Below the pieces are notes generated by a model. It did not search any database. It was not told the origin of the DNA and saw nothing but the letters and a program-made list of their open reading frames with translations. Position numbers and translations under genes: made by a program. This document shows, piece by piece, positions 1 to 64,000 of a stretch of 64,000 nt of DNA. Within the stretch, counting starts at the first letter, position 1, and every line of letters begins with the position of its first letter. The stretch spans positions 45,570,001 through 45,634,000 of the forward strand of contig OX485804.1 of assembly GCA_950295325.1 (NCBI GenBank), read 5' to 3'. Origin of the DNA: Polytrichum commune (lineage: Eukaryota > Streptophyta > Polytrichopsida > Polytrichales > Polytrichaceae).

Positions 1-48
1 CAGTATCAGTTCTCATGTTTGTTGAAAGATTTTATACGTTTCCTCCAA

Positions 49-260
49 ATAATGTTGACTATTGAGTTAGGACGGTTATCATATTTTGAGCACATGGTTC
101 AATCGCTTTTCAACACGTGTCTTTTTGGTGTCCATTTTTGGAGCCGCACCTAATCACATACCACTTGTATATAGATAGATGGCTGATGAGGACGAGTAAC
201 CAAATTACACGGGTCCACCTGAGCACGTTTATTGGAGGTGTGTTCACCAAAGGAGTTTGT
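49..260 (+). repeat. poly-C family repeat, copy 1
   Basis: Core GTTGACTATTGAGTT, TTTCAACACGTGTCTTTTTG and CACCTAATCACATACCACTT, as in copies at 4040, 49250, 59570 and 60285. Confidence 0.7.
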
Positions 261-3200
261 TCTAACAATGTCGGTGTATTGAGGTTCAAGGTGGATGTTA
301 AATGATGGTGTATGTAGAGGTTTGAATTAGAACTTCGTTGTGTGTATATAATCTCATCCGTTGGGATTGCATTGACCACTTTCATAAGTTCTCGATGATC
401 CAACTGAAGACAAATTGACTATGAAACGATCTCAAAGGCCTTTAGTAACTTTAGTAAGATGTAGTTGGAATGAAATGGCCCTCAACCCGATGGAAGGCTT
501 GTTTTTATTGGAGCCCCTTTCATTTACTATGGATGAGTTTACATAGACACCACGAAGCTTTGGTGGTGTCAATGTAGACTCACCCGCTAGGAAGGTGTAA
601 AATTGCATCGAACAAATTTACAACCTATTATTCTTAATTGTAGCAAAAACGACTTCGAAAATGACATCAAAGGCTCCAAATTAGTCCAGTGGGAATTGAA
701 TTGGAATGAATCGGCTTTCCACATGTAGGATGCTTGTTTCTACTAGGGCCTCTCCATCCATGATGGACAAGTTTCCGTAAACACCACAAAGCTCTAACCA
801 AATTTCCCGACCCAAATGGTACCCCATCTTTCATTTCAATAAGGATATGGTACTTGCACATGTATCATTGCAAATTTTCACGGTATCATCTATATACCCC
901 TTGGACATTCTATAAGTGTTTTTGATACCGTGACTAAGTATCGAGTGTATCACTTATTGATATTAAGGTGTTTATTCCCCGGATGCATGGAGGTAGTTTG
1001 GTTATATGTGGAATATTTCCATGAGAGGGTATTTCAAGCTTAAAGGACGAAGCTCATTTATAAGGGATTGTTAAATCGACCATATGTTGGTCAAAATGAC
1101 CACAATCAATATGTAAGGTGTCAACTAGGTTGTGACTTGTTGGCCAAGTTTATTAATTCTAACATATAGCTGATACCTTGCTCCTCTTCATATGTACGAT
1201 GACTAATCAAATTTTGACAGATCATGTGATTGTGTGACATGTCTTTGTGGTTGTTTTAACAAACTACATGGTTGATTTCATAATTCCCTATTTATAACAT
1301 CTACTTATACTTATTATCTTTGGCTTCTCACAATGTACCATGCTTAGCAATATTCCATAGATTATTAATGAAAGAAAATTATGTAGAGGTGCAACATCAT
1401 TGGAAAGATGACTTCATGTGGTATGAGAGAAACAAATGAAATTATGAGAAGGGGTGGGAGATGTAGCAAGGACATTCTTATTTCAAAATGGGAACCATGT
1501 GTGTGTGGGATACCTTATCAAAACCCCTGAAGTACAACATTTTCATGACCAGAAAAAAAGATTATATATATACAAATCATAAACTAAATAATAATCTTTA
1601 TGTATGTGCACAATAATCTCGAACTCCTAGAATGAATTGCCTCAATTATATATATGGGCTTCATTTACTGAATGATGGGGAATGACAATGACATCATGGG
1701 GGTATATGATATTTTTGAATGAATTAACTCCTTGAGTGATAAGGGGGCCTTAGAGTACAGTTGTCTCTTAAAGACTAGGCATATCCATACTCATTCCATG
1801 TGTATGTTTTGCAACCCAACTCTCATACCCTTTTTGTATATTGACATGGTACAAGACAATTAAAGTTGAAAGCTTTAGTCTCCCCTCTCCCCTCCCCCAA
1901 CCCATTAGCAAGCATAATCTACATTCCCTCCCTCCCTCTGTTGAGTTTTCCCTTGTCCTCTTATACCTTCTGTTGCAGTAAACTCTAATAAGTTCCAAGG
2001 TGATGACTACGTATTCCAAGAAAATCTGTAGAGGATACAAAAAACAATGAAATTACCAAAGGAACAAAAGACATGCAACTACAAGTTGACACATGAAATG
2101 TTGCATTGGTTACCTTGATCATGTCCAATGCATCCTTCAATTTACTTCAACTAGTTGACATAATTATCCAAGAAATGGGGCACATGACCTAATAGGTCCC
2201 AATTCTCCTAGCTTTGTTCCATACCTCTCATTGCCCCTTGCTCTCAATGGTTGGTGTTGCTTAATTTATAGGATAATGGGGCTCCCCCACGCTAATTGGA
2301 TTCCCATGTAGTGGGGTGGTTCCAAGGTTTGGTTACATGCACCAAATGTGAACCCTTTGTTTTCCAACAGGGACAATGATAGAGTTGATGATATTCAAGG
2401 ACTTAACCATTTGCTCATGGAACACTCAACCCTAGCCCAAAAGAAAAAACTGCACTTGTTGAGCGACACAATTCCAAGGAAAACACAACAATCATGTTGT
2501 AGTGTTGTCGGTGCTTTCTCAACCTTTTCATTTAAGAGAACCTTGGTAACAATATTTATAATGTGTGTACCATGTTGTCATGATGGAGCAAGCAAGCAAG
2601 AGAGAGTTCAACCTTGGACACAGGTTGAGCTCACATGTATATGAGATCGTCCATATGAAGTGCAATGTGGAATTTCAGGGCAGTGCCCGAAACTTCCACA
2701 TTTGCATGACACGATGGCCATTCTCATGCATAAACCTTTATGAATATCTTCCAGGATATGTGTACATTGTACTCGTCATTTTAGACACAGTGCAATATGA
2801 CGACTTATAATGCACTGCCTCTTCCCCTACTGTCCTCTACCAACAACAGTATGCTCTCTAACCAGCAAAATTTTACAAAGGACAGATACAATTAATTATT
2901 TATGTTAAGTTTAATGCATGTTTACGGAACTAGGCTGTGGGCCCAGTGCTACGTATCCCAAAGGTCCCTTGTACCAAAGAATCCACACACAAAAACAACC
3001 AGGCATGGCTTTAAGCTTGGACTCACAAAAATATGTAGAGAAGTAAATGTGTCAACCACCAAATCCAATGATTCTGAATTCACCAAAAGCAGGGATTGGG
3101 CAATTGCAAGAAGTGTGTAGATTGCAAAAGTTAAACACCCACCTCAGAAAAAATTTGAAGGTTCACTCTGGGTGCACAAGGCATAGGGTACAAATTAATT

Positions 3201-4039
3201 TCACTCAAGTTGATTCGGTGTGTCAACCCTACTTCTTCAAGCACCGGAATTGAAGTGAAACTAGATGGTGATGATGATGTATGGCAGATTCACAGCAAGC
3301 AGCACCAAATGATGCAGTGTCCGGTCAAAATCCTAGTGTTGCCAAATCCAAGCAGCCACATGTTGTGATCTTTCAGTTTTTCTTTGATAATTTGAGGTAT
3401 ATTCTACAGATTCCTCTAAAATGATGGGTTATTTTCCTGAAGTCTTGAACTTCAACTGGTTATTTCTCAAACTCAACCGGTTCATCTGTGACTAGGTCTT
3501 GGTTCTCCCCATTCACTGACATGATGTATTCTCTGGTCTCTTCCTTGGCTTCAAATCAGGTGCCTGCTTCTGTAGCTTTTCAAGACTTAAATTAAATGGT
3601 CTTGGAAGAACATGTTCAAGGATGTCTTTGTAAGACATTTTAAGACTTAAATTGCACCTTTCAGGTCAAACCCTTGTGATGGCTTCTGTATCTGCATGAG
3701 TAGGAAAAGGGGGTCTTTTCGACATGGTCCATCGTAGGACTATCAAATACATCACATTTTGTGTCAAAATGGTCATTTCCACACATATTTGATATCAAAT
3801 GTGATCTTTTGGATGGGTCCTAAGTAGCACATGTCAAATGTACCATGTCGAAAAGAACCACTTTCCCTACAAAGATAGATAGACTCCAGTTGGTTACTTT
3901 TTGTTGTTTGCTATCTTATACTACTCAAATTTCTGAGGTGAAATTTTTGTGTGCCTACATATGTATTCAAAGGACCCATGATCAATCCCAGGAAGTTTTG
4001 AAGCTAATCTCAAATTGTGATGAATTATAAAAGTTTACT
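261..4039. other. no gene seen
   Basis: AT-rich intergenic sequence with a diverged tandem duplication (408-800). The short frames at 2348-3253 overlap in different frames and show no family, splice or start support. Confidence 0.5.
408..800. repeat. diverged tandem duplication, about 240-bp unit
   Basis: 408-590 and 648-800 share the order TTGGAATGAA, GGCTTGTTTTTA/TGCTTGTTTCTA, CATTTACTATGGATGAGTTT/CATCCATGATGGACAAGTTT and ACACCACGAAGCT/ACACCACAAAGCT. Confidence 0.6.
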
Positions 4040-4260
4040 GACATTGAATCACCCCCCCCCCCCCCCCCCAATTATGTTAACTTTTAGCCTAGAATGATTC
4101 AGAAATTTTGAGCTAGGAGTCCAATCACTTTTAAAAACATGTCTTTCTTTGTGTCTGTTCTTGAATGTGCACTTAGCTACCCGCCACTCCATATAGGTGT
4201 CTGATAAGATAAGTAACCGAATTAGGCCCCGCTTACTTAAGTGCTGGCAGAACCTAGCCT
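4040..4260 (+). repeat. poly-C family repeat, copy 2 (C18 tract)
   Basis: C18 at 4052-4069 directly before the core AATTATGTTAACTTTTAGCC, then AAAACATGTCTTTCTTTG and ATATAGGTGTCTGAT. Confidence 0.7.
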
Positions 4261-4884
4261 TCCACCTCCATAATATTCGCCTAGATTGTCAACTTTTCAC
4301 CAACAATGTCATCAGAGACACATTACCTGAAACCTGAAACCCAAGATGGAGCACAACAGAAACGTGATGAAAATTGCAAGTTGATTGCAGATTGATCTCC
4401 CACCTCTGTGACTGTAAGAGCTTGCCAATGATCATGGCAACTCCCTACCTAAGGTGTGTGGGTGTTATTCATTTACTTTTCTAAATCAGACACCTGTATT
4501 TGAATGGTGTATGGTTAGGTATGGATTCACCTATGCATTCACTTAAGGAATCAACATACATGCACTTTCGATAACCCCATAACTAAGTAAGGGGAGGTCC
4601 GATTTTTGTTGATGTTTCACCATACATTTGCGAATGGAACACAAACTGATCGATAGAAGTTGAAGAACAAGCAAAACAAATGAGCCACTTAATACCCACA
4701 TACCTTAGTGAGTAACATACAGAGCGTGGAGCAACGACTCTGGCCACACGTTGAAATCTTTCCCAAAGAAAGTGTGGCAAATTCAATTTACTTACGTCAT
4801 ATCAATTGTCTTCAATTTCTTCACATATTTGCAATTTGTAACTTTCCATTGTCGTATGGACATTGGTGTTCACATAGCCGAAAG

Positions 4885-5745
4885 TCAATGCCATCGAAAG
4901 CCGACGAGGCTGAACTCATCGCTGTCCTCATATAAAATGCTGCGCACGGCCCGAGTGAAGGCAGAGACAGCAGTTGTGTCCTGGCCAGCGGCATATGCTG
5001 TCTGTTCATGGGGAGGAGGTGGCCCTATTGCTGCCTGCAGTGTTCATGTTTAATTAGCTTTGAATTTGAAAATATTGTCAACTTCGACTATGCATCAAGC
5101 CAAAATTGCATGTTAAAGACTTTGCAGATATAAGTGATGGAACATCAGTGCTGTAAGGACATATTCGACCTCTCTTTAATTTCCCTGAGCAAGATGGACA
5201 CCGGCATGTGCAACTCGGGTATAGAGATGTTTGTAGGTTTAGAAAGAGGTGGCAAGCCTCGAATCTTCTACTTTGCTGTTAGTGTAACAAAAATTCTGGC
5301 CATGATGTTTGGAAAATACCTCGACTATTTTATCTTGTTGCTTTTGCAAGCAGGGAGAAAGGACCCATACCTAGTAGTATGACGCTGGGTTCAACATTTT
5401 GCATGTTGATTTGTAATTTGTTTTTGTGCCGCATCAACTTTCTCATAAGTTTCAATCAATTGTATTGTGACTCATGGCACTTTCACCTCAAAATGAATGA
5501 ATTAGTGCCGTAGCTGCCATGATACTAACTTACAGGGAATGGATATGTGGGAATAGAGCTCATAGACTTAATTCAGAAAGGATTGGAGGACAAATACCTA
5601 CCTCCAGTGCTCGGAGCTTGCGCAGGTACCATTCACGCTCATAAAGGACTCCCAGATGCACCTTTTCTAAGGCAACCTCCTCAGTTTCTGTTCCCTCTGT
5701 CAAGGCTTCCGCATTGTGAAGACTCACGAAAAACTTTGCAACAAA
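4885..5745 (-). CDS. EB1-like microtubule plus-end protein, C-terminal exons only
   Basis: Two minus-strand exons join in phase: 5745-5602 (48 codons, donor GAG|GTAGGT) and 5034-4885 (49 codons plus TGA, acceptor ACTGCAG). The first has the start of a coiled coil and the motif YEREWYLRKLRALE, which fits the EB-homology signature of EB1 proteins (ERDFYFxKLRDIE). The second holds a Pro-rich turn and AVRSILYEDSDEF, like the conserved end of the four-helix bundle (ILYATED). EB1 proteins bind growing microtubule ends through an N-terminal calponin-homology domain; I did not find that domain at higher coordinates. It may sit on distant exons, or this may be a fragment. The C-terminus ends FRWH instead of the usual acidic or basic tail. 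Confidence 0.55.
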
Positions 5746-6217
5746 CTTCAAGTCACTTAATTATCACAATGTTTGCATCGTCGCTCATAACTCCTTGCCT
5801 GAACTTCATGTTTCACTCTGTCCTCAGTCAACATGACATCTGAAAATAGAGGATAGGTATGCAGCCTGAAATCAAGTGGATTTATTATATGTACACAAAC
5901 TCTTGGGTGGTTGTTTTCCCTCCAAATCCACAATTACTGATTGATGAATGCAAACAATCGTGGAATAATTAGTGCTTCTATATTTGTATTATGTTCAAGA
6001 AGTTAGATATAAAGTAGAGGGCTATATAAATGAAGCTTCATAAATGTTGTTGGATACGAAGCTCGGAATGAATCTGCAGAAGGCGGCGCAAGTGCATGAT
6101 GGGCTTCTTCAACAACATCTTGTTTTCACTACTGGAAAGACTCTTTTTTGGTACTTTCAGAAGCACAAAGACTAATCCAAAGAGATACAAAGTTTCACAA
6201 AAATACGTCTGACCAAA

Positions 6218-6512
6218 TTATTAGCACAAATGTTCGAAGGTTTTACTTTCATCCCCATTTCCACACAGAGTACTGTAGGGTGTTTTTGCGCTATCATTTT
6301 TTATTAAAAGATTGATCATTTCCATTGTAATTGAAATGAGAATTGAAGACGAGATTAGTTCCGTGTCATCCACAGGTTTACGCATGTTACAACTTTTTGC
6401 ACAAAGAGGATGCGTACGTATGTACCGATCACTTAAGGCATCCAGATCAGCAAAAATTTCTTGCAGATTTTCCCAGACATCCGCGCTCATATTGGGATCA
6501 TTGTCTGCTGAT
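6218..6512 (-). CDS. possible exon of an unidentified gene
   Basis: A minus-strand reading frame follows a good acceptor (TTTGTTTGTTATCAG) and encodes about 95 residues beginning DNDPNMSADVWENLQEIF, to a TAA at about 6218. The amphipathic pattern looks protein-like, but I recognise no family. It does not join in phase to the EB1-like exon at 5745. The plus strand is also open here, so the strand is not settled. Confidence 0.25.
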
Positions 6513-6969
6513 AACAAACAAAAGTTACCAAGAATCTCAATAATTCCCGAAATCCCTCAACATAGATTAGATATGACTCGGGAGTCAGAAGACCATGTCA
6601 AATTTCAACAAAGGACTTGGATTTGCAAATCAAGAAGAATTTGACATTAAACAGGGTAAAGGACGGGACAGGAGAGAAATGCCTTGAGAGGAATTAGGGT
6701 TTGAAGTGGAAGCTTGAGCAGGGCGATCTCCTTCCTGATATCTAGCTGGGGCATACATCCCTTGGTCCTTTGCTGTCATCATCACCACCACTACTTCTTA
6801 CACCTGGATGGACAACAAATCCACAAATCAAAAAACTGAAAGTCAGAATCTGAACATCAACAGAGAAACCAAACCAATTCCCTTTTCAGAAGGCTATTTC
6901 ACCCTTTAAACCTTCAACACTTTTAGCAATTTCATTCTTATCGTGTAATTCCTTATTCTGGATAACATG

Positions 6970-7160
6970 GAGGTCATCATCAAATTCTTTCCAAATTATT
7001 TGTGTGGGTGTCAAGAAGTGTAACCTTTTTAATACAACAACCTATCACTATCTACCAAGAAATCACATCACAATGTATGTATATTCACATTGTACCATCT
7101 CAAACTACCGTATGTATGGCAGGCCCAAATCAGGCTCCGAAAGCATCTAAGGGTTAATTT
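6970..7160. repeat. dispersed repeat shared with 61440-61630
   Basis: TGTGGGTGTCAAGAAGTG, CATCTACCAA..CACATCACA and AGGCCCAAATCAGGCTCC have close counterparts in the same order near 61,480-61,610. Confidence 0.65.
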
Positions 7161-9024
7161 TAAGCATGCTCCATGAAAAAGTGACTCAGTCACTAAGAAA
7201 TTGATTGCCGGAAATGTGCCTGATTTTAAGCACAATGAATGGCAAAACTGATGTTTATCATAAATTATTTTATCCTCGATGATATTATTATGGCCTTTCC
7301 TCACATATCTTTGTTTTTTCCAGCACACATAAGCATATGAAGTCTACAGACAGGGAACTCATCACAAGGATCCTGGCAATTTCCTGCACCATGTTTTTCC
7401 TTGAGCCAACTGATTCCATGCCTTCAGAAAATATTACCAAAGTCTTGCTACATCAAACATCAAAAATGCCAAGAAAGGATCACCATGAAGTTCATGGTGG
7501 CTATCTCTAAAAAAATCAAAGACTATACATATCCATAGCTATGCAGTTGCTTTCTCTACAAAAACGAAGACTACACATATCCATAAATATTATGCAGTAG
7601 CGAACAACCAATCAAAATTGCTCGTTGGATCTCGGAAACTCACAGTCCTGGCATTCATCATAAAATTGTAGAAATTGGACAAATGAAGGAAAAAGTACAT
7701 ATGTTGGACTTTCACCGAGTGCTCAAAATCGGGCACATAGCCGGAACATCAGGCTGGAAATCGTCATCTTCCGTGACTCCTAAACCAAGGTTTCTGACCA
7801 TGACCTAAATCTTCCGACACCAAGGTTTCTCAACAGGTTTTAGGACAATGGCAAGAAGATTTTAACCTTTTGAGCTCGAGTCTGATCATCATTCTGCCGA
7901 AACAACCAAGACAATTGGAGCAATGTGCAGGTTGAAATCACTCTTTTAAAGACTTCAAAGTGGATTTTGACATCATCAGCAGAGAAAATTTCATGCTTTC
8001 TTTGCACTCTGTCTCATGCCTCCTGTGAAACCTGGATGAACCCCCACAATTAGGGGTAGAGGTAGAAGGCCTTGAATAGGTAGAGGTAGAATACCAGAGG
8101 AGGTGCAACAATTGAACTCTCTTCCCAAATCCACACTTCTTAACTTACAAAAATGCAGCAATCCTGTTTAAAAATCCAGCATCATCATCATACCAATATA
8201 TCTCTTCCACCGAATGCTTCATCACAAACTTGACACGGAGCCACGAAGTAATTCACCTTTCGATGTCTCTTCAATATGTGTCAAGAGATGAAAACAAGCA
8301 AACTTTTCAATCTTTCCAATGTTTCTTCAATGCTTCATCCATCCCAATCTTAGGGTAGAGACACATACATAATGTCATTCTTGTGAAATGTGATTTGTTC
8401 CTAGATGTTGGGTGGTTTGGTTGAGTTTAGTTTCCTTGTTCAAATTTGTTTTCTAGTTGGTGCTCTTTTCAATATTGCTAATGCCCCCTTCCCACCTGAC
8501 TTTACCAAATAACCAAAGCCTTTCCTAAAAACCGGGTAAAGCTCGTTTAGTTACAACAAAGGCATCCGGCTATCCCAATGCACCTACAAGAATATGCTCC
8601 GGAGATTTTCAAGCAGGTTTTAGTTAAGTAGTTTTCACACGTGTTCATTGGTTTATCTACCCAGCAATGACATGTTGGATAGTTTTTGTCCCATCCCCAA
8701 TGCCTTACTACTCATCTATCTTTCCATCGGTTTTTGTAAATGAAGCTCCTCGTGCCCTCACAGCTAAAGCTAAAAGCAACCAATCACAAGGGCGGGAGGC
8801 GACACTCTTAAAGGTCCTACATTCTTGCCTCATGTATAGGTACTGATGAAAAGGTCGATGCTTGAGGCTTATTAAAACCTCCACTTTTAAACCATGCCAC
8901 ATCATTTGCCAACTAGACTCGGGACTAGATAGTGTCGATGGTGTGAAGGCCGTGTTTTGAGAACCAACTTTTAGGCTTAGCTAAAGTCAAGTGGGAAAGG
9001 GGGCATAACCCAATGTACATGTGG

Positions 9025-9963
9025 TACTACACCGTTTATTGTATATAGTGGCGTGTACACTCTTTGCAAAGGGCCTAAACAAAATGCCTAGAGGTCTCAA
9101 AGTGTCACATCCACTATTTTGCCAATATGATATTATTCATCAACATAAGTAAACTTTTAAGTGAAAATATATACATTATGATATATAGCATATTGGGGCA
9201 CTTGAGATGGGAGCTTTGCGTTTTAGTATGCAAGGGGAAGACATTATCAAGCATGCTATTGGCAAGTGTCATATGTGTTTATATTTTAGTATGCAAAGAG
9301 GAAGATATTCTCGAGCATACAAATGTCAAGTGTCATCAGTGTAAACTTTCGTCAACTTATAGGCCATTGTGTAATATAGGCATGCACCTCATAACACTAT
9401 TGAGCATACTCAACCAAGATATCGATAAGCGCACCTGAACACCAAGTGTTTTGAGGTGACACCAACACTTTGGGTGCATACTAGGTTACTCTAATGATCG
9501 ACAACTTCATATGTGTAATAATGTCACTTACCCTATCTTTGGGCACATACTAGGTTACTCTGATGATCAACAACTTCACCATTAATGTCACCTTATGACA
9601 ATTGACATTCAAGTGCACTTACTAATATCTTGACATGAGTATGTTCAATGGTGTTATGAGGTGTATGCCATGTTACACAATGGTCTACAAGTTGACTATA
9701 CTACAAACACATGACACTTGCCATAAGTATGTTCAAAAATATCTTCCCCCTTGCATACTAAAAAGAAAAGCTATCATCTCAATTATCCCAATGTGCTACA
9801 CTAAATATCACAATGTAAATAATTTACACTTAAAAGAAGTTACTTAAGTTGAGAAAGTATTGTATTGACAATTAGTGGAAGTGACGCTTTGAGACCTCCA
9901 GGCATCTAGTTTGACCCTTTGCAAGTAGTGTATGTGACACTAAACACCATAAATAGTGTAGTA
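9025..9963. mobile_element. large inverted-repeat (foldback) element, about 940 bp
   Basis: The left arm from TACTACACCGTTTATTGT matches the reverse complement of the right arm (TACTACACTATTTATGGT) for about 300 bp at roughly 80% by eye. Shared landmarks include GAGGTCTCAAAG, TTTTAGTATGCAAG and GGAAGA. The centre holds further short repeats (ACTAGGTTACTCTAATGATC twice). One arm recurs at 61790-62145. No target duplication was resolved. Confidence 0.8.
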
Positions 9964-9989
9964 TATCTCTCACGTAGTCATTGTACACG

Positions 9990-12900
9990 TCCTAATTTTA
10001 TCCCGTTTTCAATCGAATGTGAGTCTCCTTGAATGGGTGAGACCCTACGGATGTTTTATTGTGGAGAAATAGTGACTATGCGAGGCTTTTTTTGGAAGTA
10101 TAGAAGGGAGCATGTTGTCCCTTCTTTACAATGTCGTGTGCCCCTAGACATGAGGATTTCAAGGAGCTTTGAATCCTTTGATCATTTATTTTGAAAGATC
10201 ATCTCAGTTTATCTGATAGTTAATGTTATCCACAATGGTGTTGAGTCGGTGTACTCATGGTACCTATCTCACGTAATTAATGTGTAAACCCTAATATTAA
10301 CACATTTCAATTGAATATGAATCTCATTAGAAGGAGAGGACCTACAGTCAACACGATGTTATATTGTAGCACTACACTTTAACCTCCCTAATATCATGCA
10401 TGTGGTAATAACCAAATTGTATGTGATGATTGGGAGGTATGTAGTATTAATGTGGATGGACGATGATAGAGAATTAGTGTAATGTGTGACATTATGAAAA
10501 AACACAAAGTCATCATTGCAATAATGACAATGTGATGAATGTGAGCGTGTGGTTTCAATTCTTGAGTGGATTATTTTAATGTTAAAACATGTGATATATG
10601 GGAGGTAAATGTGACAACAAGGAGGACGATTTAAATTGAACACATTTGTTCCCTAGGCTTCTGACATATAAAAGAGGGAGTGACATTAGGGAGGGTGACA
10701 TAATGGAGGTTAGGGTGTATAGTATTTGTGCAAAGTTTTATTTGAATCAAAGAAAGTAGTAGGTCATCCTTTGTTAACCCCTAAATTACCAAGTTAAATT
10801 CGGTCAAAAGGAGCATGATTTCACATGTCCAACTTTGAGGTTGTTTTGTCACTCACATCTCATAAAGTTTTTCTACACTCAACTATACAAGTGGGCATGG
10901 ACAATAGATAATCCCTAATTATACCAAATTTCTAACCATCCGAGCCTCATAGGTTAGGAGTATATGGACGTCATTTTTTTGTGGTAAGTTGTTTTCACCC
11001 ATAGTAGATTTGTTCATTGTTGTGTTTGAGTGACGGGATGAAATCCAAGTGCACTAGGACTTTGTGCAAATGAAAGGTGTTGAAGTCGAGAGCCTACTGG
11101 ACTTTCAAATTCAATATTTGGATGGAACCTCAGTTTTTGAGACCTCATGCATTGTATGGCACTTAAAATTTGCCATGTAAGACCATGCATGACTTATACC
11201 AAGCAAATGGAATTTCAAAATATCTATGACCGGTAGATGTGATCTACATGTATATTCAAGCACTTGCCACAAAAATAAAAATCACTTGGATAATATGAGA
11301 CAACAATATGCTCAAGGAAGATCACAAATAATGCATATGGAAATTTTCCCTCTTTGGGCAAGTCATGTACCGAGGTCCTCCCAGCATGTCCATTTTCACG
11401 TTGCCCACCCCCTTCCACTTGTCATTTTTCCTTGTCACCCTATCCATTAGGTCAGGCATGTCACATGAGGCATCTTCCCAATGACGGACGTAATTTTGGA
11501 TAACCAGATGCAAACAACATTTGAGATTTTTTGCACTTGTAAAATTATTGTAGGAATGAGATTTTCTCTAATTCCACTAAAATTCAGGGTGTTGCATCCT
11601 CAATGCCAAGTAGAGTTTCCCAAAATCCTAAGTAGTTCAATTGTTCCTTCATACAAGAAAAGGCCTCCAAATCATGGTCTCTTTGGATTTGTCAATAACT
11701 TAGCAGTTAACAATGCCATGTGCCCCTAGATGTTCAAAGTTCTTGGAGTTTTGACTAAGATGAAATGCTCAAGGTGTTTGTAACATTGTCAAGGTAATGT
11801 ATATGCTATACCTACATTACATAATAATTATACAAATCCTATTACTCTCACAGTCTCAATTGAGCACAAATCGCCTCAGAAAGAGGGAGGCCATACGTCC
11901 ATCATGTTAAGCTTTTCCGTAATGCTACAACAAGCATGCAAGGGTTATTTGAAACTAGAATAGATTGCAAGGTGTCCCTCTTGAACAATGTCATGCATCC
12001 TTGGATAGTAGGAATTTGTAGAACTTTTCAATCGATTTTTTCTTTGTGCTCCATATTAAATTTTGTTCTATAGTTGGTGTGTTCCACAACTTTCCAATGC
12101 CAATGTCCATGTGGTCCATGACCCACGTACATGATGCCATTTTGAATCCTTGGAAAGGGGGTCAACACATGGTGTTTTATTGTAGTACTACAGTGACTAA
12201 GAGCGTCCCCAGCAGCCTCGCCATAGGGCATGCCAACGCCAAAAATGGGGCATCCCGGGTTCTTAGGTGGCGGTACCGGCATAAATTGAACCCCACCAAT
12301 GTCCGGTCCGGCATAATTTAGAAGCGGCCCGGGTATAGTAAAGGCCTTCCAACGCCATAAATGGTTCATATGGCGACCCTCCTCCGGCCCGCCAAGAGAT
12401 TACTTTAATATCAGATACTCCGATATCCTACTTTATCCCATGTCAGATAGTAGGTGTCGTTGTCTTATTGATTGCTTCCTAATTATACCGGGGGTATGCC
12501 TAGGCTTTGGTGGGCTCTGACTCAAGATGAGCGGCCCCGCCCAAGATGGAGGGCTCTTAAACACCATATAATATATTATTTTTGGCGGGTTGCTTACTAT
12601 CTCTCCTGGGGATGCTCTAAGCAAGGATTTTGTGGAGCTTCGATAGATATTGCATTTTGTGTTTCATATTATAAATTTGTCAAATAGTTGGTGTCATATA
12701 ACATTTGTAAGTCAATGTACATGTGGTGCATGGCCCACATAATAAATGTACATTTACTATATTCACGTTTACAATAGAATACATGATCAAATACGAGAGA
12801 TTGTTTACCTCAAACTGCATAGATTCCCTTAAAAGGGATCATGAGAGCCTACGGTGAACACATGAGGTTAAATCACGGCGTTGCACTAGCTACGGAAGGC

Positions 12901-13920
12901 TTCTTTGCTATTAATATAGGTACATAGCATGTTCTCCGTTCTTTGAAATGTCAAGCACCCCTAGATGTTCGGATTTTGTGAAGCTTTGATTGAAATATCT
13001 TGATGTTTCTTATTCAACTATTAAGTTGGATATTTGATGTTGTCCATGACATTGTTAAGCCATTGTACATGTGGTACGTAGCCCACATGATATATGCAGA
13101 TCGATGCTCAAGAATCGTAATGCACGAATTATAAATTTTATAGCATTATCAATTAAATTTAATAGATGTCCTTCCATTGCATGTATTTCCTTGGAATGGG
13201 GGTCAACACATGAGGCTTTTATGTGTAGTCCACCAATAACTATGCAAGGTGTATTTGATGTTAGATAAGGTAGCATGTTGTCCTTTTTTAACCCTCCGAT
13301 GCCAACAATAATTTGATAACCTCTTATGTTATAAATGCAAGATGATCTAAGTTGAAAGCTCGATAACCTAAAGATAACATTGTACAATGGAATGTTATCC
13401 CATTGTATCCACATTTATGATGCAAGAAAACCACGTCTCGTGACTTTTCACAATCTCATAAACAATTCATATAAGAGTAAGATAACATGTTACTTTGCAT
13501 AATATTTAAGAAAATCCCAATCATTACGTAATCACCATGAATTTTATAATACTTGATAGTGAGGACCAAAAACACTAGATATAGAAAGAAATCAAGACTA
13601 GCATATATGTACGTGTCTTTTAAACATAGAAACATTCCAATTCTCAATCAAGACATATGCAATACTTAGGATTCTCATTAGCAATGTTGGCTAGAAATGC
13701 ACATGTGCATAGGAAAAATACAAATTATTCATAATTAAAAAGAAATTAAGAAGAAAATACGTATTCCAAAATCCGTGTGGGCTCCTCAATTTAATAATTC
13801 GATGTCATAGCATACTAGATTCCTGACGTTGGTTCAACATGTTTATTCATTGAAGCGTTGCACCTACGAGAACATACAATCCATGCTTTTATAGGATGTT
13901 GTGTCCTTGCCTCCTAGATG
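9990..13920. repeat. degenerate array of about 330-500-bp units
   Basis: The phrases AGCATGTTGTCCCTTCTTTA, GTGCCCCTAGATGTTC, TTTTGTGAAGCTTTGAT, GTACATGTGGTNCATGGCCC and GGGGTCAACACATG recur in order near 10,110, 11,700, 11,980, 12,620, 12,930 and 13,270, with a weak copy near 13,890. The Harbinger MITE at 12201 sits in one unit. Confidence 0.6.
12201..12617. mobile_element. Harbinger (Tourist-like) MITE, family 1
   Basis: 417 bp with termini GAGCGTCCCCAGCAG and GAGCATCCCCAGGAG (reverse complement), flanked by TAA on both sides (12198-12200 and 12618-12620). It is more GC-rich than its surroundings and interrupts a unit of the degenerate repeat array at 10-13.9 kb. It has no coding capacity. 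Confidence 0.85.
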
Positions 13921-14961
13921 CTAGGATTTGGCCACTAAAGTTCTTGTTCGGATTGGCATTAGCTCCTATGCTCTCCAAAAACCATTATTTCGATAATCGT
14001 TTTTTAGGGTTTTTTGGGCAAATCCCACACGCTTGTTCCACCAAGAAAGCCAAACGTCCTTTGCACCCTTATTGCACCAATTGAAGAGAGGCAACTTTCA
14101 TTACATCCTTCCCACCCTTAAGAACCGATGGGTCAAAAGACTATATAGGGTTGTTTCTCACTCAATACTTAATGGAGAATGAAGATTTGTGCTATATTGC
14201 AAATTGATCTTATGTGTGAGAGGAGCATGCGGCATTGGTCCCATTCTTTTGAAAACTTGTTCAATTCTAGATCATTTTACAATGATTGTATGAGTTTACT
14301 CATTTGAGAACCATTTTCAACTATTGTAGGATTTCCTGTCAATATCACTAGCATTAGAGATTACAAAAGAGAGAGAGAGAAAAAAAAATGTTGATGCATG
14401 AGCATCATAATGAAAGAAACATGTTCACCATTTCGTTTAGAAAGAAACTAGTTTAGGACGTAAGGGTTGGCCAAGGTCTACTACATGCCCTCCGAGAAGT
14501 GGACCTTAACATGAAAAACAACCATGTAAGTAAAAGGTAAATCGAATGTCATCAATTTCGAATAACACGTTGTTATTGGCTATGCCCTAAGGATATGAGC
14601 CCAAAACGAGTGCTCATATTTGTTTTATGGTTAGAATTTATTTAGAATTGCATTTGGAGTGTTATTGAAACAATCAAAAGTATAAAAAGAGTGAGGCTTG
14701 GTGTGGTTTATGTTTTAGGCTTTAAGTCTATTTTGTGTGGTTAATTAGAAGCTTAGTGACCTTAGGTAGTGTTTTGTTTAAGTGTGTAGTATTTGATGAG
14801 GCAAGGGGAAGGGCCTTGGGCTTTAATGTTTGAATTAGAACATGTTCTTGTTGGTTTAAAGGGTGAAGGTTAGTGGATAGGATAAGGTCCTACTAAGTAG
14901 GAGAAGGTTAAGGGGCTTGTGGTCTTGGGTGCCCTCTCCCCCTCCTCCTCTTCCCTCTTCA

Positions 14962-14964
<3 letters not shown>

Positions 14965-14999
<35 letters not shown>
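14965..14999. repeat. (CT)n microsatellite
   Basis: About 15 CT units in a pyrimidine-rich tract. Confidence 0.95.
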
Positions 15000-15178
15000 C
15001 TAGGACCTTGGGAGCTCTTAGAGCTCTTAGAGAATGTGGGAATTAGGTAGGGTTAGTAGAATTAGCGGGCTTGTTTAGAAGTAATTAGGTAATGGGTTGG
15101 GTAGGATTAGGTAGATAGTTGAGGGGTTTAGGTTGGGTTGCAGCCGGAGGGTACTACTTACAGCCGAGGCTCACATTC

Positions 15179-15466
15179 TCGGTCCAGGGGCTATCTGGTC
15201 ACTTTGAAGCTTTACGGTTGCAGTCCAGGGGCCTAACAGGTGCAGTCCAAGGGCTATCTGGTCACTTTGAAGCTTATACGGTTGCAGTCCAGGGCTATTT
15301 GGTCACTTTGAAGCTTATACGGTGCAGTCCAGGGGCTATATGGTCACTTTGAAGCTATACGGTTGCGGTCCAGGGCCTATCTAATTACACCGAGGCTTAC
15401 AATTGTAGTTCCAAGGTCCTATAGGGTTGAGGTTGTATGGCGGCTTCGAGGCTCAGTGCAAATCCT
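15179..15466. repeat. minisatellite, unit about 40-45 bp
   Basis: About six degenerate units built on GCAGTCCAGGGGCTATCTGG and TCACTTTGAAGCTTATACGG. The open frame across it (15119-15352) is a product of the repeat, not a gene. Confidence 0.9.
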
Positions 15467-18400
15467 TGAAGGAGTTAGGTAGAGGATTAAAGGGGGCCAA
15501 GAGGATGTAAGCGGGGGGACCATGGTGCTACCTTAGGCTTGGGGATAGTGAATTAATTAGGTTACTACTTCATGTTAGTTTAGATACTTAGTTCATTAGT
15601 AAGCTAGGAGGACTTTATGATTGTGATGATAGAGAAGAGCGTTTATTAACGCTTGTAATATTATCGTGGAATGGATTGGTGTGCAATGATTGATGGGAAT
15701 TGTAATGGAGTCTCACGCATTTGGTATAAATGGAGTATGGAAACATGAATGTGATACCCATTCCCTCACCCGGACTAGGACGCTTAAGGGTGGGTGGTTT
15801 GGCCTCACAAAGGAACAAGACCTAGGGGTGGTCTCTAAAATGAACCAAAGTTTGGCAGCCAACTAGAACCAACCACATATGTGTTGTGATTCTATGGTGT
15901 TAGTGACTTGCTCTCCATATGGAGTCCAACTGTAAGTGAGTGTTGATCTATACTGGTCTCTTAAATCAACTGAGGTTTGGCCTTAGTCAATCAACCAGCT
16001 GGAATCAACCACATGTGCATGATAATAACAGGGCAGAACATTCTTACGACCATCCACTTGTTTAAGACTGTACATATCAAGTTGTAGATGAAAATATTGG
16101 CATGAATCTCAACAAAAATAATTGCTTATCTTCAGTGACAAATGATAGACACGTTGCCATTGATCTCTTTGAATGTTTGATGTTATGATTCATCGATTGA
16201 AGGTTGCTTTCTCGAATTTTGCCATTAGTTCGTGTTTTTTGGTTGTGGGATTTAGATGTAGGGATCATGATTTGTATGAGGGTGGCCACAAAAACCAAAA
16301 CAACCCAACTCTTCTGCCACAATGATTCCCCCATTCCAAAAACAATTTCTTATAGCCCACCCACACTTACTGGTGTGGGCCACTACACTAAATAAGATAT
16401 TTAGTGTTTGATACACTAAATACGAACGCATACACTAAATATCAATAACCCTATGAAAGTAAGTAACCTTAAATGTAAACTTAAACACTAAATATCAATT
16501 ATGGTCATATGTGGAAGTTACATGTTTGAATTTAGTGCTAGTAAGGATATGTGAAAAAATGATATAATAAAGGAGGTGGCAACAAGGAAGGTTGTGACAC
16601 AATTATGTCTAACACTAATTGTCAAGGAATTGAATATTAGTGTTGAGTAGGGCATGATGGTAACAACAATAAATACAATCAAACACTAAATTCCTGGGAG
16701 GCAATCCAACCCCACTCTTCGAAAAATTCGAAGAACCCCAACTATGTGTAAACCTTCGGGTTGCGGGAAGAATCGGGCGCTCAATTTCAAATCCTAACAT
16801 TCTCTTAAAGTTTTTGAGATGACAAGAGCAGATCCCAAAAATTTCACCAACTTGCAAATAGGATTTGATACACGACGAGCTAACAAGCTTTGAGTAGAAA
16901 GTATTCTACAAGATGGATTAAAACCCTGTTTGAGGCACAATTTATATGGGTGTTATTCATTGAAAATACTATTCATAGTAACATTATTCACTAACAATAA
17001 CGACACCATCCAATACTATTTATACCAACGTCAATTTCTTCCTATTACTTAAGTTTCTTCTCGTGAAGGTAAGATAGCGGAGGCCCATATCAAAGGCAAA
17101 ATATAGATTGAAACACAACCGTGCAGTTGAATAATGTTATGAGTCATCTTTCATTCATCCCACTTACTTTACGGATAACTCTATTATGTCGTGTTGATTC
17201 CCAGACTCACAGTGCATTGCCACAATGTGAAAAAATAATGCTATGATACAATGAATGAAGAAAATTGACCACTAGTTACAAATGAACTAGTTGATGTTGA
17301 AGACTTCAACAAGAGCATTACCCCTCATTTTAGAGGAATTTATGGAATATGCTAAATTTTAATAAAGAAAACCCAAAGATCGTACAATATAACCGATTGG
17401 ACTTGGAAACACTAGGATCTCAACCGACTATGGTCAGAATTTCCCCAGACACTTGCTATGATGAAGGGCCCATGGATGTTTTATTTACTTGTTTATTTAT
17501 TCATTCATTCATCTGCAGGCCTAAGGTAGTGGATGATACACTATCTTGTGCCCTCCTTGAAGCGGGAATTTTGTCTTTTGTATTTCTTCTTAGGTGGTAC
17601 ACTTAAGTTAGTTCCTAGACTATCTATTTGGAGAGCCCTTTGAGTACTTGAATATATTATTCCTAGCACGTGCTAGTACACGAGGCACCATCATTTCACA
17701 CCAATATGATGATGTGTCTCCATGTATTTCCTAGATAAGGTAGTTGTGTCTCTTCCCGACACTTTGGCGAGTTCGAGTACCCTAAGGTGTATATAATATG
17801 TGGGCATTGTTCGATTCCTTTTGTCATGTTCTCCAACTTCTACCAACGAGCTTTACACAACGAAGCTTGTGTTGCATTGGCAAATCTACGATAAAGCATC
17901 AACACAAGGTGAATTGAAAATCGGAAGTTCCTTGATTTAGTAATGGTTGTAGGAAGCGCGTGTTTGTTGATTTCTTCACATGTTTTCATGTCTTCTCAGT
18001 TGCGTTCATTGTTGAGTGTGAGGTAGTTGATATAATTTGGAGACGTGGTCTATTCTCTTTCACACATGTGTCTTTATGATGTTTGTTGTTCGATCCTCGC
18101 CTAACCAAACACAAATCAAATGCATGTGTATGATTAAGGAAAAGTAACTAAATAACACCCACATATCCTAAACGCTTCTAGCAATTTCAAAGTTGTTGTG
18201 TTATTTCTCTTTAGAGTGGATGAAATGGACTACATAATCAATCGTTCCATCAAGAGCATAAGGGTTATCAAAACACATCCCAATTTTCATTCATGGATAT
18301 GCGATCACGTCATCCACAACCCATATTATGTTTATGAGTATTATGAATGAGAACCAATTTGCCTAGGACGATGACTTGTTGCTTCCACCCTTGTCATCCA

Positions 18401-18980
18401 CTATCCTCTCGTTGGTTATCTAGTCCATAACTAGTGTGAGGAGAGTGGAAATTGAACTGCGATAGAAAGAAGACATTTGCTTACTCTTGTTGGTTATAGG
18501 AAGTGGCAAGTCTATTTGTGGGTGTAAACTAGAGGTTACGGATGAAATGTCTTGTGCGTGAACAGAAAAAACGCAAGAGAGTTGTTCAAAGTCCTTTTCA
18601 CTTGGATGAGCGACTAGTTATGAAATTTTCATCAATTTGGGTACCGATACAACCAAAATGTGACCCCAACTAGTGGTTCCCCAAATATGATGGGACCGTT
18701 CCTTGACCATAAAATGTCTCCCCGGCCAACCAATGGATTAAATACTACTAGACACCAGTTTGTCCCAGGCTAGAGAGTAGGTGTCAAATATTATTGGCTA
18801 GGCCCTCATTATGGCAGGGGCATCCCAACTATTGGTGGGCTTTGACCTACTTCGAAGCCTTCACCCACTTGTCTCCAACATGGCATATTACAAAATGGGC
18901 ATAGGTCATGTTAGTGCCTCTTCTTGTTTTTTTTTATTGTTTTATAAATCATATAACATAAGGTTTTGTGTCCATGATAA

Positions 18981-19004
18981 CCCCCCCCCCCAAAAAAAAA
19001 AAAA
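18981..19004. repeat. C11 then A13 homopolymer tract
   Basis: C at 18981-18991 immediately followed by A at 18992-19004. Confidence 0.9.
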
Positions 19005-19210
19005 CAACAACTAGGAATACGTGGGGGTTACACCCGGAATGCCTAACAAGGTCAACCCAAATAAATGCACCTTCCCTACAATTTAAAGACAATGAAGATG
19101 GTTATTCTTGATTTGTGTTTAGGTAATTATTTCATGATTTTATCATTCTTTGCATGTGATATGATGTCATATGAAAGGCAATATACAAATTAAGATTGGT
19201 GGCAACCATG

Positions 19211-19300
19211 TAAGTTGAAGGTGAAAATGTTAGGAACCTCAAATCACCCAAAAGAAATTCCAAGTAATAAGCGGTTCTTAACATTTTCACCTTCAACTTA
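19211..19300. repeat. near-perfect hairpin, 28-bp arms
   Basis: 19211-19238 (TAAGTTGAAGGTGAAAATGT...) pairs with 19273-19300 with one mismatch and a 34-nt loop. Confidence 0.8.
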
Positions 19301-19849
19301 AGGTTTGTAAGTGTTGGTCAATTGTTTTTCTTGATTGGACCCCTATATTTGATTGGTTCGTGGTATGAAAAGGATAAAACAAAAACAAAAAAAACACCAT
19401 AATTAAACATTGGACTACATCTTCAAATTTTAAAAATTAACTTCTCCACACTCAATAATGAATGCAATTGGGAGAACCTATGTATTCAATTAAGAAATCA
19501 TAGTTGGCTTTGAAGAAGTAGGTGTGAGCACCAAACCTCCACCCTTTATGCGTCAGTGTCCGGGTAGAGGCTTGCAACTCACATGTATTAAATGAAGGCC
19601 TTCTTCCCAACCATTCCATTCAATGTGCCATTGGATGAGGTTAGCATGCACACTGGCTTTATAATGGAAGAAAACACCACACAATGGCATTGACAAATGC
19701 CAGGCACAGTCCCAACCGCTACACCCCATCCTTAGCTAATCGTCTCTAGGCCCATGAGAGCCCTACCCTTGATTAATTAAAATTTGAGCATTACTAAATG
19801 CTTAGTCAAAGTGTCAAAAATTAATGCAATAAAGTCCACCCTGCTACTT

Positions 19850-20680
19850 CTACTTCATCCGCTATTGACCATAGTCACCTCAGTTGCAATGCCCACCGCC
19901 AGCTCCTATTTCAGCACCTCTTCACGCACGGTTGCAACCAGTTTCGGCCAAGTCAGCAGCTGCCCCAAAGCCCTTCATTCACCACATTGCCTCAGTCCTC
20001 CCAGATGGGAAGAGTACCCATCCACCCGACTTTGATGCTATTGTGGCCGTCGCTGAGGTTGAATTCTCGAGGCTCCCAGCGACTTAGCAGCAACCTAAGC
20101 AACCCAGTGTTCACGGCTGGAACTAGACATGATCCAGCTGCTCTTCAGCACCCAACCAGCTCACTCCACTTGCACGTGCGCCCTTGGTTGTTGGGGTGTC
20201 TAGATCTACCCTTTGGCACTTCACATTCTTCCTGGCTCCGAATTCAAAGCCTCCTCCCCTGCCGTCCTCACTCTTCGGCAACATCTAAACCAAATTCAGG
20301 CGGTATTTAGCATCCCCCTCCCTTTGATCTCTTACTTCTCTCTCCTCCCTCTCAAACCCAAATTCAGGATCTAGGCTCTTTTTCCTTTTTAGCGATTCGA
20401 CACCACTAGCCACCTGCATTGCTCACCCTTTTGGCAGCCTGGTCCCTAGCCATCAGCGGCCTTCCGTTGCTCTCTCTCTCGGATTTTTCCTTCCAAGCAG
20501 TAGCAGTTGTTTAGGCTACTAGTGTTGACGGTGCGGCCTCCTCATTCCTCCTTCCAACTGCTCCACTCATAGCTCCTGTTTTTTCCCGAGAGAGAGAGAG
20601 AAAAGAGAGGCATCCCCGAGCATTCCAGGGACCTCTCCCGGCCTGGGTCCGAGAATCCAGTGCCTAATCCACATTGTGGA
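19850..20680. other. GC-rich, pyrimidine-rich block without an identified product
   Basis: Composition differs sharply from the flanks. A frame at 19884-20087 reads KSAAAPKPFIHHIASVLPDG and ends at a TAG; the downstream sequence has stops in all frames. It could be a retrocopy, an LTR or an old promoter/5' UTR. I cannot decide. Confidence 0.3.
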
Positions 20681-21426
20681 GGCACTCCCCATCCTAAAAC
20701 AAACACCGACCTAAGACTAAACGGTCAATACCGTTAGCATCGAGCCCCTTGAGCTTGGCATTAACTAACTCCAAACAAACTAATTGACTCATTTTTTAAT
20801 TTTTCTCACTTAATAACCTAAGTCTAACAACTTAACTCAACTAACGTATAACTTCTAAACTCCAATCTAATCTAACTCTCAATTAACTCAACAATTACTA
20901 ATTCTAATATTTTGGTCTTTTTAGAGTTTAAATTGAATTGTGGGCACGAAATCGGGTTCACAGTAGGATGCTAGATTTGTTAGATTAATAAAAGCTCATC
21001 ACCTCACCCTCGTCACTCAAGAATGTAATGTGAATAAGGACATCCAAACCCAACACCATGAACACAAATTCAACAAGATTGTCCTTGATATTTTACCATA
21101 ATGGCTAATAAATAATTAGGGTATGATGGTTATGGGAAAGATATAACAAAAACCAAATCAGCCCACAACTAGATGCACTCCACCCTCCACCACGAGACTT
21201 TGCCACATAAGTAATAAGACTCCTATGTAGATACAAAATAATCCTATTTGAAAAGAAAAGAAAAAGCCAAAAATATACTTCCCATCAACCAACACCACTT
21301 TGTAAACCAATCAATCACAAAGCTACCAGTAAGCAAATCAAAATCACACACTGTGATTTATCGTCACCACCCATAGATGGTGGTTGGAGTCATACCACTC
21401 CCAAGAAAGAATGGTGCACAACCCAT

Positions 21427-21514
21427 AGGGCATCGGGTCATTGGCATTACGAACGGACACTTTATTCACGCCGGCCCCTTGCTAAAAAGGGACCGGAGTT
21501 TCTATCTATCTATC
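21427..21514 (+). mobile_element. 5'-truncated SINE (copy 3)
   Basis: Only the last 88 bp of the SINE are present (GGGCATCGGGT through CGCCGGCCCCTTGC to TTTCTATCTATCTATC), close to copy 1. They are flanked by the 12-bp duplication TGCACAACCCAT (21415-21426 and 21515-21526), so this is an independent, truncated insertion and not a broken full copy. Confidence 0.88.
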
Positions 21515-22699
21515 TGCACAACCCATGAAGAAATTGTGCACGGGAGTTAGACATCTCCCGATGGAAGATCTTTGTATTGAAGTTAGACAACTCCAATTAG
21601 AAGATATAAATAAGAGTTAGACAACTCCCAGTGGATAAATGTTATTCATTAGAGGTAGACAACTTTTAGTGAATGAATGAATTTAGTTGGAATTAGACAA
21701 TTCCATTTAGAGGATTGTGATTGAACCAAAAGATAGAAGATTCATTATAAAACCAACAATATGACTATGAAATGAAAAATTTACTATATGAGAAATAGAA
21801 AGTAAAGTAGTGCCTTTGGCATATAAGGGAGCTAGGAGGAGGGGAGAGGATCTTTTAGTCTCTACTATGGTGGGATGGTTCAACCTCACATGCAATCACA
21901 ACGTGGTTGTTGTGGCTCGTGTACATTTGTGATTGTATAACTTTTGTGCAAAAGAGGTTTGTGATGGCACACCCCTACCCCATCCCATGCCCCATCCAAA
22001 TATTGCCCATACAAGGGTGCAAGCATGGTAAAGTGGACCAAAAAAGTGCTATGGTATACTAAAACCATAATTTTTTTGGTCAAAGGCCTAAAAGTAGTAG
22101 CAAAGAGTTATTTAAATTGGAATTTTTTTATGATGACCTCTATTGTTGTGTTAAATACTCAAATGTAGAATATCAAGTTGAGATCTTCAATACTTAGCAT
22201 CAAAAGTGATGCTCAAAAACAAATGGTTGAGTCTGGTTTTGGATGTAGATTTCAAGACCTTAACTATTTTGAAGTTAGAATTTTTTTATATTCCTTGAAT
22301 TCATTATCTACTTGAGGGCATCACCACAAAACTTTGTAAAAAACCATCAATTTAATGTAATTTTATCATATTTTAAACAAATTTTAGACAATCACTTATT
22401 CAATATCACCTACTTGCACGCCACTTGCACCGTCTTCTAAAATAGGTAGACTTTTCTTGGAATTATTTTTTTCATCATAAATTGCTTGGCTTTGTAGATC
22501 AAGATGTTTTAAAAATGTCTATGGTTTATTTCTTCACAAAATTCAAAGTTAGTACATAAAATTGAATCACTTTCACTTAACACTAGGCAGGGATCATGAG
22601 TTGTCCACTTTACCGTGCTTGCACCCACCACAATATTTCTATATCATGAAGCCATTCAAATACACCTCCCCCCCCCCATAAAAAAAACGACTCTTTTAT

Positions 22700-22900
22700 A
22701 CCACCAGATGGCAAAGGTATACAAGTTAATCAATGATATGCAAATAGTAGAAAGGTTACCAAGTTTCCATAACATACTACATGCGGAACTCAAGGCCATA
22801 TGGTTAGCCCTCACCAACACATACATCTTCCACGATATCCAAATATTTATGGACAAGCTAAACAATACCTACCTCTTGAATAATCCACGGGTGGATCACT
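22700..22900 (+). pseudogene. possible retroelement RNase H fragment
   Basis: Frame with HAELKAIWLALTNTYIFHD and IQIFMDKLNNTYLLNN recalls the RNase H core of LINE-type elements (conserved Glu in AEL and Asp in IFTDS; here IFMDK). It is short, and the frame runs on into unrelated sequence. A second weak retroelement-like stretch is at 24,290-24,400 (HYAKIIKTTLDCTYYLYAII). Confidence 0.35.
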
Positions 22901-23167
22901 CTAAGGCATTTTTGTGCACCACGTGCGGTTGGGGGTTCTTTTTTGGGGGGGGCTATTTACCTTCAAGGGTTGAATTAAAGCCTCCCTATAATTACTTAAA
23001 TTTCAAAAATGGCCCATTTGTTTGCACCCTTCCATTACTTATATTGTCCAAGTCACTGCAATTTTTTGTACTCTATATTCCTTTTAAGTAATAAAAGTTA
23101 ATTTACTTCCTAACGCAATTGATGAGTGTTGAGGGAAAGCATGGAAACAAAGAAGGGTGCAAACAGT

Positions 23168-23272
23168 AATATCATTGCAAACAGAGTTATGAAGAAAACA
23201 CATAGGAGACCATAGCAAAGTAATACCATTGCAAACACTGTTATGATGAAAACACATAGGAGATGCCAACAC
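23168..23272. repeat. tandem duplication of about 53 bp
   Basis: AATATCATTGCAAACAGAGT...AACACATAGGAGA is repeated as AATACCATTGCAAACACTGT...AACACATAGGAGA. Confidence 0.75.
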
Positions 23273-25380
23273 AAATACCATAGCGGTCATTGCAATGCAA
23301 GTGTCCAAAAACACAGAGCATAGTAAAGCGGGTTTAGAATTTACAATTTAGGGTGGAGTCCATAATGTTACAGCGCGTACAAAATAACCCCAAGTACACC
23401 ACAAGTAGGGTAAGGGTGGAAACAAAGGAAAAGTGTCCGTGTGTTCACAAACACAACATGCGGTTTACAAAATGCTGACCCAAACTCATCAGAAAACGGG
23501 AAGAACGGCAACGGTTTAAGAATCCTGTAATTCTGGAGTTGCATGTGCATGTGAGTTTAGGGTTTAGAGGAAGACAAAATACCAGTAGTTTACACCAAAA
23601 AAACAAGCAGAACTCATGATCTAAGAGCAGGAGTTACCCAGACTCCCACGTTGTGAACCCATTTACATACCATACTAAACATACCTTCTAGGATCCTTAT
23701 CTTCAGCCCCTATATTAATTTTACAAAAAATAATGGTCCACGTTTTATATCCATCTAACTTACTTATAATGGGATTGTCTACATTTAATGGCCGCTTCAT
23801 TATTTGGAATTCCTTTATAATTTTTATTTCAAATGATTTTAATCCTCTCTATATTATGCCGCACGTCGTTTTTAAAATGCACTAAGTGATCTACCCATGG
23901 AATAATCACATAAGACACCCCTCTTCCCACTACAAAGACCCACACAAGCTCTTTACAACCTACGAAGTGCACTTTGTCACATGGCTCCCACACAAAGTCA
24001 TAATCCAAAAGTTGGAGCTCACACATGCATCCACCGAACGACCAAGCAAACACACTAGCCATTGATGGCACCTCCAAAGCCACAATACCCCTAAACCACA
24101 CATTCACGCAACCCACACCATACCATATAAACTAGCAAAACCACCCTCGTCAACTAACCCAACATGAATAACAAAGAATCTAAAGATGCTCATAATAAAA
24201 CACACAATAGCTCACAATTAAGAAAGCCAAAAAATCAATGTGCTAAAAAATGGATCTCCAAGCACCAAAACCATCATAAACCATCCAACTCCTTTTGAAG
24301 GTTCATTAACCCTAAATGTACATTATGCCAAAATAATTAAAACCACGCTTGATTGCACTTACTATCTCTATGCAATCATAAATTCTTCAAAGGCCTTGGA
24401 ATCTCACAACACAAGCACTGCTACTCAACAAGTAAGCTACTCGACATGCTCAAATCAAGTATACACATGAGACATTACACACTCAAAATTGCTAGCAACA
24501 AAGGTGACCACCCCCAGACAATACTACCCCGTTGTGGCTTTCACATTGCTCATGCACAACAACAATGTGTATGTGCCTATCAAAACTATATCCACACATT
24601 GTTTATATACAAGGTGCAACAACCCAACCCATCCATACCAGCCCCCCAACCTAGCCATCTAAATAATAACATTCACATTCAAACAAGACATGTATATGAA
24701 CCAAGCCATTAAGACTAAACAAGATAAACACAACCCTCTTATGGATGCAATCAAAACACAAGGCTAGAAACTCAAGCTCTCCTAATCATTACCACAAGGT
24801 TATGTGGCTGCATACTTACAAGTAACATTGAATTACTAGAAAGTCTACACATACCTCCCAACATTTTCATAAGAGTAAATAATAACCATTCATCATATAG
24901 CAATAAAATCCCTCACACACCAAATTGTAAGTAAGAGGAAACTAGATAGTGCACAAGAACCTATACAACCACCCACATGAGGCCCAAAGTACCCAAACTA
25001 AGCTCACCTATTGCAAAGATAGGCAATATAGCCTACCACTATAACAAGGGGAGTCTTGAAGAGGGTAACGCCAACGGGCTAAAAGTCACATCAATGGGAC
25101 ATTATAATACTCAACAAACATTGTGCATTTAGTTGCCAATTTAATCTAGCATCGATCACATATTACTCCTACCAACCAATGTTACTCACATATTACATTG
25201 CCGTGCCGACATTGTTCACAAAGCACTATTGAAATTGGCACTGTTAATCTATAATATTTTTATATTGCATTGTTGGTACTAAGAAAAACATATCTACTCG
25301 CTCTTGTTAATGATAGTCATATTCACACTATACACGTGAGTAGTGGGAAACAACACATTTATGGAGTGATTCATAACTTA

Positions 25381-25674
25381 GGGTCGGTTTACATGGGTCG
25401 TACATTGGATCTTGATTATTCTATAAATTTTTTTTTTGCGGGACTTGAGTTGAGAGTTGGGTCTAGTGTATTGCTCAACCCAACTCTCAACACAAGTCCC
25501 AAGCCTCACCTCCAAAAAATGTTGCCATGTCAGCATCCATGTCATACTTGAGACTTGGGATCCCATGTGAAGTGGTAAGTCCTAACTTCCATGCTCCCAA
25601 TGATTGAATTTACACAAATCGACCTCAAATGACTTGAGACTTAAGTATTGGGGACCCCATGTGAACCACCCAAG
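25381..25674. mobile_element. decayed MITE resembling Harbinger family 2, with an internal hairpin
   Basis: The left end GGGTCGGTTTACATGGG pairs with the right end (reverse complement GGGTGGTTCACATGGGG). No clean target duplication is visible. Inside, 25440-25462 and 25478-25500 form a 23-bp hairpin with one mismatch (GGGACTTGAGTTGAGAGTTG). Confidence 0.5.
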
Positions 25675-26419
25675 TATAGTTTACCATGTTTGTCTTAAAG
25701 AAGGGGTTGGTTTTCAAGGTGATGGCAATGGGTCCAATCATGCCCATAGGCATGACATGTGTTAAACGTGGTACTCTAACCCGAGGTTAACTTGCCTACC
25801 ATGTTGGCAATGTAATGTCGAGACAATGTTTTACTAGACAATGTTTTAGTATACACATTGGGCATGCCATGATGAATATCCCATGAGCATGATGGCATGT
25901 GTGAAACATTGGATGCTTTCATGTATCGTAATGGATACGCCTCTGGACTATGTTGAAGGTAAATACATCAACATGGAGGACAATTTAGGGTTTAGGTTAC
26001 TTATAGTTTTCTCAACAATATAGTGTATCATTTGAGTGTTATGATTGATGAAGTGACAATCTCCTCTGTGATTGTCATTGATGTCATGCACACTTAGCAT
26101 TATAAGGTATAGCACCAATAATTTATGCTTGCTAGCAATCAAAAGCCATCACCGCTTGTAGGCACAATGCTTGAAATTGGAGTTTAGGAATATTATTGTA
26201 GACATTGTGATGGAATATTGAGAAACTATCTTGTTTTGGGTATGGTAGTCATAGTTCTTCAAAGAGGAGAGTTGCCACGACATACCATTTTTGTGGACAA
26301 TGGAACGGATACTGAGTGTATATAGGCTAGTTGAAGTGATTGTGTTTGAGTTTGCTATGATGCGTGTTGGATGCCGGATGTGCTCTAAATGGTAGGCGCT
26401 CCAACACTATTATTGCTTG

Positions 26420-28014
26420 CTTGCAAGTAAGCGTCTCTTGTTTATATCGTCCTCAACAACACTAGATGTTGTTGTATTGCTAAAGATATATGCTTTTACA
26501 ATTTGGCATGGTTTTCTTGAAAAATGCCATGAAATCTTTAAGGATTTGTGTCCAATGATTGTCCTAATGTTTTACTTTCAGTGTTTTGCAATTTCATTGT
26601 GCATGACATTACATCAACATTACCCTTATTTTCAACCGGTATCATTGCATAAACAACGCATCCAGACACACACATTTGCATAATGCAAGAACTCCTCCCG
26701 TTCCACATTTCCTCGGGCGTAATGGAATCCATCGCCTTTATTGGACATTAGTTTTGTGTGTAAACCACATTGGCCACTACTTTTGCCCCAAATGATTTGT
26801 GCAGGTTTTGAGCATGAATCCTATATTTTGTCACCTTCACGATGGTGCAATTTGCACGTTATGACACTCAATTTTGTTGAGGCCTATATGAAGAAGATGT
26901 TTGCTTCTCAATGCCATGCATGGTCCTTAAAAAACTATTCAAATGCTTTGGAAATGAATTCTTTGTCGTTGTCCGACCGTAATGCCTTGATTTTATGCTC
27001 CAATTGCATCTTCACGAGCGCCTTGAACTTCTTAAACTTCTCAAAACACTATGTTTTGGACTTCAATGCATACAACCACATCTTCTTTGAGAAATCATTG
27101 ATGAAGGTCACAAAATACCTTACACCGCCCATGAATGTGATCTTCATGGGGCCACACACGCCAGAATACACAATCTCCCAACGCTTGGTTGTTTGTCTTC
27201 CCCCCCTGCCCCCGTGCTTCTCGTTTAAAATGCAACCCTGTGTTGTTTGCTTTGAATGTATACTTCACAAATTAACAATAATGTGGAGCGAGAAAAATTG
27301 CCAAAGTTCATACCACTCACCATATTTTGGAGCATATAAACATCCTTCACATTCAAATGGCCAAGACAATGGTGCTAGAGCTCGAGCGCACCATCTCTCG
27401 TTAGAGATTGCACCAAGTTGGCTAGATCCGCTCCATACACCTTCATAAAATTCATTTTGTACAAGTTGCCTTCGCATAATATAATTGCAATGGTTTCGTT
27501 GTCGCAAATGCTTAAAAAATATTAATTTTAGGATGAATTTCATTTTCAAACCATTCGACACAAATTTGCTCACCGGGAGGAAATCAGTTTGTAACTCGAG
27601 CACATAAAGCACATCGTTGACATGAATACAGTTGATTTTACCTTTTACGATTGCTTCCAGGACAATAAATACCATTCTAATAGCTTTGACAACACTATCA
27701 TCATCCAAATATACATTGCGTGGATCAATTATCTTAGACGTGTCGAATGCGGCCCTATGCGAAGTTATGTATTTGATGGCTTCCGAATCTATGATCCACT
27801 TGCACATGCTTTTGAAGTGTATCTCATTACAAATGTGTAGTCATCATTGGCCTGACGCACATGCAGGTTTTCCGCTCCGCCAGCCGCCATGGCAAGTGGC
27901 GCTCCAGCAGTGGCTGGAGAATCGGTGGCTGGTGGCGGACTTGGGCGTCCCCGCACATGCCCAACCCGCTCCCCCCCCCCCCCCGCCAAGTCACGCCAGC
28001 TTGTTACTATCGAT
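26420..28014 (-). pseudogene. Ty1/copia polyprotein remnant: protease, gag-pre-integrase and integrase
   Basis: Minus-strand reading from about 27,990 downward gives the linker before the protease, then KWIIDSEAIKYITSHRAAFD near 27,800 (protease, with Glu where the catalytic DSG/DTG motif has Gly). Next come VLYVLELQTDFLPVSK and decayed pre-integrase sequence, integrase core YFVTFINDFSKKMWLYALKS near 27,120, KALRSDNDKEF near 26,960, and the segment SITPEEMWNGR near 26,720. There are several frameshifts and stops. No reverse transcriptase or RNase H follows, so the element is truncated at this end. Its gag half lies at 31,902-32,860, separated by the Harbinger element. Confidence 0.85.
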
Positions 28015-28206
28015 TTAACTCGATTATGAATCGGACATGTTCACACCTGCTGGGACCTGTTCACACCTACACGACGGGTTCGGGGTTTAGGGCATCCAGG
28101 CCGAGCTCCAGCAGCTCTAGAGCACTGACATTTTTGGTATTCTTCGGTCCCCTTCAACTTGGTTATTCTACAAGTTTTTGTGTGTAAGCTTTAGGGTTGA
28201 TAAGTG

Positions 28207-30029
28207 ATGGCGGACCACTCCATCATCGTGTTCTTCGCGTTCTTGGTTGTTCTAGTGACGTTCCACGCTCGTAGACGTCGTCATGTAGTGTCGTATGTTC
28301 TATTCGACATCGCGGGAGGACACTCGATGCACCGTTTGCTCCCACTTTTAGCTGCGATGGCGTGGAGGCAGCGATTTCCTCGTCGCATGTGGTGGGTGGA
28401 GCCTCGCCAGTACATCCACCACGACATTGTGGAGGGCGATGTGTGACATACTTCCCCACAAATGCTAAATTTGAGGTATTGGCAAACTTATCGTATGGAA
28501 TTTTTAGCATTTGAGGCTTTGGTGGATTTATTGACACCGTTTTTGCGTCCTACCGCTGCTACGTTTGTTAGACCCCCCGTTCCGGTAAGAAAGCAAGTAA
28601 AACTTGTCTTGTACCGATTGGTGCATAGTGTAAGTTGTGCTAGAATGCACAATTTGTATGGATGCGGAGAGTTCACTATTCGCAAGTATACTATGATAGT
28701 GTGTCGGGCTTTAGGGACTGGTGAGGATGGTTTATTTTTCCAGTTCATCCACACTCCCTCTGGCGATGGGCTTCAGAGCATTATAGAATAATTTAGAGAC
28801 ATCACAGGGTTACCAAACATTGTTGGAGCAATAGATGGCACCCACATATCTTTGAGCGTCAGACCCAGTAGACGATACACTCCCATGCCCCATGATTTTT
28901 ACAATAGAAAACATTTCCATAGTATTGTGTTGCAAGCGGTTTGCGACACAAATAGAATGTTTTGAAACGTATGTGTGGGACAGTCCGGTGGTGTTCATGA
29001 TGCAGGGCAATTTGTCGTGTCCTCCCTAGCTACGCAGTTGAGTAGAAGACAAATTTTAGCTGAGCCAATCATCCATCTCAATGGAATGGAGATCAGACCC
29101 TATTTGGTGGGCGACACTGCTTATCCTAGCAGACCATACATGTTGAAGAATTTCAAACCAAGAGATCCGGCAATGGTGGATAAAATTAGGTATGGCTCGG
29201 GTTTTTTTTTTAATATTATTCATATTTTGCACATGGTACGATCTTTATAAATTTGACTATGATTTTTCTTTGGATTCCACAAATTTAACTCCTCTGTTAA
29301 TAGCGGACGAGTGGTAATCGAGCAAGCTTTTGGTACTTTAAAGAATCGTTGGCGCATTATGAAGGCCTTTAATATGTTTGTAGAAAAAGCAACGTTGGTT
29401 ACTTTAGCGTGTTGTGTTCTTCACAATTATTGTGAAATTTACAACCAGCGTGTTCCTATTCCTGCAGATGTCAAACTCCGTCGTGATCCACATGTTGGAT
29501 TCCATGTGGGAAGGATGCACGGGGGGTGCACTTCATTGTCAAGTTGAACACCACGTGCGATAAAACAAAATCTACCTTTTACATAAAGCATCACCAAAAT
29601 GGTTCAAAAGTTTATGATTTTTTTTTCATGAGTAGATATACATAGTATCTATTACATAGTAAAAATTGGTAACCAAATTTGATGATTTGTTTTTTTTTAT
29701 AAAACATACCGTTTCTAACTAGAATGACGCAACATTGAACTAAACAAATTACTACAAAAAATGAAGATGACTAAAAATTTCAAAAAAATATACAAAAGAT
29801 ATTATCAATGGTTATGTGTATGTAGAAAAAATATCATAATTTTAAAATTTATCTAGGGCATGTAATATAGGGTAGCAAACTTTTATCGCACGTGGTTATG
29901 AAATGTAAGGGGGTGTGATCCCCCCGTGGAAGGATGCAACTTCCCTATGAAGGTGTAGCTGCAAAGGTAACATGAGAGAGGATGAGGAATGTTTTATTCT
30001 CATCATGGCTAGAGCGTAATCCAGAGTGA
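28207..30029 (+). pseudogene. PIF/Harbinger DDE transposase, decayed and interrupted
   Basis: RNase H-fold transposase that would cut and integrate the element. One frame runs from ATG 28207 with premature stops at 28444, 28789 and 28963. A likely 114-nt intron lies at 29190-29303. Visible landmarks are the helix-turn-helix-like region (VRKQVKLVLYRLVHS), first Asp in IVGAIDGTHI (about 28834), GGVHDAGQF, second Asp in YLVGDTAYP (about 29107) and the catalytic Glu in VVIEQAFGTLKNRWRI (about 29318). The last exon is split after GRM by a 411-bp MITE (29518-29928) and resumes with QLPYEGVAAKVT, a fourth stop at 29973, and NVLFSSWLERNPE to the TGA at 30027-30029. No frameshifts; the damage is point stops plus one insertion. 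Confidence 0.9.
29518..29928. mobile_element. hAT-type MITE inserted in the Harbinger transposase
   Basis: Terminal inverted repeats begin CACGGGGGGTGCAC on the left and CACGGGGGGATCAC (reverse complement) on the right, and both arms carry CCACGTGCGATAAAA further in. The element is flanked by a perfect 8-bp duplication GAAGGATG (29510-29517 and 29929-29936), the target size of the hAT superfamily. Removing the element and one copy of the duplication restores the transposase frame across GRM|QLP. There is no coding capacity. Confidence 0.93.
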
Positions 30030-30735
30030 TATTTCTCTATGTTAGGTTTTTCACTGTAGCCACATAAGTGGCAAGTACTCTACGTATGACCCCATGCTAT
30101 TGCTTTTTCACTTTCATATAATGTTGATGTACAATCATTTGGTTTTTGGTTTTGCACGTGATACATCAGAGTTGGAATTATATGCTGACAATTGTTACCT
30201 CCATTATGCAATTCAATTTTATGGTATGTAATAGAAAAAATGGAAGGCATCATTTTTTAATACATTGTATAACATTCTTTGAAACTTTTTTTAAATCAAT
30301 AATCATGATTTTCTGTATTCAACATGCACAGTGAGTATTCCAATATAAACAGTGGGCCGCACATTGGGTGTTATTTATACGAAAACTGAGTAAATAAGAT
30401 ACTTGTCCATCATCCAAAACTTTGATCCCAATATTTATCAATGGTTGGTGTGAAGCACCATGCACTGAGAAATATGATACACTAGATATTATACAAATAT
30501 TTAGCATCTCATATAGGTGCATGATCTTACAACATACTTAAATTCCCATTACTTAACTAAAGAGGATCCAACAATATTGTCTAGGTAAACTGAGTAAAAC
30601 TGAGTAAATCAAGAAATCCAAGAATGTGAATCAAACAGTTTGGTGTACAAAAAAAAACCACATTGGCTCCATACATTCCAATTCCCTACAAACACAAACC
30701 AAAGCTCCATTGGCATCGATCTATCACTGGGGTTT

Positions 30736-31714
30736 CTATTGAGAAATTTTTTTAACAACTTCTGCAAACATAGCAGCCATCCTTTCCCCACTAGCCTGTT
30801 GCAATCTAAACATTTCAAGTTCCAATTTTATGTTTTCTTGGCGTTCTATTAAATTATCTTTATGCATTGTTAGTGCAGCTTTGATTATCAACCGTTCTAT
30901 CTCAGTAGTAGAATCTGCAAGTCTATCCAATGAATCCATCAAATTCCTGTCAACCCTAGCCCGTTTAGCTGGTGTGGAATTAGTACCTTTCTCCAAAACC
31001 CCGAGTAAATTCGATGCTTGTGTTCGTGGAGTGGTGTCGTTGCTCTACTGGTCAGTTCCACTGGACGCTTCAGGATCGGTGCACTGTGGTGAGTGCACCC
31101 AAGATGGCTCACCGTTTTCATCGGCTTCCTCGCAAACATCCATCGGAGCGCTAGAAGTCCCGGTGCCGGGCACGGGCACCCCTTGGTCCATTGCTCCTGG
31201 AACACCGTTGGCCTTCGCAGTGAGACTGAGAATCTCGTCAATCTGATCGTACCATATGAATTTCGCACCGTCGTCCCGCACACCTGCACCCGTTTGGTTG
31301 TGCAATTTCTTGATCTTGGAATAGGTGCTCCGCAACTTTTCCCACTTGTCTGATAAGGACTTGACCTTCCGCCCAGACTCCTGAGGGAACTGCGTAATCA
31401 ACAGTTTGTGCACCCGCCCCCCACTGATATGATCGCATCGTGACTGTGTTGTGTGCCTCGACGTGTTCCTTGCACTGTTCCAATAAAAACCTCACAGCAG
31501 CATTGCTCCAATGCCGGTCCTGCACAACAACCGGAGCCCGTCGTGGGAGAGGAGGGGGTGGACCTGTCAACACAGAACTAACGGAAACAGAAGCAACAGG
31601 AATGGAAGAGAGTGGAACAGAAGACACCGGAGCGGAATTTTGAGAACTTTGCGTCATAACCAAGCTTGGAGGACTATTTGCTAACAACGTCCTCAGATAG
31701 TTCTCCCCTTCCAT
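30736..31714 (-). pseudogene. Harbinger-associated MYB/SANT-like (trihelix) protein
   Basis: The second protein of PIF/Harbinger elements, which helps import the transposase into the nucleus and recruit it to DNA. Minus-strand ATG at 31714 (MEGENYLRTLL), then a Ser/Pro-rich stretch and the MYB/SANT-like domain: RHWSNAAVRFLLEQCKEHVE, a frameshift near 31,420, then RKVKSLSDKWEKLRSTYSKI and GAKFIWYDQIDEILS. A stop occurs near 31,045. The C-terminal helix (NLMDSLDRLAD to FAEVVKKISQ) reads in another frame and ends at 30,736. The upstream TTTTTTTGTAG near 31,742 may be a 5' UTR acceptor. It is convergent with the transposase. Confidence 0.82.
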
Positions 31715-31901
31715 ATCGTCCAAACGTGCACTTCCTACAAAAAAAACTAATAAAACAATGCATGTACTTTCAAACCCTAGCTCAAAAACTTGCAAGTGAG
31801 TACGGCCTGGACACTCAACGCCCTGGAGTCCCTGGCTTGAAGATGCGTCGAAGTTGCAAGGACGTGTAAATTCTCCGGCACTATAATTCCGGTGCAGTTA
31901 A

Positions 31902-32860
31902 CCTCGTGCAGTAAATCCGGTGCAATGAGTTTGCGGGTGAAACGGCGTTGGAGGCAGCTGTGGCTGTGGTCTTTGGCGACGGGAGAATTCCGCCACTTCG
32001 CCAGCCTAAAGCGGATGAAACTCGTTGGCGCCCGCCATGATTTTGCAGCATGTGCATGAGCCCATTGTCTTTTGTAATTTTCGCACGTACACGCTCCTTG
32101 TTTTTTTTTGTTTTATAGCAAAAATGCACAATATGGCCTAGTCTACCACAATAGAACCACAATCTTGTGTATTGGCGCGGAAATGAATTGTTCCCTTTAT
32201 TCTATCACAACAACATGGCGGCATCCTCACTTTGGGTTCTTTCTCCTTGCACTTCAACATCTTGTGCATCAAACATGTGATCACATAATCTATCATAAGT
32301 GTTTTCATCGACGTCGTTTTCAAGGTCGTGATCACTATATTATACGATGTCGGTAGACTCTCAAGCAAATTCATGATAATGTTTTCGTATGTTACATATA
32401 CCTGCAAATAAACGAATTCATCTGCGAGTGCCTTGACCTTATTGACGTGGTCCAATAAGTTGTCACTCTCTTGCATTTGTCACATGAAGAACTTATGGCA
32501 AACGAAGAGGATGTTGGACAAATTCTTCGTCGTGTGAATGTTATAAAACATCTTCCACGCCTACGCGGATCCCTAGCAACTCTTGACGTGCGTAAGTTGG
32601 TTGTCCGCCAAGTTTAGGTTGATGATGGATTTGGCCTTCTTGATGTGCATTTAGAAAATTTTCAACATGTTAGGATCCGTATTGGAAGATGAAGCTTCCT
32701 CGGATCCGTTTATAATGTCTCAAAAATCTCCAACGATATTTCGATTCTAAACTTCCAAAGGTTGAAATTCCCTCCACTGAACTTGTTAATGACTCTAGCA
32801 ACCTTGCTCTCAAATGATGTCGTCGTAATCTCATATATACTTTAAAAACACTGAAACTAG
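31902..32860 (-). pseudogene. Ty1/copia gag remnant (5' half of the interrupted element)
   Basis: Reading the minus strand from about 32,830: KFSGGNFNLWKF, then a stretch with several in-frame stops, then MQESDNLLDHVNKVKALADE near 32,476 (UBN2/gag family), and a zinc-knuckle-like WFYCGRLGHIVHFC near 32,160 in which the first Cys of the CX2C pair is not visible. The frame continues to about 31,900 (GWRSGGILPSPKTTATAAS), where copia sequence stops. It resumes at 28,014 with the protease linker. LTRs were not identified. Confidence 0.85.
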
Positions 32861-32999
32861 CATTTTTTTGGGCTACAATCAATCCAACTCAAACTAAAAA
32901 ATAACCCCTTACATTCAAAATGTGCGTTTGCACTTCAATGTAGTAGAAACATGCTCATATGCTCTTAAATGGATATTTTGGTCTTTAAAATGAGATCTT

Positions 33000-33704
33000 T
33001 CACCATAAACCACTCAAACCACTCAAACCACTCAAATCATTTAAATAAAATCCCCTTCACCTCAAATATTTCAAGCTAAATCTTCTACACCTCAAGAGAA
33101 GTCTTAAGATACTCAAGTCTCTTAAACAAAATCTCCTTCACATCAAATGTGTCTTACACTATCAAATATCTCAAAGTAAAACTTGTACATCTCAAGAAAA
33201 ATCTTAGGACAATCATATCACTTAAATAAAATCTTCTTCATCTCAAATATGCCTTACACTTTCAAATTTCTCAAGTCAAATCTTTTACACCTCATGACAC
33301 TCAAACAACATTTTCTTTAACTTAAAACACCTTAAATGGTTTCAAACAAGCCTTACACCATCAAGCCTCATAAACATACTTTAATCCGCTTAAAATACTC
33401 AAGTCATGTGTTTTTGAAGTCTAAACACCTCCAAACCCTCTCAAAGAAACTTCTCAACACTCAAGCCTCTTAAATCATGTGATGTTGGAGTTTAAACACC
33501 TTCAAAGCTCTCAAATAAGCCATTGAACGCTCAAAACATTCAAATCAAATACTTTTAAAGTGTAAACACCTCCAAACCTTTCAAATAAATTTATCAACAC
33601 TTAAGTCTCTCCAGTCATGTGGTCTTGGAGCTTAATTACCTTCAAAACTCTCAAATAAACCCTTAAATGCTCAAAACACTCACATCAAATGCTTTTGAAG
33701 TCTA
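33000..33704. repeat. degenerate tandem arrays, CTCAAA-rich
   Basis: Two sub-arrays: units of about 85-100 bp with TCACCTCAAATATTTCAAG (33047 onward), then units of about 140 bp with AAACACCTCCAAACC and CTCTCAAATAAGCC (33422 and 33561). It adjoins the 5' side of the copia remnant, so it could mark or have replaced the 5' LTR region. Confidence 0.65.
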
Positions 33705-36480
33705 AACCCCTTAAGATCCACTCTGCAAACTTAAAGTAATCAAATCTCTAGGCACTTCATTTGCATGGTGGGCCCATAACCTATTGGTAATTACTAAGAC
33801 TAGAGATGAGATTGCACAAATATATATATACATACACAAAGGCATATGAACAATGCTTGGAGTGAGATGGTCTCCTGTTTTCTTTGGTTCATACAAAACA
33901 ATGTGGGATAACTCATATCCCTCTTTGGACTAGCGTTGTAGCCTTATTCTAACCTTATTGTTTCTCATATCTCCTTCATTACATTTCTCTTGACTATGAG
34001 CAATCTAATGCTCTACCTTCTAAAAGTGGAATGCAAGTCCTTATAGACGACCACATAATCCATGGGGTGTTTGTGGTTTTTGTTGTCATGGGTGGTGATG
34101 TGATGTGTGTATGTGATTATGTAAAGGAATGAGAAAATGTTGGTCATGTTGAAAACGGATTAAAAATCACTAAAACAATGACTCAAATGTTGGCGTTGTT
34201 CCAAACAAAACGCTCATTGTTGCCCCCTCGAGAGGCCCGAGCCAATTGGATCAAGAGCACCTCATAGAGACTATGGAAATAGGGTTACATAAGATTATGC
34301 TTATTATAGGTTGTTGCAAGCACACTCTAGCAACATTTCTTTGTCAAAACAAACTTGGTGATATGGGGAAAGTTACGACATCCTTGAGAATAATAAGATT
34401 TTATGAGTCCGATCAAATTTCAAAGCTCTTAATTATGAATTCATTACAAGAGGCATGCTTTTTAAGAAGTTTTTTTTATTCTTAAATGATTGATTTTGAG
34501 ATGTATGAATGTGATCGTATGATGGTCCCTCCTTCAAAAAGTCTCGCCTCTTGTGCCTTTAAGGGTTGAACACAATAATAACACGGCAACGCTCAATCCC
34601 TATGTACCAACCCCAATGTTGACCTCACTTCAAGGAAATTTGGTAAATATAAAATTCCTCAATAAAAAGTTGTAACAACATGTCAACTCAAATGATAACT
34701 CACACTAATAGAATAGATAGGTGTTCCTATTTGGAAGAAATTGATTTTACAGTTATAGCATTGCATAATTTCAAATACTAAGTGAGAGTAATTATCATAG
34801 ACAATGTAATTTGATGGCTACTTAACATTACAACCAAGGGTCGGGATCATGAACTTGCAAGGGCTACTTCAAACTGAACAGAAGGTCGAACAATAAAAAA
34901 TCAACATTTGTATATTGCGTGGTCATGCGCTTCCAAGTGTAGTATAAAGACATACACAACCGATACCATTACCATCCTATTAAGGCACGCCCTTTTACAC
35001 AATACTAGATATTGCAAACGAGGAGCCACGTTGCAACCCGTAGCAAGACGACACGTGTACGATATCAAGTGTAGTGCTCACCGTGTCGCAAGGGCCCCTA
35101 ACACAATGTATGTACGTCTTGCTTGTGTACAACAAAGACACGACACATCATTGACAATTGAGATGGTGAGTGGGATGTTTCAATAAGTTTGACATGTCAT
35201 AGTCTCCTGTATTTGAATTATATCCACCTCTTTGAGGTAGTCTTGACCCAAAATCCAGTAAGGTAGACATGCTTAAAAACTAACCGTTTTAAGTTCAATA
35301 GTCAATATGGGAGGGGGTGGGGGGGGGGGGGGGGAGGGGCCATGTGATGGCTAAATAAGCACAATCTTATGTAGTTGTTAACCCCTCGATCTTTAGGTAG
35401 CGTAAAGTGAACTGAGATGGTCATGGCCTTTTCCATCAATGAGGGGTTTTTAGGTCCACTTTACATGAGGGGTCGAGGCCTTCAAAATTTGAAGCTAATC
35501 CACACAAAATATTAGCTTGGGCCAATAGAGAAGGAAGCACTAACACAACTTCGAGGAAGCAAGTTGGTTTTCTAGTTTGGTCCATCCCCAATTCTCTTCC
35601 CTTGGGCTATGTCAAGTTTTGTCTTTAGTGCATGAAAATATAATTCCATCTCATTAAAAATTAATCAAGGCCTTGGGGTTGAGTTAATGGATTTGACCAA
35701 TCAAGTACAAGGATGTATGCATGTCAAAGCCCCAAGTTGGCCTCGATTCCTTATGGAAAGTGGCCCTAAAGGTCGATGCATCCATAGTCGACCACATGAA
35801 CGAGATCTATATATTTCAGGCAACCGGAGTTAAGGTTTTATGTGGTCGTGGCTTGTGATTGATTACTCTCATAAGAGTTTCAACAACCGTTATAGCCAAG
35901 CATTAGAATTCAAGTGAGTAGTTATTGGCTAACCTACAGATCAACTACGTTTTATCCCAACTTGGCTGCTTCAAAATTTGTAGCAATTTCCATATTCATA
36001 ATATTTGTTTGTTTTTGCATTCTCCTTAGAATTTGCATTCTCTTTGCAAGAAAAACTAACTCCTGCTATTTCTCCTCCTAAACAGATGCAAACTCTCTTA
36101 TTCTATCGGTTATAGGTGCCTCAACCTTAGATCTTAACGATCAGGAGCCCTCAATCTCCACTTAAGTAGTTATTAAGTCGATGTAAAGTGCCCCTAAGGT
36201 CCCAGTAGGTCTCCAGGCCCTGCCTAACATTGTGAAGCAATGTGCTGTCGTTGTAAGCACATTCAAGAGAAAGCTTAATTAGAACATACTTATGCACGTT
36301 AATAAGCATCTCAAAAGACCCTTCGCCGTCATTATATACGTCAAAACGAAGACGCTGCTTTGCCAACCGAGCTGCCAGCTGGATGGAAATGAACTCAAAG
36401 GCTCCCAACGCCATGTCATAAATACAGTGACAGGCGTTTCTGCAAGGGAAGGTCCTCACCCTCAGCTTTTCCCAAACAGG
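33705..36480. other. no gene seen
   Basis: Intergenic sequence between the copia nest and the duplicated XTH upstream block. Only poly-C repeat copy 3 is recognised. Confidence 0.5.
35228..35345 (-). repeat. poly-C family repeat, copy 3 (tract read as G)
   Basis: AAGGTAGACATGCTTAAA and TTCAATAGTCAATATGG are followed by a G-rich tract (35309-35338, longest run about 16). Confidence 0.6.
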
Positions 36481-36487
36481 CCCCTAT

Positions 36488-37180
36488 AGCCACGCGTCAC
36501 CTAGCCGAGCGCCCATTGGTCCTTTAATGGTTTTCAATCATCAGATCTCTGGCACACGTGGCCGTGGCCCACTGAAAGCGCCTAGCCAGGGGGGGCGAAT
36601 AAGTTAAAACAAATGCTGAGGGCTGGCATGTACGTTGCTACTAGTCGGTCTGGAAGGCCCTTCTCGTGACTTCCAAAGCAATCTATTACCGGTGTAGATG
36701 TGAGGGTGCGTCACGTAGATTCTTGGAGCGGGTGGGTGTGTACCCCAGAGAGGACATATCGGGGCCCGCGGCCAGGGTGACTCGTCCCGATGTCGCCAGC
36801 CTTTGAAATTACGTAAGCAACCAAGAGCCATGTCAGCAAATCAGGAAATCAAGAATTTTTCTAGGCCACGCGTCACTTTGGCGAGCGCCCATTGGCCATC
36901 TTTTCAGATCATTAGAAATGGGCAACGTGGTCGTGGTCCACTGAAATCCCAAAGGTAAGGGGAGGGGGCGAATAAGTTAAAACAAAGGTCAGGGCTGGCA
37001 TGTACTGGCTGCGTGGATCAGAGGCTACCAGAGGTTTCTCGGGCCTTCTAAAGAAATCTACAGGGGCGTTAGATGTGGGATCGTGTCACGTAGATTCAGC
37101 AGGGGAGGTGTGTAGCCAGGGAGGACATATCTGGGCCCACGTGGTTATGGCCGGGGAGACTCGTTGGGGTGTTTCGAGCT
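36488..37180. repeat. imperfect tandem duplication of about 375 bp with G-box-like motifs
   Basis: The block from about 36488 to 36800 is repeated from about 36866 to 37180. Both begin with CCACGCGTCAC, carry GGCGAATAAGTTAAAACAAA, then TCACGTAGATTC, then GAGGACATATC and GGGCCC. ACGT cores recur (CACACGTGGCC near 36553, CCCACGTGG near 37137, GTCACGTAG in both copies). These resemble G-box/ABRE-type sites but no function is shown. Confidence 0.8.
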
Positions 37181-37409
37181 GGTGCCAGGCGGGCGGTGGC
37201 TATGGCGGAAAGTCAGTAGCTGGAGAAGGGATCAAAGAAAAGGGAAGGGGTTGTGAACAGGCTTTTCAGGTAATGAAGGTGCCGTGTGCCTGCTACGGTT
37301 GCTCGATCCTCGCGACACCATTTGCTGGGCGTCTCCCGCATTTTAAATGATGGCAGGAGGAGGACGAGCAGCCTGCAGGACCCTCGCTTTGTGACTTGGC
37401 CATCGATCA

Positions 37410-38410
37410 TGACCACATCGAAGGAGGAGGTTGAAAGTTGACAGGATAGGGAACTATTTATCGGGGTAAGTGACGGCCCGGGGTGATGTCATAGGATTAG
37501 ACGGTAGGTTGAAGTTTCTCTCTCTTGCAACTTATGGACGCATTAAGTTAAGCAGGAGTCATTAGCAGTGAGGACAAGGACATCGAAGGAGGCTGAAAGT
37601 TGAAAGGACAGGGACATTCATCGGGGTGAGTGGATGATGTCACAGGTTTAGACATTAGGTTATCCTTCTTGCTCTTGCTAAGGACGCATTAGGCAGAGTC
37701 ATTAGATTTGGGCGAACCGACCCAGAGTCATTAGGGGTCAGAATGAGAACCTCGAAGGAGGTTGGAAGTTGAAAGGACAGGGAACTCAGCGGGGTGAGTG
37801 GAATGCTGATGTCACCGGTTTAGATAATAAGTTAAATCTCTTGCTATTGCAAATGGACGCATTAAGTTCAGGAGTCATCAGGAGTGAGAACGAGAAATTT
37901 CAAGGAAGTGCAAAGTTGAAAGGAAAATCACCGGGGAGTGAGTGGATGATTTAGGTTAGTAGGCACTAAATAAACATTTTTCCTTTTGCGAAGGACGCAT
38001 TAGGATTTATTTGGAACGAGAACGAGAACATCGAAGGAGGTTGAAAGTTGAAAGCATGGATAATGTAGGCTATCAGGCAACATGGTAAACTACTTGCTCT
38101 CGCGAAGGACGTTCTCTCAGCCTGATAAACCTTAATTATCGCCTTATAAAACCTATGAGGTTCTCGCAAAGGTCAGAACGTAAATCTAAATTATCGCAAC
38201 TGTGAGGTTTCTCTCTCTAGACATCAAGGCAAGCGCAGGCAGGTTAGGGTTGTTCAGGCGTGAGAACGAGAACATCCAAGGAGGTTGAAGTTGAAAGAAT
38301 AGCTAAATCACCGGAGCGGGTTGATAATTGAGGTTATTAGATAATAAGTCTAGCCTTCTTGCTCGTGCAAAGGATTCCGCACTGGGGGTGATAACGAGGA
38401 CGTGCTGTCT
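37410..38410. repeat. degenerate tandem array, about six units of 130-240 bp
   Basis: The phrase CATCGAAGGAGGTTGAAAGT or a variant recurs near 37418, 37579, 37751, 37898, 38029 and 38268. After each come a GGGGTGAGTGGATGATGTCA-like stretch, a TTAGATNATAAGTT stretch, a TCTTGCTCTTGC pyrimidine tract and GGACGCATTAG. Units are too diverged to encode protein. The array ends about 2.1 kb before the XTH start codon. Confidence 0.8.
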
Positions 38411-38732
38411 CATTATCGCGTCACTGTGCACTGACGCACGCTCGCAGGAGCAGAGACGGTAAGTTAGCTGTAGCCGTTGCGGAACGTCTAACTTCTTTTC
38501 ACTCCCTTCCGCGCTGCCTTTCTGCGTGCGACGTCGAATCGTGACTATTACCAGAGCTGCTATTATCGTTTCCGTGTCTTGATATCTTGTCGAGTTCATG
38601 TCCTGTGCTGTGCATGCTTCGGAACAATAAGGTAGGAAGGGGCGATTTGCAGTGCGCTTGGTTGCATCATCTGTCGGCACGTGTATCGTTTTGTGACAAC
38701 CTTGCATGTGAAAATAGTAGCAGTAGTAGTAG

Positions 38733-38769
<37 letters not shown>

Positions 38770-40563
38770 ATCCATAGGTTCGATTTTTGGCCGTCTGTAC
38801 CTGTTGTAATGAGGTTTTTCTTCTGATGAGGCTTCAGGGTTTTGCATTGAGTTGCCTTCTGTGATTAGGTCCACTGAGTAGTTGCATTAACCTGCCGGCG
38901 CTTGCCTTGATGTCTAAAGAGGGTAACCTCATAGTTGCTCACATGCCTCCTTTTTGTGTTTTAGTGTGCTGTTGTTATTTAGGAGTCTTTGACGCTCTGA
39001 TGAACTGTAGGAAATTCCTTCGGCAGAATCTTCTGTCGCATTATGTGAAATAGCTGCGAAGGATATCGTTGCAGCGTTTTTCTTGCATAGCTGGAAGAAA
39101 GAAGTTGTTTCACGATTGTGAATAGGAAGACATTTTTATTCCTTTGGAATGTCCATTGCTCGTTGGCACTACATACGAGAGCTCAGCGATGAACTGTTTT
39201 TGTTTTTGTGTTTCTTCTTGGGAGTGAGAGCTCTCCACGTATTTGTTAGGATCGCAGAAATACAACACTTTTGTAGCCTTTAATTTAATCCCTCAAGCGT
39301 GAAGGGCATTACTTGTAGTTACATGATTGCCGTTCCCAAGTTGGTCGTCGAAATGTTCTCGGCTTTCTTCTCTTCTCTTCCCTTCTTTTCTTTCTTTCTA
39401 CTCGGCCATGTCCTCCGCCACCTTCTCAGGATTGAACCGACGATATAGACATGCAGAGCTCTACGCTGTGGAACCTCTTTGAGTCTCTATAGTGAGCTTC
39501 TAGTGCACGCTAGTTTTTCCTAATTCTGGACATCTTCGCGTAGTTGGCTCATAAAATAGATTCTAAAGTCTGCACAGCGAACGACGATTAGAGGTGGTCT
39601 GATTGGTATGGAATTGTGGTTGCAGATATCCGTGGCCTAAGTTATAAGCCACAAATTTTCTTAGAGCAGGTTCCGGTTGTGCATGAGGCAGAGTGTGAGG
39701 TTTTTATGTGGAGGAAGAGAGTGTCGGTGATTTCGTCGAACTTCTTAACGCGTAAGAACAGTTTGTCTGTCTATGTACCAAGTTTACAATACTGATCAAA
39801 TGAGCCGGGTTCGTTTGTGTAGGGTTTCGCACTTACCCAAAGGAGGCTGCTATCGAACTGCTCATGAAATGATTTTAATTCCGCACAGCGCTTTCTGGTC
39901 TGCCGGTTCGTAGAGGAGACCTTGCGGAGCTGAGATTGCAATTATAGGATCTTGCGGCATTCCAATATCGGTTTATTACAGCACTTTGCGACTCTGGCGG
40001 GCGACCCAGCTAATAACTGCTAGACAGATGCTCCTTCGTCAGTTGCATTGACCACATCCTAATTGAGGCTCGAATGCGTTTAAGTCTATCCTGTGTTCTC
40101 ACCAGCCATCCAGTACACCTAATTGGTAAGGTGCCAAATATTGCATGCACATTGGAAAGCACGGGATATCCGGCACTCGGCTGTCAGTTCCGAAATAAAA
40201 GGCAAGGAACCTACGATTTCGCTGGAATATAGTTGCAGGTGATGTTGCAGGGGCATGTCCTAGAGGACATTTTGCGTAGCCAATTCCTCAACAGCCATAT
40301 TTTCTGAACGGTGAAGCGTATATTGAAAGAGGTACAAAGTGGCGAAGGGAACAGGCTTCTGTGCGTGGGCACACACAGAGGAGTGACTGAGAATACTACA
40401 ATTCATTTATTGGGACACGCCTGGACCAGTCTCCTTTACGGTTGTGTATTAAGGTTTTGTAGGGCTACAAGAGGTGCCCTGCGGAAGCAATTATAGAAAC
40501 GCGAAACTCGAATGTGAAGCGGTTGAAGTGCGAAGTGCGCGGTTTTGCTCGTACGGGTGCAGC
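38411..40563 (+). promoter_or_regulatory. GC-richer leader/promoter region upstream of XTH
   Basis: About 2.1 kb without repeat structure or a supportable ORF, less AT-rich and richer in CpG than the flanks. It runs up to the XTH start and probably holds the core promoter and 5' leader. No convincing TATA box or transcription start can be fixed. A compound trinucleotide microsatellite lies at 38716-38769. An upstream reading frame runs in frame into XTH from about 40474 but begins with GTG, so it was not used as the start. Confidence 0.35.
38716..38769. repeat. compound (AGT)n-(GTT)n microsatellite
   Basis: A short AGT/GCAGT stretch passes into about 12 uninterrupted GTT units. It lies upstream of the XTH gene. 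Confidence 0.9.
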
Positions 40564-42729
40564 ATGATATGCAGGATGGGTCTTCAGATGTGCATTTCGC
40601 TCTTCCTGATGATTTCACTATCTTCTCTGGCGTTCGCTATAGTCCCAGAAACCAGTCATCTCGGTAATGTAGACCAACCAACGTTTCTGCGCCACTTCTG
40701 GTCCACATCCGACAAACACCACTATAGATTGTCTGAAGACGGAGAGGTTGCTCAAATCATATTGGACAAACAATCAGGTAATCCGTCGGATGTAGGTGTG
40801 TGGAGAGGGAAATAGAATGGGTAATTGGATAATGTGTATTTCATTACTGTACTCTCTTTGCAAGCTCCCTCAGCTTCCATCCTTTTGTAGTAGTTTAGAC
40901 TTTTGGTTGCCTGGGTGGCCCGCGTATGTTTGTAGTCATAGATATATCCTGCCGTACACCCTCATGCTCCTCTTTTTATTCCACTATGCCAACTATATTG
41001 TTCAGTGCGTCCAAATCTTGCAGTACAAACTACACCTAAATTAAGTCCTAAACTTAGTGTTCGAGGCCTTCGTACTTTAGGTAACATTACAGAGTCTGTG
41101 TGTGGCGAGTTGTCCAGTGGTTACCTTCATGCCAATCACCTGCATCATGTTAGGAGTCTTCCTGTCTCTTGATAAACGTGACAGAGCAGCAATGCACGGT
41201 AGTGCATTACAGGTAGCTGATCTGGATTGCGAACTTGTTCGTAATGTAACGTGTCTTGTCTCAGTCTTGCATGATGACTTACCCCCATGTGAGGCCTCTG
41301 TTTCTCTAGTTCAAACTGGCTATGCGTTATATTCACAAAGTTGTTTTCTACTGCCTTTGATTGTTTTTGCAGCGGCCGGATTTGCTTCCAGAACAAGGTA
41401 TTTGTTTGGGCGTATGAGTATCCAAATGAAGGTTCATGCCGGAGACTCCTCTGGAACAGTCAGCACTTTTTACGTAAGTGCATCCACCTGTTTGTTTCTT
41501 CACTGTGCTGATTATGTAGCACGGATGATTTTGTGGCAACTTAATCTGCAATGGATGTTGAAAACAGGCCAGGGTGCATGTGCTTTCTCTAGAAAGCTGT
41601 TTTTCTACCTTTGTCTATGAGCTAGTCCTTTTTCTGCTGTTACAGTAGCTGTATATTTCTGTCTAGTCTCCAGATTCTGAATTAATATGCTCTTGTTTAA
41701 CCCAAGAAATTTTCTGTAGCATATATCCCAAGTGCGCTTTTGCAAACTCGCTGCAATTTGCATTTGGAGGATTTGGTCACTGATATTCCTCTTCTCATTC
41801 CCGTGCAGACTTCCTCTTTAAGTGGGAAGCACGATGAGCTGGACTTCGAGTTTCTCGGGAACGAAGCCGGCAAGCCCTATGTTCTACAGACCAATGTCTA
41901 TGCTGCAGGTGTTGGAGATCGTGAGCAGCGTATCAGACTTTGGTTTGATCCGACAGAGAATTTTCACACCTATTCTATCCACTGGAACCAGGATATTGTC
42001 GTGTACGTCATTTCTTGGCACACACTTGTTGGTCTTCCTTATGTTTGACTATTTGTATCCCTATTAATACTTCTCTGCACTGTGGGCAAAGTGATTCTCT
42101 GGGGGAGTCTGTATTGTTACTTGTTCAATCGAAGGGTTTAGATTAATTTTAGTACACAGCCCTTTTGTCTGTTGATCAATTTGAAGTTTTCATAGAACCG
42201 CTTTATTCAATTTCGCTAACACTGTTTTGTGCTTGTGGATGCCAGCTTCTTGGTGGACGACACTCCCATCAGAATATACAAGAACTGTGAAGATTTGGGT
42301 GTTCCTTACCCTACGCGACAGCCTATGAGTGTATTTGCAAGCTTGTGGAATGGAGAAGATTGGGCCACTCAAAATGGCGCTATTAAACTGAACTGGACTA
42401 ATTCCCCATTTGTAGCAACGTACAGAGGCTACGAGGTTCAAGGATGTGAGGTTCCGTGGTATAAAGGTGATGCCGAGAAATGTATGAGTCCAGCTGCTGA
42501 AGAAATGTTAAAGAGGGTTACTATCCAGTCTTTAAGTACTCGGCAGGCAGCTCGTTTGCAGTGGGTAACAGAGAATCTTCTAGTATATGATTACTGCAAA
42601 GATATCTATCGTTATCCATCACCACATCCAGAATGTAGCCGAAATTCAGGCTTCCAAGTCATTGGTCCTCTTTGTTTATCTCACCTGGATGGTTTACGAG
42701 TTCTTGGTGCTCCAATAGCTTCTCAATGA
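40564..42729 (+). CDS. XTH: xyloglucan endotransglucosylase/hydrolase (GH16 XTH), 4 exons
   Basis: Secreted apoplastic enzyme of family GH16 that cuts xyloglucan and rejoins it to another chain (or to water), loosening and remodelling the wall. I read exons 40564-40777, 41373-41473, 41809-42002 and 42246-42729; every intron is GT-AG, and the phases join to a 330-residue product. The first in-frame ATG is 40564, with a second at 40576. A hydrophobic signal peptide covers about residues 8-25. The catalytic motif [10 protein letters not shown] is at residues 113-122 (nucleophile Glu115, acid/base Glu119). LWFDP, NFHTYSI and the FLVDDTPIR strand follow. The last exon holds the XET_C domain with its conserved cysteines (GCE, KCM, YDYC, HPEC). 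Two features are unusual: the N-glycosylation site that normally follows the active site is missing (NEA), and about 30 residues extend past the usual PEC end. The pattern is nearest to group I/II enzymes. Fold and reaction class are certain; transferase versus hydrolase preference is not. Confidence 0.93.
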
Positions 42730-43530
42730 AAGGTTCAACCATTGACACATATAGAGATTTTTGACATTTCCTTGCTCTGGCTTGAGAAAGTGGCAGATGA
42801 CCCTCAGATAGGCGAAGTGTATAGTATTGGATATTTAAACCTGGATATCATACATAAGAGGGATACTGGTGAATCAGACGAAGATCACATGTGCTGTACT
42901 TGTAGTTGGGGTAGTTTCGTCTCAAAGACAATCAACACCATCTCGAATTAGTGACATCTGCATCTCAGGTACTTTCAAATTCAAATTCTTGTTGTATTTA
43001 TCTTTCCTGCCCAGTGGCTTCAAAGTTTTAGCAGCACTGGCAACGTGATGTCATTAAACTAGAAACGGAGTTGTACCAATGACTGGACATCGAAATTGGA
43101 CTAATGGCAGTTTTCTGTGAGCTCTTCTTGCTACTAAAGAACTGATTCACTTCTCTCATCACCTTTCAGGAGACTATGTGTCAAAAACTCTAATACTAAC
43201 TGTATTCTTCGTTGTTTTTGCAGATCAACTATAGGGACGCTGGCTACACAGTCAAAATTCACCCTTTTAAATCCTCAAACAGCAAGAACTCAATTTTGAG
43301 ATCTGGTGATTGGCATCAAGTCCTTAGGGATCTAACACATTCTTTATCTACAAATTCTAGTGTCTAGGCTATGTACAATAGAGTTAGTTCATTTTTGAAG
43401 TAGGCAAAATATTTTTGTAAGTACAGAATTGCGGCTCCAATACTCTGAGGTTAACATGGCTGTACTTGGGTTTGAAATGCAAACCTATCTTTACGCGAGT
43501 GCAATAAATTCCTGAATCATTTCAGTGTTT
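42730..43530 (+). other. probable 3' UTR of the XTH gene with an intron and poly(A) signal
   Basis: No further XTH-like coding follows the stop at 42727-42729. A GT donor at 42969 (after CATCTCAG) and a pyrimidine-rich acceptor ending TTTTTGCAG at 43223 could define a 3' UTR intron. A canonical AATAAA lies at 43503-43508. The transcript probably ends shortly after it. Confidence 0.45.
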
Positions 43531-44152
43531 CTCAGAAACTGCTTGATGGTCATACTGTATTTTAACATTTACGAATTCAATCCTTCACTTGTCAGAAGGT
43601 AGGCATAAATATCAAGCCAATTCTAGACCTCCTTGCTATCATAAATGAATCAAGGGCAATTCTGGTTAAGGTTTGTAACCTTGAAATTTGAGAGATATTG
43701 GGGTCTGTTTGGAGTGGTCCCATCCACCATCTAATAAGTTTTGATTCTGTTGTACAAAGGCAAGATTACTTGCAATATTTTTTCCAACCTGTTGAATCAC
43801 ATGTTGGAATGAACATGTTGGTTTGACATTTGTTCATTCTAAGGCTCCAATATTCATTGTTCAACAATTTTGTTTTGCTCCAAATCTGATAGGTTTTCCT
43901 TGTCACTGTATATTCCACATTATGGCCAAGGAACCTATGTGTACATTTCCATCGATCTCACAGATCTCTTGTCAAACTCTCATTGACCTACAGGCCACGC
44001 TCGGCGAGAAACTCTCCCAAGATTTGCTGGATTAATGGGATCATGATGGTTAAGACCTCGAGGAGCAGTTGGAAGTTCTTGATCCACAGAAGTTTTGGCA
44101 GGACGAGAGGCCGTGCGAAAGAAAGGAAGGACAGTGTCGACATGTGTGCCAC

Positions 44153-47100
44153 TCAATGCCTCTTTGGACAGGTCAGATTCAGGCACAATTTGCTCACGGG
44201 ATAGAACTTGCTGAAAGGTTCGTTGCTGTCCTTTGCAAAGTCCCTCCGAAGCTGCTCAAAACAGATTGGACACTTCCCTTTCCTGCAACCAACCAAACCA
44301 CCACCCATGCATGGTACAATCCCGTCTCCTCAGTACTCTCCTAATTATTTTCTCTTCAACATCCAACCAAAAGAGTTCTTCAGGTCCTTCCCTGGTTTGA
44401 TTACAACATGGATCTCTGGGTTTCTGATTCCTGAAAACCAATGGCCTTCGACTGCTGAATTTCAATGCAGGTCTACGTGACTGCTGATGAAACAGACAAC
44501 ACCGTCTCTGTTTTCTGAAACTAGAACAGCTGACTTTGTCAAGTGGTGGCCTACAAAGTGCACTTTTCAGTCCAAAATTATGTCAGTAGAAGTATATGAG
44601 ACTTGGGCAACACATACTGCGTCGGTGGAAGAATCTGCAAATCTACCACAATGTACAGATTTTTTTTCCAGTTTCTTTTCCAGTGATGCAGGGTAATTTC
44701 CATTGATGGAGGATGTGTTGTCCAAATGTCATATGCTTATAGTGAATGGAGCATCTTTAGTTGACGTGGTCAAGTCTCTAGAGGGTGCGATTGGTGACTA
44801 CTTTGACTGCACATCCACACTAGAGCTCGAGTTGAGAGCTTGAGCTTGTAATTTGTGGGAGTTTGATAAGTTTTCATCCAAAGCTCAAACTATTGAGAGC
44901 TTGACCATTAATAAGATAATCAAGGGGGGAATGATACTAAACAAAGGAGAATTCATACAAATCAAAGAATGTTTGATGGTCCATTGGCTTGAAACTCACA
45001 AAATGAGAGCTCAAACTTATTTCTAAGTGACGTTGATGATGCAGCTTAGGATTTCGACCGAAACTTGTTGATTGACAAAGATCGAGAGCTTGGTTCCACA
45101 TGGAATCCGTCAGGGTGCCATCTAAACTCAAGAAGCTTGGTAAAACATTGAATTTGGAAAGTGGACTTGAGTGAACAAGCTATAAGGTAGAGGGTGCTAA
45201 AACCAACACCTATAAACGCCTCCCAATTGTCAACACTCTACAACCTTGAACCGTACCCCAATATGTACTTGTGTTGGTTGTAGGCAATGAAGGTGGGGGT
45301 CCTCATCATATGCGAGGTTGCCATACACGACGGGGCCTGGGCCTATGGATTGGTTTAAGGAGGCTAGTAGTTTTGACTTTGAATATTCATCAAATATTCA
45401 ATTGAGACTAAAAATATTTTTTCTTTCTTGATACCTATGTTTAGCCCAAAGGCTAATATGAACATATATTTCATATATCAACCACATAGCTATGTGTATG
45501 TGCAATAGCTTAAAGTGTTGGTTTAAGCACCCTCTACCTTACCTAAGAAGCTCCTCTCCGCCAACGAGAAGGCTCTTGCTTTGAGCTCTCAACTTCTCTA
45601 GTGTCAAGGGGCCTATGTTATGAACATGGAAGAAGCTCGGGGGGGGGGGGGGGGGTAGTCATTGGTTGGAGTAGCAATATACGTGTGAACAAATGATAGG
45701 GTATTTTAAAAACATGGGGGCAAAAAATTATAAATGGACTTAAGAGTAATATAGGGTATAAAAAATGACACTGGACATCTTTAAAGTACTATAGGGTATG
45801 GAATAATAGGTAATTTGGAATTATAAGTAATGCAAGCCATTTTTCTATTAACCCAAAGTAGAAATTTACATAATGATAGCATGTGAAAAAAAGAAGAGAA
45901 TTGAAAGTAATACCCCCCCTATAAAATAGTGGTTGTTCGCACCTATATCCTTAACTTTTTAACACACTGGCCCTCCCCCCGAGGGAAGAAGTAAAGATAT
46001 TAAATGGTAGATGATATTGCTTACCTTGATTCTAAGGCCTTTTGGTGGACTTTCTCATGAATGTTTTGGAGGCGGATCCGCTCATCTTTGGCTTTGCAAG
46101 ACTCCCATTTGAGCTTATCGTATTCTTCACTCCATGTCTCCATGAGCAGCCGACCCTCAGTCGAACGCTGCCAAAACCCATAGCCACATTATACGTTGTG
46201 TGCACCTATTATGGAAGCTTTGGATTTTAGTGTATGTAGAATTTGCATAACAAATTCAACGTGCATACTAGAATACCCAAATGAGGAGCATGAGAACGGA
46301 GTTTGTTATGTTTGGAGTTCAATTGAATGTCTTTTGGACATTTCTTGAAGTGAAAGTTGTAGATGACCTACAATGGTTTTCTTTCTGATATGTTCATTTC
46401 AAACTTGGATATGTACTTATACGTTAAAATGGCATTAAAGGTCAGTGCTTGGGTTGGGTGCACTCATCTTAGAGTATCCCCACACGTGGTATTACATACA
46501 CCCCTGACATCATGTCACAAACTTGAATGTACAATTCTACAAAGTGGTTGTCCATGTGTTCTCACTATCACTGGATTGAAGGTGCTCTTTGTCCTTCAAC
46601 TCTTCCTCACCTTCAAATAAGTGATATTGATATATATATAGGATAGTCTCAACTCTTCTAAAACATAATCAACTATCAATATAACATAAGTTGTTGACCA
46701 AATAAAAGTGTAGCTTTTTTAGAATCAATATTCAATTGAAAATTCCCCTAAGTAGAGCCTTGTGTAATGAAAGGAACAATACCTTGTCCCATGATAGTGT
46801 TTGGTGTACAACATGTGGTCATGCCCTTAAGCCCTTGTGGTGAAGGACGAGCAGTAGGTGGAGTTTAGGTATAACACCTTGTGAGGACATCTACCACGTC
46901 GTCTATAATGTACATCTTTGGCCGCTCTACTGGTCTCAGGTATGGATGCACCATAATTTCCCCTTCATGACCACTTCATGGAAAGGGAGGAAGACCATGT
47001 TGGGAAAACCATCTATTCGGTATCACACAATCCAATCGGTGGATTCCTCTACTATTTTAAGATTTTGTATGGAATCTAAAAAGTTGACACATCACATGTT

Positions 47101-48497
47101 TGGTTTTCAATATCAGAAAAGGAGTAATAGGAAGAAGGTGAGCAATCACTACCAACATATAAATCCTAGTCTATCGTCTAACATGGTGGTAGATTTGTAG
47201 ATTTTCTAGGGATGTAGAATGAGTTTTCAGTGATGCATGTCAATTGCCAAGAACCCATATGCTTGTAGTTCACTAGGGAGATTAGAAGGTTGATGAAGAT
47301 GGAAATTCAACAAAAACACACACACACACACACACACAAGTGGAGAGGGATAGGGACTTCTCTTCAACTGCTGTCCTGACACTATAAGCATATGAGTCCT
47401 AGGCAATTGACCTACGTCACTAGAAACTCGTCCTATATGATTAAATTGTTTGCAATTCTAGCATAGTGATGGATTTACATTATTCTGTCATCAACATGGA
47501 ACGATTGCGTAGGACTTGTATGCTAGTAGGGTGATACAATGCGCCACACAATTTTTTTGATTCCTTATGGGGTGTTGATAAATTTCCTAAAATTTGAGGT
47601 TGCCATAGCTAGACTTGATAATACAACATGCCACAATACATGGTTCATAACATTATTCAGATTCATAACAATGTTATGTGAGACCGACAATATTCCATAG
47701 AACATTCCCCACATTCATACCAAACAGGGAAATATACAAAAATATTCCATGGAATATTGTTATGGATGTGAATGATGTTCCAAGAAAGCTTAGAAACATT
47801 TGGCCTGACGACTAGTACCTTGTACTTCTTGATGTTTTTATAGTAATTGGTTCTTTTCATTTGCTCGAGGTTGTCCCGACACATGCGCTCATACTCCTTT
47901 TTCTCCTGCTGTTTCATGGTCTGCTGTTCCCAGCGTGTGTTCCTCAAGTTGGCTGCTTCCCTTTGGCAGCCCCACATGCACACTGAAGTTGGTGCCGATT
48001 GCAATTGCCATATTGAAATGCGACCTCAAAGACACACACTATTTGCATCTTGTTTGGGTAGAATACTACACTACAAGCATATGAGTCATGGGTAATTGAT
48101 GAGCCGTGCCACTGAAAAATATATGAAAATCTACACTGATGATAGGTATGCATATTTCGTATGGTGATGCATGAGAATTATGAAGGATTTCATGTGTCGG
48201 TAGTGATTATAATAGTTGGTTGAGTCAACTGTATAACCATTAGTGGAAGCTCTAAATTTGGGTTGACTCACTGAAACTGTGTCCTCACTGCAAGCATATG
48301 AGTCACGGCAATTATCCCGCATTGTCGGTGATAGATTCATATTATTCTTTTTGCGACGCATGACGATTGTCTAGGACTCATATGTTGGTAATGCCTTTTA
48401 ATAAAATTTCTTATGATCACACTGCCTTCAAAAATAAATAGTAAGGGTTATGTGAGTTGCAACGTCTAAGGTAGACATACCCAAAACCAACACAAAA

Positions 48498-48550
<53 letters not shown>

Positions 48551-51500
48551 CTCCCACATGTCTTGGTGCAATTTGGTTGTGCGGAATAAATCAGTCCCGT
48601 CTAGTGACCTTACATGCAGCCCTCGGCCTCAACATTCTACACACAAGAATGCTTTCCACTCAAAGCAATCTACTATACATAACCATTTGGCGCTTGAGGC
48701 GATGTTTTAAGGTTGGGGGAGAGAATGACCTTCCTAGAGCATGACCGTTGATCTTCATTATTATAGGGCCCAAAGGAAAAGTCTCCAAATGGTTATGTCC
48801 AATATAATTGCTTGAGGTTTCCTAGTTCATAATCTAAATCCAACACTATGTACCAACATCATGCATTTGAACTGGAATAGTGTGATGACCCACTATTCCG
48901 GTGTGTTTACCTCCCCCCAACCCTCTAGACTTGGAGATGCCCACTAGAATTATATGTGGTTGTTGAAATGACTTCTTCACATTTTATAGTAAAGTAGAGT
49001 CTTCAAGGCTTGAGGGTGAGTTGTACATCCTTATTGCCAATGGCCATGTGAATGTCACGCCATGGATAAGATTTTCTATCATAATGGATTGTTTGAGAGA
49101 CATAGAAATAGTACTCCCTCCATCCCAAAATGATTGTCCTACCCCCGAAGCTTTACAACAAACATTTTTGGGATAGAAAACTCTGGGGGGTAGGACAATC
49201 ATTTTGGGACGAAGGGAGTATCATGTTACTCGACCACATTTATGTGAAGTTGGGGGTAGGGTAGATGGGTCTTAAATGATTACTTTTCACCAACTAGCCC
49301 CACTTTTTCTAAGATATGAAACATGTGATTAGTACAAGATGGTTAGAAAATTCAAGTCAAGGCCGTAGTCACTTTCCTCATAATTTCCAGAGCTCATATG
49401 AAAATCTTATTCATTAATCAAAGCAAAGGTTGTCATGCTCATTATGTGGTCACATGGATCTTCTCAATTATGTTGACTATTGAGTTTAGAGTGGTTGTCA
49501 TAGTATGAGCACTTAGTCCAATCTTTTTTAAACAATGTATTTTTGGTAACCGCTCTTAGAGCCACCTAACCACACACCACTCAAATATAGGTGTATGGTT
49601 AAGATAGGTAATTGAATTAGGCATGTCTACCTTAATGAGTGAGCAGAACGTAAGACATGGAAATTGACTCCTATAATAACATACACCTCTTCATGTTGGT
49701 GAAAATCTACACTAACCTCATTGAGTTTCACATTGGTTGAGAATTTTAGGTGTACGATAAGGCTCCTTTTTTGGGGGGGGGGAGGGGCATTATGCGAATT
49801 AAGGGCCTGCCTGAGGGTTGGCATGCACATAACATTATTAAGGGCCACTTTATACTTGGGGCCGGATTGAGGGCTGGCTGGAACTCTCAAAATTTGGGCC
49901 AATAGGATCGCTCGATTTCATCAAATCGAGCCCAAGGGCTTTATACATGGGGCCGGCCCGAACACTCACTCATCCCATGTGGCATCCTAGGTGGCACAAT
50001 TTTGGCGCCAAACCATCGGGCCCTAGATGAGAGTTCGGGACGGGCTTTTCCTCGTCCTGAACTCCCATCTAGGGCCCGATTGGGCTCCTCCGTTAGATTG
50101 AGCTCATCTTGTCCGTCAATCACTACCGGGGTAAATTATATTCCTCTCTTCTTCACTCCACTCTTCTAATAACACAACAATTAGCATAAGTATGATTGCA
50201 TTAGACTAATAAGGCAACAATTAGGGCATTAATCACACACTTAAGATAAAAGTGAAACATTCAAGCATTTAATCAAGCATGTAGTATGGCTTAGGCTATA
50301 GGTTAGTCTAGTAACGCATCAATTAGCTAAAATATGATAGCATTAGGCTAATAATACAACGATTAGGGTGCTAATCACACACCTAAGATAAAAATGAAAC
50401 ATTGAAGCATTTAATCAAGCACATGGTATGGCTTAGGCTATGGGTTGGTCTAATAAGGCAACAATTAGTAATGCAACCATTGATAGTATCTTTTGTAACA
50501 TTAGGTAACATTAGGTAACATAATCATTGATAGTATCTTTTGTATATATTTTTGAAATTTTTAGTCATCTTTATTTTTTTAGTAATTGTTTTAGTTCAAT
50601 TTTGTGTCATTCTAGTTAGAAACGGTATGTTTTATGAAAAAAACAAATCATCAAATTTAGTTACCAATTTTAAATATGTCATAGGTACTGTGTATATCTA
50701 CTCATGAAAAAAAATTGATAAAAATTTGACCCATTTTGGTGGTGCAACTTACCAAAAGAAGATTTTTTTTGGTCGCACGTGGTGTTCAACATGACAATGG
50801 AGTGATCTACCCGTGGTAAAACTCAAAAGTAATGCTACCTTTGCTCTTTTAGGAAGGTCATTCTGGGCTTGCTACTTAATGTTATGCAAGGGCTTGTAAA
50901 TTTTTTCGAGTGTTGGGTGTGGGTGAAATGAATGGTTGAGATTTATTACACCAGAATATCCCATTGGAACCCATGGTGGGAAGTTTCAACATCAAGTAAG
51001 TGGGCTTGGCTATTCTTTGTAAACAAACACCTACATTTGAATGGTGCACAATTAGGTGTGGATCTAAAAACAAGTACCAAAATGACACATGTTTAAAAGA
51101 AATTGAACTACATGCTCCAAATTTGTTAACCATTCTCAATCCAATACTCAAAATAATTTGAGGAAAGGGGAGGGGAGGGAGGGGTGGAAAAGAGAAATAT
51201 ACGATCATCTCATAAGAAAGAGCATATCATTCACTTGGCAATTGAATCTAAGACATTCATACAAATTCTCAAATTTATGAGGACAATGGCCACAAACGCG
51301 ATTTGGATTTGCTAGTCATCTTTCACGAATTGTGTGTTTCCATATGTGGTGAGAAGTGGTTTCCAAAGTGTCCATTGAGTGAGGCCCGCTTAATCACCTC
51401 ATCACGTGCCCGTCCTTAACGATGGAAAACTCTGTAAGGTAGAAATACCATAACCCCGTTAACCACCCTCTAGCTGTGCACCAGACCGGCGTCATAATGG

Positions 51501-54500
51501 TGAAGTGCCATTTCTAAAACCGATCATGGCTCGGCGGCAACTTCAATGTGTGTACACTTAGTGTAGCCAATGGGAGTCAAGTGTTAATGTACTCACGAGG
51601 TAACCGATTTAGGCGATGTTCTATATGGAACTGCGGATCACCGTGCTCGGTGTAGGGAAAATCTAGTGAACGAGTAGGGGGTTGGACAACTTTCCTCTTT
51701 GAAAAATTGTAGCATTATTTATATAGGGCAGAAAAACATGAAACAACTTGCATTCTTCATGAATCCTTCTCGTCTATCTTGGGAAATGTCTCATGATTGT
51801 CAGACCAGATGTTGAATGCGAATCACCTTATTTTCATGGGAAGAAATTGACACGAAGGAGGAGGAGGAGGAGGAGCGGTGTTCTTACTCTTCTTTCTTGA
51901 TGTTGTGGGCCATTCTTTGGAACTGCTCGCGGACGGCCTCCACTTCCTGCAGCCAAATGAGGCGGTCCCTCCGAAGCTTGTCTTCGATGGCCACCATCTG
52001 CTCCTTCACTTTCTTCTTTATCGCCGGCTGGTACCCGTTGATCCTCCTCAAATCCTCTTGCCACACTTCCGCTACTTCATGCATCTACTAATCCAACACC
52101 ACGCGTCTCAAGCTCAATCAATAATACCAATCCAGATAGATAGAAACTCCAGTCCCTTTTTAGCAAGGGGCCGGCGTGAATAAAGTGTCCGTTCGTAATG
52201 CCAATGAACCCGATGCCCACTGGACAAGGGGATATTGGGACAATACTACTCCCCCCTTTCGAGGATGGACACTATAGTGACACACTATACTAGTCCCTAG
52301 CTAGCCACTAGTGCCTTGAAGATACCGGACATGGTATCCCCCCAAAGGGCTTTGAGGTACCCATACAACAAGGTCCAAGGACCCCCCACCATAGTTGGGT
52401 GGACTAAGGTGGTGAGTACCACGCCGGCATGGGGAATAGAACCCACAACCTCCTCATTGGGGGCCATGAGCCCTAACCACCAAGCCAAGGCCCGTGGTGC
52501 CCTAATACCAATCCATCATGCACGCTACACTAACAAGTAGTGTGTTTAGTTAGTGTCACCTATTCTAGTTGGTGTTGCTCACCACTAATTGTAGTGGTCA
52601 CCAACACTAGATGTAAACCTAACCTCGTTTTCCATTCGTCGTGGATATTTTTGGGCATTGTAGATTTGCAATGCTCATATTATTGTCATTCAAGTCTCAG
52701 TTGTCTATGAGATCATTTCATTATGGAAATGCTAGGATGTCGAATACACCACAAGCGGATGAGCGAGAAGGAAGTTGGGGTGACAATATTTGTAAGCTTA
52801 TTCATAAGAAGTGTCGTTAGAAAAGATTACCACATTGACATAGAATACCATACGACACTAAACAACACAATGTTTAGTGTAGTTTTAAGCCTCTAGATTG
52901 GGATACAACAAATTGTTAACTTACCCCCGCGCAAGGGGGGGGGGGGTGGACTTTTCATACCACGTATGAACTAACATGAGTGTAAGAAGGGGTTTTATTT
53001 GAAGTGTTACAGTACATAGTATACATAAGGGAGAGGTACTATTTTTCTCTGGTGTGTACATTTCAAAAGGTACATTTCAAAGGATGGTGAAGTAAAGGTA
53101 GGTGTATAAAAGGGGGCCCTAGGGTTTAGAGAAAAAATTGACAATAGATGTGTTAGTTCCATCCAATTCACGTTTTCATCCATTATTATCATATGGTAAT
53201 TGTCCTTCATGACTGCCTTGTGCATTCTTGTTGGGGTTTGGATTTAGGTTTTAGGTTTTTACAAACTAGAGGCTCATGGGCTCCCTTGATTTTCGCTCTT
53301 TGGACTGTGGCCGAGCTATTGTGCTCCCTTGTCTTGTTTTCTTGATGCAATCGTTGAGTTACATGCTTTGGAATGGAAAAAATGTTGAAATGACTTTCTT
53401 ATTGGAAAGTGAAAGTGGATTTTATATGGAATAAGGGCTTATTTGATTTTGAGATTTACATTTTGTATATGTAGTGGAGACATTTATTACATTACATTGA
53501 AAAACTTAGTATAAATACATGAGTCCATTTTCTAACCTACCGTTAGTATGTATACATTTATTTATTTATTCTATAACCTTCATATATATAGGGGGTTTAA
53601 TTTCAAAACGACCCATGCACATCATTTAGGTTTCCAATGAAGAGTGCACCCTTAGATTAGCCTACAACCAAAAACATGTTTTTACACCAATAGCTGGCTT
53701 AGAATTATTGGCATCCATGCTAAGGGGTCTACTATATATTTACCTTCTAGAGGTTCATGGTTGTATCATCCCAACTTAGTCTCACTAACTAAAACGAGGT
53801 ATTTGAAACTATTTCTGTTATCAAACAAGTTGAATAACGTTTTTTTTGCACTACAACAGATTCCCAAAATTTTCATCTTCAACTGTCATGGATTGTTACT
53901 TGGATAGCTTCCAAGCTTCAAGCATAAAACCTTAAAAGAATAAGCACACATATACGCATTTCTTAATTATGGGTCTAATTCATGGTGCCTTTATGCCACA
54001 ATGAGTTAGGAGTACGGAACCATAGATTCCAATTTGATGGTAGTTAATGCATTGTGCATCTCCACCACATTGGTTTTCTTGTATTCAAAGTAACATGTAT
54101 TGTACAATGTTGTGATGACCCGAACTTGTTGCTTTTTGAGTACTTACTCGAGGGTACAAAATTTTGAAGACATTTTCAACTTTGTGCATGAATACGTGAC
54201 AAGTGGCAGCACTATTTGATCCACCTTATTTCCAAACTACTCTCAAATTTACATAAGATTATTCATCATGTTCACACATCTGTGTGGGACTAAGGGGTTG
54301 TTTACATCATGGATCGTGAAGGCGTCCCAAGGCCTTGTAAAATCTGTGACTGGCTGTAGAATCGTCCCGGGACCACTTCGGTTTCCACCAAGGAAAAATT
54401 GTCAGAGTGACCATGAAGTTTGAGGTCCCCAAAAGACATATTTTAAGGCATACATTATCCACTGACATGGTCCAAGGGGTTTTGCGGTGGGAGAGGCAAA

Positions 54501-57500
54501 AGAGGTGCTCTGGTAGAAAAATACAAGGGCCCATGGCAAAGAAAAATTGTTATAATAAAATTTTAATGAATTTTTTTGGGGAAGAGAAGATGAAGACAAG
54601 AGAATGGTCACACGTTTTTTTTCCCTTCTGAAATTGCCCTTTTTGGACATATATTGAAATAAAATAAAATCAGCACATTCACTTTTTGGTGCATGGTCAT
54701 TCCTCTTGTTCCACACTTGGTTTACACCTAGCGAGGCACCCAAAGGCTTTGTAAATTGATTTAAAAAAAAAATTAGACCATGGAAGCTGGACCATCAAGT
54801 CGGATCATGGAAAAAAACCATCTTTCATGGTGTGACTTCATGGTCCACGGTGTAAACCGGCCCTAAGAATCTACGAGGCATTGTTGGCTTGCATCTAGGT
54901 GGGACCTACTATGGACTTTGACACATCTTTCTTCGGAAGCCTTGTTGTGGCCCTGGGCTAAATCATATTTGTGTTCAGCTGGGCCCCACCCCTCCCAAGC
55001 CTACTTCATTGCATGGTCTACCTGCCCTACACTTGCGTGGGAACTCTTCCCTGTTGGGAACCAATGTGACAATACCTGGTCACTTATGCAACTAAGCTCC
55101 TTTAATATGCACTAGTAGAAAACATGGTAAAAAAGAACCGCAGTCGTTTTCCCATTGCGGTTCTTTTGACCACCCTGATCTGCAGTCACCAAACAACTGC
55201 GGATTTGTTTTTTTGGTTTTACGACTGAAAATTTGAAATTTTGGGGGCTTATAATATACCGCTAGATAGGTCTTGAAAATACCTTTCCAACGGTGTATTA
55301 CATGCCCCCATAATTTCAAAATTGCAGTCATAAAACCAAAAAAACAAATGTGCAGTCGTTTGGTGACTGCAGATCAGGGTGGTCAAAAGAACCGCAATGG
55401 GAAAACGACTGTGGTTCTTTTTTACCATGTTTTCTACTAGTGATGTGATTATCTTCATCGATTAACTTGAGAATAATGAAAGTGATGTCAACTTGAATAT
55501 TTGTAATTATGACCGGGTATTGTCACATTGGTTCCCAACGAGGAAGAGATCCCATGTAGATGTGGGCAGGAAGACTGGGCATCGAAGGAGGCGTGGGAGG
55601 GGCAAGCCCAACTGAACATAGATGTGATCTAGCCCAGGACCTTGCCGTGTATGTGAAACCCAATGGACACAAAAATCTATAGAAAGAGAACAAACGTGTG
55701 GGGGTTGAATAATCAATCTTATGAATTGTTTTAATGTAAACATTGTGCACACCAATTGTGCACAAGTGGGAGCACGTTCAATACATCCAAGAAGTTTAAT
55801 GAGTTGAATGTGCCGATGGGAAGAGTCATAGAACACAAGGGGAAGGAGGGAGAGAGAGGGAGAGAGAGAGAGAGCTAACTTTGTTGTCTTCATGAAACGA
55901 GCGTTGGACTTCGAACTTGCGGTCGACGGCCTTGAAGTTGTTGGACCAGCGTGTCACAATTTTGGTGATTTTATTGAACTTGCTATTATCAAACAACTGC
56001 TGGTCATACACCAACTCCTCCTCCGGCAACAACTTCAATCCCGACAAATTCTTCACGTCCCCCCACCTATATACATGAACACAAGGTGTTTATATAAAGC
56101 ATGCAAGATTGCCTTGTTTTTGAGATTTATGCAACATGACACTTACCGCGTTACCAAGTCACATGCTATCAATGCACATGCTCACCGTGCCCAAGATTCT
56201 AATGATTTCATGAGGTGTTGAATACCACCGTAATATGTGCACCTAAATACATGCAACATTCTACATGACATTGCCACCTTGGCTTTTCAAACATATTATG
56301 ATATGTAAAAGCATATGTTCATTGTGCCTACAATTCCAACATTTTTCATGAGATTTCCGGGGCCCATTTATCTGAGATTTTGTAAATGAGGCACCTAAGT
56401 CACCCATGTATGAAGGAATTAAATAGTAGACAAAGACAATTCCAATCAAACCTACACCTGCTTTCCTTTAATTACAACATCTAGTACGAAGCTCCAACCT
56501 TCGTCCCATTTTCCGATTGAAGACTCAAGATTCCTGAGCAACATTACCTTGTATTGAGGCCTCATTTTATGAAGGCCTTCACATGTGCTATGCTAAGAAA
56601 ACAACCTAAGGTAGATGAGGCTGATTCGGTTGGCTTCCTTAATTGGACACCTATTTTTGGTTTCTAATCGGTAGTACAGTTGCTCTAATTTGGTGGGTGA
56701 ATAATACATGTTGATTTAGCCGCCACCTTGATGATATTTGGGTCAGTCACCTTTGCAACAAAAATCAAATTACACCCACCATCTTGCATAAGTAGGAGTG
56801 CTACCCACCGAGCTATGACACACTTGCTTTTTTGTGGGCGAGATGGGTTACTTAGGAGGTGGCATGTGGCTGCAAGTGCCGACCAACTTGTATTGTGGCT
56901 ATTTTATAATGAAATGCTAGTTCAAAAACAATTTATTTTTACTCATGACCACTTTAGAGACATGACACAATCAATATTGGCATTAAACTTTGTTTTCATT
57001 GGCAAACGATTTATGTAGAATTTGCTAGTGATGTTGTCCACTTGTACAACGTTGAACGATGGAGGACTTCCCCCTTTAACACCAAATTGGGAAGCAAAGA
57101 ATCTTTGATTCTAGAACCTAGATCAACACCTTCCTCAACTCCGATTTATATAAAGCTTAGCTTCATAAACCCATGTTAGGTAGTCTAAGAGTGGGTTTAC
57201 ATTAGTCTGGTCCAAAGAAAGTTGGGGTCCATAAACCCCTTCATGAACCTTTTTGCACTCAAGATTGGACCCAAGGTTGAAGTTTGGTTTCTCAAATTGG
57301 GTGGGGTGTTCCCTTTGAGTTAGAACCTCCTAGATTTGATGGGAAAATGGTGCCACTTGGCGCCACTTCATTCTTACATACTTTGAATTCTTACATACAA
57401 CCAATAAGATTGCATGATTTCGGAGTTTCTTTTAGTCTTGGACTATGATATAAAACCACCCCAAGTTTGTATGCAAGAGTGAAACATTTCACATCCACGC

Positions 57501-60500
57501 CCACCCTAGGTTGGTGTCATCTCTCTCTCTTGTAAGGTCAACATGCCTAGTTCGGTCACAACTTCTCTTAAACAGACACTTCCATTTGAGTGGTGTGCCT
57601 AGGTGGTGGATCCAAGAACATACACCAAAAATACATGTATTTAAAAGAGATTGAACTATGTGCTCAAAACTTGTTAGCCATTGTAGTCAACATAATTGCC
57701 GGGGGGGGGGGGGAGGGAGGGGGACTTGTATATGGTCATTTAATAAGAAAGAAGATCTTCACCTTAATAATTAAGAAGATATTCATATGAGCTCCATAAA
57801 ACATGAAGAAAATGACTTAAGGCACGAATTGGACTTGCTAAGATTTTACCTCACACTAATTACATGTTTCATTTCCTACAAGATATAGGTGCAAAGCTAT
57901 AAGAGTGAGTATTCATGCAAGCCACTTGCCCATCAAATTCTGGTGGGCATACAAACAAATGTAGATGGACCTCAGGGGGTTCACTTGCGAAAAATCGTAG
58001 AACAACGTGCGATAAAAAATAGGGTCTAATATATTCATTGTAGATAAATTTTGTAAAAACTTACATATAATATAGGGGGTTTTAAAATAATGAAAAAGGA
58101 TTACATGTAAAATACCATCACATATAAATAGTGACAAAGGATTACAAGTAAAATACCATCACACCTTTATTTTGAAAAATACCATACCTTATAATCTTTT
58201 CTGCAAGGTAAATAACCCCCCAATATATAGGTCCCGAACGCACGTGTATGCAAACTATAAGAGGGAGTGAACCCCCCGAGAGATGGACTCCTGTTGGGTG
58301 GTGTTTGTTGTGCCAACCAACTATTACTATTTCAAGTGTCTAATGGACTCATGGAAATCAAACAACCCATGGCCACCATCCTCCACATTCTAATAGGCCG
58401 CCATAATGTGGTTAGTTAGTTGCTACAAGAGAACACCTCCAACACACTATTATCTAGAATCTAGTGGACGAGTGACCTACTTGAAAATCACCCTAAATTT
58501 CCAATTAGAGCCCGCTTACCTTAATTACATGGTGTTGGGTTGTTGTTTACCTTTTGAGTGTGAGGGCAAGCATGTCACTCCGCTCTTGTGGATGGCCACC
58601 TTGAAGATTGTTTATGAGCTCTCGGTGGTCTTTGCAATGGAATCCGAGCTCCATGTGTTGGCCACCATGCTCCAGCCGACATGTATCCTTCAGCACCTTG
58701 TCGTTAATGTAGCCAACCTGCATCATCGACGGTTTCAAAACCACCGCAATTAATTAACTCCGGGACTTCATTCTTGATAAGAAGAAGAGAAGAGAGAAGA
58801 GAAGAAACACTGACCATGTGATCAGCGTGAATGGAATGCCCGTTCGACCCACCCTTGGCATTAAACCCTCAGGGCATAATATCAGTGGTGCAAGACTACT
58901 AACCCCTCTCGGGGTGGGCACTATAGTGACACTCTATACTAGTTCCTAGCTAGCCACTAGTGCCTTGAGGATACCGGACATGGAATCCCCCCAAAGGGCT
59001 TTGAGGTACCCATACAACAAGGTCCAAGGACCCCCCACCATAGTTGGGTGGACTAAGGTGGTGAGCACCACGCCGGCACGGGGAATAGAACCCACAACCT
59101 CCTCATTGGGGGCCATGAGCCCTAACCACCAAGCCAAGGCCTGTGGTGCTTCTTGATAAGAACATACAAACTCCGATCACGTTAAATTGGAGAAGGAGGC
59201 GGGCATGTGTGTGTTCGGATACTTTTTCTCTCCGCACTCACGTCTCGTACGATATGAGATGGATGATTATAGTGTGAGACGATTAGCAAATCCAAATCGT
59301 GTGTCTATAGCGACATTACTTGGAAACGTGGTCCCAAAACTCACTTCCCATTTGACACGGGCGGTCGTCAACACGTGACTCCATTGACAAGAGTCGATGC
59401 AGTCTATGACAATTGTAGATTGGACTTGACGCTTGTCAATGCGGTCATGTGTTAATGACCGCTTGTGTCGAATGGGAGGTGTGTTTCAAGACCGTGTTGT
59501 TTAGTAGTGCCATTTGTCTCATTATGTTTGGAGCTAGGTGAATGTCTTATTCATTTTAAAAGTGGAGATTCTCCTGCTCACTAAGTGGTCATATTATTAT
59601 ATCCCCCCAATCATGTTGATTATTAAGCCTAGAATGGTTAGCATGTTTTAAGCATGTAGTTCAATCTCTTATAAACACATGACTTATTAGTGTCCATTCT
59701 TGAATCCGCACCTAACCATGTGACACTCAAATATAGGTGTCCGGTTTAATGTTATGTTTCATTTAGCTATGTCTATCTTATATGGCATTTTTGGAACACA
59801 TTTTATGTGCTTAAGAAAGATGTCCTTGAAAGAAATCTATGAATTAAAGGGATGTGAACCCTAAATGTGGCGGAAGAGAGGGTCCAAACCATGAGTGTAG
59901 GGAATCTTCTTGTAGAATGTTCTTTGTTCACTACATCAAATCCTAAGAAAAACCCTCATGGAAATTCCAATTGTGGGTGAAGAAGGGAGGATTCATGTGT
60001 TTAGGTCCAACTTGAGTTTGAGTCAATGAAACAACCCCGAAATACACACCACCCCACTCCATGTTGACTGTGCTAACGTCACTAGGTTATTATGCTAAGT
60101 TTAAAAGAGGGTTTGTGATTTTAGCTACACAAATTTCATTCGAAAAACCCTTAAAGTGCCTAAATGTTATGGATGAACTCATTCTCACCCCTAAAACCCA
60201 CTTGAAGCTCACTTGGGAGGGTCCATATTCCGTTAAACCACAAGGATCTATATTAGACTCATATATACCTTATATGGTAGATGGGTCTTGAATAGTTACC
60301 TTATCCGACTAGCACTTTTCCTAGGATATGAAACACACAATTAGTACAAGTGGGTTACCAAATCCAAATTGAAGTCATAGCCACTTTCCTCATAATTTTT
60401 GGAGCTTGTATGAATATCTTCATTCATAAATCAAAGTGAAGATCCTTGTGCACATTAAGTGGTCACATAGATCCCCCGAAGTACGTTAACTATTGAGCTT

Positions 60501-60952
60501 AGAACGATTATCATATTCTGAACACTTATTTCAATCTCTTTTCAACACATGTCTTTTTGGTATCCGCTCTTAGAGCCACACCTAACCACATACCACTCGA
60601 ATATAGATGTCTGATTAAGACAAACACAGTAACTGATTTAGGCACGTCTACCTTATGCATAGGGAAAGGGTTGGTGACCGACCTCCGTGGCGGGGAACAC
60701 AAAGATGTTGTGCTTGTCATGATCGGAGTCTCCGGTGCTATAGACGGCAAGAACCTCTTTGAGCCGCGGCCGCTTTGACTTGTCGTGGGACACACAAGCA
60801 TGGCGGCCATCCGAGGCGATCCGGTGCTCTTCCTCGGGGCAAATGATGCGTTCCACTTCGCTCAACTTGTTGTTCTCCACGATCAAGATGTTGGGTTTCC
60901 ACTCCAACCTTGCTTCCACACCACCTTCACTCCCCACACCATCCTCTCCCAT
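44153..60952 (-). CDS. seven-exon gene for an unrecognised charged coiled-coil protein (411 codons)
   Basis: Exons on the minus strand, 5' to 3': 60952-60683, 58717-58551, 56066-55880, 52084-51888, 47960-47819, 46167-46025 and 44282-44153. All six introns are GT-AG, and donor and acceptor phases match at every junction (0, 2, 0, 2, 0, 2), giving 1,236 nt with no stop before the terminal TGA. The ATG at 60952 follows an in-frame TAA, so it is either the true start or exon 1 is internal. Exon 1 looks globular (LEWKPNILIVENN, HNIFVF). Exon 2 is rich in His and Cys. Exons 3-6 are strongly charged and helical (WLQEVEAVREQF, QQEKKEYERM, ETWSEEYDKLKWE), suggesting a coiled-coil rod. The last exon has CPIC and CLNLTC cysteine pairs. 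No catalytic motif is recognised. A scaffold or cytoskeletal role is inference only. The first and last exons are the least certain. Confidence 0.6.
45183..45543. mobile_element. MITE-like element with AAGGTAGAGGGTGC ends
   Basis: Inverted terminal repeats of about 26 bp (AAGGTAGAGGGTGCTAAAAC and the inverse at 45515-45540). A related but longer sequence starts at 63352 and runs to the window end. It lies in intron 6 of the coiled-coil gene. No clear target duplication. Confidence 0.6.
45639..45655. repeat. poly-G tract
   Basis: G17, in intron 6 of the coiled-coil gene. Further G or C tracts of 10 or more are at 22668, 27971, 49773, 52935 and 63641. Confidence 0.9.
47316..47338. repeat. (CA)n microsatellite
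   Basis: About 11 CA units, in intron 5 of the coiled-coil gene. Confidence 0.95.
47646..47779. mobile_element. small foldback MITE (CATAACATTA family), copy 2
   Basis: Left end CATAACATTATTCAGATTC, with a diverged right end. AATATTCCATGG-type stems pair in the middle. It lies in intron 5 of the coiled-coil gene, about 40 bp from the donor of exon 5. Confidence 0.65.
48500..48548. repeat. (CT)n microsatellite
   Basis: About 24 CT units, in intron 4 of the coiled-coil gene. Confidence 0.95.
49114..49218. mobile_element. Stowaway (Tc1/mariner) MITE
   Basis: 105 bp beginning CTCCCTCCATCCCAAAATGA and ending with the matching inverse, flanked by TA on both sides. This is the classic plant Stowaway terminus. 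Arms are about 36 bp, including GATTGTCCTACCCCC. It lies in intron 4 of the coiled-coil gene. Confidence 0.93.
49250..49640 (+). repeat. poly-C family repeat, copy 4
   Basis: Longest form: TAGATGGGTCTTAAATGATT, AAACATGTGATTAGTACAAG, ATGTTGACTATTGAG, CCACCTAACCACACACCACT, GGCATGTCTACCTTA. The poly-C position is not expanded. Confidence 0.75.
50015..50080. repeat. GC-rich hairpin, 28-bp arms
   Basis: Left arm 50015-50042 (ATCGGGCCCTAGATGAGAGT...) and right arm 50053-50080 pair with about two mismatches around a 10-nt loop. It may be the centre of a MITE. Confidence 0.7.
50473..50815. mobile_element. hAT-type MITE, truncated copy in reverse orientation
   Basis: The reverse complement matches the copy at 29518 over most of its length (TCGCACGTGGTGTTCAACAT, AGAAACGGTATGTTTTATGA). 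The right end finishes ATCTACCCGTG, but the left terminus is missing. The left edge shows a short internal duplication of CATTGATAGTATCTTTTGTA (about 50477 and 50527). Confidence 0.75.
51000..51370 (-). repeat. poly-C family repeat, copy 5
   Basis: Reverse orientation. GTGCACAATTAGGTGTGGAT, ACACATGTTTAAAAGAAATT, then a purine-rich GGGGAGGGGAGGGAGGGG where other copies have the poly-C/G tract. Confidence 0.65.
52135..52502 (-). mobile_element. tRNA-derived SINE, full length (copy 1)
   Basis: 368 bp on the minus strand, starting GGGCACCACGGGCC. The A-box-like TGGCTTGGTGG and B-box-like GGTTCTATTCC have tRNA-like spacing. The 3' end is a TCTA repeat. It is flanked by the exact 13-bp duplication TAATACCAATCCA (52122-52134 and 52503-52515). 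It sits 50 bp upstream, in the sense of the gene, of the acceptor of exon 4 of the coiled-coil gene. Short ORFs inside it are not genes. Confidence 0.92.
54294..54863. mobile_element. Harbinger-type MITE, family 2
   Basis: 570 bp with termini GGGGTTGTTTACATCATGG and GGGCCGGTTTACACCGTGG (reverse complement), flanked by TAA (54291-54293 and 54864-54866). It lies in intron 3 of the coiled-coil gene. A likely decayed relative is at 25381-25674. Confidence 0.78.
54949..55640. repeat. imperfect inverted duplication flanking the CACTA MITE
   Basis: 54949-55083 (CCCTGGGCTAAATC to GTGACAATACCTGGTCA) is present in reverse complement at about 55516-55640 (GACCGGGTATTGTCAC to GATCTAGCCCAGG). The CACTA MITE at 55110-55442 lies in the spacer. 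Confidence 0.75.
55110..55442. mobile_element. CACTA-type MITE, near-perfect hairpin
   Basis: Starts CACTAGTAGAAAACATGG and ends with its reverse complement, the hallmark terminus of CACTA (En/Spm) elements. It is flanked by the 3-bp duplication ATG (55107-55109 and 55443-55445). Arms of about 130 bp leave a short centre, so a transcript would fold almost completely. It lies in intron 3 of the coiled-coil gene. Confidence 0.93.
57535..57870 (-). repeat. poly-C family repeat, copy 6 (G13 tract)
   Basis: Reverse orientation. AGGTCAACATGCCTAGTTC, ATGTATTTAAAAGAGATTG, GTAGTCAACATAATTGCC, then G13 at 57701-57713. Confidence 0.7.
57971..58280. mobile_element. hAT-type MITE, related family member
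   Basis: 310 bp with termini CTCAGGGGGTTCAC and CTCGGGGGGTTCAC (reverse complement) and internal ACGTGCGATAAAA, as in the copy at 29518. It is flanked by the exact 8-bp duplication AGATGGAC (57963-57970 and 58281-58288). It lies in intron 2 of the unrecognised coiled-coil gene. Confidence 0.9.
58784..59149 (-). mobile_element. tRNA-derived SINE, full length (copy 2)
   Basis: 366 bp, nearly identical to copy 1 over the 5' 230 bp (58919-59149) but with a diverged 3' part and a TTCTC-type tail instead of TCTA. It is flanked by the exact 13-bp duplication TTCTTGATAAGAA (58771-58783 and 59150-59162). It lies in intron 1 of the coiled-coil gene. Confidence 0.92.
59311..59514. repeat. foldback hairpin with about 78-bp arms
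   Basis: CACTTCCCATTTGACACGGG near 59340 pairs with the inverse near 59470. GGCGGTCGTCAACACGTGAC also has its inverse counterpart. It probably represents a small MITE; target duplication not found. It lies in intron 1 of the coiled-coil gene next to SINE copy 2. Confidence 0.6.
59570..59780 (+). repeat. poly-C family repeat, copy 7
   Basis: ATATCCCCCCAATCATGTTG, then AATCTCTTATAAACACATGA and CACTCAAATATAGGTGTCCG. The C tract is only six bases. Confidence 0.7.
60285..60657 (+). repeat. poly-C family repeat, copy 8
   Basis: Nearly the same layout as copy 4, ending GGCACGTCTACCTTA about 26 bp from the donor of exon 1 of the coiled-coil gene. The C tract is five bases (GATCCCCCGAAG). Confidence 0.75.
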
Positions 60953-61181
60953 AGGTTAGTGCTAACCCTCAAAGGCTCCTAGCACTACTAGCATATGAGT
61001 CCTACGCAGTTGCAACCTGTCGATGAAAGAACAATGCAAATCTACCCTTGTGCTAGATTTGCACAAAAATCAGTTATATAGAACAAGTTTTCAGTGATGT
61101 AGGTCAATTCCCTAGGAAATTAATCATATGCTTGTATATAGTGTAGCAATTCACATCAATTGTGTATTCTCTCTTTATATT

Positions 61182-61430
61182 CACTAGAAGAAAACTTGTC
61201 CATTGCAATCATCTGTTGTGACTTGGCCATTGTGACTCGTGGTAAGAAAATGCATAAATAAACCCTTTTTGGTTGTCAACTAGAGGGTTTTGGTTACCCT
61301 TTATCTAGAAATTGCAGCCAAAAACCTCCAGTCACTAACAACCAAATGAATTCTTTATGCATTTTCTCACCATGAGTTGTAATTGCCAAGTCGCAATGGA
61401 CGGTTGTAATCGGCGAGTTTTCACATAGTG
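61182..61430. mobile_element. CACTA-type MITE
   Basis: 249 bp beginning CACTAGAAGAAAACTTGTCC and ending in the reverse complement of CACTATGTGAAAACTCG. It is flanked by ATT on both sides (61179-61181 and 61431-61433). Arms match imperfectly over about 110 bp. It is not the same family as the copy at 55110 beyond the terminus. Confidence 0.88.
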
Positions 61431-61789
61431 ATTCATGAGTGATATGAAACCTTCATTAAATGCCTTCCAAGTTAATTTATGTGGGTGTCAAGAAGTGAAA
61501 CCTTGCAAGACAACAAATTTTCCATCTACCAAACGTCACATCACAAAATATATTCACGTTGTATAATTTAAAGATATTGTGTGTATGAGAAGCCCAAATT
61601 GAGTTCCAAAAGCTTTTTTACAGGGCTAATGCAACCTTAGGTATAGAGGCTCAAAAAACCTGAGTTGGAAACCAAACCTTACAAGATAGGTTTTCTATCA
61701 TGGTTGAGGGGTGGTTAAGGTGAACTTGAATCACAGTTGTTTTCTTAACCAATGTACTTTCCTTGTGTTGAAAATAAGGTTAAAGTATA

Positions 61790-62145
61790 TATGATATTAT
61801 TGACCATTAGTGTAACCATATGGCACTTGTCATGTGCTTGCTTGATAATATCTTCATGTTTGCCTTCTCTTTGCCTTGTTTTGTGGAAGTTGTCATTAGT
61901 GTGGTCACATCACCTTCTTGCATATTAAAATGCAAAAAACTATCATCTTAAGCATCTCAAAGTGCTATGATAAATGTCACAATGTAAATAATTTTGCACT
62001 TCCAAAAGATATCTTATCTTGACAAATTGTGTCATGTTAAGAATTAGCGGACTTACCACTTATAGACCTCTAGGCATCTAACTTAGGCTCTTTGCAAATA
62101 TTTTACGTGACACTAAATGCCCTAAAACGGTGTAGTTGATACTCA
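61790..62145. repeat. single arm related to the 9025 inverted-repeat element
   Basis: Shares CACAATGTAAATAATTT, AGACCTC(C/T)AGGCATCTA, CTTTGCAA and GTGACACTAAA in the same order as the right arm at 9760-9960. Confidence 0.65.
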
Positions 62146-63024
62146 TGACAAGAATCGTCAAAAATTGACAATGAAGCCAATGGGGATATCATGGAAGGCA
62201 ACTCCTTCTTTCTATGCAAGAATGTTGTTGTGAATGGCTTGCCACCTTTGGGTTGTTACCACAACATGTGTGACTTGATTCTATTTGATTATAGTTTTGA
62301 CCGCATCCTTTGATTTCTTACTATTGAGAGTCTATTGAGTATGGAACTCTAAAAGGTTTGAGTCAATTATCTCTCTTTATTCTTATGTTATGGTTTATGT
62401 CCTAACATAAGAACATGCATAAGTACCTTAATTTGCAGGATGTATTTAACTGATTGATATTTAGGTAATTCTGGACTATCTTGTTGTTGCATGTATGCTT
62501 TAATATCTTCACTATGATGTCACATGTATGTGCACATCATGTCCACTGTCTTTTAGTATATAATCACCTATTTAAAACTACATGATGAGTACAAATAACA
62601 ACACTTAAAGCACAAAGTGTTCACATCTCCTAAAAACTACTCACATATTTCTGAACTCAACAAAAGTCTATGATTACCTAAATACCAATTAACCTTAAAT
62701 GGGCACTCATTTTAATGTAACACATCCACTTGGCTCCAAAGTTTGTGATCTTCATATAATATTATAAACGCAAAGTCAAATTATCGCATTAACCTACTAA
62801 GTGGCCATCAATGTTGGATCCCATCTCAACTTCAAAGCTTAGAGAATTTGTTTATCTTACCCAACAAACCCCCAGCTTAATATTATATGAAATTGTAAAT
62901 CTTAAAAATATCTATGCATTTAGGTGCCAAAACTTCAAACCTTGATACTTTCTAATATAGTACTTGACATGTTGAAATGTTGTAGTTGGTGGTTTAGTTG
63001 TGTATGTGGTGTTGGTGGTGATGA

Positions 63025-63170
63025 CATAACATTACTTAGATCCATAATAGTGTTATGTGGGACTGACAATATTCTACAAAATATTCCTCATATTCAGTAT
63101 GCATGTTGGGAATATTCTACAAAATATTGTGGTCCCATATAACACTGTTATGGATCTGAATAATGTTATG
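63025..63170. mobile_element. small foldback MITE (CATAACATTA family)
   Basis: 146 bp; the arms read CATAACATTACTTAGATCC and, from the other end, CATAACATTATTCAGATCC, then a shared GTGTTAT and TGGGAC. A second copy is at 47646-47779. No certain target duplication. Confidence 0.75.
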
Positions 63171-63351
63171 GACGCGTATGAATAAGGTTAATCAATACCT
63201 TTTGTGTGATCTCCTTACTTGGACATATGTTTTTAATGTGAAAATGACGTCTAAATATGCTTCAAGAGGTTATTTATCACATCACTTGAATCCTTGACAA
63301 CGGGATGTAGCCATTTAGTAGGTTAGGCACCACAAGGGCACCACAACACTT

Positions 63352-64000
63352 AAGGTAGAGGGTGCTAAAACCAACACCCCACTCAAAACCAACACCTATA
63401 AATGCCTGCCAATCACCAACACTCTACTACCTTGAAGCGTTCCCCATGGTGTAGGAGTGTATGGGCCCACGGAGTGACGCTTTTAGGTGCCATTAGTGGT
63501 GCCATTAGTGGTGCCACCTCATAGCGACCTCCACTACCTCCATGTAGGGTAGGTAACGGGCTCCACTCTATCTCGGGTTGGTTCAAGGTGGGTTTAGGGT
63601 GGCTTGTCTATGCCTATTCTAGCCATTCTATACACTGCAAGGGGGGGGGGGGGGGGGGGAGAGGAGGTTATAGCCATTCTATTCACAATGTCACGGAGGT
63701 AGGCCCACAAAGCACAAAGGGGGTTGGTACCCAGGATGCAAGGTAATGGTTTTGCAAGCGAACCAGGTGGGATCATGGAGTTGGCCATGTGGCTTTGCAC
63801 ACCGTTATTAGTTGGTCTTTGATCTAGCTTGGGTCTAGTACCCAACTATGTTGTATTGGTTCTAGGCAATGAAGGTGGGGGCCCTCATCATATCCAAAGT
63901 TGTCATACACGGGGCCTATATATTGGTTGAAGGAAACTAGTGGTTTTGACTTTGAATATTTATCAAATATCTAATTGAGGCTAAATTTATTTATTTATTT
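63352..64000. repeat. longer relative of the 45183 element, running off the window
   Basis: Starts AAGGTAGAGGGTGCTAAAAC and resumes the similarity at about 63848 (GGCAATGAAGGTGGGGGCCC, then GGTTTTGACTTTGAATATTT). About 400 bp between (63445-63848), including a G19 tract at 63641-63659, have no match in the 45183 copy. Confidence 0.6.

Follow-up and report, generated by a model that had tools for sequence, protein, structure and literature searches.

The gene on the minus strand of the window, the 64,000-nucleotide stretch of Polytrichum commune DNA analysed here (C2:45570001-45634000), is best read, with reasonable confidence, as coding for a divergent, fast-evolving SGS3-like protein of about 522 residues, in which a zf-XS finger would be followed by a degenerate, RRM-like XS region, a charged region and a CPxC end. 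By analogy with SGS3, which contributes to the amplification of RNA silencing in plants, such a protein is probably an RNA-silencing factor. This reading was reached by comparing the predicted protein with that of a second copy of the gene on contig C7 and with sister proteins of the XS family from the same genome.

Seven minus-strand frames between positions 44153 and 60952, predicted earlier to join in phase into 411 codons, were all recovered (Table 1). They are separated by six GT...AG introns with phases 0, 2, 0, 2, 0 and 2, and a recount of lengths, phases and joins gave an E1-E7 frame of 411 sense codons plus a stop, with that stop as the only one. The seven-exon observation is thus confirmed, as one multi-exon plant nuclear gene. 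The GT-AG bounds described for the frames hold at all six introns and fail at the 5' boundary of E1, which opens with ATG and has no preceding AG acceptor where it was originally drawn. Two acceptors fit E5: position 47942 gives 406 codons including the stop, and position 47960, 18 nt upstream, gives the 411 sense codons and reproduces the spacing of the C7 copy. Exons E3-E6 are rich in charged residues, in keeping with the charged rod-like part originally described.

Table 1. Exons of the gene and repeats in its introns. Positions are those of the window unless marked C2; counterparts are given in L009, the C7 locus; a slash marks a splice junction.
Feature	Position	Strand	Content	3' end	C7 copy
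E0	C2:45636287-45635948	(-)	From the frame's ATG; about 2 kb past the window end; zf-XS-type finger		
E1	60683..60952	(-)	Putative XS-like region start, W-K-P-N-ILIVENN ... NIFVFPATE	Donor GAG/GTCGGT, phase 0	L009:2760-2987 (start 2760 or 2764)
E2	58551..58717	(-)	VGYINDKVL..., putative XS-like region end	Phase 2	L009:4209-4357
E3	55880..56066	(-)	Charged part begins, KITKIVTRWSNNFKAVDRK	Phase 0	L009:6659-6860
E4	51888..52084	(-)	Rod segment with the highest conservation, EDLRRINGYQPAIKKKVKEQM...IWLQEVEAVREQF	Phase 2	L009:7377-7573
E5	47819..47960	(-)	Poorly conserved charged segment; acceptor 47960 or 47942	Phase 0	L009:8107-8236
E6	46025..46167	(-)	Charged segment WSEEYDKLKWESCKAKDERIRLQNIHEKVHQKALESR, equal in length in the C7 copy	Phase 2	L009:8789-8931
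E7	44153..44282	(-)	C-terminal KGKCPICFEQL...	Stop	L009:9346-9433
238-nt SINE-like repeat	52263..52500	(-)	E3-E4 intron; second copy at 58912-59149, E1-E2 intron		
333-nt hairpin MITE-like element	55110..55442	.	E3-E4 intron; second copy at C2:45635564-45635900 (L023), just inside the E0-E1 intron		

Six matching phases alone are weak evidence, because exon boundaries can be chosen to fit; the earlier view that a chance join is unlikely stands through the C7 copy, which has the same exons and phases, rather than through the phase argument. A protein search of the genome (408 Mb, 64 contigs) with the spliced query without E5 returned the six window exons of the query and four same-order matches at C7:19169280-19175431, for E4 (E 4.9e-16, 55% identical), E1 (E 6.0e-8), E3 (E 0.002) and E6 (E 0.010). 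Read by eye, the C7 locus holds all seven exons in the same order; all six phases agree with those of the window gene, and the frame stays open throughout. The two proteins are 39% identical when the upstream exon E0, described below, is included. Across 447 aligned codons, the residue is the same in 170, and differences at codon positions 1, 2 and 3 number 221, 157 and 264. The NG86 method gave dN 0.63 and dS 1.79, a dN/dS of about 0.35 that is only rough because dS is near saturation. The window gene has a GC3 of 0.70 and the C7 copy one of 0.49, against an overall GC of about 0.40 nearby. When the genome was searched with the C7 protein, these two loci were found together with one weak match, C4:12384337 (E 0.79); no synteny of the two loci was established outside the gene. 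A fortuitous join of frames, or a pseudogene, is suggested by some poor donors (GTCGGT, GTTAGC and GTACTA) and is hardly credible given the C7 copy, in which exons, phases and open frames recur, and the pattern of codon-position differences.

The copies are not conserved evenly. Three core stretches of E1 and its junction with E2, W-x-P-x-ILIV-x-N, PRLK...LAVY and PA-x-x-VGY, are identical in both, which argues that this region is under constraint. E2 is poorly conserved between them, and the His/Cys-rich character ascribed to this exon is present in the window gene and absent from the C7 copy.

The gene extends beyond the window. A frame upstream of E1 in the C7 copy (L009:615-1121) matches C2:45636087-45636269 (-) with an E of 2.6e-12; this match shares the strand of the window gene and lies past the window end, 5.1 kb upstream of E1. 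The open frame there reads MAESRRGIKRRNTF, then CALC...ALLIHA...HRGYFRALKEAL, and was taken as exon E0, so that both copies carry an upstream finger exon. E0 ends in the donor GGGAG/GTAAAA in phase 1, and a matching phase-1 acceptor, ctatgggag/AG, is found at 60945, preceded by a CTAAC that we take to be a possible branch site. The joined E0-E7 frame gives 522 residues with no internal stop. In the C7 copy the E0-E1 junction fits in phase 0 (AAT/GTATGT to AAACAG/ACA); since the phase is 1 in the window gene and 0 in the copy, this junction deserves less confidence than the remaining six. The ATG at 60952 is doubtful because of the phase-compatible acceptor at 60945 and because E1 of the C7 copy, as read, has no in-frame ATG ahead of the conserved part; it is probably not the initiator, and E1 begins at 60945 if joined to E0. 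The gene therefore covers at least C2:45614153-45636287, about 22 kb, with at least eight exons. The earlier description of seven exons over 16.8 kb was right about the exons and short of this eighth, 5' one; further exons may also be present. With the same introns, the C7 copy takes up about 8.6 kb from finger exon to stop.

The exons are widely spread because the introns hold high-copy elements. The 238-nt repeat gave 1054 first-look candidates, and among the 40 scored, 39 besides the query were 99% identical over the full length. It contains TGGTGGTTAGGGC and GGTTCTATTCCC, presumably tRNA-like A-box and B-box stretches, and has the appearance of a SINE active until recently; in the window, neither ARAGORN nor Rfam reported a hit. 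The hairpin element has 165-nt arms that are 91% complementary and CACTAGTAGAAA-like ends; it gave 1517 first-look candidates, and the best other copy among 40 scored was 98% identical. Just upstream of E0 in both copies lies a very common repeat (L009 ~615-760, L023 ~2660-2860), also seen at window ~17280-17450, with 9380 first-look candidates, of which 150 were scored. Matches between window 17.3-17.9 kb and the C7 locus were considered as exon fragments and rejected; they were assigned to shared repeat DNA because the spliced CDS and protein searches found no match there. Two neighbouring features were also observed in the window. A gene of the xyloglucan endotransglucosylase/hydrolase type has its last exon at 42220-42729 (+), on the opposite strand and about 1.4 kb past the end of the window gene (Pfam Glyco_hydro_16, E 1.8e-13; XET_C, E 3.3e-13). 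Overlapping frames with KSLSDKWEKLRSTYSKIKKLHNQTGAG lie at 31045-31897 (-) and gave a weak Myb/SANT-like Pfam match, below cut-off (E 0.016).

The original prediction could not assign the product to any family, and with respect to Pfam and the PDB this holds. No Pfam family was found over cut-off for the spliced protein without E5, E0-E2, the 522 residues, the C7 copy or single exons; matches to zf-Di19, WWC1, Occludin_ELL, DUF7351, MINDY-3/4, DUF1319, Paramyxo_P, Folliculin and others (E 0.026-5.7) fell far below cut-off and were set aside. The XS (PF03468) and zf-XS models gave no match at E up to 10 in E0-E2 or in the full 522 residues; as positive controls, two sister proteins were recognised by the XS model (E 1.2e-13 and 2.2e-31) and one of them also by zf-XS (E 3.3e-5). 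A single-sequence search of the PDB returned 1wxl (E 0.13) as the sole match up to E 10, which was not accepted, and a search with the two-sequence profile returned none. An SGS3-type protein of the same genome matched a single PDB chain, 4e8u (E 0.012). In a prokaryote genome collection, 113 stretches fit the pattern and none encodes a relative. AlphaFold modelled E1 alone with a mean pLDDT of 57, too low for the model to be used. The gene looked family-less largely because its first exon falls outside the window: once the E0 finger is included, the protein does align with zf-XS/XS proteins of the genome.

This finger, CALC...FKGIEALLIHA-x10-HRGYFRAL, is of the zf-XS type. The pattern C-x2-C ... 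[FY][KR]G-x2-[AP]L-x2-HA-x10-HR[GSM][YF], formulated after the sequences had been inspected, is common to both copies and to C2_16 and C2_39, the products of two SGS3-type genes in the same genome (C2:16.85 Mb and C2:39.39 Mb), and HA-x10-HRGY also occurs in a third sister protein, C2_61. Profile comparison by hhalign was carried out with E0-E2 of the window and C7 proteins as the query; in this profile and in alignment A1, the N-terminal ~40 residues contributed by the C7 copy are a frame of a high-copy repeat and probably non-coding. Against six zf-XS/XS proteins the match was colinear, with a probability of 88, a P of 3.1e-6 and a score of 46.3, and the reversed six-protein template scored 12.6. 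These six represent six of the seven XS loci, the weak C6:4220874 being left out, as was the zf-XS locus C6:23535432 from all templates; the sister proteins were joined by eye with approximate splice sites, and the C4 template was without a finger.

Column shuffles (n=150) were used against a four-protein SGS3-like set and against an XS-only subset. With the four SGS3-like templates, E0-E2 scored 42.2 (best of 150 shuffles, 21.6), the E0 finger alone 32.0 (20.9) and E1-E2 alone 24.9 (18.7). With the XS-only subset, E1-E2 alone scored 19.7, a value reached by 2 of 150 shuffles, and E0-E2 scored 19.3 (P 0.041); with the six-protein set, E1-E2 alone scored 15.3 (P 0.15). BLASTP of E0-E2 against C2_61 gave an E of 4e-4 in a single comparison, in which only the finger aligned. 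The finger thus carries most of the zf-XS/XS signal; its assignment to the zf-XS type is well supported by motif and profile comparison, and an XS part in E1-E2 is only suggested. Within the putative XS-like region, W-x-P-x-ILIV-x-N and F-P-A-x-x-VGY would answer to WPP-x-x-x-x-EN and F-P-x-S-x-GGY of C2_16; the GMGN and GHRG blocks of SGS3, present in C2_16, were not recognisable there.

That Pfam calls neither XS nor zf-XS, and that the XS evidence taken alone is weak, would suit an unrelated plant family whose finger had converged on the zf-XS type. Convergence is nevertheless unlikely, since the colinear match of finger and XS part lies far above all 150 of 150 shuffles and the HA-x10-HR spacing is the same in the SGS3-like sisters. 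The finger also bears on the proposal that the product acts as a coiled-coil protein in the flagella or cytoskeleton of motile sperm. The long charged part would fit such a protein, and flagellate sperm are plausible in this plant since PACRG-family genes (PF10274) are present in the genome, where all eight matches were over cut-off. Nothing ties the gene itself to flagella: no axonemal chain was found in the PDB with the single sequence or the two-sequence profile, 1wxl not being axonemal, no flagellar Pfam family matched, and the finger points to zf-XS proteins. The sperm premise is thus reasonable, and the flagellar or cytoskeletal role, being without sequence support in the Pfam and PDB searches, is very improbable. 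One of the PACRG-family genes lies at C2:45724760-45726042, about 90 kb from the window, and more matches lie on C1 near 29.97-30.12 Mb.

The preferred, SGS3-like reading can be set against known XS-family systems. SGS3 (SUPPRESSOR OF GENE SILENCING 3) combines a zinc finger, an XS domain and a coiled coil and is the RNA-handling partner of RDR6 in secondary siRNA synthesis, according to passages of PMC5333915 and PMC3935573; the latter describes XS proteins as plant-specific, and a passage of PMC5907777 reports SGS3-like proteins also in charophyte algae. Sources differ on the XH domain in SGS3, which is said in part of PMC6631971 to be found there as well, against a single XS domain in the description in PMC3935573. 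In the present genome, Pfam gave 13 matches to XS (7 over cut-off), 4 to zf-XS (all 4 over) and 11 to XH (8 over). The window gene resembles SGS3 in the order of finger, putative XS-like part and charged rod, in HA-x10-HR and [FY][KR]G-x2-[AP]L, and in having no XH match. It differs from SGS3 in being unrecognised by the Pfam XS and zf-XS models, in lacking the GMGN and GHRG blocks, in its extra C-terminal CPxC and in the 5-kb intron that parts the finger exon from the XS-like exon.

Among the sister genes, C2_61 (C2:61.47 Mb) shares an HA-x10-HRGY-x-RA finger, and its XS domain starts WPPVLVLEN; unlike the window gene, it is matched in full by Pfam XS (E 1.2e-13). The ~14.5 kb downstream of C2_61 showed no recognisable charged-rod exon, CPxC or RING, and neither a RING nor a charged-rod exon was recognised past the C4 XS gene; a loose RING-pattern match at C2:61478553 and a C-x-H-x2-C match in L028 were dismissed by eye. 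The IDN2/FDM proteins of RNA-directed DNA methylation (XS-coiled coil-XH) have the zf-XS finger ahead of XS, the order proposed for the window gene, but their finger is CPFS/CPLS with a longer HA-HR spacing. XH (PF03469) is absent from the window protein and the C7 copy, and neither locus appears in the 11 matches from the genome, evidence against the IDN2/FDM branch.

The C-terminus had been described as Cys-paired. It does contain Cys, with KGKCPICFEQL in E7 against KECPVCLESF in the C7 copy, which stops soon after; CP[IV]C is all that the two copies share of the E7 Cys, and the last Cys pair is not conserved. The 10 kb that follow E7 and the 3.7 kb that follow the copy contain nothing that convincingly completes a RING (eight ligands, C3HC4/C3H2C3), and Pfam found no RING in the full 522 residues. 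Neither a C-x-H-x2-C 6.9 kb downstream of E7 nor a CPQC frame near window 42088 was connected with the gene. In Selaginella, a zinc module is described at the end of an XS protein: XP_002979112, according to a passage of PMC5907777, has a C-terminal RING and no zf-XS, whereas the window gene has a zf-XS-type finger and, of a possible RING, one CPxC shared by its two copies. Because a C-terminal RING is reported in that protein, E7 is possibly a decayed RING.

On the mechanism of the SGS3-like protein, we infer a coiled coil, RNA binding, dimerisation, a polymerase partner and a silencing role by analogy with SGS3. The XS-like region would bind RNA duplexes with 5' overhangs, and the charged rod, presumably a coiled coil, would dimerise the protein. 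The dimer would then stabilise the RNA or pass it to an RNA-dependent RNA polymerase as a step in making secondary siRNAs; alternatively, the protein may modulate this process. A rather unlikely alternative is that the protein derives from a zf-XS ancestor and has lost the RNA function of SGS3, keeping the finger with a degenerated XS part, so that rod and CPxC would serve as a protein-protein scaffold or a competitor of SGS3. The strongly conserved finger beside the weak XS part, and the retention of CPxC where E2 is poorly conserved between the copies, are consistent with this; the E1 core stretches, the same in both copies, argue for a region still under constraint and so against it.

It is conceivable, and put forward here tentatively, that the two copies form a new, Pfam-invisible branch of zf-XS proteins in which the SGS3 finger was kept, the XS part was remodelled and a C-terminal zinc segment was gained, acting as a cofactor or an antagonist of secondary siRNA production. 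No description of this variant was found among open-licence PMC papers. A diverged SGS3-like pair beside SGS3-type genes would mean that the Pfam models understate the breadth of the family, and the pair may tell where in the XS fold changes are tolerated. As a 22-kb gene whose 5' exon lies past the scanned window, it also gives an example of how a family can be missed.
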